Of a DNA stretch of 64,000 bases, positions 1 to 64,000 are shown one piece after another (the first letter of the stretch is position 1; each line of letters starts with the position of its first letter). The notes beneath the pieces are model-generated. The model did no database searches. It was given only the letters and a program-made list of their open reading frames with translations, and was not told the origin of the DNA. The DNA lies in contig NZ_AQQR01000005.1 in the NCBI RefSeq assembly GCF_002210095.1, positions 248,001-312,000 on the forward strand, given 5' to 3'. This stretch comes from Marinibacterium profundimaris (GTDB taxonomy: Bacteria > Pseudomonadota > Alphaproteobacteria > Rhodobacterales > Rhodobacteraceae). A program made the position numbers and the translations under genes.

Positions 1-336
1 ACGCGGCACCTGGTCTCCGACCCCGTGATCCGCGCGCTGGGGCCCGATGGCATCCTGGTGAACGTCGCCCGTGGATCGGTTGTGGACGAAGAGGCGCTGG
101 TCAAGGCTCTGGAAGAGGGCGCGCTGGGGGGCGCCGGGCTCGATGTCTTCGAGGACGAACCGCACATCCCCGAGCCGCTCAAGCGGATGGAGAACGTGGT
201 GCTGGCCCCGCATATCGGCAGCGCCTCGGTCGAGACCCGCGCCGCCATGGGCGAGCTTACCTGCCAGAACCTGTTTCACTTCTTCGACGAGGGCAAAGTG
301 CTGACCCCGGTGCCGGAGTGCCAGGGCCTGATCTGA
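1..336 (+). CDS. D-2-hydroxyacid dehydrogenase, C-terminal part (5' end outside window)
   Basis: The reading frame is open from base 1 to the TGA at 334-336 and shows the last 111 residues of a D-isomer-specific 2-hydroxyacid dehydrogenase (glyoxylate/hydroxypyruvate reductase-like). Family marks visible are the substrate-binding Arg in VARGSVVDEEAL, the Glu in DVFEDEP and the catalytic His in APHIGSAS. Such enzymes reduce 2-oxoacids with NAD(P)H in the cytosol. The Rossmann core and the true start lie upstream of the window, so the substrate cannot be assigned. The gene converges on cobF with a shared AT-rich hairpin between them. Confidence 0.9.
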   Translation, partial: TRHLVSDPVIRALGPDGILVNVARGSVVDEEALVKALEEGALGGAGLDVFEDEPHIPEPLKRMENVVLAPHIGSASVETRAAMGELTCQNLFHFFDEGKVLTPVPECQGLI

Positions 337-363
337 GCCCAGGAAAACCCCGGATTTTCTTGC

Positions 364-386
364 CAGGATTTTCCGGGAAAATCTTG
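364..386. terminator. bidirectional hairpin between convergent genes
   Basis: A 10-bp stem (one G-T pair) with a 3-base loop, AT-rich in the arms, fills the 51-base gap between the dehydrogenase stop and the cobF stop. The T-rich arms and the position between converging genes suggest a shared intrinsic terminator. Confidence 0.55.
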
Positions 387-387
387 C

Positions 388-1128
388 CTAGCCCGACCGC
401 CGGAGCAGGTAGATGTCCATGATCCAGCCATGCGCCTCGCGCGCACGGGCCCGGGCCGCCACGATGCGCGGCCCGGCCTCCGCCAGGGGTCCGGCCTCGA
501 GGATCTGGTTCTCCATCCCCAGGAACGCGCCCCACCAGATGGCGATACCGTCGGGCTCCAGCACGTCGAAGCTGCATGCGCCGTCCAGCATCACCGCCAC
601 GGTCTCGGCCCCCTCGGGCCAGCCGTGATCGCGCAGCTGCCGGCCAGTTGTGATCACCACCGGCCCGTTCACGGTGTTGAGCGGGATCGCATGGGCCGCC
701 GTAAGCGCCTGCAGAGAGGTGATCCCCGCCACCACGCGCAGGCGGGGCTGCGGGTCCAGCCGCGCCGCGATCCTCAGCGTGCTGTCGTAAAGCGAAGGAT
801 CGCCCCAGACGAGCAGCGCCACGTCCCGCGCCTGCGGGTGCCGCGCGATCGCCTCGGACCAGCGCGCCGCGATGGCGTCGTGCCAGCGCTCCACCCGCTC
901 CAGATAGGGCAGGGCCGGATCGCGCACCGGCATCCCGAAGCCCTCGATCACCGGCGGCGCGTCGCAGACCTGCGCGACGATCTGCCGCCGCAGGTCGGCG
1001 AGGTCGGATTTGCCGTCACCCTTCTCGGGCACCAGCACAAGGTCCGCGCCCGCGATCGCATGGCGCGCCTCCATCGTGACGTGATCGGGGTTGCCCGTGC
1101 CGATGCCGATCAGGTGCAGGGTGATCAT
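388..1128 (-). CDS. cobF: precorrin-6A synthase (deacetylating) CobF
   Basis: A 246-residue SAM-dependent tetrapyrrole methylase that methylates C-1 of precorrin-5 and removes the acetyl group to give precorrin-6A in the aerobic cobalamin pathway. The glycine-rich SAM motif IGIGTGNPDHVTMEA lies at residues 7-21, followed by the methylase pattern (LVLVPEKGDG, LLVWGDPSLYDS). Full length for the family. The start overlaps the cobA stop by four bases (ATGA), so it is translationally coupled as the last gene of cobL-cobE-cobM-cobB-cobA-cobF. CobF exists only in the oxygen-dependent route, which fits cobG and cobN nearby. Confidence 0.95.
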   Translation of the reverse strand: MITLHLIGIGTGNPDHVTMEARHAIAGADLVLVPEKGDGKSDLADLRRQIVAQVCDAPPVIEGFGMPVRDPALPYLERVERWHDAIAARWSEAIARHPQARDVALLVWGDPSLYDSTLRIAARLDPQPRLRVVAGITSLQALTAAHAIPLNTVNGPVVITTGRQLRDHGWPEGAETVAVMLDGACSFDVLEPDGIAIWWGAFLGMENQILEAGPLAEAGPRIVAARARAREAHGWIMDIYLLRRSG

Positions 1129-1850
1129 GGCGCCTCGCCCGCCAGCGGCCCGTAGAGGATCAGCGCCGGGTTCGTGCCCGGCCCGTCCTCCAGCCGCCGC
1201 GCCAGCTCTTCCAGCGTGGAGCGCGCCAGCAGCTGATCGGGATGGCTTACGTTCTCGGCCAGCAGGGCGGGCGTGTCGCCCGGCAGACCGTGGTCCATCA
1301 GCATCTTGACCAGCTTCGGAAAGGTCCGCTTGCCCATGAACACCACGGTCGTCGCCTGCCCATCCGCCAGCGCGGCCAGGTTCAGATCCTCCGGCAGCGC
1401 CCCGGTCACGTCGTGGCCCGTCACGAACTGCACCCGCCGCGCCGTCAGCCGCCGGGTCAGCGGGATCCCCGCCGCCGCCGCCGCCGCGCAGGCGGAGGGA
1501 ATGCCGGGAATGATCTCGTAGGGAATGCCGGCCGCCTGCAGCGTCACCACTTCCTCTTCCAGCCGCCCGAACATCCCGCCATCGCCGGATTTCAGCCGCA
1601 CCACCCGCTGCCCGCTTTCCGCGTAATCCAGCAGCAGCCGGCTCACATGGTCTTGCTTGGGCGAGGGCCGCCCGGCGCGCTTGCCCACGCCCACCAGATC
1701 GGCGCCCGCGCGCACATGGCTCAGGATCGGCCCCGAGGACAGGTCGTCGAACAGCACCGCATCCGCCTGTTTCAGCCGGTTCACCGCCTTCAGCGTCAGC
1801 AGCTCCGGATCGCCCGGGCCGGAGCCCACGAAACTCACGAACCCGCTCAT
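1125..1850 (-). CDS. cobA: uroporphyrinogen-III C-methyltransferase CobA (SUMT)
   Basis: A 241-residue SUMT that transfers two methyl groups from SAM to uroporphyrinogen III, giving precorrin-2, the branch point to cobalamin and siroheme. The SAM motif VGSGPGDPELLTL is at residues 8-20, and VVRLKSGDGGMFGRLEEE stands where many SUMTs have GGDPFVFGRGGEE, a local variant of the conserved loop. There is no CysG-type dehydrogenase domain, so this is the stand-alone enzyme. It overlaps cobB and cobF by four bases each. Confidence 0.95.
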   Translation of the reverse strand: MSGFVSFVGSGPGDPELLTLKAVNRLKQADAVLFDDLSSGPILSHVRAGADLVGVGKRAGRPSPKQDHVSRLLLDYAESGQRVVRLKSGDGGMFGRLEEEVVTLQAAGIPYEIIPGIPSACAAAAAAGIPLTRRLTARRVQFVTGHDVTGALPEDLNLAALADGQATTVVFMGKRTFPKLVKMLMDHGLPGDTPALLAENVSHPDQLLARSTLEELARRLEDGPGTNPALILYGPLAGEAP

Positions 1851-3163
1851 GCGCTCTCTTCCGCGATCAGGTGAAAGAAGGTCCCGGTAACGTTGCCCCG
1901 GACCGACCCGGTCTCGGGCACCGGGTTGCCATCGGCATCGGCCACCTGCGCCAGCGGCGCATCCGGCTGGTCAAGGATCGTCGAGTAATGAAACTCGTGC
2001 CCGCGCAGGGCAGCCCCCGGCGCCAGCCCGGGCATCCCGGATGTCAGCACCGCCCGGCGATAGCCCAGGTGGAACTTGCGTGTCTCATAGGACGTCACCA
2101 GACCCAGCAGCCCGGCCATCTCGTGCCGCATACCTTCCTTGTCGATCAGCGCCGCTCCCAGCGCCATGTAACCCCCGCATTCGCCATGCACGGGCCGTGT
2201 CTCGGCATGCGCGCGCAGCCCGGCCCTGAACCGTTCGGCGGCGGCCAGAGGCCCCGCGTGCAGTTCCGGATACCCCCCGGGCAGCCAGACCAGATCGGCC
2301 TCCGCATCCGGCGCCTCGTCGGCCAGGGGCGAGAACGGCAGGATCTCGGCCCCCGCCGCGCGCCAGGCGTCCAGCAGATGCGGATAGGTGAACGAAAACG
2401 CCGCATCCCGGGCCAGCGCGATGCGCTGCGCCGGGGGCTTCGGCATCACCCGGCTACCGGCCAGCGGCGCCGATCCCGCCGCCGCCCGGATCGCATCCAG
2501 GTCCACATGCGCCCGCAGGAACTGCGCGTAACCGGCGATCGCGGTCTCCAGGTCGGGATGCTCCACCGCCTGGATCAGGCCCAGGTGCCGCTCGGGCAGG
2601 GTCAGGTCCCCGCGCCGGGGCAGCACGCCCAGGACGGGGATATCCACCGCCTCTATCCCGCGCCGGATCAGCCGCTCGTGCCGGGGCGAGGCGACCCGGT
2701 TCAGGATCACGCCCGCAAAGGGCAGCTCTGGCCGGTAGGCCCGGAACCCCAGCGCCGTGGCCGCCGCCGATTGCGCCTGTCCGCCCGCGTCGACCACCAG
2801 CACCACGGGCCAGCCCATCCGCGCCGCCGTCTCGGCCGAGGATCCAAAGCCCGAAAGCCCCTCGGTCGCGACCCCGTCGTAAAGCCCCATGGAGCCCTCG
2901 GCCACCACGATATCGGCGCCTTCGGCCCGCTGGCCTATGGCGTTCAGCAGCCCGTCTTCCATCGACCAGGTGTCAAGGTTGAACGACGCCCGCCCGGCCG
3001 CCGCGAAATGAAACGCCGGGTCGATGTAATCGGGCCCCGACTTGAACGGCTGCACCACCAGCCCGTCCTCGGCCAGCGCCCGCAGCAGGCCCAGCATCAC
3101 CGTCGTCTTGCCCGTCCCCGAAGCAGGGGCCGAGACCATCAGGCCGGGGGGCATCTCAGTCAT
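1847..3163 (-). CDS. cobB: hydrogenobyrinic acid a,c-diamide synthase CobB
   Basis: About 438 residues. This ATP- and glutamine-dependent enzyme amidates the a and c side chains of hydrogenobyrinate. An N-terminal dethiobiotin-synthetase-like domain has the P-loop SGTGKTT at residues 15-21; the C-terminal class I amidotransferase domain has its nucleophile in [11 protein letters not shown] (Cys about 329) and a His near residue 431. The ATG at 3163 ([13 protein letters not shown]) is chosen over an upstream in-frame start because it puts the P-loop where family members have it and overlaps cobM by only eight bases. Confidence 0.93.
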
Positions 3164-3950
3164 CGCCTTCGGTCCATTCGCTCCAGGGGCTGTCGGCGGT
3201 CTGCGGCCGATAGCGGCGGTCGTAATCCGGCGAATAGAGGCAGCTTTCGGCAAAGCCTTCGGCCTTCAGGGCCGGGCCGACAAGGATCAGCGCGGTGCGC
3301 GTGATGTCCGGCTCCAGGGCCGCCTCGATTGTCTCCAGCGTGGCATGGATGATGCGCTCGTCCGGCCAGGAGGCGCGGAACACGATCGCCACCGGACAAT
3401 CGGCGCCGTAATGCGGCGTCAGCTCGCTGACCACCTTCGCCATGTTGCCCACCGAAAGGTGAATGGCCAGCGTCGCGCCGGTCCGGCCAAAGTTTTCAAG
3501 GCTTTCGCCATCGGGCATCGACGACGCCCGCCCCGAGGTCCGGGTCAGCACCACCGATTGCGCCACGCCGGGCAGCGTGAGCTCGGCGCCAAGGGCGGCG
3601 GCGGCGGCGGAAAAGCTTGGCACGCCCGGGGTCACGGTAAACGGGATCCCCTCGGCCTTCAGCCGCCGCAGCTGTTCTCCCATGGCCGACCAGACCGACA
3701 GGTCGCCGGAGTGAAGCCTTGCGATATCAAACCCTTGCGCATCGGCGGCCTTGATCTCCTCAATGATGGCATCCAGGTCCATCGGCGCGGTGTTCACGAT
3801 CTTCGCACCGTCAGGGCAGTGCTCCAGCACCGCCTTGGGCACCAGCGATCCGGCATAAAGGCACACCGGGCAGCTGGCGATGATGTTGCGGCCCCGCAGG
3901 GTCAGCAGGTCGGGCGCACCCGGCCCGGCGCCGATGAAATGTACAGTCAT
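3156..3950 (-). CDS. cobM: precorrin-4 C11-methyltransferase CobM
   Basis: A 264-residue SAM-dependent methylase acting on C-11 of precorrin-4 to give precorrin-5. Recognisable from [20 protein letters not shown] at the N terminus, the CobM/CbiF pattern [10 protein letters not shown], and [21 protein letters not shown]. Normal family length. Its start overlaps the cobE stop by four bases, placing it third in the coupled cobL-to-cobF run. Confidence 0.95.
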
Positions 3951-4324
3951 AAGGTCTCTCCCACGGCGATGGCGCAGGTGGCCATCCGGTCTGAAGATAT
4001 GGCCCTCGGGCCGATGAGTCGGGCGCCCGGTCCGGCAGCGGCCAGCGCCGCGGCCTCGGCCACGCTGCCGGTGCCATGGGCGGCCAGCGCGGCGGGCGAT
4101 GTCGTCAGGGTCGGGCGTCCGTCGGGGGCAACGGCGCGCAGGGGCAGGGCGAGCCGGTCGGCCAGTGCGCGCAGGGCGTCATGGCCGGCCTTGGCGGGCA
4201 GGGTGGCGATGACCTCCGGCGCGGGGCCGCCCGCCCGCGCCGCCTGCAGCGCGTCGGCAAGGCTTTCGACCCCGGCGCCCTCGCGAAATCCGAAGCCCGC
4301 GGCGATCACAGCGTCACGCTCCAT
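3947..4324 (-). CDS. cobE: cobalamin biosynthesis protein CobE (CbiG C-terminal-like)
   Basis: A 125-residue protein matching the CobE/CbiG C-terminal domain: [18 protein letters not shown] at the start, then ESLADAL and [22 protein letters not shown]. CobE is required in aerobic cobalamin synthesis; its exact biochemical role is not settled, although the related CbiG domain acts on a ring-contracted cobalt-factor. The ATG at 4324 lies inside the 3' end of cobL (19-base overlap) and the frame runs to a 4-base overlap with cobM. An open frame extends further upstream in antisense-like noise; the start given is the one with family similarity. Confidence 0.85.
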
Positions 4325-5496
4325 TGCACGATCGGGTAGGCCGATTTCCACCCCGTGCGCGTGCCGATGGGCTGCGCCTGTGCCAGCTCGATCCGCAGCA
4401 GATCCCCGCCCAGCCGCGCCCGGGCCGCGCTCAGCAGCGCCTCGCTTTCCAGTGTCACCGCATTGGCCACGATCCGCGTGCCCCCGGGCAATGCGGTCAG
4501 CCGGTCCAGCAGCGCCTCTGACAGCCCGCCGCCGACGAAGACCGCATCCGGCGGCTCCAGCCCCTCCAGCGCTTCCGGCGCCCGGCCGGTCACGCAGTGC
4601 AGCCGGTCCACGCCCAGCCGCGCGGCATTGCCCTGCAACCGCTGGGCGCGCGCCGCGTCGCCCTCGATGCAGGTCGCGCGGTTTCGCCCGTGGGTCAGCA
4701 GCCATTCGATGGCGACGGATCCCGATCCGCCGCCGATGTCCCACAGATGCTCCCCCGGTCGCGGCGCCAGCGCCGACAGCGTCAGCGCCCGCACCGGCCG
4801 CTTGGTGATCTGCCCGTCGTGGTCGAACAGCTCATCCGGCAGGCCCGGCGCGCAGGGCAGGGCCGGGCCGTCGCTCAGCTCCGCCGCGACGACGACAGGA
4901 TGGCCGAACCCGCCCGCCACGGCGCTGGCCTTGGCCTGCGACACCCGTTCCCGCGGGCCGCCCAGCGCCTCCATCACCCAAAGCTCCGAGCCGCCAAACC
5001 CGGTCTCGCACAGATACGACGCCAGCGCCGCGACAGCGGCGCCATCGCGCAGCGTCACGATCAGCCGCTCACCCTGCGCCAGCAGGGGCCGCAGCCGCGT
5101 CAGCGGCTGCGCGTGCAGGCCCAGGCACGCCACGCCCTCCAGGCCCCAGCCCAGCCGCGCAGCGGCGAGGCTGAAACAGCTCGCGCCCGGCAGGGCGCGC
5201 CATTCGCCCGGCGCCAGCCGGCGCGCCAGCGCCGTGCCCGCGCCGAACCAGAACGGATCGCCGGAGGCGAGCACCGCGACCTTCCGCCCGCGCATCTCCA
5301 TCAACTGCGCGACACCATCGGCAAACGGCACCGGCCAGGCCACCACCTCTGCGCCGACAGGTCCCAGCAGCTCCAGGTGCCGCGGCGGTCCCATCACCAC
5401 CTCGGCCGCCTCCAGCGCCGCGCGGCTTGCAGGCGGCAGCCCTTCCGGTCCATCCTCGCCCAATCCGACAATCGTCAGCCAGGGATCACCGACCAT
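4306..5496 (-). CDS. cobL: precorrin-6Y C5,15-methyltransferase (decarboxylating) CobL
   Basis: A 396-residue fusion of two methylases. The N-terminal CbiE-like half starts MVGDPWLTIVGLGEDGPEGL; the C-terminal CbiT-like half carries a Rossmann SAM motif HLWDIGGGSGSVAIEWLL. Together they methylate C-5 and C-15 and decarboxylate the C-12 acetate of precorrin-6B. The ATG at 5496 is fixed by family N termini. Strikingly, this codon overlaps the ATG of cobK on the opposite strand (5495-5497), so no intergenic space exists and the promoter of cobL, if it has its own, must lie inside cobK. Confidence 0.94.
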   Translation of the reverse strand: MVGDPWLTIVGLGEDGPEGLPPASRAALEAAEVVMGPPRHLELLGPVGAEVVAWPVPFADGVAQLMEMRGRKVAVLASGDPFWFGAGTALARRLAPGEWRALPGASCFSLAAARLGWGLEGVACLGLHAQPLTRLRPLLAQGERLIVTLRDGAAVAALASYLCETGFGGSELWVMEALGGPRERVSQAKASAVAGGFGHPVVVAAELSDGPALPCAPGLPDELFDHDGQITKRPVRALTLSALAPRPGEHLWDIGGGSGSVAIEWLLTHGRNRATCIEGDAARAQRLQGNAARLGVDRLHCVTGRAPEALEGLEPPDAVFVGGGLSEALLDRLTALPGGTRIVANAVTLESEALLSAARARLGGDLLRIELAQAQPIGTRTGWKSAYPIVQWSVTL

Positions 5497-6250
5497 GCGC
5501 CCCAACCTCCTGATCCTCGGCGGCACCTCCGACGCCACAGCGCTGGCCGGTGCCGTGGCCCGGGCCGGGTTCACCGCCACGCTCTCGCTCGCCGGGCGCG
5601 TCGATCACCCGATCAAAAGCCCGCTGCCGCAGCGCATCGGCGGCTTCGGCGGGGCGCAGGGCCTCGCCGCCTACCTCGCCGAACACGAGGTCACGCATCT
5701 GATCGACGCCACCCATCCCTTCGCCGCGCAGATGAGCCGCAACGCCATCACCGCCGCCGAAGCCGCCGGCGTGCCGCTTGTCGCGCTGACCCGCCCGGCC
5801 TGGCGCGCCGAAGCCGCCGATCACTGGATCCATGTCCCCGACATGTCCGCCGCTGTCGCGGCACTCGACGGCCCGGCCCAGCGCATCTTCCTCGCCATCG
5901 GCCGCCAGCAGCTGACCCTCTTCGCCGACCAGCCGCAGCATCACTATGTCCTGCGCCTCGTCGATCCGCCCACGGCCCCCCTGCCGCTGCCCGATTGCGA
6001 GGCCATCGTCTCCCGCGGCCCCTTCGCGCTCGGGGACGACCTGCAGCTGCTGAAGGATCACCGCATCGACTGCGTCGTGTCGAAGAATTCCGGCGGATCC
6101 GGCGCCTATGCCAAGATCGCCGCCGCCCGCGCGCTTTCGCTGCCGGTCGTCATGGTCGACCGGCCCGAACTGCCCGAGCGGCTGGAAATGTCCAGCGTCG
6201 AGGAGGTGCGGGACTGGGTGCATCAGGCCACCACCTTGCGCGGCGTGTAG
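5495..6250 (+). CDS. cobK: precorrin-6A reductase CobK
   Basis: A 251-residue NADPH-dependent reductase converting precorrin-6A to precorrin-6B. Marks: MRPNLLILGGTSDATALA at the N terminus, IDATHPFAAQMSRNA, and the late VVSKNSGGSGAYAKIAAA motif. It is the only cob gene on the plus strand between 388 and 14425. Its first codon overlaps the first codon of cobL and its last 28 bases overlap the end of cobJ, so it is wholly embedded in the minus-strand cob series. No ribosome-binding site or promoter can lie outside cobL. A longer open frame upstream on the same strand is a shadow of cobL. Confidence 0.93.
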   Translation: MRPNLLILGGTSDATALAGAVARAGFTATLSLAGRVDHPIKSPLPQRIGGFGGAQGLAAYLAEHEVTHLIDATHPFAAQMSRNAITAAEAAGVPLVALTRPAWRAEAADHWIHVPDMSAAVAALDGPAQRIFLAIGRQQLTLFADQPQHHYVLRLVDPPTAPLPLPDCEAIVSRGPFALGDDLQLLKDHRIDCVVSKNSGGSGAYAKIAAARALSLPVVMVDRPELPERLEMSSVEEVRDWVHQATTLRGV

Positions 6251-6975
6251 ACGAAGGGCGCGCCGTCCCGGTCGATGATCCGCGTGGTCGACGACCCCAC
6301 CAGCACCACGGTCTGCATGTCCGCCATCTCCGGCGTGGCGTAGGTCAGCGGCACGACCCGCAGGCTTTCGTCCGCGCGGCTGACCGCACGGGCGAAGATC
6401 ACCGGCCGCGCATCGCCGGCCGCTGCGCGCAGCACCTCCAGCGCGCGGGTGAACCCCTCGGGCCGGCTCTTGGAGCGCGGGTTGTAGAAGGCCATGGCGA
6501 AATCCGCCTCGACCGCCAGTCGCAACCGTTTCTCGATCAGCGCCCAGGGTTTGAGATTGTCGCTCAGGTTGATGGCACAGAAATCATGGCCCAAAGGCGC
6601 CCCGGCCTTCGCCGCCGCCGCCAGCATCGCGGTGATCCCGGGCAGCACCCGGATGTCCAGGTCGCGCCACTCTTCCGGGCCGTCCTCCACCGCTTCGAAC
6701 ACCGCCGCCGCCATGGCAAAGACCCCGGGATCGCCCGACGAGACCACGACAACCCGCTTGCCCTCGGCACACATCCGCAGCGCATGCTGCGCCCGGTCGA
6801 CCTCGACCCGGTTGTCGGAGGCATGAAGCCGCAGCCCCTCGCGCTCCGCCACCCGCGCGACGTAGGGGATATAGCCCACCACATCCGTGGCCTCGGCCAG
6901 CGCGGCCGAAACCTCTGGCGTCACCAGCGCCGCGTCCCCGGGGCCAAGCCCCGCGATGGCGAGCCAGCCGCTCAC
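6223..6975 (-). CDS. cobJ: precorrin-3B C17-methyltransferase CobJ
   Basis: A 250-residue SAM methylase that methylates C-17 of precorrin-3B with ring contraction, giving precorrin-4. Motifs: LAIAGLGPGDAALVTPEV near the start, VVGYIPYVARV, and RVVVVSSGDPGVFAMAAAV. The GTG at 6975 is chosen as start because it forms a GTGA overlap with the cobI stop and gives the normal family N terminus. It is the last gene of the riboswitch-led run, and its 3' end overlaps convergent cobK by 28 bases. Confidence 0.94.
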   Translation of the reverse strand: MSGWLAIAGLGPGDAALVTPEVSAALAEATDVVGYIPYVARVAEREGLRLHASDNRVEVDRAQHALRMCAEGKRVVVVSSGDPGVFAMAAAVFEAVEDGPEEWRDLDIRVLPGITAMLAAAAKAGAPLGHDFCAINLSDNLKPWALIEKRLRLAVEADFAMAFYNPRSKSRPEGFTRALEVLRAAAGDARPVIFARAVSRADESLRVVPLTYATPEMADMQTVVLVGSSTTRIIDRDGAPFVYTPRKVVA

Positions 6976-7727
6976 GGCCTGCGCCCCTGCCCATGCACGA
7001 TGACGATCGAGAAATAGGGCGTCACCCCGTCGCCGACCTCGGCCAGCTTGCGCACTGTCTGCTGCGGCATCGCGGCAAATTCCACGATCCACGCGGCCTC
7101 GGCCCGACCCGCCCGGGTCAGCGCCCGGCGCACCTTCTCGAAATTCCGCCCGATCTTCATGACGACCACGGCATCGGCGGCCTCCATGTGCCGCACCAGG
7201 TCATCCTCGCCCAGCGTGCCCATCAGCACGGTCAGCACGTCGTCGCCCCAGGTCACGGGCATCCCCGTCGCGGTCCAGGCCGCCGACATGCCGGTGGTCG
7301 CGGGGATCACCTCGACCGGGACCTGCAGCCGCGAATGCAGGTGCATGAAGGACCCGTAGAAGAACGGATCCCCCTCGCACAGAACCACCACGTCCTCGCC
7401 CACTTCGGCCAGCTTCGTCAGCCGTTCGGTGCATTCGGCATAGAAGGCCGACAGGATCTGGTTGTAGCGCGGATCGCTCACCGGGATCTCGGTCGTGACC
7501 GGGTATTCCATCGGATGCTCGGTCGCCCCCTCGGCGATCATCCCCTCGACGATCCGCCGGGCCTGCCCCGCGCGACCCTTCTTGCGGAAGAAGGCCACGT
7601 GGCGCGCATTGCGGATCAGCCGATCCGCCCGGACGCTCATCAGCTCCTGGTCGCCGGGGCCGAGGCCCACGCCATGAACCACACCCTGCGCGACGTTTTG
7701 CGCGCCCCCTTTCACCGGCCCGCTCAT
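6972..7727 (-). CDS. cobI: precorrin-2 C20-methyltransferase CobI
   Basis: A 251-residue SAM methylase that converts precorrin-2 to precorrin-3A. After a short N-terminal extension the motif VHGVGLGPGDQELMSVRADRL appears, followed by VLCEGDPFFYGSFMHLHSRL and PATTGMSAAWTATGMPVTWGDD. The ATG at 7727 overlaps the cobH stop by four bases. A longer frame upstream is antisense noise over cobH. Confidence 0.94.
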   Translation of the reverse strand: MSGPVKGGAQNVAQGVVHGVGLGPGDQELMSVRADRLIRNARHVAFFRKKGRAGQARRIVEGMIAEGATEHPMEYPVTTEIPVSDPRYNQILSAFYAECTERLTKLAEVGEDVVVLCEGDPFFYGSFMHLHSRLQVPVEVIPATTGMSAAWTATGMPVTWGDDVLTVLMGTLGEDDLVRHMEAADAVVVMKIGRNFEKVRRALTRAGRAEAAWIVEFAAMPQQTVRKLAEVGDGVTPYFSIVIVHGQGRRP

Positions 7728-8353
7728 TCCGCGCGGCTCGCAATGGCGTTGACGGCGGCGACGGTGATCGCGCTGCCACCCAGACGGCCCTTCACGATGC
7801 AGCAGGGCACCGGCTGCGCCTCCCACAGGGCGTCCTTGCTTTCCATCGCGCCGACAAAGCCCACCGGGCAGCCGATGATCGCGGCGGGGCGGGGGCAGGC
7901 GGGGTCTTCGAGCATGTTCAGCAGGTGAAACAGCGCGGTCGGCGCGTTCCCGATGGCCACCACCGCGCCCTCCAGCTTCGGCCGCCACAGCTCCAGCGCC
8001 GCGGCCGAGCGCGTGTTGCCCATCTCTGCCGCCAAGCCGGGCACCGCCGCGTCCTGCAGCGTGCAGATCACATCGTTGTCCTTCGGCAGCCGCTTGCGCG
8101 TCACGCCCTCGCTCACCATTCGCGCGTCGCACAGGATCGGCGCACCGGCCTCCAGCGCCGCGCGCGCCGCCGCCACGAAGCCGGGCGAGAAGCGGATGTC
8201 GCGTTCCAGCCCCACCAGCCCGGCAGCATGGATCATCCGCACGGCCACCTGTTCCTCGTCCGGCGCAAAGCCGTCCAGCTCCGCCTCGGCACGGATGGTG
8301 GCAAAGGACTGGCGGTAGATCGCCGCGCCGTCGGTCTCGTATTCATAGGGCAT
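7724..8353 (-). CDS. cobH: precorrin-8X methylmutase CobH
   Basis: A 209-residue isomerase moving the methyl group from C-11 to C-12 of precorrin-8X to give hydrogenobyrinic acid. The catalytic His is visible as His42 in VRMIHAAGLVG, and the family patterns GAPILCDARMVSEGV and IGNAPTALFHLLNML are present. Full length. A 62-base gap separates its start from the cobG stop, the largest internal gap in this half of the operon. Confidence 0.95.
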   Translation of the reverse strand: MPYEYETDGAAIYRQSFATIRAEAELDGFAPDEEQVAVRMIHAAGLVGLERDIRFSPGFVAAARAALEAGAPILCDARMVSEGVTRKRLPKDNDVICTLQDAAVPGLAAEMGNTRSAAALELWRPKLEGAVVAIGNAPTALFHLLNMLEDPACPRPAAIIGCPVGFVGAMESKDALWEAQPVPCCIVKGRLGGSAITVAAVNAIASRAE

Positions 8354-8415
8354 CAGGTGGTCCCGGTTGCATGGTCATCGCAGGGTCTTCTTCGGATCGT
8401 CGGTCTGTCGTGGCG

Positions 8416-9654
8416 TCACGGGACCGGCGCCTGTCGGACAAGCGCGTCCAGCTCGTCCGGTCCCGATCCGCGCTGGCAGGGCTCATCCCATGCATGGCCG
8501 TTCGCGACAAGGTCGAAGCGCCCCTCGCGCCCCACCAGCACCAGATCGGCAGGCCGCGCCCGCGCGCATCCCTTGGCACAGCCCGACACATGCAGGCTGC
8601 GCCCCGCCAGCCCCGGCTCCCGCGCCAGCCGCCGGGCCAGCGCCCGGGTCTCGACACTGGCCGAGGGGCAGAGGGGCGCGCCGGGGCAGGCATCGATGCC
8701 CAGCAGCGGATCGCCCGGATCGGTGATCGCGTGGTCAGGCGCATGGGCGACGGCCCGTCCGCCCTCCAGCACAAGGCAGCGCCAGGGCGTGACCCGCACG
8801 GCCTGGGCCCCCGCCGCCTTCAGGATCTCCGGCAGACGCCCGGCCCGGGCCTGGCCGAAGGCAAAGCCCACCACCGGCCCGATCCGTGTCATCCCCGGCC
8901 CCCGCGGAGCGGCGCGCCCGGCGCAGGGCGCAACGCCCGTCCACGCCTCGGGCAGCGGCACAGCCTCCAGCAGCCGCGCCATCCGCGTCATGCGCCGTAG
9001 GGTGGGGCTTGCCCCACCGCTTGCCCGCCCGGCCGCCACGGCGAACCACTCCGCCAGCTCGACCACCCGGTCCACGGCCTCGTCCTCGCGCACCGCCCGC
9101 CCGCTGGCCGCGCCATCGGCCCGCAGCACCAGCCCGCCATCCGCACCCGTCTCCAGCCGGATATCGGCCGAGGCGCCTTCCAGCCACAGCGCCGCCCCGG
9201 CATCGACGGCAAATCCGAACTTCGCCGGCAGCTCCGGCAGATCGGCCAGCCGCGCCAGCAGCGCCTCGGCCAGCCGCGCGGTCCGGTCCCCGGTTCGCCA
9301 GTCCGGCGCCACCAGCACGTTCCGCCGCCCTTCAAGGCCCGGATCCACGTCCAGCAGACCAAGCCGCGCCAGCTCCTGCAACAGCGCCTCGTGATCGGCC
9401 TCGGCCACGCCCCGCAGCTGCAGGTTGGCCCGGCTGGTGATGTCGATCACCCCCGATCCGTAGCGCAGCGCCACGTCGCACAGCCCCTCGACCTGGGCCC
9501 GCGACAGCCGCGCCAGCCGCGGCCGCACCCGCACCACCAGCCCGTCGCCCGAGGCCATCGGCACCCAGGCGCCCGGGCACCAGCCCTTCACGCCGGGCGC
9601 CGCGGCAGCCCCGGCCCGCGCGCCCTCCGGCGCCTTGTCCGACGCCCGGCTCAT
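8416..9654 (-). CDS. cobG: precorrin-3B synthase CobG
   Basis: About 412 residues, of the sulfite/nitrite-reductase family; this oxygen-dependent enzyme makes precorrin-3B with its gamma-lactone and defines the aerobic route. The Fe-S/siroheme-type cysteines are visible as CPGAPLC and SGCAKGC in the last third, and TSRANLQLRGV in the first half is the repeated reductase motif. Start ATG 9654 overlaps the cobN stop by four bases. A hairpin repeat (8997-9021) is embedded in frame near residues 212-220, encoding GGASPTLRR. Confidence 0.92.
   Translation of the reverse strand: MSRASDKAPEGARAGAAAAPGVKGWCPGAWVPMASGDGLVVRVRPRLARLSRAQVEGLCDVALRYGSGVIDITSRANLQLRGVAEADHEALLQELARLGLLDVDPGLEGRRNVLVAPDWRTGDRTARLAEALLARLADLPELPAKFGFAVDAGAALWLEGASADIRLETGADGGLVLRADGAASGRAVREDEAVDRVVELAEWFAVAAGRASGGASPTLRRMTRMARLLEAVPLPEAWTGVAPCAGRAAPRGPGMTRIGPVVGFAFGQARAGRLPEILKAAGAQAVRVTPWRCLVLEGGRAVAHAPDHAITDPGDPLLGIDACPGAPLCPSASVETRALARRLAREPGLAGRSLHVSGCAKGCARARPADLVLVGREGRFDLVANGHAWDEPCQRGSGPDELDALVRQAPVP
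8997..9021. repeat. REP-like hairpin element inside cobG
   Basis: The bases gtagggtggggc, a two-base loop and gccccaccgct form an 8-bp perfect stem. Nearly the same sequence recurs at 35353-35378 with a different loop. Here it lies within coding sequence and is translated in frame. Confidence 0.6.
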
Positions 9655-12600
9655 TCCGCCGCCTCCAGCGCCGCCCGGATCGAATTCCGCCGGCTCTCCC
9701 ACAGCCCCGCCGCCTGCAGCGCGCGGAACCGGTCCCACATCGCCGCATGGGCCTGCGGGTTTTCCTGCCTCAGGAAATCCTCCACCGCCGCATCCCCCAG
9801 CGTCGCATCGAAATAGAGATCAAACAGGTGATCCCCCACCACGCCCGCCAGATGCGCGAAAGCCGCCATGTGATCCAGCGTCGCCGCGATCTCCGCCGCG
9901 CCGCGGAACCCGTGCCTTTGCATGCCCGCGATCCAGCCCGGATGCGCCGCCCGTGCCTGCACGACCCGCGCGATCTCCTCGGGCAGGGCGCGCACCCGCA
10001 CCGCGTCCGGATCGGTATTGTCCACGTGCCACAGCGCCGCCTTGCCGCCCGTCACCGCCTGCGCCGCGGCAAAGCCCGCCTCATGCGCGGCATAATCCGA
10101 GGCCAGCAGCAGATCGCTTTCCGCCAGGTCCTGCAGGTGCACGAAGGCATCCGCCTGCCGGACCCGGTCCCTGATCCCCTGGTCATCGCGCACCGGCTTC
10201 GCACCGTCCAGCGCCCAGGCGCTCGCCGTCAGCCAGGCCTCGCCGGCGCGCCGCTTCGCCTCTTCGGAATAGGTCTCCAGCGCCTCGCCCATGCCCAGCC
10301 CGTAGGACCCCGGCGCCGGCCCGTAGACCCGCGCCGCCTCGCGGCCCACATAGGGGTTGAAATCCACCGCCTCGTCCCGCGCCGCCAGCAGCCGCACCGC
10401 CTGCGCAAACAGCGTCGCCAGCGTCGGAAACACGTCCCGGAACAGCCCCGAGACCCGCAGCGTCACGTCGATCCTCGGCCGGTCCATCTCGGTCAGCGGC
10501 ACCACCTCGATCCCCGAGACCCGCTCCGATCCCGCGTCCCAGACCGGCGTCACGCCGACCAGCGCCAGCGCCATGGCAAACTCTTCCCCGGCGGTCCGCA
10601 TCGTCGCTGACCCCCAAAGATCCACGACCACGCCCCTCGGCCAGTCGCCTTCCTCCTGCAGATGCCGTCGCACCAGCTCCTCGGCCAGCCGCTTGCCCTG
10701 CCGGTAGGCCGCGCGCGTCGGCACCGACCTCGGATCGGTCGTATGAAGGTTCCGTCCCGTCGGCAGCACATCGCTGCGCCCGCGATAGGGCGACCCGGAC
10801 GGCCCGGCCTCCACGAACCGCCCCGCCAGCGCCGTGGCCAGGGCCCTGCGCTCCGCCACCGCCGACGGCCCCGCATCAAAGACACCGCCAGCCGCAGGCG
10901 CCCGCCCGAAGACGTGCAGACCGTCGCCGAACTGGCTCTCCTTCACGTCGCAGACAAAGCGGTCGATCCGGGTGATCGCCTCGGCCGCGCAGGCGCCGGC
11001 CTCCAGCCCCAGGTCCTGCTCCAGCCCCAGCGCCTGCGCCTCGCCGCGAATATCCTCCTGCAGCGCATCGCGCCGCCGCGGGTCCAGCCCGTCGGCATTG
11101 GAGAACTCGTCCAGAAGCGCCTCCAGCCGGGCCAGCCGCTCCGGCGTGCCGGAATCCCGCAGGGGAGGGGGCACATGCCCGATCGTCACTGCACCGATCC
11201 GCCGCTTGGCCTGCGCCGCCTCGCCGGGATCGTTCACGATGAACGGGTAGATCACCGGCAGATCGCCCACCAGCGCCTCGGGCCAGCATTCCCCCGACAA
11301 GGCCACCGCCTTGCCCGGCAGCCATTCAAGCGTGCCATGCGCGCCGATATGCACCAGCGCCCGCGCCCGCGCCCTCAGCCACAGGTAGAACGCCACGTAT
11401 CCATGCCGTGGCACCCGGGCGAGGTCGTGGTATTCGTCCTCCCGCGCCGCCACGTCCCCGCGCTCGGGCTGCAGCGCCACCACGGCCTCGCCCACCCGGA
11501 TCGCGGCAAATTCAAAGGCCCCGTCCACAACTGCCGGATCCTCCTCCGCCGCGCCCCAGGCCGCCCGCAAATCCGCCCTCAGCCGCTCCGGCACCCCCTC
11601 CAGCGCGGCACCATAGTCCTTCAGCGAAAACCGCAGACGCCCGGCCTGCAACGCGCCCGCCAGATCCTCGGGCGCCGCATGCCCCAGGTCCTCCAGCATC
11701 GCCCGGGCCGAGGCCAGCGCATCCAGCCCCACGGCATGACCGATCTGCCAGTTCTTGCCCGGATAGGTCGACAGCACCAGCGCGACCTGCCCGCCGTGCC
11801 CCGCCTGCAGGCCCAGCCAGCCACTGACCCGATCCGCCAGCGCCTCGACCCGCGCGCCTTCGGCCACATGGGCCACCCGCGCGAATTCCAGCGCCGGATC
11901 CCGCGCCTGTTCCTCCTTGAACGACACCACGCCGCCCGAAATCCGCCCGTCCACCTCCGGCAACACCACATGCATCGCCAGGTCGGCGGGCGACAGCCCA
12001 CGCTCCGCCTCCGCCCAGGCCGCCCGGCCCGAGGTCGCAAGCGCCGCCTGGAACACCGGCACACCGCCGGCATCCAGCGGCGACACCCCGCCTGACCCTT
12101 TCCCCGAAAACGCCGTCACGTTCACGATCGCCGCCGGCTCCAGCGCCCTGACCCAGCGCTCCATCCAGCCCGCCGCCTCCGGCGCCTTCAGCGACGGCGC
12201 AAACAGCCCCATCACCTCGCAGCCACGCGCGCGCAACGCCCCGAACAAGGCCTCGACCGGTCCCAGATCCGCCGCCGCAAGATAGGACCGGTAGAACACC
12301 ACCAGCACTTTCTTCTTGGGAGAAATACCTCTCGGGGGGGGCTCGGCCCCGCCGAGCCGGGGGGCAGACAGCCCCCCTCCGACCGCGCCAAAGGCGCCAA
12401 CCGCGGGACAGCACAGCCCGCTCTCCGGCACCCATCCGCCCACCAGCGGCAGCGCCTTCGCCCCCCTGACCGGCCCGGCATACAGCCCCGCCGCCAGGGC
12501 CAACTGCGCCAGCGCCGCCTGCGCCGCCACCGCGCCGCCGGTGTCGCACAGATGCCGCAACCGCCGCAGCGTCGAGACCGGCAGCGTCGAATAGCCGTCC

Positions 12601-12977
12601 AGCGCCGGATCGTCCCGCCCGTCCGCCGGCAGCACCGCCAGCGCCAGCCCGCTCCGCTGCGCCAGGTCGCGCAGCTGGTCCAGCCCATAGCGCCAATAGG
12701 GCACTCCGCCGATCAGCCGCACCAGCACCGCCCTGGCGGCGCCCAGCGTCTTCTCGACATAGGTATCGACCGACAGCGGATGCTTCAGCGCCGCCAGGTT
12801 CGCCAGCCGCAACGAGGGCATGCGCCCGGCGCCGCCCCCGCGATGCCAGCCGGCGGCGAAGGCGCCCAGGTCACTGTCGGAAAACGACAGCACCACCAGC
12901 TCGGCCGGCGACTGGTCGAGGTCGACGGGCGTGTCGCTCTCCTCCAGTCCCTGGCGCTCGCGAAAGACGACATGCAT
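9651..12977 (-). CDS. cobN: cobaltochelatase large subunit CobN
   Basis: A 1108-residue BchH/CobN family protein, the substrate-binding subunit that with CobS and CobT inserts cobalt into hydrogenobyrinic acid a,c-diamide at the cost of ATP. Family motifs include HIGAHGTLEWLPGKAVALS and GDGLHVFGRAP in the C-terminal half. Somewhat shorter than the well-studied CobN proteins (about 1270 residues), with no break visible. cobS and cobT are not in the window. The ATG at 12977 follows cobW by three bases; a second ATG frame lies four bases away but does not read the protein. Confidence 0.94.
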   Translation of the reverse strand: MHVVFRERQGLEESDTPVDLDQSPAELVVLSFSDSDLGAFAAGWHRGGGAGRMPSLRLANLAALKHPLSVDTYVEKTLGAARAVLVRLIGGVPYWRYGLDQLRDLAQRSGLALAVLPADGRDDPALDGYSTLPVSTLRRLRHLCDTGGAVAAQAALAQLALAAGLYAGPVRGAKALPLVGGWVPESGLCCPAVGAFGAVGGGLSAPRLGGAEPPPRGISPKKKVLVVFYRSYLAAADLGPVEALFGALRARGCEVMGLFAPSLKAPEAAGWMERWVRALEPAAIVNVTAFSGKGSGGVSPLDAGGVPVFQAALATSGRAAWAEAERGLSPADLAMHVVLPEVDGRISGGVVSFKEEQARDPALEFARVAHVAEGARVEALADRVSGWLGLQAGHGGQVALVLSTYPGKNWQIGHAVGLDALASARAMLEDLGHAAPEDLAGALQAGRLRFSLKDYGAALEGVPERLRADLRAAWGAAEEDPAVVDGAFEFAAIRVGEAVVALQPERGDVAAREDEYHDLARVPRHGYVAFYLWLRARARALVHIGAHGTLEWLPGKAVALSGECWPEALVGDLPVIYPFIVNDPGEAAQAKRRIGAVTIGHVPPPLRDSGTPERLARLEALLDEFSNADGLDPRRRDALQEDIRGEAQALGLEQDLGLEAGACAAEAITRIDRFVCDVKESQFGDGLHVFGRAPAAGGVFDAGPSAVAERRALATALAGRFVEAGPSGSPYRGRSDVLPTGRNLHTTDPRSVPTRAAYRQGKRLAEELVRRHLQEEGDWPRGVVVDLWGSATMRTAGEEFAMALALVGVTPVWDAGSERVSGIEVVPLTEMDRPRIDVTLRVSGLFRDVFPTLATLFAQAVRLLAARDEAVDFNPYVGREAARVYGPAPGSYGLGMGEALETYSEEAKRRAGEAWLTASAWALDGAKPVRDDQGIRDRVRQADAFVHLQDLAESDLLLASDYAAHEAGFAAAQAVTGGKAALWHVDNTDPDAVRVRALPEEIARVVQARAAHPGWIAGMQRHGFRGAAEIAATLDHMAAFAHLAGVVGDHLFDLYFDATLGDAAVEDFLRQENPQAHAAMWDRFRALQAAGLWESRRNSIRAALEAAE

Positions 12978-12980
12978 GGC

Positions 12981-14015
12981 TCAGCCCAACAGCACCTCGT
13001 GGATCTTCGCCGGCGCGATATCGTCATGCTCGGCGATCACCACCAGCTTGCCCACACGCGCGTCGCCATTCCACATCCGGTCATACTGGTGGCGCACTCG
13101 CGCGCCCACCGCCTGCACCAGCAGGCGCATCGGCTTGCCCGACACGGCCGCATAGCCCTTCACGCGCAGGATGTTCTGCTCCTTCGCCAGCCGCTCGATC
13201 TTTGCCACAAGCTCGGCGGGGTCGGCCAGCTCGGGCACCTCGACCACGATCGAATCGAAATCCTCGTGGTCATGCTCCGGCACACCGTCATGATGGCTGG
13301 GCCGCCCGTCCAGGTCGTCCTCGGCCGCCGCTTCCAGCCCCAGGATCACCCGCGGATCCACCGCGCCCTCGGCCACCTCGATCACCGGCAGGCTGCGGGG
13401 CGCTTCCGCCGCGATGACCGCCCTGGCCTTCGCCACGCCCTCGGCCCCGGCGAGATCCGGCTTGGTCAGCAGGATGATGTCCGCGCAGGAGATCTGGTCC
13501 TCGAAGACCTCCGACAGCGGGGTTTCATGGTCGATGCTGTCATCCGCCATCCGCTGCGCATCCACCCGCGCCACGTCCGGCGCGAACCGCCCGGCGGCCA
13601 CGGCCTCGGCATCGGCCAGCGCGATCACGCCGTCCACGGTGATCCGGCTCTTGATATCGGGCCAGTCGAAGGCCTTCAGCAGCGGCTTCGGCAGCGCCAG
13701 GCCGGAGGTCTCGATCAGGATGTGATCGGGCCGCGGCTCCAGCGCCATCAGCGCCTCGATCGTGGGGATGAAATCGTCGGCCACGGTGCAGCAGATGCAG
13801 CCGTTGGCCAGCTCCATGATGTTCTCTTCGGGGCAGTCGGGGATCGCGCAGCCCTTCAGGATCTCGCCATCCACGCCGACATCGCCGAATTCATTCACCA
13901 CCACGGCCAGCCGCCGGCCGCCGGGGTTCTGCATCAGGTGGCGGATCAGGGTCGTCTTGCCGGATCCGAGGAAGCCGGTCACGACGGTGACGGGCAGTTT
14001 TTCAAGCGTGGTCAT
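12981..14015 (-). CDS. cobW: CobW-type metallochaperone GTPase
   Basis: A 344-residue G3E-family (COG0523) GTPase presumed to deliver cobalt to the chelatase. Walker A GFLGSGKTT is at residues 14-22, the metal-binding CICC motif at 73-76, TKPD serves as the NKxD-like guanine motif, and a histidine/acid-rich loop HHDGVPEHDHEDFD lies near residues 240-254. Adjacent to cobN, as in other alphaproteobacteria. It overlaps the preceding DUF1636 gene by four bases. Confidence 0.94.
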   Translation of the reverse strand: MTTLEKLPVTVVTGFLGSGKTTLIRHLMQNPGGRRLAVVVNEFGDVGVDGEILKGCAIPDCPEENIMELANGCICCTVADDFIPTIEALMALEPRPDHILIETSGLALPKPLLKAFDWPDIKSRITVDGVIALADAEAVAAGRFAPDVARVDAQRMADDSIDHETPLSEVFEDQISCADIILLTKPDLAGAEGVAKARAVIAAEAPRSLPVIEVAEGAVDPRVILGLEAAAEDDLDGRPSHHDGVPEHDHEDFDSIVVEVPELADPAELVAKIERLAKEQNILRVKGYAAVSGKPMRLLVQAVGARVRHQYDRMWNGDARVGKLVVIAEHDDIAPAKIHEVLLG

Positions 14016-14425
14016 TCGGGCAGCTCCAGGGGGGGAATGCGGGCGATGCAGTTCTTGCGGAAATGGACGGGACGTTCGCGCCAGGGCACGAGCCCGTTTT
14101 CGGTGTCGAGGTAACGCGTCACGCCCTCGACGATGGTCTCGACCGATGCCTCCTGGGCATCGAGGTTGCCATAGACATAGGTCCAGCGTTTCGGCCCGCC
14201 GCGCAGGGCGACCGAACAGCCGTGATCACAATTCGACAGGCACTCGACGGCATGCAGGCGCACGCCGTCCGGCAGACCGGCTTGCCGCAGCGCGGCATGA
14301 AGCTTCACGCCGGGCCGGTCGGCCTCGTCCTCCACCGGCAGCCCCATTTTGCATTTTGTACAAATCAGCAAATCCACCGGTTCGCCCCCGGTTTCGCCTT
14401 TGTACAAAACGGAACAATCGTCCAT
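14012..14425 (-). CDS. DUF1636 cysteine-rich metal-binding protein
   Basis: A 137-residue protein with five ordered cysteines, CTKC at 22-25 and C62-x3-C66-x3-C70 (ECLSNCDHGC), the pattern of DUF1636 proteins, which resemble thioredoxin-like [2Fe-2S] ferredoxins. Its function is unknown; the family commonly sits beside cobW, suggesting a redox or metal role in cobalt handling. The ATG at 14425 is preferred because a GAGGG ribosome-binding site lies six bases upstream; an in-frame ATG exists at 14449. It is the first gene after the cobalamin riboswitch. Confidence 0.8.
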   Translation of the reverse strand: MDDCSVLYKGETGGEPVDLLICTKCKMGLPVEDEADRPGVKLHAALRQAGLPDGVRLHAVECLSNCDHGCSVALRGGPKRWTYVYGNLDAQEASVETIVEGVTRYLDTENGLVPWRERPVHFRKNCIARIPPLELPE

Positions 14426-14527
14426 CGCGCCCTCGCATGTCTTTCGCATGTCTCTGGGGCAGGCCGGGACCGCTTGTGTCAAGCAAACCCGCCACCGACA
14501 CACCCCGTCCGGTACCGTCATTCGTCG

Positions 14528-14701
14528 CTGGCAGGTCTCCCGGCTTGCGGATGTCAGGCCCCTTGGGGCGCCTGTCGGACAGCCTGCCTTCCCGATTTCT
14601 CAGTGGCATTGGCCGGCCTCTCCGGTCACGGTCGCGGGGGCGGCTGCGCTTCGGGGCCGCTTTGAACAGGCCCCTATCGCATTCCCTTTTCACCTGTCCT
14701 A
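14528..14701 (-). promoter_or_regulatory. cobalamin (B12) riboswitch
   Basis: Read on the minus strand this shows the conserved cobalamin aptamer: GGTGAAAAGGGAA at the 5' side, CCCCCGCGACCGTGACCGG, then CCACTGAGAAATCGGGAAG, and the B12 box AGCCGGGAGACCTGCC at 14545-14530. It lies about 100 bases upstream of the DUF1636 start, so adenosylcobalamin would repress the DUF1636-cobW-cobN-cobG-cobH-cobI-cobJ transcript. I see no clear U-tract terminator after it, so translational control is as likely as transcriptional. Outer limits are approximate. Confidence 0.92.
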
Positions 14702-14776
14702 AGACAGGCACCAGCAGGGCGCGACCATCAAGGGACGCCCGGCATAAGTCAAGCGGCGAAAACGGGGGCAGGGACC

Positions 14777-15400
14777 ATGTCATCGGGCGACTTCGACCTT
14801 GTGGTCTGGGATTTCGACGGCGTGCTGAACGCCAATATCGTCGATGGCCGCTTTGTCTGGGCCGATGGCCTGGAGAGGGATCTTGGCATTGATTCCAATG
14901 CCTTTTCCGATTTCGTCTTCCGCTCCGGCCGGATGCGCGAGGTGATCTCGGGCCGGCTTGACCTGCACGACCTGGTGGGGCCGTGGCTGGCCGATCAGGG
15001 CCATGCCATCAACGCGCGGGACTTTGTCGCCTACTGGTGGAAGAAGGACGCGCGCCCGGACCGGGAGATCATCGCGCTGTCCGAACGACTGTCCGAACGG
15101 CTGGCCGTGCGGCAGGTCATCGGCACCAACAACGAACAGCACCGCGCGCGCTACATCGAAGAGGACATGGGCATCGGCCGGCTGGTCGAGCGGATCTTCG
15201 CCTCGGGCCGGATGGGCGTGGCCAAGCCCGATGCGGGCTTCTTCCGGCAGATCGAGGATTGGGCCGGCGTCCCCTCCGACCGGATCCTGCTGATCGACGA
15301 TCTGGGGAAAAATATCGCGTCCGCTCAGAACCTTGGCTGGCAGGTCTTCCATTTCACGCCCGCCACCCGGGCGGCGCTTCCCGCACGGCTGGGGCTTTGA
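14777..15400 (+). CDS. HAD-superfamily hydrolase (HAD-IA type)
   Basis: A 207-residue protein with the HAD motif I WDFDGVLN (Asp12, Asp14), a Lys in [10 protein letters not shown] and motif [12 protein letters not shown]. Such enzymes are Mg-dependent phosphatases; the substrate cannot be told. It starts opposite the riboswitch region and ends one base before cobQ, so the two are likely co-transcribed. A role in a phosphatase step of nucleotide-loop assembly is possible but only inferred from position. Confidence 0.85.
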
Positions 15401-15401
15401 C

Positions 15402-16847
15402 ATGCCCGCGCTGATGATCCAGGGCACCGGCTCCAACGTGGGCAAATCCATGCTGGTCGCGGGCCTGTGCCGCGCCGCCCGCCTGCGTGGCCTCAGCGTC
15501 GCGCCCTTCAAGCCGCAAAACATGTCCAACAACGCCGCCGTCACCGCCGACGGGGGCGAGATCGGCCGCGCCCAGGCGTTGCAGGCGCAGGCCTGCGGGC
15601 TGGAGCCCGTGACCGACATGAACCCCGTCCTGCTGAAGCCCGAGACGGATGTGGGCGCGCAGGTCGTGGTGCAGGGCCGGCGGCTGACCACCACCAGGGC
15701 CGCCGACTACGCGCGCCTGAAACCGACGCTCATGACCTCGGTTCTTGAAAGTTTCCAACGGCTTGAGGCCGCCCATGACCTGGTGATCGTCGAAGGCGCC
15801 GGCAGCCCGGCCGAGGTCAACCTGAGGCAGGGCGACATCGCCAACATGGGCTTTGCCGTGGCCGCAAAGGTCCCCGTGATCCTTGCCGGAGACATCGACC
15901 GCGGTGGCGTCATCGCCCAGATGGTCGGCACCCAGGCGGTGCTTTCGCCCGAAGACGCCGAGCGGGTAAAAGGCTTCCTGATCAACAAGTTCCGCGGCGA
16001 TCCCCGGCTGTTCGACGACGGCTATTCCTTCATCGCAGACCGCACCGGCTGGCCCGGGTTCGGCGTCTGCCCCTGGTTTCCCGAGGCCTGGCGTCTGCCG
16101 GCCGAAGACGCGCTCGACATCTCCTCGGGCCCCGCGACCGAAGGGCTGCACGTGGTCTGCCTCGCCCTGTCACGGATCGCCAATTTCGACGATCTCGACC
16201 CGCTGTCGCAGCATCCCGGGGTGCGGGTGACGATGCTGACGGCCGGGCAGGCGCTACCGGGTGACGCCGACCTCGTGATCCTGCCGGGCAGCAAATCCAC
16301 GCGTGGCGATCTGGCGTTCCTGCGCGCCCAGGGATGGGATGTGGACCTTGCCGCGCATCGGCGCAGGGGCGGGGCGATCCTGGGAATTTGCGGGGGATAC
16401 CAGATGCTTGGCACCTCTGTCTCTGACCCCGAGGGGATCGAGGGGCCGGCCGGCGACACCCCCGGCCTGGGGCTTTTGAACGTCGAAACCCGGATGAGCC
16501 CCGACAAGCGGCTGACCCGCGCCACCGGTCGCCACCTGGCCACGGACAGGGCCTTTTCGGGCTACGAGATCCACATCGGCCGGACCGAGGGAGCCGATTG
16601 CGCGCGCCCCTTCGCCGAGGTCGATGGCCGCCCCGAAGGCGCCACCAGCCCCGACGGCAAGGTCATGGGCAGCTACCTTCACGGCCTGTTCCGCGACGAT
16701 GGCTTCCGCACCGCATTGCTGGCCGGCCTGGGCGTCACCGGCGCCGCCACCGCGTTTGACGCGGGCGTCGAAGCCGCGCTTGACGCGCTGGCCGCCCACC
16801 TGGAAACCCATCTCGACATCGACGGTCTGATCGCCCTGGCGCGCTGA
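15402..16847 (+). CDS. cobQ: cobyric acid synthase CobQ
   Basis: A 481-residue glutamine amidotransferase that amidates the b, d, e and g side chains of adenosylcobyrinic a,c-diamide. The P-loop-like [15 protein letters not shown] is at the N terminus, [12 protein letters not shown] follows, the nucleophile is in [10 protein letters not shown] and the His in GSYLHGLF. The ATG at 15402 comes one base after the HAD stop. cobD, cobP, cobV, cobC, cobO, cobS and cobT are absent from the window and must lie elsewhere. Confidence 0.95.
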
Positions 16848-17071
16848 CCACGCCTTGCCCCGCACGCGACCAGGCCCCGGCGCGCCGCCCGGCCTGTCTT
16901 CCCCTGTCCCGACGGCGCTGCGTCTTTGCCTGCGCCGCGAGCCTTGTCGGCGGAGCTCCACTTGAATGACAGGGGCGACGCCGCGCGATCTCTGTACATG
17001 GGCGGGTCAGGACCCATATCATGACCATGCCGCGGCGCGGAAAGAGCAATCGCCGCGGCGAGGAAAGGGCG

Positions 17072-18739
17072 ATGCATCACAGCGACAACCGCAACCTGAT
17101 CGACGCTCTGCGGGCGGCGGCCCATTCGGGCTCTGACCGCAGGATCACCATGTACGACGGCCGCTGCCGGCCGGTGAGCGACCGCAGCTATCAGGATTTC
17201 CTGGACGCGGCCCGGGCCATGGCCGGACGCCTTAGCGCGCGCGGCGTGGTCCCGGGCGACCGGGTCCTGATCTGCCTGCCGAATTCCTGGGACTGGCTGG
17301 ATTGCTGGCTGGGCGCCGTCTGGCTCGGCGCGATGCCGGTGGCGGCCTCTCCGGGGCTGGCCATGGGCTCGGGCTCCTTCTTGGCCGAGAAGACCTTCGG
17401 CATCGCCGCCCGGCTTGGCGCGCGGATGGTGATCTGCGGCGAGGGGCTGCGCAAACGCGCCGACATGGCGCCCGAGGGCTGCGATGTGATCACACCCGCC
17501 CTGCTGAGCGGGACAGAGGCGGCGCCGGGGCCCGAGCCCTTTGATGCGGCGCCGGAAGACGTGGCCTATATCCAGCTCACCAGCGGTTCCACCGGGGCGC
17601 CGAAGCCGGCGCAGGTGACGCACCGGGGCATGATGCACAACATCTGGGCCATGTTCGACGCCGCCACCCGCCGCCGCGCGGGCGTGGCGCCCCGGTCGGG
17701 GACGACATGGCTGCCGCTTTACCACGATTTCGGGTTGGTCATGACGATCGGCGGCATTCTCAACGGCGTCGACGTGGCGGTCTTTCCGCCCAATGCCTTC
17801 CTCGCGCGGCCCCACGAATGGCTGCGCCTTCTGGGCGAGATGGACGCGCCGATGTGCGGCATGCCCAATTTCGGCGTGCACCACGCGGTCAACAAGGTCA
17901 GCGAGGCGCGGCTGGCCAAGATGGACCTGTCCGGCTGGCACACCTGCTTCATCGGGGCCGAGATGACGCGGGCCGAGACCCTGTCGGATTTCATGGGCAA
18001 GTTCTCGGAGGCCGGTTGCCCGGCCGAGATGCTCGCGCCCTCCTACGGCATGGCCGAGGCGACGCTGGGCGTGACGCTGGACCAGAAGGCCGTGGGTCTG
18101 CGCATCGGCATATCCGAGCCCGACGACCGGGGCGACCGTGTCGATGTCGTCTGCTGCGGCGCGCCCCTGAAGGAGACCGAGCTGAAGATCATGGGCCCCG
18201 AGGGCGAGATGCCCGAAGGCCACGTGGGCGAGGTCTGGCTGCGCGCCGGCGGTCTGGTCTCGGGCTATTTCGGCGCGCCGGGCCTGACGAAGGACGCCTT
18301 TGTCGACGGCTGGTTTCGCACCGGCGACCTGGGCTTCATGCGGCGCGGAGAGATGTACCTGACCGGTCGCGCCCGCGAGGTGCTGATCCTGGACGGGACC
18401 AGCTACATGCCCGACGAGATCGAGCAGCTGGCCGAGGGAGAGGGCGGATCGGGCGCCATGGAACGCGCCGCCGCCTTTACCGTGACCCGCGACGGCTCCG
18501 GCACGGTGGCGGTGCTGGTGGTCGAGGTCGACAGGCGGTCGGCGCCCGAGATGCTCGAGGACATGGCCGGCCGCATCAGCCGACGCATGACGCGCGAGCT
18601 GGGTATTGCGCCCGGCGAGATGCTCTTTGTGCCGCGGGGCGCGATCCCGCGCACCACCAGCGGCAAGCTTCAGCGCGGCGCCCTGCGCGAGGCGTACATG
18701 GGCGGCTCCCTGACCCCCTTGCCCAGCGGGCAAGGATAG
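17072..18739 (+). CDS. AMP-binding enzyme, fatty-acyl-AMP ligase-like
   Basis: About 555 residues of the adenylate-forming superfamily. Core motifs: QLTSGSTGAPKPAQVTH (phosphate loop), WLPLYHDFGLV, SYGMAEATLGV, WFRTGDLGF and a C-terminal PRTTSGKLQRGALRE with the catalytic Lys. The LPLYHD and GMAEATL forms are typical of fatty-acyl-AMP ligases, which normally hand acyl-adenylates to a carrier protein of a polyketide or peptide synthase; none is nearby. An acyl-CoA ligase role is the alternative. The ATG at 17072 has a good AGGAAAGG site; an in-frame ATG at 17021 lacks one. Confidence 0.8.
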   Translation: MHHSDNRNLIDALRAAAHSGSDRRITMYDGRCRPVSDRSYQDFLDAARAMAGRLSARGVVPGDRVLICLPNSWDWLDCWLGAVWLGAMPVAASPGLAMGSGSFLAEKTFGIAARLGARMVICGEGLRKRADMAPEGCDVITPALLSGTEAAPGPEPFDAAPEDVAYIQLTSGSTGAPKPAQVTHRGMMHNIWAMFDAATRRRAGVAPRSGTTWLPLYHDFGLVMTIGGILNGVDVAVFPPNAFLARPHEWLRLLGEMDAPMCGMPNFGVHHAVNKVSEARLAKMDLSGWHTCFIGAEMTRAETLSDFMGKFSEAGCPAEMLAPSYGMAEATLGVTLDQKAVGLRIGISEPDDRGDRVDVVCCGAPLKETELKIMGPEGEMPEGHVGEVWLRAGGLVSGYFGAPGLTKDAFVDGWFRTGDLGFMRRGEMYLTGRAREVLILDGTSYMPDEIEQLAEGEGGSGAMERAAAFTVTRDGSGTVAVLVVEVDRRSAPEMLEDMAGRISRRMTRELGIAPGEMLFVPRGAIPRTTSGKLQRGALREAYMGGSLTPLPSGQG

Positions 18740-18771
18740 GGTTCTTATGCATCCGAACGCATGCACCCCCT

Positions 18772-18811
18772 TTGACACGCCGGCCCGTCGCCGGCGATGT
18801 TAGCGGGAACA
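18772..18811 (+). promoter_or_regulatory. candidate xylBA promoter with LacI-type operator
   Basis: A TTGACA -35 box (18772-18777) is followed about 18 bases on by a weak -10 (GATGTT). Overlapping it, TGTTAGCGGGAACA (18798-18811) is an inverted repeat of the TGTTAGCGNTAACA kind bound by LacI-family sugar repressors, which would suit a xylose repressor. A second 10-base palindrome, ggacatgtcc, lies at 18819-18828. No repressor gene is in the window. Confidence 0.5.
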
Positions 18812-18876
18812 TGCCGGAGGACATGTCCCGGTGGGGTGACCCGGCGGGACATTTTGCAAAAAAGAGGGAGAGCGCC

Positions 18877-20328
18877 ATGTTCATCGGTCTGGACCTGGGC
18901 ACATCCGGGCTGCGCGCCCTGCTGGTGACGGAGACGGGCGACGTTGTCGGCCAGGCCGAGGCGGCCTATCCCGCCGAGCACCCGCATCCGGGCTGGAGTG
19001 AGCAGGACCCCGCCGACTGGATCCGCGCCCTGGGCACCGTGCTGACCGAACTGCGCGCCGCCCATCCCGAGGCGATGGCGGCGGTGAAGGGGCTGGCGAC
19101 CTCAGGGCACATGCACGGGGCGGTGACGCTGGATGCCGGGGGCGCGGTGCTGCGCCCGGCGATCCTGTGGAACGACACGCGCAGCCATGCCGAGGCCGCC
19201 GAGCTTGATGCGACGCCCGGCGTGCGCGACCTGTCGGGCAACATCGTCTTCCCGGGCTTCACGGCGCCAAAGCTCGTCTGGATGGCGCGGAACGAGCCCG
19301 AGCTTTTCGCCCGCGTGGCCACGGCCATGCTGCCCAAGGATTACCTGAACCTCTGGCTGACCGGGCGCGCGACCTCCGAGATGTCGGATGCCGCCGGGAC
19401 CTCGTGGCTGGACGTGGGCGCGCGCGCCTGGTCCGACGAGTTGCTGGCCGCCTCGGGCATGCGCGCCGACCAGATGCCCGAGCTTCTGGAAGGTTCGGAC
19501 GTGGTCGGCCCGGTGCTGCCGGAGCGCGCGGCCGAACTGGGCCTGCCCGAGGGCTGCCTGGTGGTGGCCGGCGGCGCGGACAATGCCGTGGCGGCCTGTG
19601 GCATCGGCGCGCTGGGGGAAGGGCAGGGGTTCGTCTCGCTCGGGACCTCGGGCGTGCTGCTGGCCGGGCGCGATGGTTTTGCGCCCCGGGCCGAGAGCGC
19701 GGTGCACACCTTCTGCCACGCGATCCCCGGCGCCTGGTACCAGATGGGTGTCGTGCTGGCCGCGACCGACAGCCTGAACTGGCTGGGCCGCATCACCGGC
19801 GAGAGCCCGGCGGCACTGACCGGCGCTTTGGGCGACGATCTGCAGGGGCCGGGGCCTGTGCGCTTCCTGCCGTACCTGTCGGGCGAGCGCACGCCGCATA
19901 ACGACAGCGTCCTGCGCGGCGCCTTCCTGAACCTCGATATCGCGACCGACCGCACGGCCATGGCCAAGGCGGTGATGGAGGGCGTCAGCTTTGCCCTGCG
20001 CGATTGCCTCGACGCGCTGAAGGGCACCGGCGCGCGGCTTGACCGGGTGATCGCCATCGGCGGCGGGGCGCGCTCTCTCTACTGGTGCAAGCTGCTGGCG
20101 ACCGTGCTGGACCTGCCCGTCGACCGGCCCGAGGCGGGCGAGTTCGGCGCGGCCCTGGGTGCGGCGCGGCTGGCGATCTGCGGGGTGACCGGCGCCGATC
20201 CCTCCGCCGTCATGACCCCGCCCGCCATCGCCGAGACCATCGACCCCGATCCAACCCTCGTTCCCGCATTCGCCGAGGCCCAGGCCCGGTTCCGCGGCAG
20301 CTATCCGCAAGTGAAGGAGTTGCAATGA
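18877..20328 (+). CDS. xylB: xylulokinase XylB
   Basis: A 483-residue FGGY-family kinase phosphorylating D-xylulose to xylulose-5-phosphate for the pentose phosphate pathway. Visible: [16 protein letters not shown] (phosphate 1 motif), SGHMHGAV, catalytic Asp in [19 protein letters not shown], and [14 protein letters not shown] (adenosine site). Full length. The ATG at 18877 follows GAGGGAGAG. It overlaps xylA by four bases, so the two form a xylose-use operon; xylose transport genes are not nearby. Confidence 0.95.
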
Positions 20329-21626
20329 GTTTTTTCGCCGACATCGCCCCGCTCAAATACGAGGGGCCCGAGAGCACCTCGGACCTGGCCTTTCGCCATT
20401 ACGACCCCGACAAGGTGGTCATGGGCAAGCGGCTTGAGGATCACCTGCGCTTTGCCGTGGCCTACTGGCATTCCTTCGCCTGGGAAGGCGGCGACCCCTT
20501 CGGCGGCCCGACGTTCATGCGGCCCTGGCAGCAGGCGGCCGACATGGACCATGCGCGCGCCAAGGCCGACGCGGCGTTCGAGCTTTTCGACATCCTGGGC
20601 CAGCCCTTCTTCTGCTGGCACGACGCCGATGTCCGCCCCGAGGGCGCGACCTTCGCCGAGAGCCTGAAGAACTTCGAGGAGATCATCGACTATTTCCTTG
20701 GCAAGATGGAGAGCCGCAAGGTCAAGCTGCTTTGGGGCACGGCGAACATGTTCAGCCACCGGCGGTTCATGTCGGGCGCCTCGACCAACCCGGATCCGGA
20801 TGTCTTTGCCTGGTCGGCGGCGACGGTGAAGGCCTGCATGGATGCGACCATGAAGATGGGCGGCCAGAACTACGTGCTCTGGGGCGGGCGCGAAGGCTAC
20901 GAGACGCTGCTGAACACCGACATGGGCCGCGAGATGGACAACATGGCGCGGTTCCTGTCGATGGTCGTCGACTACAAGCACAAGATCGGGTTCGAGGGCA
21001 CGATCCTGATCGAGCCCAAGCCGCAGGAGCCGTCGAAGCATCAGTACGATTACGACGTGGCGACCTGCTACGGCTTCCTAAAGCGCTACGGGCTGGAAAA
21101 CGAGGTCAAGCTGAACATCGAGCAGGGCCATGCGATCCTGGCCGGCCACAGTTTTGAACACGAGCTGGCGCTGGCCGGCGCGCTGGGAATGCTGGGCTCG
21201 ATCGACATGAACCGCAACGATTACCAGTCGGGCTGGGACACGGACCAGTTCCCCAACAACACGCCCGAGGTGGCGCTGGCCTATTACTACGTGCTGAAGG
21301 CCGGGGGCTTCTCGACCGGGGGCACCAATTTCGACGCCAAGCTGCGGCGGCAGTCGCTGGATCCGCAGGATCTGGTGGCGGCGCATGCGGGCGGCATGGA
21401 CATCTGCGCGCGCGGGCTGATGGCGGCGGCGGCGATGATCGAGGACTGCGGCCTGCAGGCGGCGCTGGACGCGCGCTACGCCGGCTGGGACACGCCCGAG
21501 AGCAAGGCGATGCTGGACAGCGACCTTGGGTCGATCTTCGACAAGGTCGTGGCCGGAGGGATCGATCCGCAGCCGAAATCCGGCAAGCAGGAGATCCTGG
21601 AGAACTACGTCAACCGCTTCGTCTGA
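20325..21626 (+). CDS. xylA: xylose isomerase XylA
   Basis: A 433-residue isomerase converting D-xylose to D-xylulose with two divalent metals. The catalytic His is in [12 protein letters not shown], the metal ligands in [16 protein letters not shown] and later acidic motifs ([18 protein letters not shown]). Its length matches the class II enzymes. Its ATG shares bases with the xylB stop (ATGA), and a strong terminator follows 25 bases after its stop. Confidence 0.97.
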
Positions 21627-21650
21627 TCCGGAGCGCGGACGGGGATCGGG

Positions 21651-21678
21651 GGGCGTCTGCGACAGCAGGCGCCCTTTT
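21651..21678 (+). terminator. intrinsic terminator after xylA
   Basis: A 10-bp GC-rich stem (one G-T pair) closes a GACA tetraloop and is followed by TTTT. It would end the xylBA transcript. Confidence 0.8.
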
Positions 21679-21726
21679 CATTTGGATGCCAAGCGGAGGC
21701 ATTGCGCCGGCTTCGCCGGCGCCCGG

Positions 21727-21771
21727 CCGCAAAGAGAAAGCGCCGGCTCTGCCGGCGCTTTCTCTTTGCGG
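21727..21771. terminator. 20-bp perfect hairpin between xylA and tamB
   Basis: A 20-bp perfect inverted repeat with a 5-base loop. Its arms begin ccgcaaagagaaag, so both strands end the stem in a T-rich arm. It lies just after the tamB stop on the minus strand, with another hairpin (21704-21722, 7-bp stem, cttcg loop) beside it. Most likely a bidirectional terminator. Confidence 0.7.
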
Positions 21772-21799
21772 AACCACTCGGGCAGGGGGGCGACGCGCC

Positions 21800-24700
21800 T
21801 CAGAAGTCCTTCGAGAAGAACAGGCCGAGCGCGCTCTGGCCCTCGCTGTCGACGGTGCCCTTGGCGGTGATCCGGTCGGTCAGGTCGAGGTTCAGGTTCA
21901 GTTCCGTCCGGCCTTCGGTGTTCACCGTCACGTCGGTATAGATCTCGTCCGACAGATACGCGCCGACGCCGACCTGGGCATTACCCTCGGAATCCGTCGT
22001 CAGGTCCAGCGAGGCCGCCCCCAGCGAGTTCCGCGCCGAGCCCAGCAGCCCGCCGTCGGCGCCCACGGTCCCGGTCAGGATCGCCAGCGAATTGGCCAGC
22101 TGCGCGATCCGCAGCGGCGACAGGTTGGCGAACTGGTCGCCGAAGATCAGCATCCCCAGCGCCTCTTCCGCCGGGCGGTCGGGGTTCGAGGTCACCTCGA
22201 CCTGCGGCGCCTGCAGCGGGCCGTAGATGTTGATCATGGCGGTCCCTGCCGAGGAGGTGTTGGAGGCTTCGAAGTCGATGTAGGGATCGAAGCTGCCCTC
22301 CAGCGTCACCTGCCCGCGGTCGAGCTCCAGCCGCCGTCCGACGATGTCGAGCCGTCCGCGGATCAGGTCGATCTGGCCGGCCGGCACGATGTTGTTCGTC
22401 GTGCCGCGCAGCGTCAGCCCGCCGCCCAGTTCCGCATCCAGCCCGCGGCCGCGCACAAAGATCTGCTGCGGCGCCGAGATCGTGACGTTGAGCCCGTAGC
22501 CCGGTCCGCCGCCGCCTTCGCCGCCCTCGCTGTCCTCCGCGCTCTCGGTCAGCCCGGCGCGTTGCCGCGTCAGGTAAGAGGCCCGATCCTCGCCCTCGTG
22601 CCGGATGTTCGGGATCGGCGATCCGCCGGCCCCGCCCGAGGTAGCGGCGATGTTCAGCTCGGTCCGGCCCACGTTGACGACGCCGCTGATCTGGCCATTG
22701 CCCACCAGCGGCCCGTCGATGCCGACCTGGCCGTCCAGCACCGTGCGATAGAGCGCCTGATCGGTCAGGACCATGCCGTTCATCACGACGTCGATGCCCG
22801 AGTTGTACGGCGCCGACAGGGTCACCGGCCCGTTGACGGTGAAGCTGCCGCCGTCGAGCCACTGGCCGCGCAGGTCGATCTGCGCCTGGCCATTGTTCAG
22901 CGCGATGCGCCCGGTCAGCGGGTCGATCTGGCCGAAGATCTGCGGGATCGCGACCCGCGTGCCCGGCAGGTCGATGGTGCCCGAAAGCGATTGCAGCGCG
23001 GGCTGCCCGTTGAGGCGCAGGTTGAACTGCGCCGGCCCGGACACGGCCATGGGCGAGATGAAGGCATTGGCCGCCGCCAGCAGCGCCTGGCCCTGCGCCG
23101 TGACATCGGCGGTGCCATTGGCCTGGTTGTAGCTGCCGGCCACCCGCGCATCGAGCCCGGCTGGCCCGGTCGAGCTGCTGTCGATGGTCCAGCGGTCGCC
23201 GTTGCGCGAGGCGGTGCCCTGCGAGCGCAGCGTGCCGGGGAAATCGGGCACGAAGCGCTCCACCCGGGCCAGCGTCGCCTCGTAGGTCACATTTGCCGCG
23301 CCCTGCGGGGTCAGCGAGCCACTGGCGTTCAGCGTGACCCCGGCCGTGCCATCGGCGGTGACATTGCCGGAGTAGGCCCCGTCCGAGCCTTCGCTGGCGG
23401 TGCCCTGAAGGCGGACATTGCCCGACAGCTGGTCCACGAAGGCGCCGACCTGGGCCAGCAGCGCATTGAAGGTCACGCTCTTCTCGGCCTCGCCATAGGC
23501 GCCCCGGGCGCTCAGCGTCGATCCGTTGGCGGTATTGGCCTCGACCGTGCCGCGATAGGCGTTGTCGCGCTCTTCGACATTGGCGGTGACCGTGGCGCGG
23601 CCCGGCATCTGGGGCACGAAGGCGGCGAGGTTCATCAGCTCGGCATTCAGCCGGCCCTTGGTCTGGCCCGGCCCGTAGGTGCCGGTGGCGTTCAGGCGGC
23701 TGCCGTCGGCGGCATTGGCCTGCACGGTGCCGTCATAGGCCTCGCCGGTCTGGGTGACCTCGCCGGTGACGCTGGCCCGCCCGGCCATCTGCGGCACGAA
23801 GATGCCAAGGTTGGTCAGCGCGGCGTCGAACTGCGCCTGCAGCTGGTCCGGCCCATAGGTGCCGCGCGCATTGGCGGTGCTGCCATCGGCGGTGCGGGCC
23901 TGGACGGTGCCGGTATAGGCCTCTCCGTCCTGCCGGACCTGGCCCGTGACGGTGGCGCGGCCGGGCATCTGCGGCACGAAGATCCCAAGGTTCGCCAGGG
24001 CGGCATCAAAGGTGCCCTCGGTCCGGCCCGGACCGTACGTCCCTTCGGCGTTGATCTCGGAGCCGTCGGCGGTCTCGGCGGTGAGGGTGCCGTCGTAATC
24101 CGATCCGTTCTGCTTGATCTCGCCGGTGATCGTCGCCTCGCCCGGAAGCTGGGGCACGAAGAGGCCCAGATCGGTGAGCACGCCGTTGATCGTGGCCTCG
24201 GTGCTGGCGGCGGCATAGGTGCCGTCGGCGACGATGGTGCTGCCATCGGCGGCGCGGACCTGCAGCGTGCCGGTGAAGCCGTTGGGATCCTCCGGCGCGG
24301 TCTGGATGCGGCCGGTGACATTGGCCTCGCCCGGCAGCTGGGGAACGAAGATGCCGAGATCGGTCAGCGTCGCGTTCAGCCGGGCGTTGGTGGCGGCGGG
24401 ACCATAGGTGCCGTCGGCGGTGATCTCGCTGCCATCGGCGGTTGAGACGTTCAGGTCTCCGGTAAAGATCTCGCCGTCCTGGGTGATGTCCGCCGACAGC
24501 TGCGCCTCGCCCGGCAGCTGCGGAACGAAGACGCCGAGATCGTCGAGGCTGCCCTGCACGTTGGCGCGGCTTGCGCCGTCCTCGTAGCGGCCGTTGGCTG
24601 TCAGGCTGATGCCTTTCGGCGCCGTGAGATCGACGTTGCCGACATAGGCTTCGCCGTCCTGTTGCAGGTCGCCGGTGATCCGCCCGGGGCCGGGCAGATC

Positions 24701-26563
24701 GGGGACCACGCGCGCCAGGTCGTCGACCTCGGCGTCGAAGGTCAGCTGGGTGCCGGTCGAACTCAGCGCGCCCTGCGCCTCGGCGGTGATCGCGGTGCCG
24801 TCGATGTTGAACGCGCGCAGGGTCACGCCGGTTTCGTCGCGGGCGGCGTCGATCACCAGGTCGGTCTGACCGGTCAGCAGCGGATCGACCTCGGCGATGC
24901 CGGCCTGCAGATCCTGCGCGGTGCCGGTCAGGCGGATGTCGAAGGCACCGCTGAGCGGCACGACATTGCCTTCAAGCCGGGCCGAAAGCGCGCCGGCCAG
25001 CGGCCGGTCGGCCAGCGCGTCGAAACGCGACAGATCCGCGACGGTGAGCTGGGTCGTCGTGTCCAGTTCCAGCCCGCTGTCCAGCCCGTCGAGCGTCGCG
25101 TCCACGGTGGCCTGCAGCCCGCCGCCGGTGAAATTCATCGCCTCCAGGATCAGCTCGCCGGCGTTGATCAGGCGGAACCCGCCATCAAGGCTGACCGTGT
25201 CGCCGATCGCCTTGTCCAGCGCGGCATCCGACATCGCCAGCCCGGCGATCTCGGCGTTGATCGTGCCGCCGATCAGATCGTCGTCAGGCGTAGCGCCGGT
25301 CTGGCCGCTGCCGGTGATCGTCGCCGTGTCCAGGGTGAATTCGCTCGAGGCCAACCCCTCGACATCCAGGTCCAGCGCCCAGTCGCGGCTTTCGGTGACG
25401 TCGTAATTGGCGCTCAGGCTCACCTGTTCGACCGTGGTCACCTGGCCGGGGACGGGCAGGGTCACGACCTCGCCGGTCACGGGGCGGATGCCGCCCTGCA
25501 GCACCACGACCTGCACCGCGCCATCCGCGCCCATGTCCAGCGCGCCGTCCAGCGACAGCGCCTCGGAGCTGATGCGCAGCGCCTCGACCGACAGCGCGCC
25601 GTCGGGATTGCGCTGGCCGTTGGCCAGGATCCGGGTGTCACCGCCGAAGAACTCGTGGAACTGCTCGGGCAGGAGCGGGCGGATATCGCCGCCCAGATCG
25701 GCGGCAAAGCGCAGCGGGCCCTGTTCGACAGTGCCGTTGCCGGTGTCTTCGGGCGTCAGCCCCTGCAGCGTGACATCGCCGCCAAACCGCAGCTGGTCGT
25801 CGGTTTCCAGCGCCAGCGTGGCGACGAACTGCTCCAGCGGGCCGCGCCCGTCGATGCTCAGGTCGATCGAGGGGTTGCCGGGCAGGTTGGCCAGCGTGCC
25901 AACCAGGCCGCCGGGCGCCTCGGTCAGGCGGATGTCCAGGTCAAGCTGGCGGGTCGCGTTGTCGAAGCTGGTGTCGATCACCACGTCGTCGCTGTCCCGG
26001 TCCAGCCGGTCCAGGTTCAGCAGCGCATCCAGCGTGCCGTCTTCAAGCCTGACATTGCCGTCCAGGCTCAGCGTGGCGGGGGTGCCCAGCACCGGCTCGC
26101 CCAGCTCGATCTCGGCGACCTCGATCTGGCCGATGTTGATCGCCACCGGAAGTTCCGGCACCTGGAACGGCGTGGCCTCGGGCGTGGGGAGATCCTCGGC
26201 CGTGGGGGTGGTTGTTCCCGGCGGGCGGGCGACGATGATCTTCTCGGCCGACAGCTCGTTGACCGAGAAGCGTCCGCGCACCAGCGCCAGGCGGTTCCAG
26301 TCCAGCACCGCGTTTTCCAGCGTGAACCAGACGCCGGTGTCGTCCGACACCTCGATGCGCCGGATCGTCGCCCGGGACGACAGCGCGCCCTCCAGTCCGA
26401 CGACGCGGATGGTGCGCCCGTCGCCCGAAAGCGTGTTCTCCAGCAGCCGCACCAGGCGGCCGCCGCTTTCCTCGTCGGCATCCTGCGCCAGCACCGGCGC
26501 CGCGGTGGAAAGGCTGAGGGCGGTGAGCCCGGCGATGGTGATCCTGGTGACGTAGAGGGTCAA
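21800..26563 (-). CDS. tamB: translocation and assembly module inner-membrane subunit TamB
   Basis: A 1587-residue AsmA/TamB-type bridge protein. A signal/anchor segment (residues 1-26, ending PVLAQD) is followed by a very long beta-helical body and a C-terminal TamB (DUF490) domain with EALGMLIFGDQFANLSPLR and the terminal Phe after FFSKD. With TamA it helps insert outer-membrane proteins, and TamB-like bridges are also implicated in phospholipid transport between membranes. About eight repeats of roughly 60 residues lie in the middle (FVPQLPGEA / ADGS / GTYGP). Its start overlaps the tamA stop by four bases. Confidence 0.9.
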   Translation of the reverse strand: MTLYVTRITIAGLTALSLSTAAPVLAQDADEESGGRLVRLLENTLSGDGRTIRVVGLEGALSSRATIRRIEVSDDTGVWFTLENAVLDWNRLALVRGRFSVNELSAEKIIVARPPGTTTPTAEDLPTPEATPFQVPELPVAINIGQIEVAEIELGEPVLGTPATLSLDGNVRLEDGTLDALLNLDRLDRDSDDVVIDTSFDNATRQLDLDIRLTEAPGGLVGTLANLPGNPSIDLSIDGRGPLEQFVATLALETDDQLRFGGDVTLQGLTPEDTGNGTVEQGPLRFAADLGGDIRPLLPEQFHEFFGGDTRILANGQRNPDGALSVEALRISSEALSLDGALDMGADGAVQVVVLQGGIRPVTGEVVTLPVPGQVTTVEQVSLSANYDVTESRDWALDLDVEGLASSEFTLDTATITGSGQTGATPDDDLIGGTINAEIAGLAMSDAALDKAIGDTVSLDGGFRLINAGELILEAMNFTGGGLQATVDATLDGLDSGLELDTTTQLTVADLSRFDALADRPLAGALSARLEGNVVPLSGAFDIRLTGTAQDLQAGIAEVDPLLTGQTDLVIDAARDETGVTLRAFNIDGTAITAEAQGALSSTGTQLTFDAEVDDLARVVPDLPGPGRITGDLQQDGEAYVGNVDLTAPKGISLTANGRYEDGASRANVQGSLDDLGVFVPQLPGEAQLSADITQDGEIFTGDLNVSTADGSEITADGTYGPAATNARLNATLTDLGIFVPQLPGEANVTGRIQTAPEDPNGFTGTLQVRAADGSTIVADGTYAAASTEATINGVLTDLGLFVPQLPGEATITGEIKQNGSDYDGTLTAETADGSEINAEGTYGPGRTEGTFDAALANLGIFVPQMPGRATVTGQVRQDGEAYTGTVQARTADGSTANARGTYGPDQLQAQFDAALTNLGIFVPQMAGRASVTGEVTQTGEAYDGTVQANAADGSRLNATGTYGPGQTKGRLNAELMNLAAFVPQMPGRATVTANVEERDNAYRGTVEANTANGSTLSARGAYGEAEKSVTFNALLAQVGAFVDQLSGNVRLQGTASEGSDGAYSGNVTADGTAGVTLNASGSLTPQGAANVTYEATLARVERFVPDFPGTLRSQGTASRNGDRWTIDSSSTGPAGLDARVAGSYNQANGTADVTAQGQALLAAANAFISPMAVSGPAQFNLRLNGQPALQSLSGTIDLPGTRVAIPQIFGQIDPLTGRIALNNGQAQIDLRGQWLDGGSFTVNGPVTLSAPYNSGIDVVMNGMVLTDQALYRTVLDGQVGIDGPLVGNGQISGVVNVGRTELNIAATSGGAGGSPIPNIRHEGEDRASYLTRQRAGLTESAEDSEGGEGGGGPGYGLNVTISAPQQIFVRGRGLDAELGGGLTLRGTTNNIVPAGQIDLIRGRLDIVGRRLELDRGQVTLEGSFDPYIDFEASNTSSAGTAMINIYGPLQAPQVEVTSNPDRPAEEALGMLIFGDQFANLSPLRIAQLANSLAILTGTVGADGGLLGSARNSLGAASLDLTTDSEGNAQVGVGAYLSDEIYTDVTVNTEGRTELNLNLDLTDRITAKGTVDSEGQSALGLFFSKDF
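23240..24765 (-). repeat. about eight 180-base repeats inside tamB
   Basis: Unit landmarks (the bases coding FVPQ-PG) fall at about 24702, 24522, 24340, 24154, 23974, 23791, 23610, 23434 and 23246, a period of 177-188 bases always in frame. Each encodes a block LG-FVPQ-PG--A-VTG-----G-AY-GT--A-TADGS---A-GTYGP. The central units are most alike, which suggests tandem duplication within the gene. Confidence 0.8.
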
Positions 26564-28386
26564 AATGCCTGTCCGATCCCGATGTAGAATTGCAGCCCGT
26601 CGCCGGTGTCGCCGCCGACCGGATAGCCGACATCGACCCGGATCGCGCCGATCCCCGCCAGCGAGTAGCGCACGCCAAGGCCCGCGCCGGCCTGGTCCGG
26701 ATCATCGCCGTCCACGAAGCTGTCCGGCCCGATCACGCCGTAATCGTAAAAGCCCACCACGGTGATCGCGTCTGTCACCCGGGTGCGCAGCTCGGCGCTG
26801 AGGCCCAGGAAGGATTTGCCGCCGGCCAGTTCGTCGCCCACCGGCACACCGAGCGACTGGTAGGGCTGGCCGCGGACGGTGTCCGCGCCGCCCGAGAAGA
26901 ACAGCAGGTCCGGCGCCGTCCCGGTCAGCGACGAGCCCAGAACCGACCCGATCTGCGCGCGTCCGGCCAGCACGAAGCGTTCGCCGAGGCTGAGATAGGT
27001 GCGCCCGTCGACCAGCGCCGATACGCCGCCCTCGGTCTCGCCCATGCCCACGAAGGGGACGACATTGCCGCGCAGGTAGAAGCCCTCGCTGGCGTTGATC
27101 GGATCGTTGCGCTTGTCCCACTCGAGGCGCGAGGGCAGGCGGATCTCCTGGAACTCGCGGTTGTCGCCATAGGCGTCGTCCACGGTGCTGTAGAACGGGG
27201 TGAACGAGATCTCGCCGTTCAGCTCCTCGGAGAACACCCGGCGGATACCGGCGCCGCCATAGAGGTTGGTCGAGGTGTAATGCGGTTCGTCGTTGTACTC
27301 GATCCCGCCGAGGAAGAAGAGATCGTTGTCGGTGCCGAAATAGGCCGGCAGGTCGAGGCGGAAGGTCAGCTTGCCGTCAAAGCCCAGGTCGGAATAGTTC
27401 GTCCCGGTCTCGGCCACGATCTTCAGCCGCTCGGCACCGCCGAAGAGGTTGCGATGGATCCACTCGCCGGTGAGGGTGATGCCTTCGTCCGAGTCGATCT
27501 CGGCGCCGAAGGAGATCCGGCGCTTGAGCTGTTCGCCCACCACCAGCCCCATGTCCAGCGTGCCGTCCGGGTTGGGGGTGTCGGCCTCGCGCAGGGTGAC
27601 GGAGGAAAACGCGCCGGTGCGCCGCAGCCGGCTGGTGACCAGGCTGACCTGCTCGGGATCGAACCGTTCGCCCTCCGGGTAGCCGGCAATGCGCAGGATG
27701 GCATCGGTGCGCACGTCCTTGTTGCCGGTGACGGTGAGGGGCCCGAAATCCAGCTCGGGCCCGGGCAGGACCTCGACCGAGACATCCAGCTTGGCCTCGG
27801 GGTGATCGGCGACGATGCGTTCCTGTCCCAGGCTGGCCTTGGCATGGCCGTCGTCGCGCCAGGCGTTGATCGAGGCCACGGCGGCGCCGCGAATCGTGCG
27901 GGTGCCGGCGGGCTCGCCCGTGCGAAAGCCCTCGGGCAGATCGGTGTCCGGCGCCAGCGGCCCTATCTCGGCCCGGCCGAAGGTGAAAAGCCGCCCGGGC
28001 TCCACGGTGATGTCGACCCGGTTGACCGCGTCCGGCGCGTCCAGCGGCGGGATCGAGGCGGCCTCGCGCCCGTCGACCATGATGTGGATCTCGGGCGAGA
28101 AATAGCCGGCATCGTAGAGCAGGCTGATCAGGGTCGCGTAATCGGCGCGCGCGGCGGCGATGATCTCTCCCGGCGTGTGGCGGGTGTCGTCTTCGTTCGA
28201 CAGCGTCACGGTCAGGGAGCCGGCGGAAAGCCGCCGTTCCAGCCGCTCCGGCGCGCCGGGTGCCGAAAGCTCCGCCTCGAACGCAGGTGATCCCACGGGG
28301 GCCAGCGCCGGCAGAACCGCGAGTGCAAGGATGCGTCCGGACGGACGCCTTGTTTTCTTCAGTTTCGTCAAGCCGCCCGAGCCCAA
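26560..28386 (-). CDS. tamA: outer-membrane assembly protein TamA (BamA/Omp85 family)
   Basis: About 608 residues: N-terminal signal segment (KKTRRPSGRILALAVLPALA), POTRA domains (ITVEPGRLFTFGRAEIGPL; LDFGPLTVTGNKDVRTDAILR) and a C-terminal 16-strand barrel with the Omp85 motif VRGQPYQSLG and terminal Phe (YIGIGQAF). It forms the outer-membrane part of the TAM machine with TamB next door. No ATG fits; a TTG at 28386 preceded by ACGAGGGAA is my choice, with TTG at 28419 or 28371 as alternatives. Confidence 0.88.
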   Translation of the reverse strand: MGSGGLTKLKKTRRPSGRILALAVLPALAPVGSPAFEAELSAPGAPERLERRLSAGSLTVTLSNEDDTRHTPGEIIAAARADYATLISLLYDAGYFSPEIHIMVDGREAASIPPLDAPDAVNRVDITVEPGRLFTFGRAEIGPLAPDTDLPEGFRTGEPAGTRTIRGAAVASINAWRDDGHAKASLGQERIVADHPEAKLDVSVEVLPGPELDFGPLTVTGNKDVRTDAILRIAGYPEGERFDPEQVSLVTSRLRRTGAFSSVTLREADTPNPDGTLDMGLVVGEQLKRRISFGAEIDSDEGITLTGEWIHRNLFGGAERLKIVAETGTNYSDLGFDGKLTFRLDLPAYFGTDNDLFFLGGIEYNDEPHYTSTNLYGGAGIRRVFSEELNGEISFTPFYSTVDDAYGDNREFQEIRLPSRLEWDKRNDPINASEGFYLRGNVVPFVGMGETEGGVSALVDGRTYLSLGERFVLAGRAQIGSVLGSSLTGTAPDLLFFSGGADTVRGQPYQSLGVPVGDELAGGKSFLGLSAELRTRVTDAITVVGFYDYGVIGPDSFVDGDDPDQAGAGLGVRYSLAGIGAIRVDVGYPVGGDTGDGLQFYIGIGQAF

Positions 28387-28568
28387 ATTATGTTCCCTCG
28401 TTTCCCACCTGTTTAGCAAACCCCGATCCTGACGTTAACGACTAATGCGCGCGACACGGACCAGCGGTGGCGGATGTTGCGCGATAACATCCCCCCGGCG
28501 CCTTGTCGTTTCACGCGCGCCCGGCCCGGCCGGCGCCAAGGTTGCCGGCACGCGGGCGCGGCGGGCTT

Positions 28569-29633
28569 TCAGATCGCGATCATCAGCGCCCAGCCGCCGA
28601 AGAAGGCCAGCGGGAACAGGTAGCGCGCGTGCCGGTCGATGCGCAGGGCAAGGTCCTCGCGCTCATGTGTTGCCAGCCGCGCGGTGTACAGCGCCTCCAC
28701 CGAGGCCAGGAAGATCATCAGCACCGCCCAGATCACCATCCGGTCCATCACTGTCAGGTAGCCCACCGGCGGCAGGTGCGAGGCGATGGAGAAATTGAAG
28801 GCGATCGCCGTCAGCATCGCGGTGGCGCAGATGCCGATCTGGAACTCGTAGCGCGACGGCGGCACCCAGAAGATCACCCAGGACATCGCCACCACGATCA
28901 CCAGCAGCAACAGCACCCGGTAGACGTAATAGGCCGAGTTCCTCTGCGCCTGCAGCTGCACCGTCGCGATCGAAACCTCGCGCTGGACCTGGGGCAGGAA
29001 CCGCTCCTCTTCCTCAAGCGAGATGCCGCTGAAATTCCAGCCCTCGATGTTCAGCTTTTCGCCCAGGAAGGTCCGTTCGTAATCGGGCTCCAGGATGACC
29101 TCGGTGGTGCTGGCCTCGGGGATGCTGATCTCGATGCTGAAGACCTGGCTGTCGAACGGGAAGCGGCGCAGGTTGTGATAGGTGGAGATCTCGCCGATGT
29201 AGCGGTTCACCCAGACCACGCGGCCGCCGTCCTCGATGCCCAGGTCGTTGCGCGCGTTGCGGCGCTTCTGGGTCAGCCTCGAGGAATTGAGGATGTAGAT
29301 CTCGGGAAACCAGACGCTGGTGACGGCAAACCGGCAGCCGACGAACTCGGCCAGTCGCGGATCGGTCCAGGTCATGCGGACATAGAAATCCAGGACCAGC
29401 TGCTGGTTCACGTCGTCCACGCCCAGAACGTCGGCCGCGCCGAAGCCCAGCGAAATCGCGGTGGGCAGCCCGTCCGGGTCGGGCCGGATGTCGCGCAGGT
29501 AATCTTCCGGAATATCGCAGGCCGAGGCGGCGGTGGCGCCCAGCATCACGACGACGACAAACAGCCTCAGCAGGGTCTGCCGGATGGCGCGGGCGACGGG
29601 CCCTGCGCCTCTAAAGGTCTTCGCGCGACGCAT
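28569..29633 (-). CDS. prokaryotic pentameric ligand-gated ion channel (GLIC-like)
   Basis: About 354 residues. After a signal peptide (about 1-38) comes an extracellular beta-sandwich with the Cys-loop-type core RRFPFDSQVFSIEIS (FPFDSQ at 158-163) but without the flanking cysteines, as in bacterial members. Four membrane segments: M1 about 235-257, M2 264-286, M3 294-319, M4 338-354. M2 reads YEFQIGICATAMLTAIAFN and aligns without gaps to GLIC as I recall it, keeping the -2' Glu (here Glu263) and IAFN, which suggests cation selectivity. The M3-M4 loop is short. Start is uncertain between ATG 29633, 29660 and 29702. Confidence 0.88.
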   Translation of the reverse strand: MRRAKTFRGAGPVARAIRQTLLRLFVVVVMLGATAASACDIPEDYLRDIRPDPDGLPTAISLGFGAADVLGVDDVNQQLVLDFYVRMTWTDPRLAEFVGCRFAVTSVWFPEIYILNSSRLTQKRRNARNDLGIEDGGRVVWVNRYIGEISTYHNLRRFPFDSQVFSIEISIPEASTTEVILEPDYERTFLGEKLNIEGWNFSGISLEEEERFLPQVQREVSIATVQLQAQRNSAYYVYRVLLLLVIVVAMSWVIFWVPPSRYEFQIGICATAMLTAIAFNFSIASHLPPVGYLTVMDRMVIWAVLMIFLASVEALYTARLATHEREDLALRIDRHARYLFPLAFFGGWALMIAI

Positions 29634-29822
29634 CTCGCCCCGCTGCCTCCCTCTGGACATGCGGGGCCGGGATCGGATCCGCACAGTGGATCCATCTGAC
29701 ACGGCGAAGGCGATCCGAGGAAGCGGATTCTTGCGGTGCGGGCGGGATGATTGCCGACCTGTGGCCGGCGCGTGTCCTTCGCCGGGCCGGAGCGGGGTGG
29801 CGGTTGCCCGACCTTCGGGCGC

Positions 29823-31046
29823 TCAGCCCTCGGCGCCCTCGTACCAGCGCACCAGCGCGGCGCGGCTCTCGTTGTCCATGTAGGTCAGGTTGGCGGGGGG
29901 CATCGCCATGCTCATCCCCGCCTGCAGGTAGATCTGGCGCGCGTGCATCGCCACGTCCTCGGGCGTCTCAAGATAGACGCCGCGCGGGGCGTGGGCCATG
30001 CCGTCCCACAGCGGCTCGCGCGCGTGACACATGGAACAGTTGCCCATCACGATGTCGGTCGCGTCCTCGAACCCCTCGGCGGCGGCGAATCGCGCGGCAT
30101 GGGGCGGCAGGGCGGTGGCGTCCTCGGCGTATTCCACCGTGGGCCGGCCCGCGACCGACAGCGCCACGATGGCCAGGAACAGCGCCAAGGTCACGCCCCA
30201 GGTCCACCAGGGCATCCCCTTGCGCGCATGCATCGTGTTGAAGAAATGCCGGATGGAAACGCCCATCAGGAAGACCAGCGCCGCGATGATCCAGTTGTAC
30301 TGGGTCGCGAAGGCCAGCGGGTAGTGGTTCGACAGCATCAGGAAGATGACCGGCAGCGTCAGGTAATTGTTGTGCAGCGACCGCAGCTTGGCGATCTGGC
30401 CGTATTTCGGATCGGGCGTTCGGCCCGCTTTCAGATCCTCGACCACGATCTTCTGGTTGGGGATGATGATGAAAAAGACGTTGGCCGTCATGATCGTCGC
30501 CGTGAAGGCGCCCAGATGCAGCATCATCGCCCGGCCCGTGAACACCAGCGTATAGGCCCAGCCCATCACGACGAGCAGCGCGAAGAGGACCAGCATCAGC
30601 CGCGTCGGCGTTTCGGCCAGGCCGGATTTGCACAGCCGGTCATAGACCAGCCAGCCGATCGTCAGCGAGGCGGCCGAGATCACGATGCCCAACCAGGACG
30701 GGATCGCGGTTTTGGACTGGTCGATCAGGAACAGCTCGGCCCCCGCCCAGTAGACCAGGACCAGCAGAGCGGCCCCGCTGAGCCAGGTCGAATAGGCCTC
30801 CCATTTGAACCAGGTCAGATGGTCGGGCATCTGGTCGGGCGCGACCAGGTATTTCTGGATATGGTAGAAGCCGCCGCCATGAACCTGCCATTCCTCGCCA
30901 TCGGCGGGGCCGGGGATGTCGCGGTTCAGGCCGAGGTCCAGCGCGATGAAGTAGAACGAGGATCCGATCCAGGCGATGGCCGTGATCACGTGCAGCCAGC
31001 GGACCGCGAAGCTGGCCCAGTCGAGCAGGATGGGCAGGTCGAACAT
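29823..31046 (-). CDS. puuD: membrane urate hydroxylase PuuD with cytochrome c domain
   Basis: A 407-residue urate oxidase of the PuuD type: an N-terminal multi-pass membrane domain (starting MFDLPILLDWASFAVRWLHV, with IAWIGSSFYFIALD and IRHFFNTMHARKG) and a C-terminal c-type heme domain, CSMCH at 337-341 and a Met-rich AGMSMAMPPANLT axial-ligand region. It oxidises urate to 5-hydroxyisourate and passes electrons to the respiratory chain instead of oxygen directly, so no peroxide is made. The ATG at 31046 has a GGAG site. The product is used by UraH, encoded 183 bases upstream. Confidence 0.93.
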   Translation of the reverse strand: MFDLPILLDWASFAVRWLHVITAIAWIGSSFYFIALDLGLNRDIPGPADGEEWQVHGGGFYHIQKYLVAPDQMPDHLTWFKWEAYSTWLSGAALLVLVYWAGAELFLIDQSKTAIPSWLGIVISAASLTIGWLVYDRLCKSGLAETPTRLMLVLFALLVVMGWAYTLVFTGRAMMLHLGAFTATIMTANVFFIIIPNQKIVVEDLKAGRTPDPKYGQIAKLRSLHNNYLTLPVIFLMLSNHYPLAFATQYNWIIAALVFLMGVSIRHFFNTMHARKGMPWWTWGVTLALFLAIVALSVAGRPTVEYAEDATALPPHAARFAAAEGFEDATDIVMGNCSMCHAREPLWDGMAHAPRGVYLETPEDVAMHARQIYLQAGMSMAMPPANLTYMDNESRAALVRWYEGAEG

Positions 31047-31229
31047 GAGCGTCTCCGTGTTGATGAGCCGGTTGTCCGAAGTTCCGGCGGGTTGATCAAT
31101 GCTTAAGCGCGGCGGCGCCGGTCCGGGCAGGCTGCGCGCGGCGCCTTGGCCCATGATGCGGGCAGTTGGGCCGCGGTGTCGGGCCGGGCCGCGGGCACAG
31201 CCATCCGGTGCGCCCGCGGCCCGGCGCGC

Positions 31230-31583
31230 TCAGCTGCCCCGGTAGGTCGAATAGCCGAAGGGCGAAAGCAGCAGCGGCACGTGGTAATGCGCCGGTTCGG
31301 ACATGCCGAAACGGATCGGCACCTGGTCCAGGAACCGAGGGCTTTCGGGCGGGGTGCCGGTGCGGTCCAGGTAGCTGCCCGCGTGGAACACCAGCTCGTA
31401 AGTGCCGGTTTCGAATTCCTCTTCCGGCAGGATCGGCCCGTCCGTCCGCCCGTCTTGATTGGTCGTCAGCGTGCGCAGATGGACCCGTTTGTCCCCGGCC
31501 AGGCGAAACAGCTCGATCTGCAGATCTTCCGCTGGGCAGCCCCGCGCCGTATCGAGCACATGGGTGGTCAGATATCCCGTCAT
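31230..31583 (-). CDS. uraH: 5-hydroxyisourate hydrolase UraH
   Basis: A 117-residue transthyretin-like protein that opens 5-hydroxyisourate to OHCU. The N-terminal TTHVLDTARGCPA with its active-site His and the C-terminal signature YSTYRGS are both intact. The ATG at 31583 follows AGGGAAGGA. It is divergent from puuE-uraD with 143 bases between, which must contain both promoters. Confidence 0.95.
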   Translation of the reverse strand: MTGYLTTHVLDTARGCPAEDLQIELFRLAGDKRVHLRTLTTNQDGRTDGPILPEEEFETGTYELVFHAGSYLDRTGTPPESPRFLDQVPIRFGMSEPAHYHVPLLLSPFGYSTYRGS

Positions 31584-31726
31584 CCTGGTCCTTCCCTGGA
31601 TCGTCCCGGCGGGCTTTGCCGCCAAATTGAGCAAACGCTTGCCTTCTGACAGGTTTGCCCCTGAATTCTGACCACGCGCCGCGCCGCAGCGCAATAGAAC
31701 GGAATTGGAAAGAAAAGAGGTCATCC

Positions 31727-33136
31727 ATGAACCGATATCCCCGCGACCTGATCGGCTACGGCCCGAATACGCCCGACCCGCAATGGCCCGGCGGCGCGAA
31801 GATCGCCGTGCAGATCGTCGTGAACTACGAGGAAGGCGGCGAAAACAACCTGCTTCACGGGGATGCGGGGTCCGAGGCCTTCCTGTCCGAGATCGTCGGC
31901 GCCGCCCCCTGGCCGGGCCAGCGGCACTGGAACATGGAGACGATCTATGAATACGGCGCCCGTTCCGGGTTCTGGCGACTGCACCGGATGATGAAGGACA
32001 TTCCCGTCACGGTCTACGGCGTCGCCACCGCCATGGCGCGCGGCCCCGAACAGGTCGCCGCGATGAAGGAGGCGGGATGGGAGATCGCCTCGCACGGGCT
32101 GAAATGGATCGAATTCAAGGACATGGAGCGCGACGAGGAACGCGCCATGATGGAGGAGGCGATCCGCCTGCACACCGAGGTCGTGGGCGAACGGCCGCGC
32201 GGCTGGTACCTGGGGCGGACCTCGATGCATTCGGTGGAGCTGGCCGCCGAAGAGGGCGGTTTCGCCTATATCGCCGACACCTACGACGACGAGCTGCCCT
32301 ACTGGAAAAAGATCGCCGGCCGCGACCAGCTGATCGTTCCCTACACGCTGGATGCCAATGACATGCGCTTCGCCTCGCCGCAGGGGTTCAATTCGGGCGA
32401 TCAGTATTTCGCCTATCTGCGCGATACCTTCGACGTTCTCTATGCCGAGGGCCTGGCAGGGTCGCCCAAGATGATGTCGATGGGCCTGCATTGCCGGCTG
32501 GTCGGCCGCCCGGGCCGCGCCGCGGCGCTGCAGCGGTTCCTGGATTACGTGAAGGGGCACGAGGGCGTCTGGTTCGCCACGCGCCTGCAGATCGCCGAAC
32601 ACTGGGCCCGGGTCCATCCGCCCGTGGATCGCGCGCGCCCGTCCGAAATGGAAAAGCCCGCCTTCGTCGAGGCCTACGGCGGCATCTTCGAACATTCCCC
32701 CTGGATCGCCGAAGGCGCCTTCGAGCTGGAGCTGGGCCCCGCCCACGACACCGCCGTGGGGCTGCAGAACGCGCTGGCGCGGGTGTTCCGGTCGGCTGGC
32801 GAGGATCGCAAGCTGGAGGTGCTGCGCGCCCATCCCGACCTGGCCGGCAAACTGGCCGAGGCGAAGCGGCTGACCGAGGACAGCACCTCCGAACAGGCCT
32901 CCGCCGGGCTGGATGCGCTGACCGATGCGGAGCGCGACGAATTCACCGCGCTGAACACGGCCTATACGGAGAAGTTCGGCTTTCCCTTCATCATCGCCGT
33001 GCGGGACCATGACAAACCCGGCATCCTCGCCGCCTTCAAGCGCCGGCTGGAGCAGGACCGCGACACCGAATTCGCCGAGGCCTGCAAACAGGTCGAGCGC
33101 ATCGCGCTGCTGCGGCTGAAGGCGATCCTGCCATGA
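31727..33136 (+). CDS. puuE: allantoinase PuuE fused to OHCU decarboxylase UraD
   Basis: A 469-residue two-domain protein. Residues 1 to about 303 are a polysaccharide-deacetylase-fold allantoinase (NYEEGGENNLLHGD, EIASHGLKWIEF, GWYLGRTSMHS, GLHCRLVGRPGR). Residues about 304-469 are a UraD domain with EHSPWIAE, RAHPDLAGKLA (catalytic His) and STSEQASAGLD. UraD makes S-allantoin from OHCU and PuuE hydrolyses it to allantoate, so the fusion joins consecutive steps, though in reverse order along the chain. The ATG at 31727 follows AAAAGAGG. It overlaps allA by four bases. Confidence 0.94.
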   Translation: MNRYPRDLIGYGPNTPDPQWPGGAKIAVQIVVNYEEGGENNLLHGDAGSEAFLSEIVGAAPWPGQRHWNMETIYEYGARSGFWRLHRMMKDIPVTVYGVATAMARGPEQVAAMKEAGWEIASHGLKWIEFKDMERDEERAMMEEAIRLHTEVVGERPRGWYLGRTSMHSVELAAEEGGFAYIADTYDDELPYWKKIAGRDQLIVPYTLDANDMRFASPQGFNSGDQYFAYLRDTFDVLYAEGLAGSPKMMSMGLHCRLVGRPGRAAALQRFLDYVKGHEGVWFATRLQIAEHWARVHPPVDRARPSEMEKPAFVEAYGGIFEHSPWIAEGAFELELGPAHDTAVGLQNALARVFRSAGEDRKLEVLRAHPDLAGKLAEAKRLTEDSTSEQASAGLDALTDAERDEFTALNTAYTEKFGFPFIIAVRDHDKPGILAAFKRRLEQDRDTEFAEACKQVERIALLRLKAILP

Positions 33137-33621
33137 GCGACATCTTGATCGAACCGCTTCACGCGGCGGCCTTCGCGCCGTTCGGCGACGTGCTTGAGAC
33201 CTCCGGCGACCCGGACAAGATGATCAACCAGGGGCTTTGCGGCCGCTACCACGACCGCGCGGTGATGGATTTCGCCGACGGGCGGGCAGGCGTCAGCCTG
33301 TTCGATGCCGAGCCGCGCGCGCTGCCACTGGTGCTGGACATGGTCGAACGGCACCCCGAGGGCAGCCAGGCCTTCCTGCCGATGACCGAGCATGCCTTCC
33401 TGGTGATCGTGGCGCCCGATGATGGCGGCGTGCCGGGCCATCCCCGGGCCTTCCAGAGCGCGCCGGGACAGGGGGTGAACTATCACCGCGGGACCTGGCA
33501 CGGGGTTCTGACGCCGCTCCATGCGCCGGGGCTGTTTGCCGTGGTCGACCGGATCGGCGGGGGCGCCAACCTGGAAGAACACTGGTTCGACACGCCCTAC
33601 AGGGTGGTCGCGCCGGACTGA
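33133..33621 (+). CDS. allA: ureidoglycolate lyase AllA
   Basis: A 162-residue ureidoglycolate lyase splitting ureidoglycolate into glyoxylate and urea. Typical marks: PLHAAAFAPFGDVLE near the N terminus, FLPMTEHAFLVIVAP, and GVNYHRGTWHGVLTPL near the C terminus. Its ATGA overlap with puuE-uraD couples the two. The glyoxylate produced could feed the GhrA-like reductase at 39449-40381. Confidence 0.94.
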   Translation: MSDILIEPLHAAAFAPFGDVLETSGDPDKMINQGLCGRYHDRAVMDFADGRAGVSLFDAEPRALPLVLDMVERHPEGSQAFLPMTEHAFLVIVAPDDGGVPGHPRAFQSAPGQGVNYHRGTWHGVLTPLHAPGLFAVVDRIGGGANLEEHWFDTPYRVVAPD

Positions 33622-33686
33622 TCCGACCAGGACCAGTAGAACCAGGACGAAAAAAACAAGACAAAAAACAAGAAAGGAACAGGGAC
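33622..33686 (+). other. A-rich spacer before the purine permease
   Basis: The 65 bases between allA and the permease are strongly purine-rich, with repeats of accagga and then aaaaaaacaagacaaaaaac, ending in AGGAACAGGG before the ATG. This is unlike the GC-rich surroundings and looks like an unstructured translation-start region. Confidence 0.4.
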
Positions 33687-35081
33687 ATGACAGCAAGCAT
33701 CGGTACCCCGGAGCAACTTCGGGATCCGGATTACACACCTCCGCTTTACAAGGCGATCCCGCTTGGGATCCAGCACGTGCTCGCGATGTTCGTCAGCAAC
33801 GTGACCCCGGCGATCATCGTCGCCGGGGTGGCGGGCTTCGGGTTCGGGTCGAACTCGGCGGATTTTCCGGAACTTCTATACATGATCCAGATGGCGATGC
33901 TGTTTGCCGGGCTCGCCACTCTGCTGCAGACGATCACCATCGGGCCCGTCGGCGCGGCGCTGCCGATCGTGCAGGGGACATCCTTTGCCTTCCTGCCGAT
34001 CATGATCCCGCTGGTCGCGGGCAAGGGGGTCGACGGGCTGGCGGCGCTCTTCACCGGCGTGCTGATCGGCGGGCTGTTCCATGCCTGCCTGGGCTTCGTG
34101 ATCGGCAAGATCCGCTTTGCCCTGCCGCCGCTGGTCACCGGGCTGGTGGTGCTGATGATCGGGCTGGCGCTGGTCAAGGTGGGGATCGAATACGCCGCCG
34201 GGGGCGTGCCGGCCAAGGCGGGCGGGGCCGATGAATACGGCGGCTTCCTCAACTGGTTCATCGCCGTTTTCGTCATCGTCGTGACGCTGCTGGTGAAGTT
34301 CTTCACCAGGGGCATGCTGTCGGTCTCGGCCGTGCTGGTGGGGATTGGCGCGGGCTATATCCTGTCGCTGCTGACCGGCGTGCTCAGCGTCGAGGCGATC
34401 ACCTCCAGCTGGGACCGCGCGGCAAGCTTCGCCCTGCCGCAGCCGTTCCGCTACGGGTTCGAACTGTCCTTCGCCGCCATCGTGGGCTTCTGCCTGATGG
34501 CCTTCGTCTCGGCGGTGGAAACCGTGGGCGACGTCTCGGGGATCTGCAAGGGCGGCGCCGGGCGCGAGGCGACGGACAAGGAGATCGAGGGCGCGACCTT
34601 TGCCGACGGGATCGGCACGGCGGTGGCCGGGATCTTCGGCGGCATGCCCAACACCTCGTTCAGCCAGAACGTCGGGCTGATCGCCATGACCGGCGTGATG
34701 AGCCGGCACGTGGTGACCTTCGGGGGCATCTTCCTGATCATCTGCGGGCTGGTGCCGAAGGTGGGCGCGGTGATCCGCACCGTCCCGATCGAGGTGCTGG
34801 GCGGCGGGGTCGTCGTGATGTTCGGCATGGTCGCCGCGGCGGGCGTGTCGATGCTGGCCGACGTGGTCTGGAACCGGCGCAACATGGTGATCTTCGCGCT
34901 GGCCCTGTCGATCGGACTGGGGCTGCAGCTGGAGGTTCTCAACACCGCGCCGGGGGCGACGAACGCGCTGCAATACCTGCCCGACACGCTGCGGATCCTG
35001 GGCGCCTCGGGGATCCTGCCGGCGGCGCTGATCGCCATCGTGCTGAACCTGATCCTGCCGGAGGAGATCGGCGAATTGTGA
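33687..35081 (+). CDS. NCS2-family purine (urate/xanthine) permease
   Basis: A 464-residue membrane transporter with about 14 segments, of the nucleobase:cation symporter-2 family. The family signature region is visible as NTSFSQNVGLIAMTGVMSRHVV, with the preceding AFVSAVETVGDVSG (conserved acidic residue) and QGTSFAFLPIMIPLV. Given its place after puuE-uraD-allA, urate, xanthine or uracil are candidate substrates; urate or xanthine are favoured by context. It is probably the last gene of that operon; a perfect 36-base palindrome follows six bases after the stop. Confidence 0.9.
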   Translation: MTASIGTPEQLRDPDYTPPLYKAIPLGIQHVLAMFVSNVTPAIIVAGVAGFGFGSNSADFPELLYMIQMAMLFAGLATLLQTITIGPVGAALPIVQGTSFAFLPIMIPLVAGKGVDGLAALFTGVLIGGLFHACLGFVIGKIRFALPPLVTGLVVLMIGLALVKVGIEYAAGGVPAKAGGADEYGGFLNWFIAVFVIVVTLLVKFFTRGMLSVSAVLVGIGAGYILSLLTGVLSVEAITSSWDRAASFALPQPFRYGFELSFAAIVGFCLMAFVSAVETVGDVSGICKGGAGREATDKEIEGATFADGIGTAVAGIFGGMPNTSFSQNVGLIAMTGVMSRHVVTFGGIFLIICGLVPKVGAVIRTVPIEVLGGGVVVMFGMVAAAGVSMLADVVWNRRNMVIFALALSIGLGLQLEVLNTAPGATNALQYLPDTLRILGASGILPAALIAIVLNLILPEEIGEL

Positions 35082-35096
35082 GGCATGCCCGCCCCG

Positions 35097-35166
35097 TGTC
35101 CCACGCGTGGGACACGGGGCGGGTGTCATGTTTCCAATGGGTTACAAGGGCGGATTTACCATTCGT
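35097..35166 (-). repeat. copy 1 of a 70-bp dispersed element with 18-bp palindrome
   Basis: Read on the minus strand this matches 57498-57567 without gaps at 53 of 70 positions, the last 19 identical and containing the palindrome tgtcccacgcgtgggaca. Here the palindrome is extended to 36 perfect bases (35088-35123), which may also end the permease transcript. Confidence 0.65.
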
Positions 35167-35222
35167 TAGGGAATGGGTTCGTCTGCCGGGTTGCCGCACC
35201 GGGACGGCAGGCACCGCAAAAA

Positions 35223-35258
35223 GACAAGGGCCGGAGCCGCGATGCTCCGGCCCTTGTC
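35223..35258. terminator. 15-bp hairpin downstream of the permease
   Basis: A 15-bp perfect stem (arm gacaagggccggagc) with a 6-base loop. No U-tract follows, but its place between converging transcripts suggests a terminator. Confidence 0.5.
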
Positions 35259-35260
35259 GT

Positions 35261-35304
35261 GACTGGCCCCTTTTCGTGACTGGCCCCTTGTTCCGACTGG
35301 CCCC
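35261..35304 (+). repeat. three copies of gactggcccc at 17-base spacing
   Basis: The decamer gactggcccc starts at 35261, 35278 and 35295, exactly 17 bases apart, in a gene-free stretch. Confidence 0.6.
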
Positions 35305-35352
35305 TGATCTGCCGGAACCGGGGCCGTCGGGGCGCGCCGCTCGAACCCGGGG

Positions 35353-35378
35353 GTAGGGTGGGGTTATACCCCACCGCT
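35353..35378. repeat. REP-like hairpin element, second copy
   Basis: gtagggtggggt, loop tat, accccaccgct: an 8-bp stem sharing its outer bases with the copy inside cobG at 8997-9021. It lies four bases beyond the stop of the ureidoglycine hydrolase gene and could end its transcript. Confidence 0.6.
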
Positions 35379-35381
35379 CCC

Positions 35382-36218
35382 TCAGCGGATGCGCAGCCTG
35401 GGGTGCCGGTTCACGTCCTTGTAGAGCAGGTAGCGGAACGGCCCGTCGCCGGCGGCATAGCAGCATTGCGGGCAGAAGGCGCGCAGCCACATGAAATCGC
35501 CGGCCTCGACCTCGACCCAGTCGCCGTTGAGGTAATAGACCCCGCGCCCCTCCAGCACGTAAAGCCCGTGTTCCATCACGTGGGTCTCGGCGAATGGGAT
35601 CACCGCGCCGGGCTGGATCGTCACGATTGTGACATGCATGTCGTGGCGCAGGTCCTCGGGGTCGACGAAGCGGGTCGTGGCCCAGCGGCCGTCGGTCTCG
35701 GGCATCTCGACCGGGTCGACATCGTCGTCGTGCGACAGGAAGAAATCCGGCGGCGGCAGCCCCTCGACCGGCTCGTAGGCCTTGCGGATCCAGTGAAACC
35801 GCGCCTCGGGCCCTGCGTGATTGTGCAGCGAGTAATCCGCGCCGGGCGGCAGGTAGGCGAAGGAGCCGGGCTCCATCACGTAATCCTCGTCGCCGATCGA
35901 CAGCGTCATGGCGCCGTCGACCATGAATATCGCGCCCTCGGCCTCCGGGTCCGGTTCGGGCCATTCCGAGCCGCCGCCGGGCGAGAGTTCCACGATGTAT
36001 TGCGCGAAGGTCTCGGCGAAGCCGGTCATCGGGCGGGCGATGATCCAGGCGCGGGCGTCGTCCCAGTAGGGCAGGGCGGAGGTCACGATGTCGCGCATCG
36101 TAGCGCGCGGGATCAGGGCGTAGGCTTCGGTGAAGCGCGCGCCGCCGGTGGGCCCCGCCGGGCGGTCGCTTTGCGGGGGCAGGCCTCCGGGCGGGATGGC
36201 ATAGCTGCGTTTTGTCAT
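35382..36218 (-). CDS. allE: (S)-ureidoglycine aminohydrolase (bicupin)
   Basis: A 278-residue bicupin of the AllE/UGlyAH family, releasing ammonia from S-ureidoglycine to give S-ureidoglycolate, the AllA substrate. Two cupin barrels are visible; the C-terminal one carries the metal-site pattern ETHVMEHGLYVLEGRGVYYLNGDW, shown here only in part as ETHVMEHGLYVLEG. Full length. It is convergent with the permease. The enzyme that makes ureidoglycine, allantoate amidohydrolase, is not in this window. Confidence 0.92.
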   Translation of the reverse strand: MTKRSYAIPPGGLPPQSDRPAGPTGGARFTEAYALIPRATMRDIVTSALPYWDDARAWIIARPMTGFAETFAQYIVELSPGGGSEWPEPDPEAEGAIFMVDGAMTLSIGDEDYVMEPGSFAYLPPGADYSLHNHAGPEARFHWIRKAYEPVEGLPPPDFFLSHDDDVDPVEMPETDGRWATTRFVDPEDLRHDMHVTIVTIQPGAVIPFAETHVMEHGLYVLEGRGVYYLNGDWVEVEAGDFMWLRAFCPQCCYAAGDGPFRYLLYKDVNRHPRLRIR

Positions 36219-36563
36219 GGGTCTCCGGGCTCTTGTCCTGTCCGGTCCGCCGGGAACGGCCGGGGACCGGTCCGCGCAACTATGCCGCCCCGCGCGCCCG
36301 AGGGCCAGATGTCATGCGAGATCGGTTCCGGGTGTGGCTGACGGGTCCGGGGCGGGGGGGGCGCGCGCCATGGTTCGCCCCCGGGTCGCCAGCGCCGGCC
36401 TCGGCGGCCCCGGCGGTCATGGTCATCCCGCGCCCCGGACCCGACCGCCGGGGCAAGGCTGCGCCGCGCGGCGGCCGGGCGGTGCAATTGGCGGTTTGAC
36501 GGCGGCCGGGGGGATGCTAACCATGGGGCCGTGAAGGACAACAGCCGCAATGGGGCCGTAACG
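36219..36563. other. 345-base region without a recognised gene
   Basis: Very GC-rich sequence upstream of both allE and the secreted-protein gene, which are divergent, so it should hold both promoters. Open frames here have no family resemblance or ribosome-binding site. I see no clear promoter boxes. Confidence 0.4.
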
Positions 36564-36923
36564 ATGCGCATGACTTTTGTAACCGGAGCGCTGGCGCTCT
36601 GCCTCGGGCTGACGTCCGTGCCGCTGGCCCAGGCCCAGCCGATCTCGCAGATCCTGCGCCGCACCGGGCTGACACAGGCGGACATCAACATCATGACGCA
36701 ATCCGCATCGACGCTTTATCGCGGCGACAGCCGCACCGTCGGGAGCGAGGCGGACTGGTCCAACCCCGATACCGGCGCCAGCGGCAAGTCGATGCTGGTC
36801 GCCTTTGCCGACGATTGCGCCGACGTGCGCCATACCGTGATCACCCAGCGCCGGCCCGAGCCGCAGGAATTCACGTTCCGCAACTGCAAGACGGCCGACG
36901 GCAACTGGATGCTGGCCCCCTGA
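36564..36923 (+). CDS. small secreted protein, 17-kDa-antigen-like C-terminal domain
   Basis: A 119-residue protein with a clear signal peptide (MRMTFVTGALALCLGLTSVP, cleavage near AQA). The mature part has ADWSNPDTGASGKSMLV, a central Cys in DDCADV and a terminal NCKTADGNWMLAP. This layout (W-NP-TG--G, two Cys, DG-W) resembles the C-terminal domain of rickettsial 17-kDa surface antigens, which is of unknown function; the lipobox and glycine-zipper of that family are missing. The ATG at 36564 is chosen over a GTG at 36531 because it begins the signal peptide. Confidence 0.7.
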   Translation: MRMTFVTGALALCLGLTSVPLAQAQPISQILRRTGLTQADINIMTQSASTLYRGDSRTVGSEADWSNPDTGASGKSMLVAFADDCADVRHTVITQRRPEPQEFTFRNCKTADGNWMLAP

Positions 36924-37114
36924 CCCTGCGGGGCGGGCGTGGCGCAGCGACCGGGTCCCCGGTCGGGCGCATGCCGCCCGTGCGGCAGTGCCGGGCCGGA
37001 ACCGCCGCCCCGGCCCGGGCGTGCCATGCCCCCGAGCCGCGTATGCCCTACACCCCGGCCCGTGTCGTCCCCTTTCATCTTTAGATTTCGCAACTTTCAA
37101 GGAGGCCGGATCTG

Positions 37115-37657
37115 ATGTCTGACAGCGCTCCCGCGGAGGCCACGCTCAACCCGCTGGCCCCGGATCATCTGCCCTATTACCTTCCGCTGGCCGACGGCAC
37201 CGACACGATGATGCACACGGCCATCATCGCCCTGGTGCTGGTCGCCTTCCTGGGCGGTGTCTTTTACCTGCACCTGCATTCGCTGCCCGAGCGCATGGCC
37301 CATGGTCATGGCCGGACCCAGTTCCAGATCGTCGCGATCCTGGGTCTGCTGGCGCTGTTCACGCACCAGAACATCTTCTGGATCATCGCGCTGCTGCTGG
37401 CGGCGACCACCCTGCCGGATTACCTGACGCCGATCACCTCGGGCGCGCGGTCGCTGGCGCGCCTGTCGGGGCGCGACTACGAGGGCGACGACGAGCTGGA
37501 GGACGATCCCGGGCACACCCCCGGCACGCCGCCGAAGCACCGCCCGGACACGCATGTGCGGCAGGACGCGGGTCAGGATACGGGCCAGGACACAGGCCAG
37601 GACAGGTCGCAGGATCGGGCATCCGGGGCCGCGACCCGCACCGGCGCAAAGGACTGA
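37115..37657 (+). CDS. DUF3302-like inner-membrane protein
   Basis: A 180-residue protein with membrane segments near residues 33-54 and 70-98 and a hydrophilic tail containing short DTGQD repeats (about 147-160). The segment FYLHLHSLPERMAHGHG between the helices recalls DUF3302 proteins such as YiaW/YibI, which are paired with HlyD-type proteins; the same pairing holds here, with the HlyD gene starting three bases after this stop. Function unknown; a small partner of the membrane-fusion protein is inferred. Confidence 0.65.
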   Translation: MSDSAPAEATLNPLAPDHLPYYLPLADGTDTMMHTAIIALVLVAFLGGVFYLHLHSLPERMAHGHGRTQFQIVAILGLLALFTHQNIFWIIALLLAATTLPDYLTPITSGARSLARLSGRDYEGDDELEDDPGHTPGTPPKHRPDTHVRQDAGQDTGQDTGQDRSQDRASGAATRTGAKD

Positions 37658-37660
37658 TCC

Positions 37661-38905
37661 ATGCTTGAATTCATCATCTGCTCGATGCTGACGATCCTGC
37701 CGGATTTCCTGATCCGCCGCTATGGACAGGGCAAGCGCATCGGCCACGAGATCACGCTTTATTCCGTCTGGTTCGAACTGCGCTACGGGATCACCGCCTG
37801 TGCGATCATGACGATCTCGCTGATCACCGTGGTCTTCTTCTACCACCCGGCGGCCGAGGGGGCCACGGCGGCCTATCGTACCGTCACCATCCTGCCCGAG
37901 ACGCCGGGCCGGGTGACCGAGGTCATGGTTGCCAACGGCGAGCATGTCGAGGCGGGGGATGTCCTGTTCCAGCTGGACAAGTCCCGGCAGGAGGCGGCGC
38001 TGGAGACCGCCCGCAGCCGGCTGGACGAGATCGACGCCGAGATCGTCATGGCGGCGGCCGACCTGCAGGCGGCCGAGGCGACGGTCAACCAGGCCGAGGC
38101 CGTTCTGACCGAGTACCAGACCGAACTGGCGCGCACCCAGCAGCTGATCGACCGGGGCTCCTCGGCGGTCAGCCAGCAGGACCTGGACCGCCAGCGCGCC
38201 CGGGCCGACGCCCAGGCCGCCGCGGTCGAGGCGGCGCGCAGCCAGGCGATGAGTGCGCGGTCGCGCGTCGAGACGCTGCTGCCGGCGCAACGGGCCAGTG
38301 CCGATGCCTCGGTCCGCCAGGCCGAGGTGGAGCTGGACCTGACCACGATCCGCGCCACCGCCGGGGGCACCATGTCGCAATTCGCGCTGCAGCCGGGGGA
38401 TTACGTGAATTCCATCTTCCGGCCCGCCGGGCTGATCGTGCCGGACGGGCGCGGATCGGGGCGCCAGCGGATGCAGGCGGGCTTTGGCCAGCTGGCGGCG
38501 CCGGTGCTGAAGGTCGGCATGGTCGCCGAGGTGGCCTGTGCCTCGGTGCCGTTCACGATCATCCCGATGGTCATCGTCGACATCCAGGATGTCATCGCGG
38601 GCGGCGCCGTGCGTCCGACCGACCAGCTGATCGACATCGGCCAGTCCCAGCCGCCCGGGTCGGTTCTGGCGATCATGGAGCCGCTTTACGAGGGCGGGAT
38701 GGACCGGGTGCTGCCGGGCTCCACCTGCGCGGTGAACGCCTATACCGACAACCACCACCGGCTGGAGCATGACGAGAGCCTGACCACGCTGCAGAAGGTG
38801 GGCCTGCACGTGGTGGATACGGTCGGGCTGGCGCATGCGTTCATCCTGCGGATCCAGGCGCTGCTGCTGCCGGTGCGGAGCCTTGTCCTGAGCGGCGGGC
38901 ACTGA
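37661..38905 (+). CDS. HlyD-family membrane-fusion protein
   Basis: A 414-residue periplasmic adaptor of the YibH/EmrA kind. An N-terminal hydrophobic region (two segments within about 1-65) anchors it. The lipoyl half-motif ILPETPGRVTEVMVANGEHVEAGD, quoted in part as GRVTEVMVANGEHVEAGD, leads into a long coiled-coil hairpin (about 110-205, many Ala, Gln and Glu) and a second lipoyl half with TIRATAGGTMSQFALQPGD. No transport pump or outer-membrane factor is adjacent, so its partner is unknown. It is co-transcribed with the DUF3302-like gene. Confidence 0.85.
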   Translation: MLEFIICSMLTILPDFLIRRYGQGKRIGHEITLYSVWFELRYGITACAIMTISLITVVFFYHPAAEGATAAYRTVTILPETPGRVTEVMVANGEHVEAGDVLFQLDKSRQEAALETARSRLDEIDAEIVMAAADLQAAEATVNQAEAVLTEYQTELARTQQLIDRGSSAVSQQDLDRQRARADAQAAAVEAARSQAMSARSRVETLLPAQRASADASVRQAEVELDLTTIRATAGGTMSQFALQPGDYVNSIFRPAGLIVPDGRGSGRQRMQAGFGQLAAPVLKVGMVAEVACASVPFTIIPMVIVDIQDVIAGGAVRPTDQLIDIGQSQPPGSVLAIMEPLYEGGMDRVLPGSTCAVNAYTDNHHRLEHDESLTTLQKVGLHVVDTVGLAHAFILRIQALLLPVRSLVLSGGH

Positions 38906-39009
38906 GGCTGGCGGTCTTCGGGGGCGCTGCCCCCGGACCCCCGGAGGTATTTGGGCCAAGAAGAAGCAGGGGCGTGGTGCGCCGTTGCCGGCCGGATGAG
39001 GAGATGCGG

Positions 39010-39414
39010 ATGAGCGGGGAATTCGCGGGCGGATGCCTGTGCGGGGCGGTGCGGTTCCGGATCGACGGGGCGTTCGAGGGGTTCTTTCTTTGCCATTGCA
39101 GCCGCTGCCGGAGGGCGACCGGGTCGGCCCATGCGGCGAATCTGTTCTCGGGCACGGGGCAGATCACCTGGGAGAGCGGCGACACGCTGCGGCGTGCCTT
39201 CCGGCTGGACGGGACGCGGTTCGAGCGGTGTTTTTGCGCGACCTGCGGCGGGGCGCTGCCCGTGGTCCGGCCCGAAGGCGGGCTGGTGGTGCCGGCGGGC
39301 TGTCTTGAGGGGCCGGTGGGCCTGCGGCCCGGGGCGCATATCTGCTGGCAAAGCCGGGCGGACTGGGACGATGCCCTGGAAGAGTTGGCGCGGCTGGACG
39401 GGCTGCCAGGCTGA
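39010..39414 (+). CDS. GFA-family zinc-binding protein
   Basis: A 134-residue protein of the glutathione-dependent formaldehyde-activating (Gfa/CENP-V) fold: zinc cysteines in GGCLCGAVRFR, FLCHCSRCRR and CFCATCGGAL. Members of this family have varied or unknown roles, so no substrate is claimed. The ATG at 39010 has GAGGAG seven bases upstream. It stands alone between the HlyD gene and convergent ghrA. Confidence 0.88.
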   Translation: MSGEFAGGCLCGAVRFRIDGAFEGFFLCHCSRCRRATGSAHAANLFSGTGQITWESGDTLRRAFRLDGTRFERCFCATCGGALPVVRPEGGLVVPAGCLEGPVGLRPGAHICWQSRADWDDALEELARLDGLPG

Positions 39415-39448
39415 GCGCCCCCCGCCCGGGGGGGGGCGCTGGGGCCGA

Positions 39449-40381
39449 TCAGTAGCCGCGGCTGCGATCGACCTCGTGCAGGAGCGGCTCGCCCGCGGCG
39501 AGGCGGCGGAAGTTTTCGGCCACGTCGTCGAGCGCATCGCCCAGGTGCCAGCCGGAGACATGGGGCGTGATCGTCACCCCGGGGTGGGACCACAGCGGGC
39601 TGTCGGCGGGCAGCGGTTCGGTCCGGGTCACGTCGAGCACGGCGCCGCCGAGGCCGGCGCCCAGCGCGGCCAGGAGGGCGTCTTCGTCGATCAGGTCGCC
39701 GCGTCCCGCGTTCAGCAGGACCGCGCCGGGCTTCATGTGGCTCAGCATGGCGGCGTCGAAGAGATCGCGGGTGCCTTCGGTCGAGGGCAGGATCGCCACG
39801 ACGTAATCCTGTTCGCCCAGCAGAGCGGGCAGGGCGTCGGGACCGTGCAGGCAGGTGACGCCGTCGATGTCCTTGGGAGAAGAGCTCCAGCCGGTGGTGA
39901 CGAAGCCGATGTCGCGCAGCAGCCGCGCGGTGGTGGCCCCGATATGGCCGAGGCCGAGCACGGCGGCGCGGGTCTTCCTGGTCTCGCGCGGGGCGACGGG
40001 CGCCCATTCGGCGCGGGACTGGGCGGCGGCGAACCGCAGCAGCTGGCGCTGGTCGCGCAGCATGTAGGTCAGCGCCCATTCGGCGATCTCGCGCGCCGGC
40101 TCCATCGGTTTCAGCCGCGCCACGCGGGCCTGCGGGGGCAACGCGGGGTGGTTGACAATGGTCTCGACGCCGGCGCCCAGCTTCTGGACCAGCGCAAGGT
40201 TCGGAAGCTGCGCGGGCAGGTCGGGATCCAGCGTGGAACAGGCGAGCATGGTGATCTCGGCCGGATCGCCGATCCCGGCCCGGGTGCGCACGTCGGAGCC
40301 CGGCAGCGCGTCGAGGATGACGTCGCGGACCTCGTCGTTGGTCATCCAGCCTTCGTGTCCGATGTCGATCAGCAGGGCCAT
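39449..40381 (-). CDS. ghrA: glyoxylate/hydroxypyruvate reductase A-like dehydrogenase
   Basis: A 310-residue D-2-hydroxyacid dehydrogenase of the GhrA subgroup. NAD(P) motif AVLGLGHIGATTARLL, catalytic Arg in LNAGRGDLIDE, Glu in DVTRTEPLP and His in ITPHVSGWH are all present. It probably reduces glyoxylate to glycolate or hydroxypyruvate to glycerate. The purine island 4 kb upstream makes glyoxylate through AllA, so a shared flux is plausible, though the genes are not in one operon. Confidence 0.88.
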   Translation of the reverse strand: MALLIDIGHEGWMTNDEVRDVILDALPGSDVRTRAGIGDPAEITMLACSTLDPDLPAQLPNLALVQKLGAGVETIVNHPALPPQARVARLKPMEPAREIAEWALTYMLRDQRQLLRFAAAQSRAEWAPVAPRETRKTRAAVLGLGHIGATTARLLRDIGFVTTGWSSSPKDIDGVTCLHGPDALPALLGEQDYVVAILPSTEGTRDLFDAAMLSHMKPGAVLLNAGRGDLIDEDALLAALGAGLGGAVLDVTRTEPLPADSPLWSHPGVTITPHVSGWHLGDALDDVAENFRRLAAGEPLLHEVDRSRGY

Positions 40382-40606
40382 TGCGCTCTCCTATTCAGCC
40401 GTTTGCGGGCGCAGCGGTAGCCGTCCGGGCCCGGGGGCGCAACCGCGTCCGGGCGCGTCCTGGCAGGCGACGCAACGATCTGTACCGTTCTGCGAAATTG
40501 AGTTCCGAAATCGGTGGACATTCTCGCGCGCCCTGTTCCATCCTGCCGCCAAGCCTGGTGCCGCATGACGGAGACCGGTGCATATCGTCTCTTGGGAGGA
40601 AGACGC

Positions 40607-41842
40607 ATGAACATGAATTTCACGATGCGGCCGGAGAACGAGGCGCTTCTGGACAAGGTCCGGGAGATGATCCGCGACGAGATCATGCCGCTGGAGGAGG
40701 AGTATGCCCGCGAGGTCGCGACCGGCGACCGCTGGGCCTATACCGACCGGCAGACCGAGATCCTTGAAGGCCTGAAGGCCAGGGCGCGCGAGCGGGGGCT
40801 GTGGAATTTCTGGCTGACCGACAGCGACCGCGGCATCGGGCTGACCACGGTGGAATACGCGCTGTTCGCCGAGGAGATGGGCAAGACGCCGCTGGGGGCC
40901 GAGGTCTTCAACTGTTCGGCGCCGGACACCGGCAACATGGAGGTCTTCGAGCGCTACGGCAGCGAGAAGATGAAGGAAGAGTGGCTGAAGCCCTTGCTGG
41001 CGGGCGAGATCCGCTCCGCCTACCTGATGACGGAGCCGGACGTGGCCTCGTCCGATGCCACCAACGTGTCGATGTCCTGCGTGCGCGACGGCGACCATTA
41101 CGTGCTGAACGGCGAGAAATGGTGGTCTTCGGGGGCGGGGGATCCGCGCTGCAAGGTTTATATCACCATGGTGAAGACCGGCGGCGAGGAGGCGCGCAGG
41201 CACGAGCGGCATTCGATGATCGTGGTGCCGGCGGGGACCGAGGGGATCGAGATCCTGCGCCCCATGCTGGTCTTCGGCCATGACGACGCGCCGCACGGGC
41301 ACATGCATGTGCGGTTCACCGATGTGCGCGTGCCGGTCGAGAACATGCTGCTGGGCGAGGGGCGCGGTTTCGAGATCGCGCAGGGGCGGCTTGGCCCCGG
41401 GCGGATTCACCATTGCATGCGCGCGATCGGGCAGGCCGAGTCGGCGCTGCAGCAGCTGTGCCAGAGGGCGCTGCACCGCGAGGCCTTCGGCAAGAAGCTG
41501 GCGGAGCTGGGCGCGAATTACGACATCATCGCCGAATGCCGGATGGAGATCGAGATGGCGCGCCTGCTGTGCCTGAAGGCCGCCTGGTACATGGACCAGG
41601 GCGACAAGAAGGCCGCCGCGCCCTGGATCAGCCAGATCAAGGTGGTGGCGCCGCGCGTCGCGCTGAAGGTGATCGACGAGGCGATGCAGATCCATGGCGG
41701 CGCCGGGATCAGCCAGGAGACCCCGTTGGCGCATGCCTGGACCCATGTGCGCACGCTGCGTTTCGCCGACGGGCCGGATGCGGTGCACCGGCGGCAGATT
41801 GCGCGGGCCGAGTTGAAGAAATACACGCAGGAGAAGGTCTAG
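40607..41842 (+). CDS. acyl-CoA dehydrogenase, ACAD10/11-like
   Basis: A 411-residue flavoprotein. FAD/substrate motifs [17 protein letters not shown] and [17 protein letters not shown], the [16 protein letters not shown] helix region, and the late [18 protein letters not shown]. The DGPDAVH form replaces the YEGTNEI of common acyl-CoA dehydrogenases and is typical of ACAD10/11-type enzymes, some of which act on 4-hydroxyacyl substrates. The ATG at 40607 has an excellent GGGAGGAAG site. No partner phosphotransferase gene is next to it. Confidence 0.88.
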
Positions 41843-42127
41843 GGCCGGCCGGTGCCGGCCCGAGGCAGCCCGGCCGTCTTCCGCAAGGAGGCGGGCCGGG
41901 TCATCGGCAAAGACCCGGCGCGCGGGCGCTGGCCGGCCGATCAGGTCCACGTGGGGCCGGTCGCCGGACTGGTGGGCGTGGCGCTTCAGGCCATCGGGTT
42001 GCACGCGCCACGGTGAGGCCACCACGACGCGACAAAAAATTGTCCTTTCAGGGTATGATAAATTCCCCTTACGTAACGTCATTTCCATGCTAGCGTCCGC
42101 CCGATAGAAGAAAGGGAGGACGCGACC

Positions 42128-42970
42128 ATGTCCGCATGGAAGCCACTGACGATACCTGCGGTGCTGGGACTGATGGCCGCACCGGCCTGGGCGGATGCAC
42201 AGCTGGAGCGGGGGGAATACCTGGTGAACGGGATCATGGGCTGCGGCAATTGCCACACGCCGATGGGGCCGGAGGGGCCGGTGCCGGGAATGGAACTGGC
42301 CGGACGGCTGGTGGAGGACAACGACGCCTTCACCGCGATCGCGCCGAACATCACGCCGGCGGGCCGCGTCGCCGACTGGAGCGATGCCGAGCTGGCCCGC
42401 GCGATCCGCGAGGGCATCCGGCCCGACGGCTCTCTGATCGGACCGCCGATGCCCTATACCTTCTACCGTGGCCTGAGCGACAGCGACCTTGCCGCCGTCG
42501 TCGCCTTCCTGCGCACCGTGCCGGCGGTGGAGAACGATCCCGGGACCTCGACCTACAACATCCCGCTGCCCCCGGCCTATGGCCCGCCGGTCGAAAGCGT
42601 GCCGGACATCGTGCCGGCGGTGTCGGTCGAATACGGCGAATACCTGGCCGGGCCGCTGGCGCATTGCATGGAATGCCATACCCCGATGGGGCCGCAGGGG
42701 CCCATGGTGGGCACCGACCTGGGCCGCGGCGGGTTCGAGTTCCACGGGCCCTGGGGCGTGTCCGTGGCGTCGAACCTGACCAGCCACGCGGACGGGCTGG
42801 CGGGCTATTCGGATGACGAGATCAGGACGATGATCGTCGAGGGCGTGCGGCCCGACGGCTCGCCGATGTCTCCTCCGATGCCCTATGGCTATCTCGCGCG
42901 GATGAGCGAGGACGATCTTTCGGCGATCCTGCTCTACTTGCGCCAGCTGCCGCCGCTGCCGGATCGGTGA
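42128..42970 (+). CDS. secreted diheme cytochrome c
   Basis: A 280-residue protein with a signal peptide (ending APAWADA) and two cytochrome c domains with heme sites CGNCH and CMECH, each followed by HTPMGP and by a Met-containing segment (GPPMPYTFYRGL; SPPMPYGYLARM) giving the axial ligand. The two halves are clearly related, so the gene looks like an internal duplication. It likely carries electrons for a periplasmic dehydrogenase, but none is adjacent. An AT-rich stretch at 42030-42100 upstream is the probable promoter; GGGAGGA precedes the ATG. Confidence 0.9.
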   Translation: MSAWKPLTIPAVLGLMAAPAWADAQLERGEYLVNGIMGCGNCHTPMGPEGPVPGMELAGRLVEDNDAFTAIAPNITPAGRVADWSDAELARAIREGIRPDGSLIGPPMPYTFYRGLSDSDLAAVVAFLRTVPAVENDPGTSTYNIPLPPAYGPPVESVPDIVPAVSVEYGEYLAGPLAHCMECHTPMGPQGPMVGTDLGRGGFEFHGPWGVSVASNLTSHADGLAGYSDDEIRTMIVEGVRPDGSPMSPPMPYGYLARMSEDDLSAILLYLRQLPPLPDR

Positions 42971-43061
42971 CGTGGCGGGCGTTGCGCGGTGGCCCCGTCC
43001 CGGCCAACGTCCCACCCACCCACCCCGTCGGCCGGGACGGGGCCATGGCGGGCCGTGGTGC

Positions 43062-43090
43062 TTGACGCATCGCCGCAAGGCGCCTAACGG
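43062..43090 (+). promoter_or_regulatory. candidate promoter of the trpS leader
   Basis: TTGACG at 43062-43067 is separated by 17 bases from a weak -10 (TAACGG, 43085-43090). Seven bases further stands the leader-peptide ATG, so transcription would start at or next to that A and the leader would be translated without a ribosome-binding site. Confidence 0.6.
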
Positions 43091-43097
43091 TTGCGTC

Positions 43098-43145
43098 ATG
43101 CAACGCGTGACCCTCCTTGCCTGCCGCTGGTGGCAGCCCTTCTGA
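43098..43145 (+). CDS. Trp leader peptide for attenuation of trpS
   Basis: A 15-codon frame, MQRVTLLACRWWQPF then TGA, with tandem Trp codons at 43128-43133. Ribosome stalling at these codons when charged tRNA-Trp is scarce would cover the 5-bp stem gccct/agggc (43136-43140 with 43147-43151) and leave gggcggcc (43148-43155) free to pair with ggccgcc (43179-43185), which breaks the terminator. No Shine-Dalgarno is present; the ATG appears to be at the transcript 5' end, as reported for rhizobial trpL. Confidence 0.8.
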   Translation: MQRVTLLACRWWQPF

Positions 43146-43177
43146 CAGGGCGGCCAGGCGTTTCATATCGTTTCCAC

Positions 43178-43204
43178 AGGCCGCCGCATCCGGGCGGCCT
43201 TTTT
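43178..43204 (+). terminator. attenuator terminator before trpS
   Basis: An 8-bp stem (aggccgcc with ggcggcct, 7-base loop) followed directly by a run of five T. Its 5' arm can instead pair with the copy of gggcggcc at 43148-43155, giving the antiterminator. It lies 67 bases before the trpS start, so it can only act as a regulated terminator. Confidence 0.85.
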
Positions 43205-43271
43205 CATGCATCTCCATCAGGTACAGCCGGTCCGGTGTGGCGGTCTCCTTCCCCAAGAAAGAGACCCATAG

Positions 43272-44324
43272 ATGACCCAACTGACCGAAGACCGCCCTCT
43301 GAAGGCCCAGGAACAGCCCGCCTCCGCGCGCCCGGTCGTCCTGACCGGCGACCGCACCACCGGGCCGCTGCATATCGGCCATTTCGCCGGCTCGCTGAAG
43401 AACCGCATCCGCATGCAGGAGGACCACGACCAGTTCCTGCTGCTGGCCGACACCCAGGCGCTGACCGACAATGCGCAGGATCCGGGCAAGGTGCGGCGCA
43501 ACGTGGTGGAGGTGGCTCTGGATTACCTGGCCGTGGGCATAGACCCGGGGCGCAGCACGATCTGCCTGCAATCGCACCTGCCGGCGCTGGCCGAGCTGTC
43601 GATGCTGTACCTCAACTTCGTCACCGTCGCCCGGCTGGAGCGCAACCCGACGATCAAGGACGAGATCCGCGCGCGCGGCTTCGGGCGGGACATTCCGGCG
43701 GGGTTCCTGTGCTACCCCGCCGCGCAGGCCGCCGACATCACCGGCTTTCGCGCCACCGTCGTCCCGGTGGGCGAGGACCAGGCGCCGCTGATCGAGCAGA
43801 CCAACGAGATCGTGCGCCGCATCAACGCCACCGCCGGGCGCGCCGTGCTGCCCGAGGCGTACGCGGTGATCCCCGAAGCCGGGCGCCTGCCGGGCGTGGA
43901 CGGCCGCGCGAAGATGTCGAAATCGGGGGGCAACGCGATCGCGCTTTCGGCCTCGCCCGACCAGATCCGCGCCGCCGTGCGCGCCATGTACACCGATCCG
44001 GGCCACCTGCGGGCCGAGGACCCGGGGCGGGTCGAGGGCAACGTGGTCTTCACCTATCTCGACGCCTTCGACGAGGACCGCGCGGCGCTGGAGGAGTTGA
44101 AGGCGCAGTACCGAAGGGGCGGGCTGGGTGACGGCAAGCTGAAGGCGCGGCTGGAGGAGATCCTGCAGGAGCTGATCGCCCCGATCCGCAGGCGCCGGGC
44201 GGAATTCGCGACGGATCCGGCGCATGTGATCGACATCATCCGCCAGGGCACCGACCGGGCAAGGGCGATCACCGAGGCGACGCGGCGCGAGGTGGTCGAG
44301 GCGCTGGGCCTGTTCACGTTGTGA
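43272..44324 (+). CDS. trpS: tryptophanyl-tRNA synthetase, auxiliary (TrpRS-II-like)
   Basis: A 350-residue class I synthetase charging tRNA-Trp. HIGH-type motif GPLHIGHFAGS and KMSKS-type motif AKMSKSGGN are intact. The nucleotide-site stretch is LTGDRTTGPLHIGH where housekeeping TrpRS usually have SGIQPSG-like sequence; the TGDR form matches the auxiliary class (Deinococcus TrpRS II, indolmycin-resistant Streptomyces enzyme). A second, housekeeping trpS is therefore expected elsewhere. The gene follows a complete-looking Trp attenuator, so it should be induced when Trp-tRNA is low. A GC-rich inverted repeat separates it from convergent truA. Confidence 0.93.
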   Translation: MTQLTEDRPLKAQEQPASARPVVLTGDRTTGPLHIGHFAGSLKNRIRMQEDHDQFLLLADTQALTDNAQDPGKVRRNVVEVALDYLAVGIDPGRSTICLQSHLPALAELSMLYLNFVTVARLERNPTIKDEIRARGFGRDIPAGFLCYPAAQAADITGFRATVVPVGEDQAPLIEQTNEIVRRINATAGRAVLPEAYAVIPEAGRLPGVDGRAKMSKSGGNAIALSASPDQIRAAVRAMYTDPGHLRAEDPGRVEGNVVFTYLDAFDEDRAALEELKAQYRRGGLGDGKLKARLEEILQELIAPIRRRRAEFATDPAHVIDIIRQGTDRARAITEATRREVVEALGLFTL

Positions 44325-44412
44325 GGGCCGGGCAGGGGGCTGTCCCGTGGCTTCGTGGGCCACGGGCGGCTTGTCCCGGCAGGCGGTCGCTGCCGCCGGT
44401 CCCGGCCCGCGC

Positions 44413-45198
44413 TCAGGCGGGCTCCGCCCCGCTGGCGAAGGGATCCTCGGGATAGCCCACGCCCGCCAGATACAGCCCCTGCGGCGGGCAGACCGGGCCG
44501 CAGGCGGCGCGGTCGCGGGCCTCCAGCGCGGCGGTGACATCGTCGGCGTCCCAGGCGCCGGCGCCGACGCGTTCCAGCGTGCCGACGAAGCTGCGCACCT
44601 GGTTGTGCAGGAACGACCGGGCGCGCACGTCGAAATGGATCTCGGGGCCCCATGGTCCCTCGGTGCCGGTCACGTCCAGCCGGTCGAGGGTCTTCACCGG
44701 GCTGTCGGCCTGGCAGATCGTCGAGCGGAAGGTGGTGAAATCATGCCGCCCCAAAAGCCGCGCGGCGCCCTCCTGCATGCGCGCCACGTCCAGCCGCTGC
44801 TTGACCTGCCAGACCAGCCCGGCCAGGTGCGCAGGCGGCGCGCGGCGCTGCAGGATGCGGAAGTGATAGCGCCGCTCCAGCGCCGAAAAGCGCGCATGCC
44901 AGTCGTCGGCGACCCGCGCGCAATCGAGGATCGCGACAGGCTGCGGGCGCAGGTGATAATTCAGCGCCTCCGACAGCCGGAACGGATCCCAGTCGCGGTC
45001 CATGTCGCAATGGGCGACCTGGGCCAGCGCGTGCACCCCGGCATCGGTCCGGCCCGCGGCGGCGATCTTGTGCTCGCGCGGCTCCAGCCGGGCCAGCGCC
45101 GTTTCGATCGCGGCCTGGACCGAGGGCTGCTCTTTCTGGCGCTGCCAGCCGGCGAAGGGGGCGCCGTGATATTCGACTTTGAGGGCGTAACGGGGCAT
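44413..45198 (-). CDS. truA: tRNA pseudouridine(38-40) synthase TruA
   Basis: A 261-residue pseudouridine synthase modifying uridines 38-40 of the tRNA anticodon arm. The catalytic Asp is in [16 protein letters not shown], and [11 protein letters not shown] and [14 protein letters not shown] are further family motifs. The ATG at 45198 gives the usual N terminus [20 protein letters not shown]. It is convergent with trpS and divergent from ycjX. Confidence 0.95.
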
Positions 45199-45337
45199 GG
45201 ATGCGCAGGTACCGCGCCGCGCGGTTTCGGGCAAGCCTCTGGCAACAGGGGCGCCTGGGCCCTATCTTGCCCCAGGCAACAACGAGAATGCCGGCGCGCA
45301 GGTGCCCGGCTCACACGAAGGCATACCGGGGGTCTCT

Positions 45338-46753
45338 TTGGTCATCACGCAACTGGCCGACCACCTCACCCGCAGGGTCGAGGCGGTCGGAAACTCGATC
45401 AACGAGACGCTCTTCGAGCCCGTCGTCCGCCTGGGCGTGACCGGGCTGACGCGCGCGGGCAAGACGGTCTTCATCACCTCGCTGGTGGCCAACATGCTGG
45501 ACCGGGGGCGGATGACCGGGCTGGTGGCCGAGGCAGAGGGCCGGATTTCCGCCGCGTTCCTGCAGCCGCAGCCCGACGACACCGTGCCCCGCTTCGAATT
45601 CGAGGATCACCTGCACGCGCTGACCGGGCCCAGCCCGCACTGGCCCGACAGCACCCGCGCGGTCAGCGAGCTGCGGCTGTCGCTCAGGGTCCGTCCCTCG
45701 GGCCTTCTGGGCGGGCTTCAGGGGCCCAGGACGGTGCATCTGGACATCATCGACTACCCCGGCGAATGGCTGCTGGACCTCGGGCTGATGGACAAGAGCT
45801 TTGCCGAATGGTCGGCCGAGACGCTGGACCGGCTGGAGGGCCGCAGCCAGGGCGCCGCCTACCTGAGCCTGGTGCGCGAGACCGACGTGACCGCGCAGCT
45901 GGACGAGCCCGTGGCCCGGCGGCTGGCCGATACCTTCACCGCCTATCTCACCCAGGCGCGAGCCGATGGCTACCACGATTGCACCCCGGGGCGCTTCCTG
46001 CTGCCCGGCGATCTTGCCGGCTCGCCCGCGCTGACCTTCGCACCGCTGCCGGCCGAGCCCGGCGCCGGGCGCCGGTCGCTCCTGCGCGAGATGGAGCGGC
46101 GGTTCGAGGCCTACAAGTCCCGCGTGGTGCGGCCCTTCTTCCGCGATCACTTTGCCCGGATCGACCGGCAGGTGGTGCTGGTCGACGTGCTCGACGCGAT
46201 CCACCAGGGGCCGCAGGCGGTCGAGGACATGCGCCGCGCCATGTCCGACATCCTCGGCGCCTTCCGCCCGGGACGGAATGCCTTTCTCAGCCAGCTTTTG
46301 CGCGGCAAGCGGGTCGAACGGATCCTGTTCGCAGCGACCAAGGCCGATCACCTGCACCATCAGCAGCACCCGGCCTTTGCCGCCATCATGGAAGCGCTGA
46401 CCCGCGATGCCCGCGATCGCGCGCGCTTTGCCGGGGCCGTGACGCATTCCATGGCGCTGGCGTCCCTGCGCGCCACCACCGAAGAGATGCGCGCCCATGC
46501 CGGCTCCGATCTGCCCTGCGTGCGCGGCATCCTCAAGGACACCGGCAAGGCCGCCGCCTTCTACCCCGGCGCGCTGCCCTCGGACCCGTCCGTCCTGCTG
46601 GGCCCGGCGCGGGACGGCGCCGACAGCTGGCTGGGCGCGGATTACGGCATGATGGCCTTCGCGCCCGCGCCGCTGACCCTGAAACCCGGGGACGGCCCGC
46701 CGCATATCCGGCTTGACCGGGCGGCCCAGTTCCTGTTCGGAGACCGGCTGTGA
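45338..46753 (+). CDS. ycjX: YcjX-family GTPase (DUF463)
   Basis: About 471 residues. P-loop GVTGLTRAGKTVFITSLVAN near the N terminus (quoted as LTRAGKTVFITS), switch-like DIIDYPGEWLLDL, and TKADHLHH as the guanine-recognition motif. YcjX proteins are stress-linked GTPases of unknown target, usually paired with the membrane protein YcjF, which is encoded two genes on. The TTG at 45338 gives the N terminus usual in alphaproteobacteria; a GTG at 45302 and an ATG at 45197 are in frame but would add an unconserved extension. Confidence 0.85.
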   Translation: MVITQLADHLTRRVEAVGNSINETLFEPVVRLGVTGLTRAGKTVFITSLVANMLDRGRMTGLVAEAEGRISAAFLQPQPDDTVPRFEFEDHLHALTGPSPHWPDSTRAVSELRLSLRVRPSGLLGGLQGPRTVHLDIIDYPGEWLLDLGLMDKSFAEWSAETLDRLEGRSQGAAYLSLVRETDVTAQLDEPVARRLADTFTAYLTQARADGYHDCTPGRFLLPGDLAGSPALTFAPLPAEPGAGRRSLLREMERRFEAYKSRVVRPFFRDHFARIDRQVVLVDVLDAIHQGPQAVEDMRRAMSDILGAFRPGRNAFLSQLLRGKRVERILFAATKADHLHHQQHPAFAAIMEALTRDARDRARFAGAVTHSMALASLRATTEEMRAHAGSDLPCVRGILKDTGKAAAFYPGALPSDPSVLLGPARDGADSWLGADYGMMAFAPAPLTLKPGDGPPHIRLDRAAQFLFGDRL

Positions 46754-47256
46754 GCATCGTGCTGCGCCCTGCCAACCCGCTCGATGCCGGCGCGGTCGGA
46801 GATATCCTGCACCGGTTCGAGACGGAGACCCCCTGGATGCCCAAGCAGCACAGCGCGGCCGAGGCGCTGTCCTTCTGCGCGATGATGATCGACCGGGGTT
46901 GGGTCACGGTGGCTGAAACTGTGGCCGAACCTGTGGCCGAAACGGTGGACGACCCCGCAGGCGCGGCGCCGGACGCGGGCCGCCCCATTGCCGGCTTCCT
47001 CGCCCGCGACGGCGATGAGGTGCATGCGCTTTACATCCGCCCCGAGGAGACGGGGCAGGGGATCGGCCGGTTGCTGCTGCGCGACGCCATGGAGCGCAGC
47101 GCGCGGCTCTGGCTCTGGACCTTCCAGGCCAATCTCGGGGCGCAGAAATTCTATCTTCGGGAAGGCTTTGCCGAGATCCGGCGCACCGACGGCGCCGACA
47201 ACGACGAAAACCTGCCCGATATCCAGTACGCATGGCCAGCGGAGGCGGCGGCATGA
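46750..47256 (+). CDS. GNAT-family N-acetyltransferase
   Basis: A 168-residue acetyltransferase with the acetyl-CoA motif RPEETGQGIGRLLLRDAM and the C-terminal ANLGAQKFYLREGFAEIRR. The GTG start overlaps the ycjX stop (GTGA) and its stop overlaps the ycjF start (ATGA), so it is locked between two genes that are normally neighbours. An insertion of about 25 residues after WVTVAE contains three 12-base repeats (46909-46944; VAET-VAEP-VAET) in a loop between beta strands. Substrate unknown. Confidence 0.85.
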   Translation: MSIVLRPANPLDAGAVGDILHRFETETPWMPKQHSAAEALSFCAMMIDRGWVTVAETVAEPVAETVDDPAGAAPDAGRPIAGFLARDGDEVHALYIRPEETGQGIGRLLLRDAMERSARLWLWTFQANLGAQKFYLREGFAEIRRTDGADNDENLPDIQYAWPAEAAA

Positions 47257-48272
47257 GCAAGGGACCCGTTCTGTTCGACCTTGATGACGACCGGAGCCCG
47301 GGGCCGGACCCGGCGCCCTCGGTCGCCGATGCGCCGCCGGTGCCCGACCTGACAGAGCCCCTGCCGGGCGCCGGGCGCTCGGCCATGGAGACTGCCGTGC
47401 GTGCCGCCGGGCGGCCGACCTCGCGGCTGGCCAGGTGGTTCTGGGGGCTGGCCGCGGCGATCCTGGGCTTCGTGATCTCGGTCGCGGCCTGGCAATTCGC
47501 CGCCTCGCTGGTGGCCAGCGTGCCGATCCTGGGCTGGATCGCCACCGCGCTGCTGGTCGCCTTCGTGCTGGTGGCGCTTGTGATGGGGATCCGCGAGATG
47601 GCGGCCTTCGGCCGGCTGACCCGCGTCGATCACATCAAGCGCGACGCCGACGCGGCCCTGGCTGATGCCGATCTCGAGGCCGCGCGCGCGGTGATCCGGC
47701 AGCTGGATTCGCTGTACAAGGGGCGCGAGGACACCCGCTGGGGCCGTGAGCGGCTGGCAGAGCGCGTGGGCGACCAGTTCGACGCCGTCGCGGTCTTTGC
47801 CCTGGCCGAGGACACGCTGCTGGCGCCGCTGGACGTGGCCGCCGCGCGCGAGGTCGAGGCCGCCGCGCGCCAGGTCGCCACGGTGACCGCGCTGGTGCCG
47901 CTGGCGCTGGCCGACGTGGCCACGGCCTTTGCCTCCAGCCTGCGGATGATCCGGCGGGTGGCCGAGATCTACGGCGGGCGCTCGGGCTTCTTCGGGGGCT
48001 GGCGGCTGACGCGGGCGGTGTTTTCGCACCTGGTCGCGACCGGCGCCGTGGCCGCGGGCGAGGACCTGCTGGAGCCGGTGCTGGGCGGGTCGGTCCTGTC
48101 GAAACTGTCCCGCCGCTTCGGCGAAGGGCTGGTCAACGGCGCGCTGAGCGCGCGTGTCGGCGTGGCCGCGATGGAGGTCTGCCGCCCGCTGCCGTTCTCG
48201 CCCCGGCACAAGCCCTCGGTCCGGCGGATCATCAAGAACGCGCTGTCGGGGTTGCTGGGACGGCGAAGCTGA
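47253..48272 (+). CDS. ycjF: YcjF-family inner-membrane protein (DUF697, TIGR01620)
   Basis: A 339-residue protein with an acidic, Pro-rich N-terminal tail, two membrane segments (WFWGLAAAILGFVISVAAWQ and the following IATALLVAFVLVALVMGI), and a DUF697 domain in the C-terminal part (ALVPLALADVATAFASSLRMIRRVA). YcjF is the usual partner of YcjX; the pair is induced by envelope or heat stress in enterobacteria. GGAGGCGGCGGC precedes the ATG at 47253. Confidence 0.87.
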   Translation: MSKGPVLFDLDDDRSPGPDPAPSVADAPPVPDLTEPLPGAGRSAMETAVRAAGRPTSRLARWFWGLAAAILGFVISVAAWQFAASLVASVPILGWIATALLVAFVLVALVMGIREMAAFGRLTRVDHIKRDADAALADADLEAARAVIRQLDSLYKGREDTRWGRERLAERVGDQFDAVAVFALAEDTLLAPLDVAAAREVEAAARQVATVTALVPLALADVATAFASSLRMIRRVAEIYGGRSGFFGGWRLTRAVFSHLVATGAVAAGEDLLEPVLGGSVLSKLSRRFGEGLVNGALSARVGVAAMEVCRPLPFSPRHKPSVRRIIKNALSGLLGRRS

Positions 48273-48348
48273 CCCGATTTCGGCGCGGCCATTAACGTCC
48301 GGCTCATGGTCTTGGTGCTAGGGTCCGCCGAAACCGGACGAGGACCGC

Positions 48349-49163
48349 ATGACAGACGAATCCGATGTTACCCGCCACTATTCCAGCGGAACGCTTCTGT
48401 CGCGTATCCTGGACGGGCTTGAACAGGCCGGGGCCCTTACCTGCACCGATCCGGACGCGATGGCGCAGATCGACGAGTTTCACGTCGGTGGCCGGAAAGC
48501 GACGGAACAGGTGCTGGACCGGCTGGCGCTGAAATCGGGGCAACGCGGTCTGGACCTGGGCTGTGGCCTGGGCGGGCCGGCGCGCTACGCGGCCCGCAGC
48601 AGCGGTGCGACGGTTGTCGGGGTCGATATTACCTCGGATTAGTTACCACGGGGCAGAAACTCACGCGGATGGCGGGACTGTCGGAGCGGGTGAAGCACGT
48701 GCACGCCAGCATCCTGGACCTGCCGATCAAGGACCGCGTCTTCGATGCGGCCTGGATGATCCATGTCGGCATGAACATCGCCGACAAGCACCGCATCGCC
48801 AGGGAGGTGGCGCAGGTGCTCAAACCCGGCGCGCTCTTCGGCATCTACGACATCATGCGCATGTCGGACCAGGACATCACCTATCCCATGCCCTGGGCCA
48901 GCAGCCCGCGGCAAAGCGCGGTGGTCGGCCCCGACCGCTACCGCTTCGCGCTCAAGGATGCGGGGTTCGAGATCGTGTCGGAAACCAACCTCGCCGAGTT
49001 CGCGCTGGAGTGCCACAAGGCGTCGGCCGGCGCCGAGCTCTCGCCGCTGGGTCTGCATCTGGTGATGGGCGACAATGCGGTCCAGAAGATCGACAATATG
49101 ATCGAGAACATTCGCGCCCGACGCATCGCGCCCTACATGATGATCGCCCGGCTGGCGGAGTGA
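48349..49163 (+). pseudogene. SAM-dependent methyltransferase broken by a frameshift
   Basis: The first part (48349-48642) encodes MTDESDVTRHYSSGTL...LDLGCGLGGPARYAAR and ends at a TAG. The rest continues in another frame from about 48642 (VTTGQKLTRMAGLSERV) through ILDLPIKDRVFDAAWMIHV to the stop at 49163. The join reads gattagttacc where gattaNgttacc is needed for DYVTTGQ, so one base is missing and its loss creates the stop. The product resembles UbiE/sarcosine-dimethylglycine methyltransferases. Either a young pseudogene or a base error; the rest is intact. Confidence 0.85.
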
Positions 49164-49351
49164 TCCGCCACGCCTGGACGCCGTGCGGCCCCGGGTGAGA
49201 TCGTCTGTTAAATGCGATTGTCCGAAAAGACAGAACGGCGCGATGGTCCGGCGTGATGGTCCGGCTCACCTGCCGGCCGATCCTTGATCTGGCGCAAATT
49301 CCCCGCTCTGCGGGTATGGTTAGGCTACGCGCATCGCGACAGGAGCCAGCC

Positions 49352-50062
49352 ATGCAGGACCACGGGCACAGCCAGCAGGAAATCCGCGACCGGATCGCCA
49401 ACCCGCCGGGGCGGGGGATGGTGCGGGACATGATCTACGGCGGCATCGACGGGGCGGTCACCACCTTTGCCATCGTCGCCGGTGTCGCCGGCGCCGGTCT
49501 GTCGCCCTTCGTCATCGTGGCCCTGGGGCTGGCCAACGTGCTGGCCGACGGCTTTTCCATGGCCGCCAGCAATTTCTCGGGCACCAAGGCCGAGCTTGAC
49601 AACATCCGCCGCCTGCGCGCCGTCGAACAGCGCCACATCGACCTGTATCCCGACGGCGAACGCCTGGAGGTGCGCGAGATCCTGGCGAACAAGGGGCTGT
49701 CGGGCCAGGTGCTGGACGCGGCGACCGATGCGATCTGTTCGCGCCGCGACAGCTGGATTTCCCTCATGATGGAGGGCGAATACGGGCTGAGCGAGGTCGA
49801 TCCGCACCCGATGCGGGCCGCGCTGTCGACCTTCGTCGCCTTCCTGCTGGCCGGCATGGTGCCGCTGTTGCCGTTCCTCCTGGGGCTTGCGGACGCCTTC
49901 GCGATCTCCACCGTCATGACCCTTGCCGTCTTCTTCACCATCGGCGCGCTCAAGAGCCGCTGGTCGCTGGCGCCCTGGTGGCGCTCGGGGCTGGAAACCT
50001 TCGCCATCGGCAGCGCCGCCGCCGCGCTGGCCTATGTCGTCGGCACGATGTTCCACGCCTGA
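49352..50062 (+). CDS. VIT/CCC1-family iron-manganese transporter
   Basis: A 236-residue membrane protein of the vacuolar iron transporter type. The first helices carry RDMIYGGIDGAVTTFAIVAG and LADGFSMAASNFSGTKAELD with the conserved Asp, Met and Glu residues; a cytosolic metal-binding stretch follows (RAVEQRHIDLYPDGER, EVREIL) and then three further membrane segments. It likely moves Fe2+ or Mn2+ out of the cytosol. AGGAG lies seven bases before the ATG at 49352. Confidence 0.9.
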   Translation: MQDHGHSQQEIRDRIANPPGRGMVRDMIYGGIDGAVTTFAIVAGVAGAGLSPFVIVALGLANVLADGFSMAASNFSGTKAELDNIRRLRAVEQRHIDLYPDGERLEVREILANKGLSGQVLDAATDAICSRRDSWISLMMEGEYGLSEVDPHPMRAALSTFVAFLLAGMVPLLPFLLGLADAFAISTVMTLAVFFTIGALKSRWSLAPWWRSGLETFAIGSAAAALAYVVGTMFHA

Positions 50063-50121
50063 CGCGCGCGGCCGGTGCAAAGGGTGGGGCAGGCACAGTG
50101 CACCTGCCCGGATTGGTCATC

Positions 50122-50150
50122 TTTACCCCGCCGGTCGGGGCGCCTATAAG
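50122..50150 (+). promoter_or_regulatory. candidate promoter of the ileS leader
   Basis: TTTACC (50122-50127), 17 bases, then TATAAG (50145-50150). The leader-peptide ATG begins eight bases after the last -10 base, the same geometry as in the trpS leader. Confidence 0.6.
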
Positions 50151-50157
50151 GCCGCCC

Positions 50158-50208
50158 ATGACCTTTGCGAGCGTCATCGTCATTCGAATTACGGTCCCGG
50201 CCCTCTGA
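50158..50208 (+). CDS. putative Ile/Val leader peptide upstream of ileS
   Basis: A 16-codon frame, MTFASVIVIRITVPAL then TGA, with three Ile and three Val codons in nine positions (VIVIRITV from 50173 to 50196). It starts at the predicted transcription start without a ribosome-binding site. Its end overlaps a strong hairpin, so a ribosome stalled on Ile codons would alter folding. By analogy with ilv leader peptides it may sense Ile-tRNA charging to control ileS; unlike trpS no U-tract terminator is evident. Confidence 0.6.
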   Translation: MTFASVIVIRITVPAL

Positions 50209-50249
50209 TCCACCGAGGTGCCGGGCAAAGGTGCTGAACTTGCCGCACC
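50196..50249 (+). promoter_or_regulatory. competing hairpins in the ileS leader
   Basis: Hairpin A pairs 50196-50205 with 50215-50225 (10 bp, one bulged base). Hairpin B pairs 50217-50221 plus 50224-50228 with 50240-50249 (10 bp, two-base bulge). They share 50217-50225, so only one can form. A short third hairpin, 50230-50234 with 50245-50249, is compatible with A but not B. No U-run follows. Confidence 0.5.
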
Positions 50250-50306
50250 GAACCATCCCCAACGAATTTGATCGACACGCCAAGACACCTGCGAGGACGC
50301 CAACAG

Positions 50307-53270
50307 ATGTGCGCCGAGACCCCGACCACCACCCCGACCGAGACGCCCGATTACAAGGACACGCTCAACCTTCCCCGGACCGATTTCCCGATGCGCGCCG
50401 GCCTGCCCAAGCGCGAACCCGACTGGCTGGCCCGCTGGGCCGACATCGGCGTCTACGACCGGCTGCGGGAAAAGCAGGGCCGCAAGCCCTTCACGCTGCA
50501 TGACGGGCCGCCCTATGCCAACGGCCACCTGCACATCGGCCACGCGCTGAACAAGACCATCAAGGACATGATCGTCCGCTCGCACCAGATGATGGGCTTC
50601 GACAGCCGCTATGTCCCCGGCTGGGACTGCCACGGCCTGCCCATCGAATGGAAGATCGAAGAGCAGTACCGCAAGAAGGGCAAGAACAAGGACAACGTCC
50701 CGGTCATCGAGTTCCGCCAGGAATGCCGCCGTTTCGCCGAGGGCTGGATCGACATCCAGCGCGAGGAGTTCAAGCGGCTCGGCGTCACCGGCAACTGGCC
50801 CGATCCCTACCTGACGATGGATTTCCACGCCGAGCGCGTGATTGCCGAGGAATTCATGACATTCCTCATGACCGGCACGCTCTACCAGGGCTCCAAGCCG
50901 GTGATGTGGTCGCCCATCGAACAGACCGCCCTGGCCGAGGCCGAGGTCGAGTACCACGACAAGGAAAGCTTCACCATCTGGGTGAAGTTCAAGGTCATCC
51001 CGCCGCATGAAGGCACCGGCACCGCCGAGGATCCCTCGCACAAGCTGCAGGGCGCGCAGGTGGTGATCTGGACGACCACGCCCTGGACCATCCCGTCGAA
51101 CAAGGCCGTGGTCTATGGCGAGCCGATCTCCTACGGGCTTTACAAGGTCACCGGCCGGCCCGAGGAATGCTGGGCCAATATCGGCGACCGCTACATCCTG
51201 GCCGACGACCGCGCGGCGGATGTCTTCAGCCGCGCGCGGCTTGAGCCGTCGATGTGGGAGCGCGTCGATGACGTGTCGCAATCCGAGCTGGCCGAGGTCA
51301 AGCTGCTGCACCCGCTGGCCGGCGCTGAGGGCGGCAACGGCGAATGGGACGCGCCCCGCGATTTCCGCGCCGCCGATTTCGTCACCGACACCGAGGGCAC
51401 CGGTTTCGTCCATTGCGCGCCGAGCCACGGGATGGAGGAATACGAACTCTACCGCGATCTCGGCATGCTGGAGCAGGTCGTCACCTACAACGTGCTGGAC
51501 GACGGCTCTTTCCGCGCGGATCTGCCGTTCTTCGGCGGCAAGTACATCCTCAGCCGCAAGGGCGGCGAAGGCGACGCCAACAAGGCGGTGATCGACAAGC
51601 TGGCCGAGGTCGGCGGTTTGCTGGCGCGCGGCAAGATCAAGCACTCCTACCCGCATTCCTGGCGCTCCAAGGCGCCGGTGATCTACCGCAACACGCCGCA
51701 ATGGTTCGCCAGCGTCGACCACCCCGTGGGCGACGGCCAGGACACCTATGGCACCACGATCCGCGAACGCGCGCTGCGTTCGATCGACGAGCTGGTCGCC
51801 TGGACGCCCAAGACAGGGCGCAACCGGCTCTATTCGATGATCGAAAGCCGCCCCGACTGGGTGCTCTCTCGCCAGCGCGCCTGGGGCGTGCCGCTGACCT
51901 GCTTCACCCGCAAGGGCAAGCTGCCGACCGATCCTGACTTCCTGCTGCGCGACCCGGCGGTGAACGCGCGCATCCTCGAGGCCTTCGAGGCAGAGGGCGC
52001 CGATGCCTGGTATGCCGAGGGCGCCAAGGAACGCTTCCTGGGCAACGATTACAACGCCGACGACTGGGACCAGGTCTTCGACATTCTCGACGTGTGGTTC
52101 GATTCAGGGTCCACCCATGCCTTCGTCCTGCGCGACCGTCCCGACGGGACCGAGGACGGCATCGCCGATGTCTACATGGAAGGCACCGACCAGCACCGCG
52201 GCTGGTTCCATTCCTCGCTGCTGCAGGCCTGCGGCACCAAGGGGCGCGCGCCCTATCGCAACGTGGTAACGCATGGGTTCACTCTGGACGAGAAGGGCAT
52301 GAAGATGTCCAAGTCCATCGGCAATACCATCGTGCCGGACGAGGTTATCAAGCAATACGGCGCCGATATCCTGCGGCTCTGGGTGGCGCAGACCGATTAC
52401 ACCGCCGATCAGCGCATCGGGCCCGAGATCCTGAAGGGGACGGCGGACAGCTACCGCCGCCTGCGCAACACCATGCGCTTCATGCTGGGGTCGTTGTCGG
52501 ACCTGAAGGACAGCGACCGGGTCGACGACCCCGCGCAGATGCCCCCGCTGGAACGCTGGGTGCTCAGCCGTCTGGCCGATCTGGACGAACAGGTGCGCGC
52601 GGGCTACGCGGCGTTCGACTTCCAGTCTGTGCTGAGCGCGGTGTTCAACTTCGCCACCGTGGATCTGTCGGCCTTCTACTTCGACGTGCGCAAGGACGTG
52701 CTCTATTGCGACGGCGACACGCAGCGGCGCCGGGCGGCGCGGACGGTGCTGGATCACCTCTATCACCGGCTGACCACCTGGCTGGCGCCGATCCTGGTCT
52801 TCACCATGGAAGAGGTCTGGCTCGAACGCTACCCGGGCGACGACAGCTCCGTCCACCTGGTCGATTTCCCCGAAACGCCCGAGGCCTGGCGCAACGCCGC
52901 GCTGGACGAGCATGTCGCCAAGGTGCGCCGCGTGCGCCGCGTCGTGACCTCGGCGCTGGAGATCCAGCGCCGCGACAAGGTGATCGGCTCCAGCCTCGAA
53001 GCGGCGCCGGTGGTCCATGTCGAAGATGCCGAGACGCGCGAGCTGCTGCACATGATCGACATGGACGATCTCTGCATCACCTCGGGCATCAGCCTGTCGT
53101 CCGATCCGGCCCCGGCCGAGGCCTTCCGCCTGCCCGAGATCGAGGGCATCGGCGTGGTCTTCGAGAAGGCCGAAGGCGTCAAGTGCCAGCGCTGCTGGAA
53201 GATCCTGCCCGATGTCGGCCAGCATGCCCACCCGGGCGTCTGCGGCCGCTGCGATACCGCGCTGAGCTGA
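50307..53270 (+). CDS. ileS: isoleucyl-tRNA synthetase
   Basis: A 987-residue class Ia synthetase. HIGH motif in NGHLHIGHALNKTIKD, PGWDCHGLPIEWK, editing-domain motif VIWTTTPWTIPSNKAVV, WFDSGSTHAFVL, and KMSKS in KGMKMSKSIGNT. The C terminus has a zinc finger (CQRC ... CGRC). Full length for the bacterial type. The ATG at 50307 gives MCAETPTTTPTET; an ATG at 50268 is less likely. The leader upstream (50158-50249) suggests control by Ile-tRNA supply. Confidence 0.97.
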   Translation: MCAETPTTTPTETPDYKDTLNLPRTDFPMRAGLPKREPDWLARWADIGVYDRLREKQGRKPFTLHDGPPYANGHLHIGHALNKTIKDMIVRSHQMMGFDSRYVPGWDCHGLPIEWKIEEQYRKKGKNKDNVPVIEFRQECRRFAEGWIDIQREEFKRLGVTGNWPDPYLTMDFHAERVIAEEFMTFLMTGTLYQGSKPVMWSPIEQTALAEAEVEYHDKESFTIWVKFKVIPPHEGTGTAEDPSHKLQGAQVVIWTTTPWTIPSNKAVVYGEPISYGLYKVTGRPEECWANIGDRYILADDRAADVFSRARLEPSMWERVDDVSQSELAEVKLLHPLAGAEGGNGEWDAPRDFRAADFVTDTEGTGFVHCAPSHGMEEYELYRDLGMLEQVVTYNVLDDGSFRADLPFFGGKYILSRKGGEGDANKAVIDKLAEVGGLLARGKIKHSYPHSWRSKAPVIYRNTPQWFASVDHPVGDGQDTYGTTIRERALRSIDELVAWTPKTGRNRLYSMIESRPDWVLSRQRAWGVPLTCFTRKGKLPTDPDFLLRDPAVNARILEAFEAEGADAWYAEGAKERFLGNDYNADDWDQVFDILDVWFDSGSTHAFVLRDRPDGTEDGIADVYMEGTDQHRGWFHSSLLQACGTKGRAPYRNVVTHGFTLDEKGMKMSKSIGNTIVPDEVIKQYGADILRLWVAQTDYTADQRIGPEILKGTADSYRRLRNTMRFMLGSLSDLKDSDRVDDPAQMPPLERWVLSRLADLDEQVRAGYAAFDFQSVLSAVFNFATVDLSAFYFDVRKDVLYCDGDTQRRRAARTVLDHLYHRLTTWLAPILVFTMEEVWLERYPGDDSSVHLVDFPETPEAWRNAALDEHVAKVRRVRRVVTSALEIQRRDKVIGSSLEAAPVVHVEDAETRELLHMIDMDDLCITSGISLSSDPAPAEAFRLPEIEGIGVVFEKAEGVKCQRCWKILPDVGQHAHPGVCGRCDTALS

Positions 53271-53278
53271 AGGATTGC

Positions 53279-53403
53279 GCCGGCCCGTCAGGGCCGGCCA
53301 CCGATGCCACGCCCCGCAGGGGCGCCACCGATACCCCGCCCCGCAGGGGCGCCTCCAATATCACGGCCCGCAGGGCCGCCTCCGCCGGCCCGCAAGGGCC
53401 GGC
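53279..53403. repeat. array of five GC-rich hairpins
   Basis: Five perfect hairpins in a row: 53279-53298 (8-bp stem), 53310-53324, 53337-53351 and 53364-53378 (6-bp stems, gca loops), and 53384-53403 (8-bp stem). Centres are about 27-29 bases apart except the last (22). The middle three share the form cNcccc/gcccc-gca-gggg-type arms and similar spacers. The array fills the gap between the converging ileS and SLC13 genes and ends in gttttc. Confidence 0.75.
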
Positions 53404-53412
53404 GTTTTCACA

Positions 53413-55185
53413 TCAGAACGGCCAGAACACCAGGATCGCCGGGACCGAGGCCGCCACGATCAGGATCTCCAGAGGCAGCCCCATCCGCCAGTAATCGCCA
53501 AAGCGATAGCCCCCGGGGCCCAGGATCAGCGTGTTGTTCTTGTGCCCGATCGGCGTCAGGAACGCCGCCGAGGCCGCCACCGCCACCGCCATCAGGAACG
53601 GATCGGGCGAGACATCGAGCGATTGCGCCATCTGGATCCCCACCGGGGCGGCCACGATCGTCGTCGCCGTGTTGTTCAGCACGTCCGACAGCGTCATCGT
53701 CACCACCATCAGCACCGCCAGGATCGCCCAGGCCGGCATCCCGTCGGTCAGCCCCACCAGGGCCCCCGCGATCAGCTCGGTCCCGCCCGAACTTTCCAGC
53801 GCCGTGCCCAGCGGGATCATCGAGCCCAGCAGCACGACGACGGGCCATTCCACGTGGGTATAGACCTCGGCCACCGGCACGATCCGGGTCAGCACGAAGG
53901 CCACCACCACGACCCCCAGCGCGATCGGAAGGTCGATCAGCCCGACGCTCGCCGCCAGGACACCGGCGGCGAAAAGGCCGATGGCCAGCCAGGTCTTGTC
54001 GTTCTCCGTCACCGCCAGGCCGCGCGTCGCCAGCGGCAGACAGCCCAGCCATTCGGTCACGTGGGATCCGGTCTCGCGCGGGCACAGCAGCAGCAGGATG
54101 TCGCCCGGCCGCACATCCGCCTGCCGCACCCGCCGCGTGATCCGCGCGCCCTGGCGCGAGATCCCCAGCAGCACAGTGTTGTAGCGCCAGTTCAGCCCCA
54201 GCCCCTGGGCCGACCGCCCCGCGATCCGCGCGCCCTCGGGCACCACGACCTCGATCACCTCCAGCCCGTCGCCGGCCGCCTTCAGCCGCTCTTCGCGGGC
54301 GTCATCGGTGAACGCCAGGTCCAGCGCGGCCCGGAACTCGTCCAGCGCCTCGGGCAGGGCCTCCAGCACCAGCGTGTCTCCGGCCTCCAGCCGGCTGCGC
54401 CGCGCCCGGCCATACAGCCGCTTGCCGCCCCGCATCAGGCCCAGAAGCGCCACGTCGGTCTTCTGCGCCACCTCCTCCAGCTCGTCCAGCCGCTTGCCGA
54501 TCTGCTTGCTCTCCTCCGGCACCGTCAGCTCGGCGATATAGGGCGACAGCTGTTCCTCGGCGCTGGTCCCGTTCTCGCGCGCGGGAATCAGGCGCCAGCC
54601 GATCAGCGCGACAAAGGCCAGCCCGGACAGGGCCGCCACGCCGCCGACGGGGGCGAAATCGAACATGCTGTAACTCTCGCCCAGCGTCTGCTGCCGGATC
54701 GAGGCGATGATGATGTTGGGCGGCGTGCCGATCAGCGTGACCATGCCGCCCAGGATCGTGGCAAAGCTCAGCGGCATCAGCGTCAGCGCCGGGTTGCGCC
54801 CCGCCTTGCGCGCGGTCTGGATATCCACCGGCATCAGCAGCGCCAGGGCCGCGACGTTGTTCATGAAGGCCGACAGCACCGCGCCGATCCCGCCCATGAT
54901 CGCGATATGCCCCGCCAGCCGGCGCGAGCTGTCCACCAGCGTGCGCGTGATCAGGTAGACCGCGCCCGACCGCACCAGCCCGGCCGAGACGATCAGCACC
55001 AGCGCGACCACCAGCGTCGCGGGATGGCCGAAGCCGGCAAAGGCCTCCTCCTCGGGCACGACGCCCAGCACCACGCCCGCCATCAGGGCGGCGAAGGCGA
55101 CAAGGTCATAGCGGAACCGCCCCCAGAGCAGCAGCGCGAAGACGGCCACGAAAAGCACGAAGATGATGATCTGGTCCTGGGTCAT
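53413..55185 (-). CDS. SLC13-type anion transporter with two RCK_C domains
   Basis: A 590-residue transporter of the DASS/ArsB-like (SLC13) superfamily. Membrane halves carry FMNNVAALALLMPV and TILGGMVTLIGTPPNIIIA, and in the second half VLNNTATTIVAAPVGI and LTPIGHKNNTLILGPGGY, the mirrored Asn-rich hairpin loops of the family. Between them, about residues 215-390, lie two TrkA-C-type (RCK_C) regulatory domains. Sulfate, dicarboxylate or another anion is possible; the sequence does not decide. The ATG at 55185 has a CGGAG site. Confidence 0.88.
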   Translation of the reverse strand: MTQDQIIIFVLFVAVFALLLWGRFRYDLVAFAALMAGVVLGVVPEEEAFAGFGHPATLVVALVLIVSAGLVRSGAVYLITRTLVDSSRRLAGHIAIMGGIGAVLSAFMNNVAALALLMPVDIQTARKAGRNPALTLMPLSFATILGGMVTLIGTPPNIIIASIRQQTLGESYSMFDFAPVGGVAALSGLAFVALIGWRLIPARENGTSAEEQLSPYIAELTVPEESKQIGKRLDELEEVAQKTDVALLGLMRGGKRLYGRARRSRLEAGDTLVLEALPEALDEFRAALDLAFTDDAREERLKAAGDGLEVIEVVVPEGARIAGRSAQGLGLNWRYNTVLLGISRQGARITRRVRQADVRPGDILLLLCPRETGSHVTEWLGCLPLATRGLAVTENDKTWLAIGLFAAGVLAASVGLIDLPIALGVVVVAFVLTRIVPVAEVYTHVEWPVVVLLGSMIPLGTALESSGGTELIAGALVGLTDGMPAWAILAVLMVVTMTLSDVLNNTATTIVAAPVGIQMAQSLDVSPDPFLMAVAVAASAAFLTPIGHKNNTLILGPGGYRFGDYWRMGLPLEILIVAASVPAILVFWPF

Positions 55186-55418
55186 GGGGGCTCCGGTGGC
55201 ATGAGGTCGGACGCCATCAGATAGGACGCCGGACCTCAGGACAAGTGGCCGCAGCCCGCGCCGGGGCAGGGGCATCGCCCAAGCCCGCCCGGCGGCCGTG
55301 CAGGGGACTGCGGCCTGGTCTCACGACCGCGTGAGGGCAGGGGGTTTGGCGTGTGTTGCCTGGATGCAGGTATCGTATAAGCTTAGAAAGATCCGTCGGA
55401 AACAGAAGGATCTACGTC

Positions 55419-57293
55419 ATGACAGCCTGGTCCTGCCGCGCAGCGCTTCTTTGTGGCACCCTCATCCTGGGCGGCTCCGCCGCCGCGCAGGAGATCGCCG
55501 ACAGCATCTACATGGGCGGCCCGATCCTGACGATCGACGACACCAACCCGGGGGCCGAGGCCGTCGCGGTGAAGGATGGGCTGATCCTTGCCGTGGGCGA
55601 TCTGTCCGACATCACCCCCCACCAGGGCGACGCGACGGAGGTCATCGACCTGCGCGGCCGCGCGCTGCTGCCGGGCTTTGTCGACAGCCATGGCCACGTG
55701 GTCTTTGGCGGGCTGCAGGCGCTGTCGGCCAACCTGCTGGCGCCGCCTGACGGCACGGTCACCGACATCGCCAGCCTGCAGGACACCCTGCGCGGCTGGG
55801 CCGGGGACAACGCCGCGGCGGTGGACCAGATGCAGATGATCATCGGCTTCGGCTACGACAACGCCCAGCTGGCCGAGCTGCGCCATCCGACGCGGCAGGA
55901 TCTCGACGCGGTCTCGACCGAGGTTCCGGTGATCATCGTGCACCAGTCGGGCCACCTGGGCGTGGCCAATTCGAAGCTGCTGGAGATGGCCGGGGTCGAC
56001 AGCGACACGCCGGACCCGGCGGGTGGCGTGATCCAGCGCGCCGCGGACGGCACGCCGAACGGGGTGCTCGAGGAATATGCCTTCTTCAACACGCTTGTGC
56101 CGCTGCTGGGCGATTTCGGGTCCGAGGGGCTGGATGCCTTCGCGCGCGCGGGGGCCGGGATGTGGGCCAGCTTCGGCTATACGACGGCGCAGGACGGCCG
56201 GTCCTCGGGCGGGATCGTCGAGGCGCTGAAGCGGATCGACGCGGCGGGCAACCTGCCGATCGACGTGATTGCCTACCCGGATGTGCTGGAAGCGCCGGAC
56301 TACATCGAGGCCAATGTCTCGACCGATTACACCGGCCATGTGCGCGTGGGCGGCTGCAAGCTGACCATCGACGGCTCGCCCCAGGGCTTCACCGCCCTGC
56401 GCGACCGGCCCTATTACGAGCCGGTGGGCGATTACCCGGCCGGCTACGCGGGCTATGCCGCCATCGACATGCAGCAGACCCAGGACGCGGTGAACTGGTG
56501 CTACGAACGCGGCATCCAGGTTATTACCCATGCCAATGGCGAGGGCGCCTCGGACATGCTGATCGCCGCGCTGAAATCGGCGCAGGAGACCTATGGCGAT
56601 CCGGGCAACCGCCCCGTGCTGATCCACGGCCAGTTCTTGCGCGAGGACCAGGTGGACAGCTTCCGCGACCTGGACGTCTTCATGTCGCTCTTCCCGATGC
56701 ATACGTTCTACTGGGGCGACTGGCACCGCGATCACACGGTGGGGCCGGTGAATGCCGACAACATCTCGCCCACCGGCTGGGTGCGGACGCGGGGCATGAT
56801 GTTCGGCTCGCACCATGACGCGCCGGTGGCTTTGCCCGACAGCATGCGGATCCTGGACGCGACGGTGACGCGGAGGACGCGGTCTGGCGACATCCTGGGG
56901 CCCGACCAGCGGGTCGACGTGATGACGGCGCTGAAGGCGATGACGATCTGGCCGGCCTGGCAGCAGTTCGAGGAGGACCGCAAGGGCAGCATCGAGGTCG
57001 GCAAGCTGGCCGATTTCGTGATCCTGTCGGATGATCCGACGGCGGTGGACCCCGAGACGCTGGACCAGCTGCAGGTGATGGCGACGATCAAGGACGGCGT
57101 TCGGATCTTTGAGGCGGCCGAGGGCGAGCAGAAGGGCGAGCTGCGCCGCCTGCCGCTGATGGACGACCCGGTGACGGCGCACCGCTTCATGCACGCCATG
57201 ACCCGCGGCTTCGGTGTCGAACGCGCGCCGGGCTGCATGCTGTCCGAGGCCGCCTGCCGCGGCCTCTTCGGCGGCCTCTACACCCGCATGTGA
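55419..57293 (+). CDS. secreted metal-dependent amidohydrolase (YtcJ-like)
   Basis: A 624-residue amidohydrolase of the imidazolonepropionase/YtcJ (Amidohydro_3) type. A signal peptide (residues 1-23, ending GSAAAQ) precedes the TIM-barrel enzyme with the metal motif [15 protein letters not shown], Lys-containing [15 protein letters not shown], His in VITHANGEG and in [10 protein letters not shown], and the closing [19 protein letters not shown]. Such enzymes hydrolyse amides or cyclic amides; the substrate is unknown. AGAAGGA precedes the ATG at 55419. Confidence 0.88.
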
Positions 57294-57497
57294 CAGGTCA
57301 GGCCCGGCCCGCGCTGCGCGCGCGGGCCGGGGGCTTCGGTAGCCTCGCTGCGCTCGGATATCCTTGCTGGCGGCGCTCGCTTCGCTCGCGCCGGGCCGGC
57401 GGGGGCCGCGCTTCGCGTGGCAGGACGGGCACAAGGACCGGGCCACGCGGCAGACTTGCCCCGCGAACCGGCCCGGCGAGGGCCATGCGAATTCTGA
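57294..57497. other. hairpin-rich intergenic stretch before yebC
   Basis: With the next 167 bases this forms a 371-base gap. A hairpin with an 11-bp stem (57303-57313 with 57321-57331) lies ten bases after the amidohydrolase stop and may end its transcript. Several smaller hairpins with cttcg-type loops follow up to about 57420. No gene is seen. Confidence 0.5.
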
Positions 57498-57567
57498 ACG
57501 AATTCCTAATCCGCCGCTGTAACCCCTTGAAATCCCTCAACCGGCGTCGTGTCCCACGCGTGGGACA
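57498..57567 (+). repeat. copy 2 of the 70-bp dispersed element with 18-bp palindrome
   Basis: Ungapped match to the minus strand of 35097-35166 (53 of 70), with conserved blocks aatccgcc, tgtaaccc and the terminal palindrome tgtcccacgcgtgggaca at 57550-57567. It lies 97 bases before the yebC start. Confidence 0.65.
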
Positions 57568-57664
57568 TGGCTTGCATCCCGCGCTCCCCTTGCCCTTGCC
57601 CCGCCCCCTGGCCTATATCCGCCGACAGAATTCATCCCGAGACGTCCGCAGGGGAGAGACCCAC

Positions 57665-58405
57665 ATGGCCGGCCATTCAAAATGGGCCAACATCCAGCAT
57701 CGGAAGGGGCGCCAGGACGCGGCCCGGTCGAAGCTGTTTTCGAAGCTGTCGAAAGAGATCACCGTCGCCGCGAAGATGGGCGACCCCGACCCCGAGAAGA
57801 ACCCGCGCCTGCGCCTGGCGGTGAAGGAGGCCAAGTCGAACTCGGTCCCCAAGGACGTGATCGACCGCGCGATCAAGAAGGCGACCGGCGGCGACAGCGA
57901 GGATTACGAGGAAATCCGCTACGAGGGCTATGGCCCCAACGGCGTGGCGGTCATCGTCGAGGCGATGACCGACAACCGCAACCGCACCGCTTCGAACGTC
58001 CGGTCCACCTTCTCCAAGAACGGCGGCAACCTGGGCGAGACGGGCTCGGTGGGCTTCATGTTCGAACGCAAGGGCGAGGTGACCTACCCCGCTGACGCGG
58101 GCGACGCCGACGCGGTCTTCGAGGCGGCGATCGAGGCGGGCGCCGAGGACGTGGAAAGCTCGGAAGAGGGGCACGTGATCTGGTGCGCCGATACCGACCT
58201 GAACGACGTGGCGACCGCGCTTGAAAGCGCACTGGGCGAGAGCGAGAGCACCAAGCTGGTGTGGAAGCCCACCACCACGACGGAGATGGACCTCGACAAC
58301 ATGCAGAAGCTGATGAAGCTGATCGATGCGCTGGAAGACGACGATGACGTGCAGCGCGTGACGACGAACTTCGAAGCCTCGGACGAGGTCATGGAAGCGC
58401 TGTGA
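57665..58405 (+). CDS. YebC/PmpR-family protein
   Basis: A 246-residue protein of the YebC/PmpR (TACO1) family: [19 protein letters not shown] at the N terminus, [20 protein letters not shown] and [18 protein letters not shown]. Members were annotated as transcriptional regulators, but several are now linked to translation through ribosomes stalled at proline stretches. Full length. The ATG at 57665 follows GGGGAGAG. Confidence 0.95.
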
Positions 58406-58429
58406 TCCGGCGCTGAGACAGGAACCGGC

Positions 58430-58457
58430 GGCTCCCTTCGGGGGGCCATTTTCTTTT
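58430..58457 (+). terminator. intrinsic terminator after yebC
   Basis: A 7-bp stem with a TTCG loop, followed by attttctttt, 24 bases after the yebC stop. Confidence 0.75.
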
Positions 58458-58541
58458 GCGGCAGGCTATGTGCCAGATGCGCGCCGCCCCCCGGAGACCC
58501 GGCGCGGCCGGGATCTCCGTTACAGGGAGGCGCGACAGGGA

Positions 58542-58799
58542 TCAGCCGCTGACGTAGGGGGTGTCCTTGCGGGGCCGCCAGAAGACCTTCTGGTTGTGCA
58601 GCTTGCCCAGAAGCTCGTGCGTCTCGGTCAGCTCGGTCTGGATATCGTCCAGCTCGGCCGCGCGGGTCGCTTCGTCCATCTCCTGTGCCAGCAGGCGCAG
58701 GCGCTTCAGCGACAGGTCCTTCTTGGCCTGCTGCAGGGCGTTTTCGATCAGTTCCATGTCCTGCAGGCCGAGTTCGAAATTGCGGTTGTACTTGCCCAA
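58542..58799 (-). CDS. small conserved-looking coiled-coil protein of unknown function
   Basis: An 85-residue protein, starting (TTG) LGKYNRNFELGLQDMELIE and continuing with charged helix (ALQQAKKDLSLKRLRLLAQE, ELDDIQTELTETHELLGKL) and the tail FWRPRKDTPYVSG. The heptad-like Leu spacing suggests a coiled coil. The TTG at 58799 is chosen because GGAGAGG lies just upstream; an ATG at 58856 is in frame but has no such site. I do not recognise a function. Confidence 0.7.
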   Translation of the reverse strand: MGKYNRNFELGLQDMELIENALQQAKKDLSLKRLRLLAQEMDEATRAAELDDIQTELTETHELLGKLHNQKVFWRPRKDTPYVSG

Positions 58800-58900
58800 G
58801 AATCCTCTCCCGGTGTGGAGTTTCCGATAGGAAATCCATGGGACAAATGGAGACATTTCGCAAGCGCGATTGGTTGCGACGTATCATATTCCCGCTGCGA

Positions 58901-58915
58901 CATAAGCAACGCTTA
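58901..58915. promoter_or_regulatory. inverted repeat ataagc-aac-gcttat upstream of lysE-like gene
   Basis: A 6-bp AT-rich inverted repeat in the 244-base divergent region between the small coiled-coil gene and the LysE-type exporter. It may be an operator; LysE/ArgO genes are often controlled by a LysR-type regulator, but no regulator gene is present here. Confidence 0.3.
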
Positions 58916-59043
58916 TCGTGCTGGCGCGGGATCGGGCAGGCGGGCCGCCAGCTTGACCGGGGCGGCGTCACGCGGCGAAGCGCCGGGATGGACGCCCCGG
59001 GGCGGCCTTGCTACGGGAGGGCGAACCTGACGGGATTGCGCAC

Positions 59044-59643
59044 ATGATGTCATCGGCCCTTGCCGGCTTTGCGCTGGGATTGTCGCTGATTCTGGCGATC
59101 GGCGCCCAGAACGCCTATGTGCTGCGCCAGGGGCTGCGGCGCGAGCACGTGTTCTGGGTCTGCCTGACCTGCGCGGTGTCGGATGCGGCCCTGATCCTGG
59201 CCGGCGTCACCGGGTTCGGCGCCCTGGCCGAGCGCTGGCCCTGGTTTGCCGAAGCGATGCGCTGGGGCGGGGTCGCCTTCCTGCTGGTCTACGGTCTGCG
59301 CAGTTTCCGCGCGGCGCTGGCGGGCGGAGAGACCCTGCGCGCCGAGGGGCAGGAGCCGGTGCGGTTGCGTGCGGTGGTGCTGACCATGCTGGCGCTGACC
59401 TGGCTGAACCCGCATGTCTACCTGGATACCGTGGTGCTGCTGGGCTCGGTCTCGGCACAATATCCCAGCGGGACGGGCTTTGCCCTGGGCGCGACGCTGG
59501 CCAGCTTCGTCTTCTTCTTCGCGCTGGGGTATGGCGCGCGGGCGCTGGCACCGGTCTTTGCGCGGCCCCGCGCCTGGCAATGGCTGGACGCGGGCGTGGG
59601 CCTGGTGATGTGGGCCATCGCCCTGAAACTCGTGCTGATGTAA
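59044..59643 (+). CDS. LysE/ArgO-family amino acid exporter
   Basis: A 199-residue membrane protein with about six segments. The family signature is near the start (ALGLSLILAIGAQNAYVLRQ) and in the middle (ALTWLNPHVYLDTVVLLGS). It resembles exporters of basic amino acids (LysE, ArgO). Start is ATG 59044 or 59047; the ribosome-binding site is weak. The EamA-type gene follows after 40 bases, possibly in the same transcript. Confidence 0.88.
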   Translation: MMSSALAGFALGLSLILAIGAQNAYVLRQGLRREHVFWVCLTCAVSDAALILAGVTGFGALAERWPWFAEAMRWGGVAFLLVYGLRSFRAALAGGETLRAEGQEPVRLRAVVLTMLALTWLNPHVYLDTVVLLGSVSAQYPSGTGFALGATLASFVFFFALGYGARALAPVFARPRAWQWLDAGVGLVMWAIALKLVLM

Positions 59644-59683
59644 TCCACTTGCGCCGAGCATGTAATCTGGTGTTCATGGCCGC

Positions 59684-60589
59684 ATGCCAAATCCTGCTCC
59701 GTCCCGCCCCCTTGCCGGTATCCTGTGGATGCTGGTCACCGGGCTTTGTTTCGTTGCCGTCACCGCGCTGGTGAAGGTGCTGGGCCCCCGCATTCCTGCG
59801 GTGGAATCGGCCTTTCTGCGCTATGTGATCGGCCTTGTCCTGCTGACCCCGCTGCTGTTGCGGCTGAAGATCCGCGAGCTTGGCTGGGAGATGCAGGGGC
59901 TGTTCGCGGTGCGGGGGATCCTGCACGCGGTCGGCGTGGGCTGCTGGTTCTTCGCGATGGCGCGGATCCCGATCGCCGAGGTGACGGCGCTGAACTACCT
60001 GTCGCCGGTCTATGTGACGATCGGGGCGGCGATCTTCCTGGGCGAGACGCTGGCGCTGCGCCGGATCCTGGCGGTTGTGGCGGCGCTGGTCGGGATGGTG
60101 ATCATCCTGCGCCCGGGGTTCCGCGAAGTCGGGCCGGGGCAGATCGCGATGCTGTTCACCGGGCTCGTCTTCGGCATCTCCTACCTGATGACCAAGGTGC
60201 TGGCGGACCGGGCCGACGCGGCGATGGTGGTCGCGATGCTGTCGGTCTGGGTGGCGATCAGCCTGGCGCCGGTGGCTCTGATGCACTGGGTCTGGCCGAC
60301 CTGGGCCGAGTTGGGGATCCTGCTGTGTGTCGCCTTTTTCGCGACGGCGGGGCATTTCACCATGACCCTGGCGATGAAGGCGGCCCCGGTGGCGGTGACG
60401 CAGCCGGTCACCTTCCTGCAGCTGATCTGGGCGACCCTGCTGGGCGTCGCCGTCTTTGCCGAGCCGGTGGATGGCTGGGTGATGGTCGGCGGCGGGGTGA
60501 TCCTGGCCTCGGTCAGCTATATCGCCTGGCGGGAGGCGAAGCTGAAGCGGCGGAGCGTGACGCCGGCGGTGCCGGCAACGAAGGGGTAG
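59684..60589 (+). CDS. EamA-family (DMT) transporter
   Basis: A 301-residue, ten-segment transporter of the drug/metabolite superfamily with two EamA repeats (first about residues 10-140, second about 150-285; ALNYLSPVYVTIGAAIFLGE and PVTFLQLIWATLLGVAVFAE are the equivalent late segments). It probably exports a small metabolite; the substrate is unknown. It follows lysE on the same strand. Confidence 0.88.
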   Translation: MPNPAPSRPLAGILWMLVTGLCFVAVTALVKVLGPRIPAVESAFLRYVIGLVLLTPLLLRLKIRELGWEMQGLFAVRGILHAVGVGCWFFAMARIPIAEVTALNYLSPVYVTIGAAIFLGETLALRRILAVVAALVGMVIILRPGFREVGPGQIAMLFTGLVFGISYLMTKVLADRADAAMVVAMLSVWVAISLAPVALMHWVWPTWAELGILLCVAFFATAGHFTMTLAMKAAPVAVTQPVTFLQLIWATLLGVAVFAEPVDGWVMVGGGVILASVSYIAWREAKLKRRSVTPAVPATKG

Positions 60590-61019
60590 GGTGCCCGTGC
60601 GCTTCACTGAGGTGATCCAAGCAGGTTTGCAGGGGGCTTGAGAGCACCCGGCCCATAGCGATAGCGGCCTGCTGCGTTGGACACCAGGATTATCCGAAAC
60701 CGGAGCCGGGCCAGTGGCGGCCCGCGGGATGCCGCCGCACTGTCTGTGCGGGTGCGCTTTATGGTGCAATGACCCTCCTCGCGGGGAGGTCTCTCCAGGC
60801 TTCACCAAAGCGGCAGCCCGTGGGGGCGGGCCGCCGCTGGCCCGGCGCCTTCGGCTTGTTCCGGGCCGGGTTCGGAACGTCGGCCTTGCTCTTTCTCAGG
60901 GACCAGAGACGGCGTTTTCGGTGGTGGTTGCTGGACCAGGGGCCCGCGAGCCCAGATCGCGCAATAGAGCCTGGGCAGGGAGCGGCGCGCTCCCGTACCT
61001 GCGCACAGGACGCGACAGG
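60590..61019. other. 430-base intergenic region, possible repeat material
   Basis: Lies between the converging EamA and choV genes and has no supportable gene. It contains a hairpin gggagcg-gcg-cgctccc at 60978-60994 and other GC inverted repeats. The composition changes near 60620-60790. It may be repetitive intergenic DNA, but I find no terminal repeats or transposase fragment. Confidence 0.4.
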
Positions 61020-62045
61020 CTACCCCCGGGGATCCAGCAGCTTCGCGAGGATCCCGTTGCGCGTGATCTGGCCCAGCAGCGCGCCGTTTTCCGTCACGCC
61101 CACGGGCGCAGTATGGCCCTGGGTCGCCTCCATCACCTCGCGGATCGTTGCCGTGGGGGGCACGCTGGTCTGCGGCACGGTATCCGCAGGCTCCATCACG
61201 TCGCGGGCCGACAGCACGCCCAAGGGGTTCATATGCGCCACGAATTCCGCCACGTAGTCGGTCGCGGGGTTCGAGAAGATGTCCTTCGGCGTGCCGTGCT
61301 GCACGATCCGCCCGCCCTCCATGATGGCGATCCGGTCGCCCAGCTTGAAGGCCTCGTCCAGGTCGTGGCTGACGAAGACGATTGTCCGGTTCAGCTTCTG
61401 TTGCAACTCGATCAACTCGTCCTGCAGCCGCGCGCGGATCAGCGGGTCGAGCGCCGAGAAGGGCTCGTCCATCAGCAGGATCGGCGCTTCGGTCGCGAAG
61501 GCGCGGGCGAGGCCAACGCGCTGCTGCATGCCGCCGGAGAGCTCTCCGACCTTGCGGTCGGCCCAGTCCGACAGGCCCACGAGCTCCAGCTGGTGGTCGA
61601 CGCGCTTCGCCCGCTCGGCGCGGCGCAGCCCGGCCAGTTCGAGGCCCAGCCCGACGTTTTCGCGCACACTCCGCCAGGGCAGCAGGCCGAACTGCTGAAA
61701 GACCATCGCCACGCATTCCCGGCGCACCCGGCGCAGGTGCTCGGCGCTGGCCTGGGTGACATTGCAGGTCCAGTCGCCGTCGTTGATCGTGACCGAGCCG
61801 CGCACCACCGGGTTCAGCCCGTTGACCGCGCGCAGCAGCGTGGACTTGCCTGAGCCCGACAGCCCCATCAGCACCAGGATCTCGCCTTCCTCCACAGTGA
61901 GCGAGCAATCGTGGACGCCCAGCACCTGGCCAGTGGCTGACTGGATCTCGGACCGCTGCTGGCCCTCGTCCATCAGCGGCAGGGCGCGGTCGGGGTGATC
62001 GCCGAAGACGATCGAGACCTTGTCGAAGGAAACCGCGGTGCCCAT
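61020..62045 (-). CDS. choV: choline ABC transporter ATP-binding protein ChoV
   Basis: A 341-residue ATPase of the glycine-betaine/choline (OpuA/ProV) class. Walker A MGLSGSGKST, Q-loop FQQFGLLPW, signature LSGGMQQRVGLARA, Walker B ILLMDEPFSALDPL and switch His FVSHDLDEA. A C-terminal CBS-like extension (PPTATIREVMEATQGH) may sense osmolarity or nucleotides. Its start overlaps the choW stop by one base (TGATG). Confidence 0.93.
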   Translation of the reverse strand: MGTAVSFDKVSIVFGDHPDRALPLMDEGQQRSEIQSATGQVLGVHDCSLTVEEGEILVLMGLSGSGKSTLLRAVNGLNPVVRGSVTINDGDWTCNVTQASAEHLRRVRRECVAMVFQQFGLLPWRSVRENVGLGLELAGLRRAERAKRVDHQLELVGLSDWADRKVGELSGGMQQRVGLARAFATEAPILLMDEPFSALDPLIRARLQDELIELQQKLNRTIVFVSHDLDEAFKLGDRIAIMEGGRIVQHGTPKDIFSNPATDYVAEFVAHMNPLGVLSARDVMEPADTVPQTSVPPTATIREVMEATQGHTAPVGVTENGALLGQITRNGILAKLLDPRG

Positions 62046-62878
62046 CAGTCGCGCTCCATCCGCAGCATGCGGTCGAGCATGATGGCCACGACCACGATGA
62101 TGAAGCCCGATTCAAAACCGAGCGCCGTGTTGACCTGGTTCAGCGCGCGCACCACCGGCACGCCCAGCCCGTCGGCGCCGACCAGCGCGGCGATCACCAC
62201 CATGGACAGCGACAGCATGATGGTCTGGTTCAGCCCGGTCATGATCTGGGGCAGGGCATAGGGCAGTTCGACTTTCCACAGCGTCTGGCGCGGGGTGGCG
62301 CCAAAGGCCTGCGCGGCCTCCAGCAGCGCCTGCGGGGTCGAGGTCACGCCCAGGTGGGTCAGCCGGATCGGCGCGGGCAGCACGAAGATCACCGTGGCGA
62401 TCAGGCCCGGCACCATGCCGATGCCGAAGAAGACGATGGCGGGGATGAGATACACGAAGGTCGGCAGGGTCTGCATCAGGTCCAGCACCGGGCGCATGGC
62501 CTTGTAAAGCCGCGGCCGGTGGGCGGCGGCGATGCCGATGGGCGTGCCCACGCCCATGCAGACGATGCAGGCGCACAGCACCAGCGTCAGGCTTTCCAGC
62601 GTCTCTTCCCAATAGCCCTGGTTGAGGATGAAGAGAAAGCCCAGCACGACGAACAGGACGGTCTGCCAGCGGCGCTGCAGCGCCCAGGTGAGGCCCGCGA
62701 AGATCGCGACGATGATCAGCGGGTGCGGGGTTTCCAGCGCCCAGAGGATGCCCTCGATCAGGTTGTCGAGCGCGTCCGAGAGCCCGTCAAAGAACCAGCC
62801 GCCCCGGTCCTGCAGGAAATCGAAAACCGCGCTGGCCCACTGGCCCACGGGGATCTTGTGCTCGGTCAGCCAGTTCAT
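62045..62878 (-). CDS. choW: choline ABC transporter permease ChoW
   Basis: A 277-residue permease: an N-terminal region with WALETPHPLIIVAIFAGLTW, then a BPD_transp_1 domain with the ATPase-contacting loop EAAQAFGATPRQTLWKVELP (EAA motif). It forms the membrane channel with ChoV. In alphaproteobacteria choX normally precedes choW directly; here a DUF6946 gene intervenes, overlapping the choW start by four bases. Confidence 0.93.
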   Translation of the reverse strand: MNWLTEHKIPVGQWASAVFDFLQDRGGWFFDGLSDALDNLIEGILWALETPHPLIIVAIFAGLTWALQRRWQTVLFVVLGFLFILNQGYWEETLESLTLVLCACIVCMGVGTPIGIAAAHRPRLYKAMRPVLDLMQTLPTFVYLIPAIVFFGIGMVPGLIATVIFVLPAPIRLTHLGVTSTPQALLEAAQAFGATPRQTLWKVELPYALPQIMTGLNQTIMLSLSMVVIAALVGADGLGVPVVRALNQVNTALGFESGFIIVVVAIMLDRMLRMERD

Positions 62879-63537
62879 GCGGTGGCGTCCTCCAGAAAAC
62901 GGCTGTCACCGATCGCCCAGGCCAGGCGTAGGCGCAGGCCTTCGGGCAACAGAAGATCCGTTGTTGCGTCGTTGGTGGCCCCGTCCGAGATCCACCGGAT
63001 GAATGCGTTGAAATCCTCGGCCCAGGCCTTCGTCGGGCTGAAGGATTGCACGATCATTGCAGCCATCGGCCTGTGAAACCGGCGTGCCTCGACGATGGCG
63101 GCTGCGGTCCGGTGAAACAACTGGTAGCGCAGTTCGGGCGGGGGATCGGACCGGCCGAACCAACTGCAGATCGTTCCGATCCTCTCGCGCTTGTTCGCCG
63201 AGGGGGAGGGGCCCAGCCATTCGCCAAGGGTCGGGCCGAAGGGTTCGTTGACCTTCGCCTCGATGGCGACCGCCTGGTCCGTACCATCGGCACGGGTCAG
63301 GGCGAACACATCGCATTGAGACGGGTAGCCCTGGCCGGGCATGGGGACCTTGTGCTCCACAATGGCCAGTTGCAGCTCGACTTCGGTTCCCAGAGCAGAG
63401 GCGACTTCCGGAGGAAAACCGGCTTCCCAGGACTGCGCGGCGGCCATGGCGGAATAGCCCGCTCTCCACTGCCTGTCCGGATCAACCAGAAGATCCCGCC
63501 AATCGGCGGGACCCCCGGTTTTCCTGTAAACGGCCAA
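62875..63537 (-). CDS. DUF6946-like protein with PD-(D/E)XK-type nuclease motif
   Basis: A 220-residue protein of unknown function that I tentatively place in DUF6946 (MAVYRKTGGPADWRDLLVDP). CDVFAL followed by VAIEAKV (Asp76, Glu93, Lys95) fits the D-(x)n-E-x-K core of PD-(D/E)XK nucleases, with possible extra acids upstream. It starts six bases after the choX stop and overlaps choW by four bases, so it is co-expressed with the choline transporter, although nothing in it suggests transport. It may have been inserted into the operon. Confidence 0.75.
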   Translation of the reverse strand: MAVYRKTGGPADWRDLLVDPDRQWRAGYSAMAAAQSWEAGFPPEVASALGTEVELQLAIVEHKVPMPGQGYPSQCDVFALTRADGTDQAVAIEAKVNEPFGPTLGEWLGPSPSANKRERIGTICSWFGRSDPPPELRYQLFHRTAAAIVEARRFHRPMAAMIVQSFSPTKAWAEDFNAFIRWISDGATNDATTDLLLPEGLRLRLAWAIGDSRFLEDATA

Positions 63538-63543
63538 CGCGCC

Positions 63544-64000
63544 TTACTCCAGCGCGGCCGTGACCGCTGCCATGGCGTCGCCGCCGTCCTTGGTGGTCAC
63601 GCCGTCCAGCCAGCCTTCGAGCACGAAGGGGTTGGTCGCGAGCCAGGCCCGGGCGGCTTCCTGCGCATCTTCGCCGTCGTCAAGGATCGCGCCCATGATC
63701 TCGTTCTCCATGGCGAGCGAGAATTCGAGGTTTTCCAGCAGCTTGCCCACGTTGGGGCATTCCGAGACGTACCCGGCCCGTGTGTTGGTATAGACCGTGG
63801 CGCCGCCCAGGTTCGGGCCGAAGTAATCGTCGCCGCCGGTCAGGTAGGACATCTCGTAATTGGCGTTCATCGGATGCGGTTCCCAGCCCAGGAAGACGAT
63901 CGGATCGCCGCGACGGTCGGCGCGGGCCACCTGCGCCAGCATCCCCTGTTCCGAGCTTTCCACCACCTCGAAGCCCGACAGGCCGAAGGCATCCGCCGCG
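63544..64000 (-). CDS. choX: choline-binding protein ChoX, C-terminal part (5' end outside window)
   Basis: The last 152 residues of a periplasmic substrate-binding protein of the choline/betaine type (OpuAC). ADAFGLSGFEVVESSEQGML is followed by GDPIVFLGWEPHPMN, whose Trp matches the aromatic choline box of the family, and by GGDDYFGPNLGGATVYT. The gene is cut by the window edge and stays open to base 64000. It heads choX-DUF6946-choW-choV. Confidence 0.92.
   Translation of the reverse strand, partial: AADAFGLSGFEVVESSEQGMLAQVARADRRGDPIVFLGWEPHPMNANYEMSYLTGGDDYFGPNLGGATVYTNTRAGYVSECPNVGKLLENLEFSLAMENEIMGAILDDGEDAQEAARAWLATNPFVLEGWLDGVTTKDGGDAMAAVTAALE

Follow-up and report, generated by a model that had tools for sequence, protein, structure and literature searches.

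What controls the second tryptophanyl-tRNA synthetase gene of Marinibacterium profundimaris? The gene, trpS2, lies in a 64,000-nucleotide stretch of contig NZ_AQQR01000005.1, called the window here, and a leader separates it from a probable c-type cytochrome gene (42128-42970) that was named from its CxxCH motifs and matched by no family model. The original prediction read this leader as a complete-looking ribosome-mediated attenuator that responds to Trp-tRNA shortage or TrpRS inhibitors and acts on an auxiliary synthetase.

The auxiliary synthetase gene and its leader

The trpS2 gene (43272..44324, forward strand as for all features below) encodes an auxiliary tryptophan--tRNA ligase of 350 aa that scored above the trpS cut-off of its family model. 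Three tRNA-synt_1b family proteins are encoded in the genome, namely tyrS, the primary trpS and trpS2, and the solved structures nearest to the trpS2 product are 1yi8 and 2a4m (394 and 392 bits), the second of which is named tryptophanyl-tRNA synthetase II. We take both to be Deinococcus TrpRS II. The separate primary trpS and the nearest structures uphold the auxiliary identity originally proposed for this gene. The trpS2 protein carries a Gln (ADTQALT) where the primary enzyme of the same genome has a His (VDLHAIT), a position that, judged by motif, is presumably His43 of the B. stearothermophilus enzyme. A passage of PMC4899734 describes indolmycin resistance upon replacement of this His43 by Asn. 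The Gln is suggestive only of indolmycin insensitivity; it fits an inducible, inhibitor-tolerant spare enzyme, and a predicted role in starvation relief would look the same. For TrpRS II, a role with nitric oxide synthase appears in an excerpt of PMC9437257.

The promoter-like pair, the tryptophan-rich reading frame, the 1:2 stem, the pairing of regions 2 and 3, and the terminator were all found exact to the base at the positions first proposed. A -35-like TTGACG (43062..43067), read on the sequence, is followed after 17 nt by a weak -10-like TAACGG (43085..43090) and after a further 7 nt by the ATG at 43098. This ATG opens the predicted leaderless leader ORF MQRVTLLACRWWQPF (43098..43145; 15 codons, stop TGA at 43143-43145), in which tandem Trp codons, TGG TGG (43128..43133), are the putative sensor, as judged by the sequence and its conservation. 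Region 1, GCCCT (43136..43140), pairs with AGGGC (43147-43151) in region 2, AGGGCGGCC (43147..43155), which can partner either region 1 or region 3. Its portion GGGCGGCC (43148-43155) is identical to part of the 3' arm of the terminator and can pair with GGCCGCC (43179-43185). Region 3, AGGCCGCC (43178..43185), serves both as the 5' arm of the terminator and as the 3' arm of the antiterminator, and region 4, GGCGGCCT, the 3' arm of the terminator, runs into TTTT and the T tract (43193..43204). The terminator (43178-43200) has 8 pairs, a 7-nt loop and a run of five T (43200-43204) that begins inside the last pair; besides folding and conservation, a consensus scan also recovered it, where shuffles give a mean of 0.1.

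An Rfam search brought no family to its gathering score, and those listed were of other kinds; the 8 matches listed at E of 10 or below included no T-box. The cytochrome-like gene is followed at 42990-43045 by GGCCCCGTCCCGGCC, a long inverted repeat rich in GC; the repeat has no T tract, and its Rfam match is a microRNA, far under the gathering score.

The promoter was examined in 72 loci, left after the repeats L006, L031, L033, L034, L037 and L043 had been removed from 78. A consensus promoter scan did not list TTGACG-N17-TAACGG, the -10 of which is poor; it gave CTGACA-N18-TATCGT at 43142-43171, from which transcription would begin 3' of the leader. This second site is not conserved, by eye, in the alignment of the 39 near relatives (A1). 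A TTG starts 34-37 nt ahead of the leader ATG, mostly at 35 or 36 nt, in 39/39 near and 31/33 distant relatives, and the TA of the -10 hexamer is the majority in the near ones. This spacing favors the TTGACG site over that at 43142-43171 as the candidate promoter. From the 17-nt spacer and the 7 nt to the ATG, we infer that the first transcribed base would be the A of the leader AUG at 43098 or a neighbor of it. An SD-like site was seen ahead of the leader in 2/39 near and 0/33 distant relatives (2/72). The fixed -35 spacing, together with the near absence of SD-like sites, supports a leader that is predicted to be leaderless.

Trp codons and alternative stems in relatives

Relatives of trpS2 were gathered by two protein searches, one through 394 genomes from the family of the window (14 matches at 1e-60) and one through named genome contigs (best 80 of 559 candidates kept). 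A leader was scored when a tandem pair of Trp codons occurred in an ORF of 10-17 codons lying 60-260 nt ahead of the trpS match. Such a leader was present in 77 of the 92 trpS2 loci with enough upstream sequence, a count that retains repeat loci and in which some loci of both searches are the same contig, against 0/92 on the reverse strand. Control tiles of 200 nt gave 4/2063 and 1/2063 on the two strands (5/4126). Two loci with too little upstream sequence (L035, L036) enter no leader count and stand as "none" in the protein tree. The leader peptide outside the Trp pair differs between clades. The Trp codons proposed as the sensor are thus kept in relatives, and as a pattern in aligned loci this is far beyond chance.

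The 15 loci without a qualifying leader are L017, where the gene is partial, ten Cupriavidus loci, L057, where the Trp pair is present in a frame longer than that scored, L082, which has TGG TGC instead, L088 and L090. In all ten Cupriavidus loci (L054, L055, L059, L062, L063, L072, L073, L078, L080 and L093), an open frame 279-374 codons long stops 33-114 nt ahead of the match, and the sister rows of this group, L068 and L069, retain the leader; it was perhaps lost there by operon capture. At the Vineibacter locus (L088), GGAGCGGCACG and TTGCCGCCGTGATC, which resemble regions 2 and 3, are found within the 150 nt ahead of trpS2 without a Trp-pair leader, perhaps as a decayed leader.

The idea that all trpS genes are regulated in this way was unsupported: an ORF of 8-30 codons with the Trp pair was found within 320 nt of none of the 30 primary trpS genes of the class inspected (out of 98 matches), and the covariance model described below had no match near these 30. 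By eye, no such leader precedes the primary trpS of M. profundimaris itself. Likewise, regulation of its trpE by such a leader was rejected by eye, as the sole PF04715 gene found is a trpE directly 3' of another gene and without a leader.

The terminator helix was paired in 98.7% of the cells of A1, with four pairs changed on both sides, a result that 0/500 shuffles reached; slid by +3, it still paired 84.6% of cells because its GC-rich arms are repetitive. For the antiterminator, 91.6% of cells were paired and sliding lowered this to 34-67%; it showed a single double change, no more than shuffles give. The 1:2 stem as drawn from the window was paired in 69.7% of 195 cells and, slid by +1, in 79.6% of 157, since its register differs between subclades; its double-change pairs numbered 2, below the shuffle mean of 3.1. 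We then compared duplex energies with those obtained when the arms were dealt out between species (20000 permutations, L057 additionally left out). For all loci, the observed energy was reached by 0/20000 permutations for 1:2, 43/20000 for 2:3 and 0/20000 for 3:4. The corresponding numbers were 0, 2659 and 2 of 20000 in the near clade alone and 51, 663 and 37 in the distant clade alone. Covariation of 2:3 in the near clade is not significant because both arms hardly vary. As far as these alignments go, the putative terminator (3:4) and the 1:2 stem covary, and 2:3 is conserved and nearly invariant. The covariation anticipated for the alternative stems was therefore recovered for 1:2 and 3:4, with a conserved, weakly covarying antiterminator, and the mutually exclusive antiterminator and protector (1:2) stems are both kept in relatives.

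Could the arrangement be a coincidence, the terminator of another unit next to a random reading frame with two Trp codons? GC-rich DNA gives many hairpins, and the folding energy of the whole leader alone is unremarkable (z -1.66). However, the codons, stems and promoter spacing are conserved in relatives and the leader recurs in 77/92 loci, which makes coincidence extremely improbable. Another possibility is that the leader acts on translation or on Rho-dependent termination, its alternative stems exposing or hiding a site near the start of trpS2. TTTT follows the hairpin in only 11/32 distant relatives and, since the T tract is so often absent there, termination in these organisms may not be plainly intrinsic, as this explanation would have it. 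It is nevertheless unlikely for the window, where a T tract comes after the hairpin, as in 37/39 near relatives, and the hairpin ends ~70 nt ahead of the trpS2 ATG.

A predicted switch and the proposed role of the start codon

The conserved Trp codons, terminator, 1:2 stem, antiterminator and promoter spacing all support the attenuation reading of the original prediction. We assign a probability of about 0.88 to the reading that this auxiliary tryptophanyl-tRNA synthetase gene is under ribosome-mediated transcription attenuation through a leaderless leader peptide. Transcription would start at or beside the leader AUG. With charged tRNA-Trp plentiful, a ribosome would reach the stop codon and cover region 2, the terminator (43178-43200) would form, and the transcript would end near 43204; the RNA from 43156 on, which a ribosome at the stop codon leaves free, folds as the terminator. 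With charged tRNA-Trp scarce, the ribosome would stall on TGG TGG and cover region 1, region 2 would pair with region 3 and trpS2 would be transcribed; the RNA from 43144 on, left free by a ribosome at the Trp codons, folds as the antiterminator (-18.3) while region 4 is unmade. The physiological inducer would be tryptophan shortage or an inhibitor of the primary enzyme of the indolmycin kind.

If no ribosome starts, the 5' end with its AUG would be free to join 43158-43166; region 2 would be sequestered by region 1 and the terminator would form, so that the default state is probably off. The ribosome-free complete leader folds into this AUG stem, the 1:2 stem and the terminator (-45.1), and the part up to 43168 into the AUG and 1:2 stems (-27.4). 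However, the equilibrium fold of 43098-43190, before region 4 is made, is the antiterminator form (-28.9), so a default off state needs the early stems to persist until region 4 or to rearrange then. Compared as single helices, the terminator (-17.7) is stronger than the antiterminator (-14.8); like that of other attenuators, the on state must therefore also depend on kinetics.

In the most stable fold of the complete leader, 43098-43106, the 5' arm of the AUG stem, which includes the leader start codon and contains one mismatch, is joined to the 3' arm GCGTTTCAT (43158-43166). Both folding and covariation point to this stem. In the 72 loci (39 distinct 5' ends), the energy of pairing between the first 14 leader nt and the stretch after the stop codon averaged -9.40 kcal/mol; partners dealt out between species gave -7.00 (sd 0.34), and 0/20000 deals reached the observed mean. 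As a control, leader nt 10-23 showed no preference for their own partner in the same dealing test. The columns of the stem gave a covariation score of 0.222 against 0.134 (0/500 shuffles) and were paired in 61.2% of cells, against 28-43% when slid; a further alignment, A3, was made without L008 and L009 (37/39). The stem is poorly kept, at about -4 to -7 kcal/mol, in a subclade with leaders like MENTTLIAMTWWLAS. A simple count of AUG:CAT pairings had given a modest excess, reached by 8/5000 permutations with 36 distinct 5' ends and exceeded in some of 2000 permutations over all 72 loci, and was replaced by the bulge-tolerant energy test. Because the AUG stem is incompatible with the antiterminator in a nested fold, it was taken as part of the off state. 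We infer that it would restrict the leaderless leader to the first ribosome. This pairing role of the leader AUG is an addition to what had originally been proposed.

Spread of the element and relation to known attenuators

A covariance model (R1) built from 37 leaders found one strong site in the genome of M. profundimaris (2.8e-24), the next being partial at 0.012 (150 of 6273 first-look candidates scored). In the family sample, R1 matched 13/14 trpS2 genomes at E <1e-10, the one missed having a partial gene, and 0/380 others. Eleven of these 13 leaders were in the training set (one via a named copy of the same contig), and the two outside it (G215 and G193) scored 6.0e-29 and 9.0e-21. Weaker matches, at E up to 0.001 and many of them to the terminator only, were seen in 51 other family genomes, in a scan that scored 10 of thousands of first-look candidates per genome and can miss weak sites. 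Among 46 more distant loci (E up to 0.1), R1 matched 28/33 with a Trp-pair leader and 0/13 without. The weak matches at L119 (G007) and L123 (G333) have leader-like ORFs, MNRIASIRFYWLRSP and MTDRIRIAAPYFTAPH, and terminators.

The tie to trpS2 bears on the idea that the locus is mainly a gene for a stable trans-acting sRNA and a small peptide, like rnTrpL/peTrpL of Sinorhizobium meliloti, with attenuation secondary. The predicted terminated product, ~107 nt, would have AUG at its 5' end, like rnTrpL in a section of PMC7298713, and the folded RNA would be closed by the AUG stem. Against this idea, which we consider quite improbable, the element is found in 13/14 trpS2 genomes and 0/380 others at E <1e-10, and the leader peptide outside the Trp pair varies between clades.

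In the class sample, R1 found three further trpS2 leaders (L136-L138), leaders ahead of trpE-type genes (L139, L141, L142 and L144, with targets assigned by scan, and L143, judged by its start), one ahead of trpB (L148), and further weaker matches. The matches to trpE-type and trpB leaders place the predicted trpS2 leader with the known alphaproteobacterial leaderless Trp attenuators, set before another gene.

Two further leaders were met in the searches. At L140 (G602, 1465-1608), a leaderless-looking leader, MTEMMHITAVYFARLP, with a terminator and with TTGACA 36 nt ahead of its ATG, precedes the second of two tyrS genes (to 2936), and may be a Tyr/Phe counterpart serving an auxiliary TyrRS. 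The idea that auxiliary tyrS genes form a second general case was dropped: such a leader was found in 1/44 tyrS sources (the primary gene of G602 counted twice), and the searches gave no other relative above 61% identity. At L124 (G006, 1501-1771), the leader MKLNAITPAMTWWLPL is followed by a 27-residue trpS2 match and then by an IS66 transposase gene (1887 onward), so that the leader seems to outlast its gene.

None of four neighbor proteins of the window was found near trpS2 in the 80 named loci (fetched flanks up to 3 kb); the putative switch moves with trpS2 while the tested neighbors change. In a protein tree of 86 rows, the window, other Rhodobacterales and four Bradyrhizobium or allied rows form a clade of 24 (98/94), 21 of which have the leader, with L035 and L036 lacking upstream sequence and L090 having none. 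Leader presence requires 5 changes over the tree, whose root is unreliable owing to the long row of the primary TrpRS.

A trpS2 relative at 1e-90 occurs in 71/72,556 plasmid records. Of six plasmid copies inspected, five had a Trp-pair leader at the right place and an R1 match (Roseibium, Methylocystis, Variovorax, Photobacterium and an E. coli IncFIB plasmid), and that of Rhizobium leguminosarum had no such leader. The E. coli copy (L263, NZ_CP090457.1) has the leader MNRNVVISHLRRWWLPA and lies near an IS26 transposase; GGATAA is followed there by AAAG and then ATG, nearly leaderless if GGATAA is the -10. By megablast, close relatives of this gene occur in 2/5426 E. coli genomes, both on plasmids. 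That the element moves with its gene also goes beyond the original prediction. We tentatively propose, while leaning somewhat against it, that the start codon is a moving part, the AUG pairing with the post-stop element once this is made so that only the first ribosome would read the Trp codons and the default would be off, and that this self-contained switch and its auxiliary TrpRS move among Alpha-, Beta- and Gammaproteobacteria, also on plasmids, as a ready inducible answer to TrpRS inhibition.

How does this leader compare with known systems? Attenuation of this kind is already known. S. coelicolor trpRS1 is reportedly attenuated, and the S. lividans trpS downstream of TrpL2 is, we assume, the auxiliary one. 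In the literature, searched in part, no comparative report of a proteobacterial trpS attenuator was found, nor the proteobacterial trpS2 family, the AUG stem or the mobility, and a prior report is possible; the passages with trpS or tryptophan terms in PMC2965389, PMC4833913 and PMC1273637 held no trpS attenuator. With the rhizobial leaderless trpL of trpE(G), as outlined for S. meliloti rnTrpL in sections of PMC7298713, the leader shares consecutive Trp codons and a terminator and antiterminator; the RNA 5' end of rnTrpL lies at the leader AUG, where that of our element is predicted to lie. Unlike trpL, its target is an auxiliary synthetase gene instead of trpE(G), and the trpE of the same genome has no leader. 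Ribosome profiling in Caulobacter crescentus, as given in part of PMC4117421, revealed a putative small leader CDS on the trpS mRNA, which is likened to ours by description only, as a small ORF ahead of an alphaproteobacterial trpS. By protein, TrpRS II (1yi8, 2a4m) is the nearest solved relative. The element opens three questions to direct test: whether auxiliary TrpRS genes outside antibiotic producers are induced for tolerance of inhibitors or in starvation, by what means a leaderless leader could be restricted to one ribosome, and whether regulation is transferred together with the gene.

The closest logic is that of the attenuators of auxiliary trpS genes in Streptomyces, which, in the portions of the reports available, share the target type and a leaderless leader, the latter predicted in our case. 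An attenuator was predicted for S. avermitilis trpS2 (excerpt of PMC1262725), and TrpL2 of S. lividans, MMTRTCTQLWRAA, ahead of trpS, is leaderless by RNA-seq (excerpt of PMC8079986). TrpL2 has one Trp codon and, as described there, no U-rich stretch, whereas the element analyzed here has tandem Trp codons, a U tract, the AUG stem and proteobacterial hosts. Proteobacteria would thus gain a counterpart of the Streptomyces system, a spare synthetase kept off until charged tRNA is exhausted, and one in which the alternative stems are conserved and the distribution is mobile.
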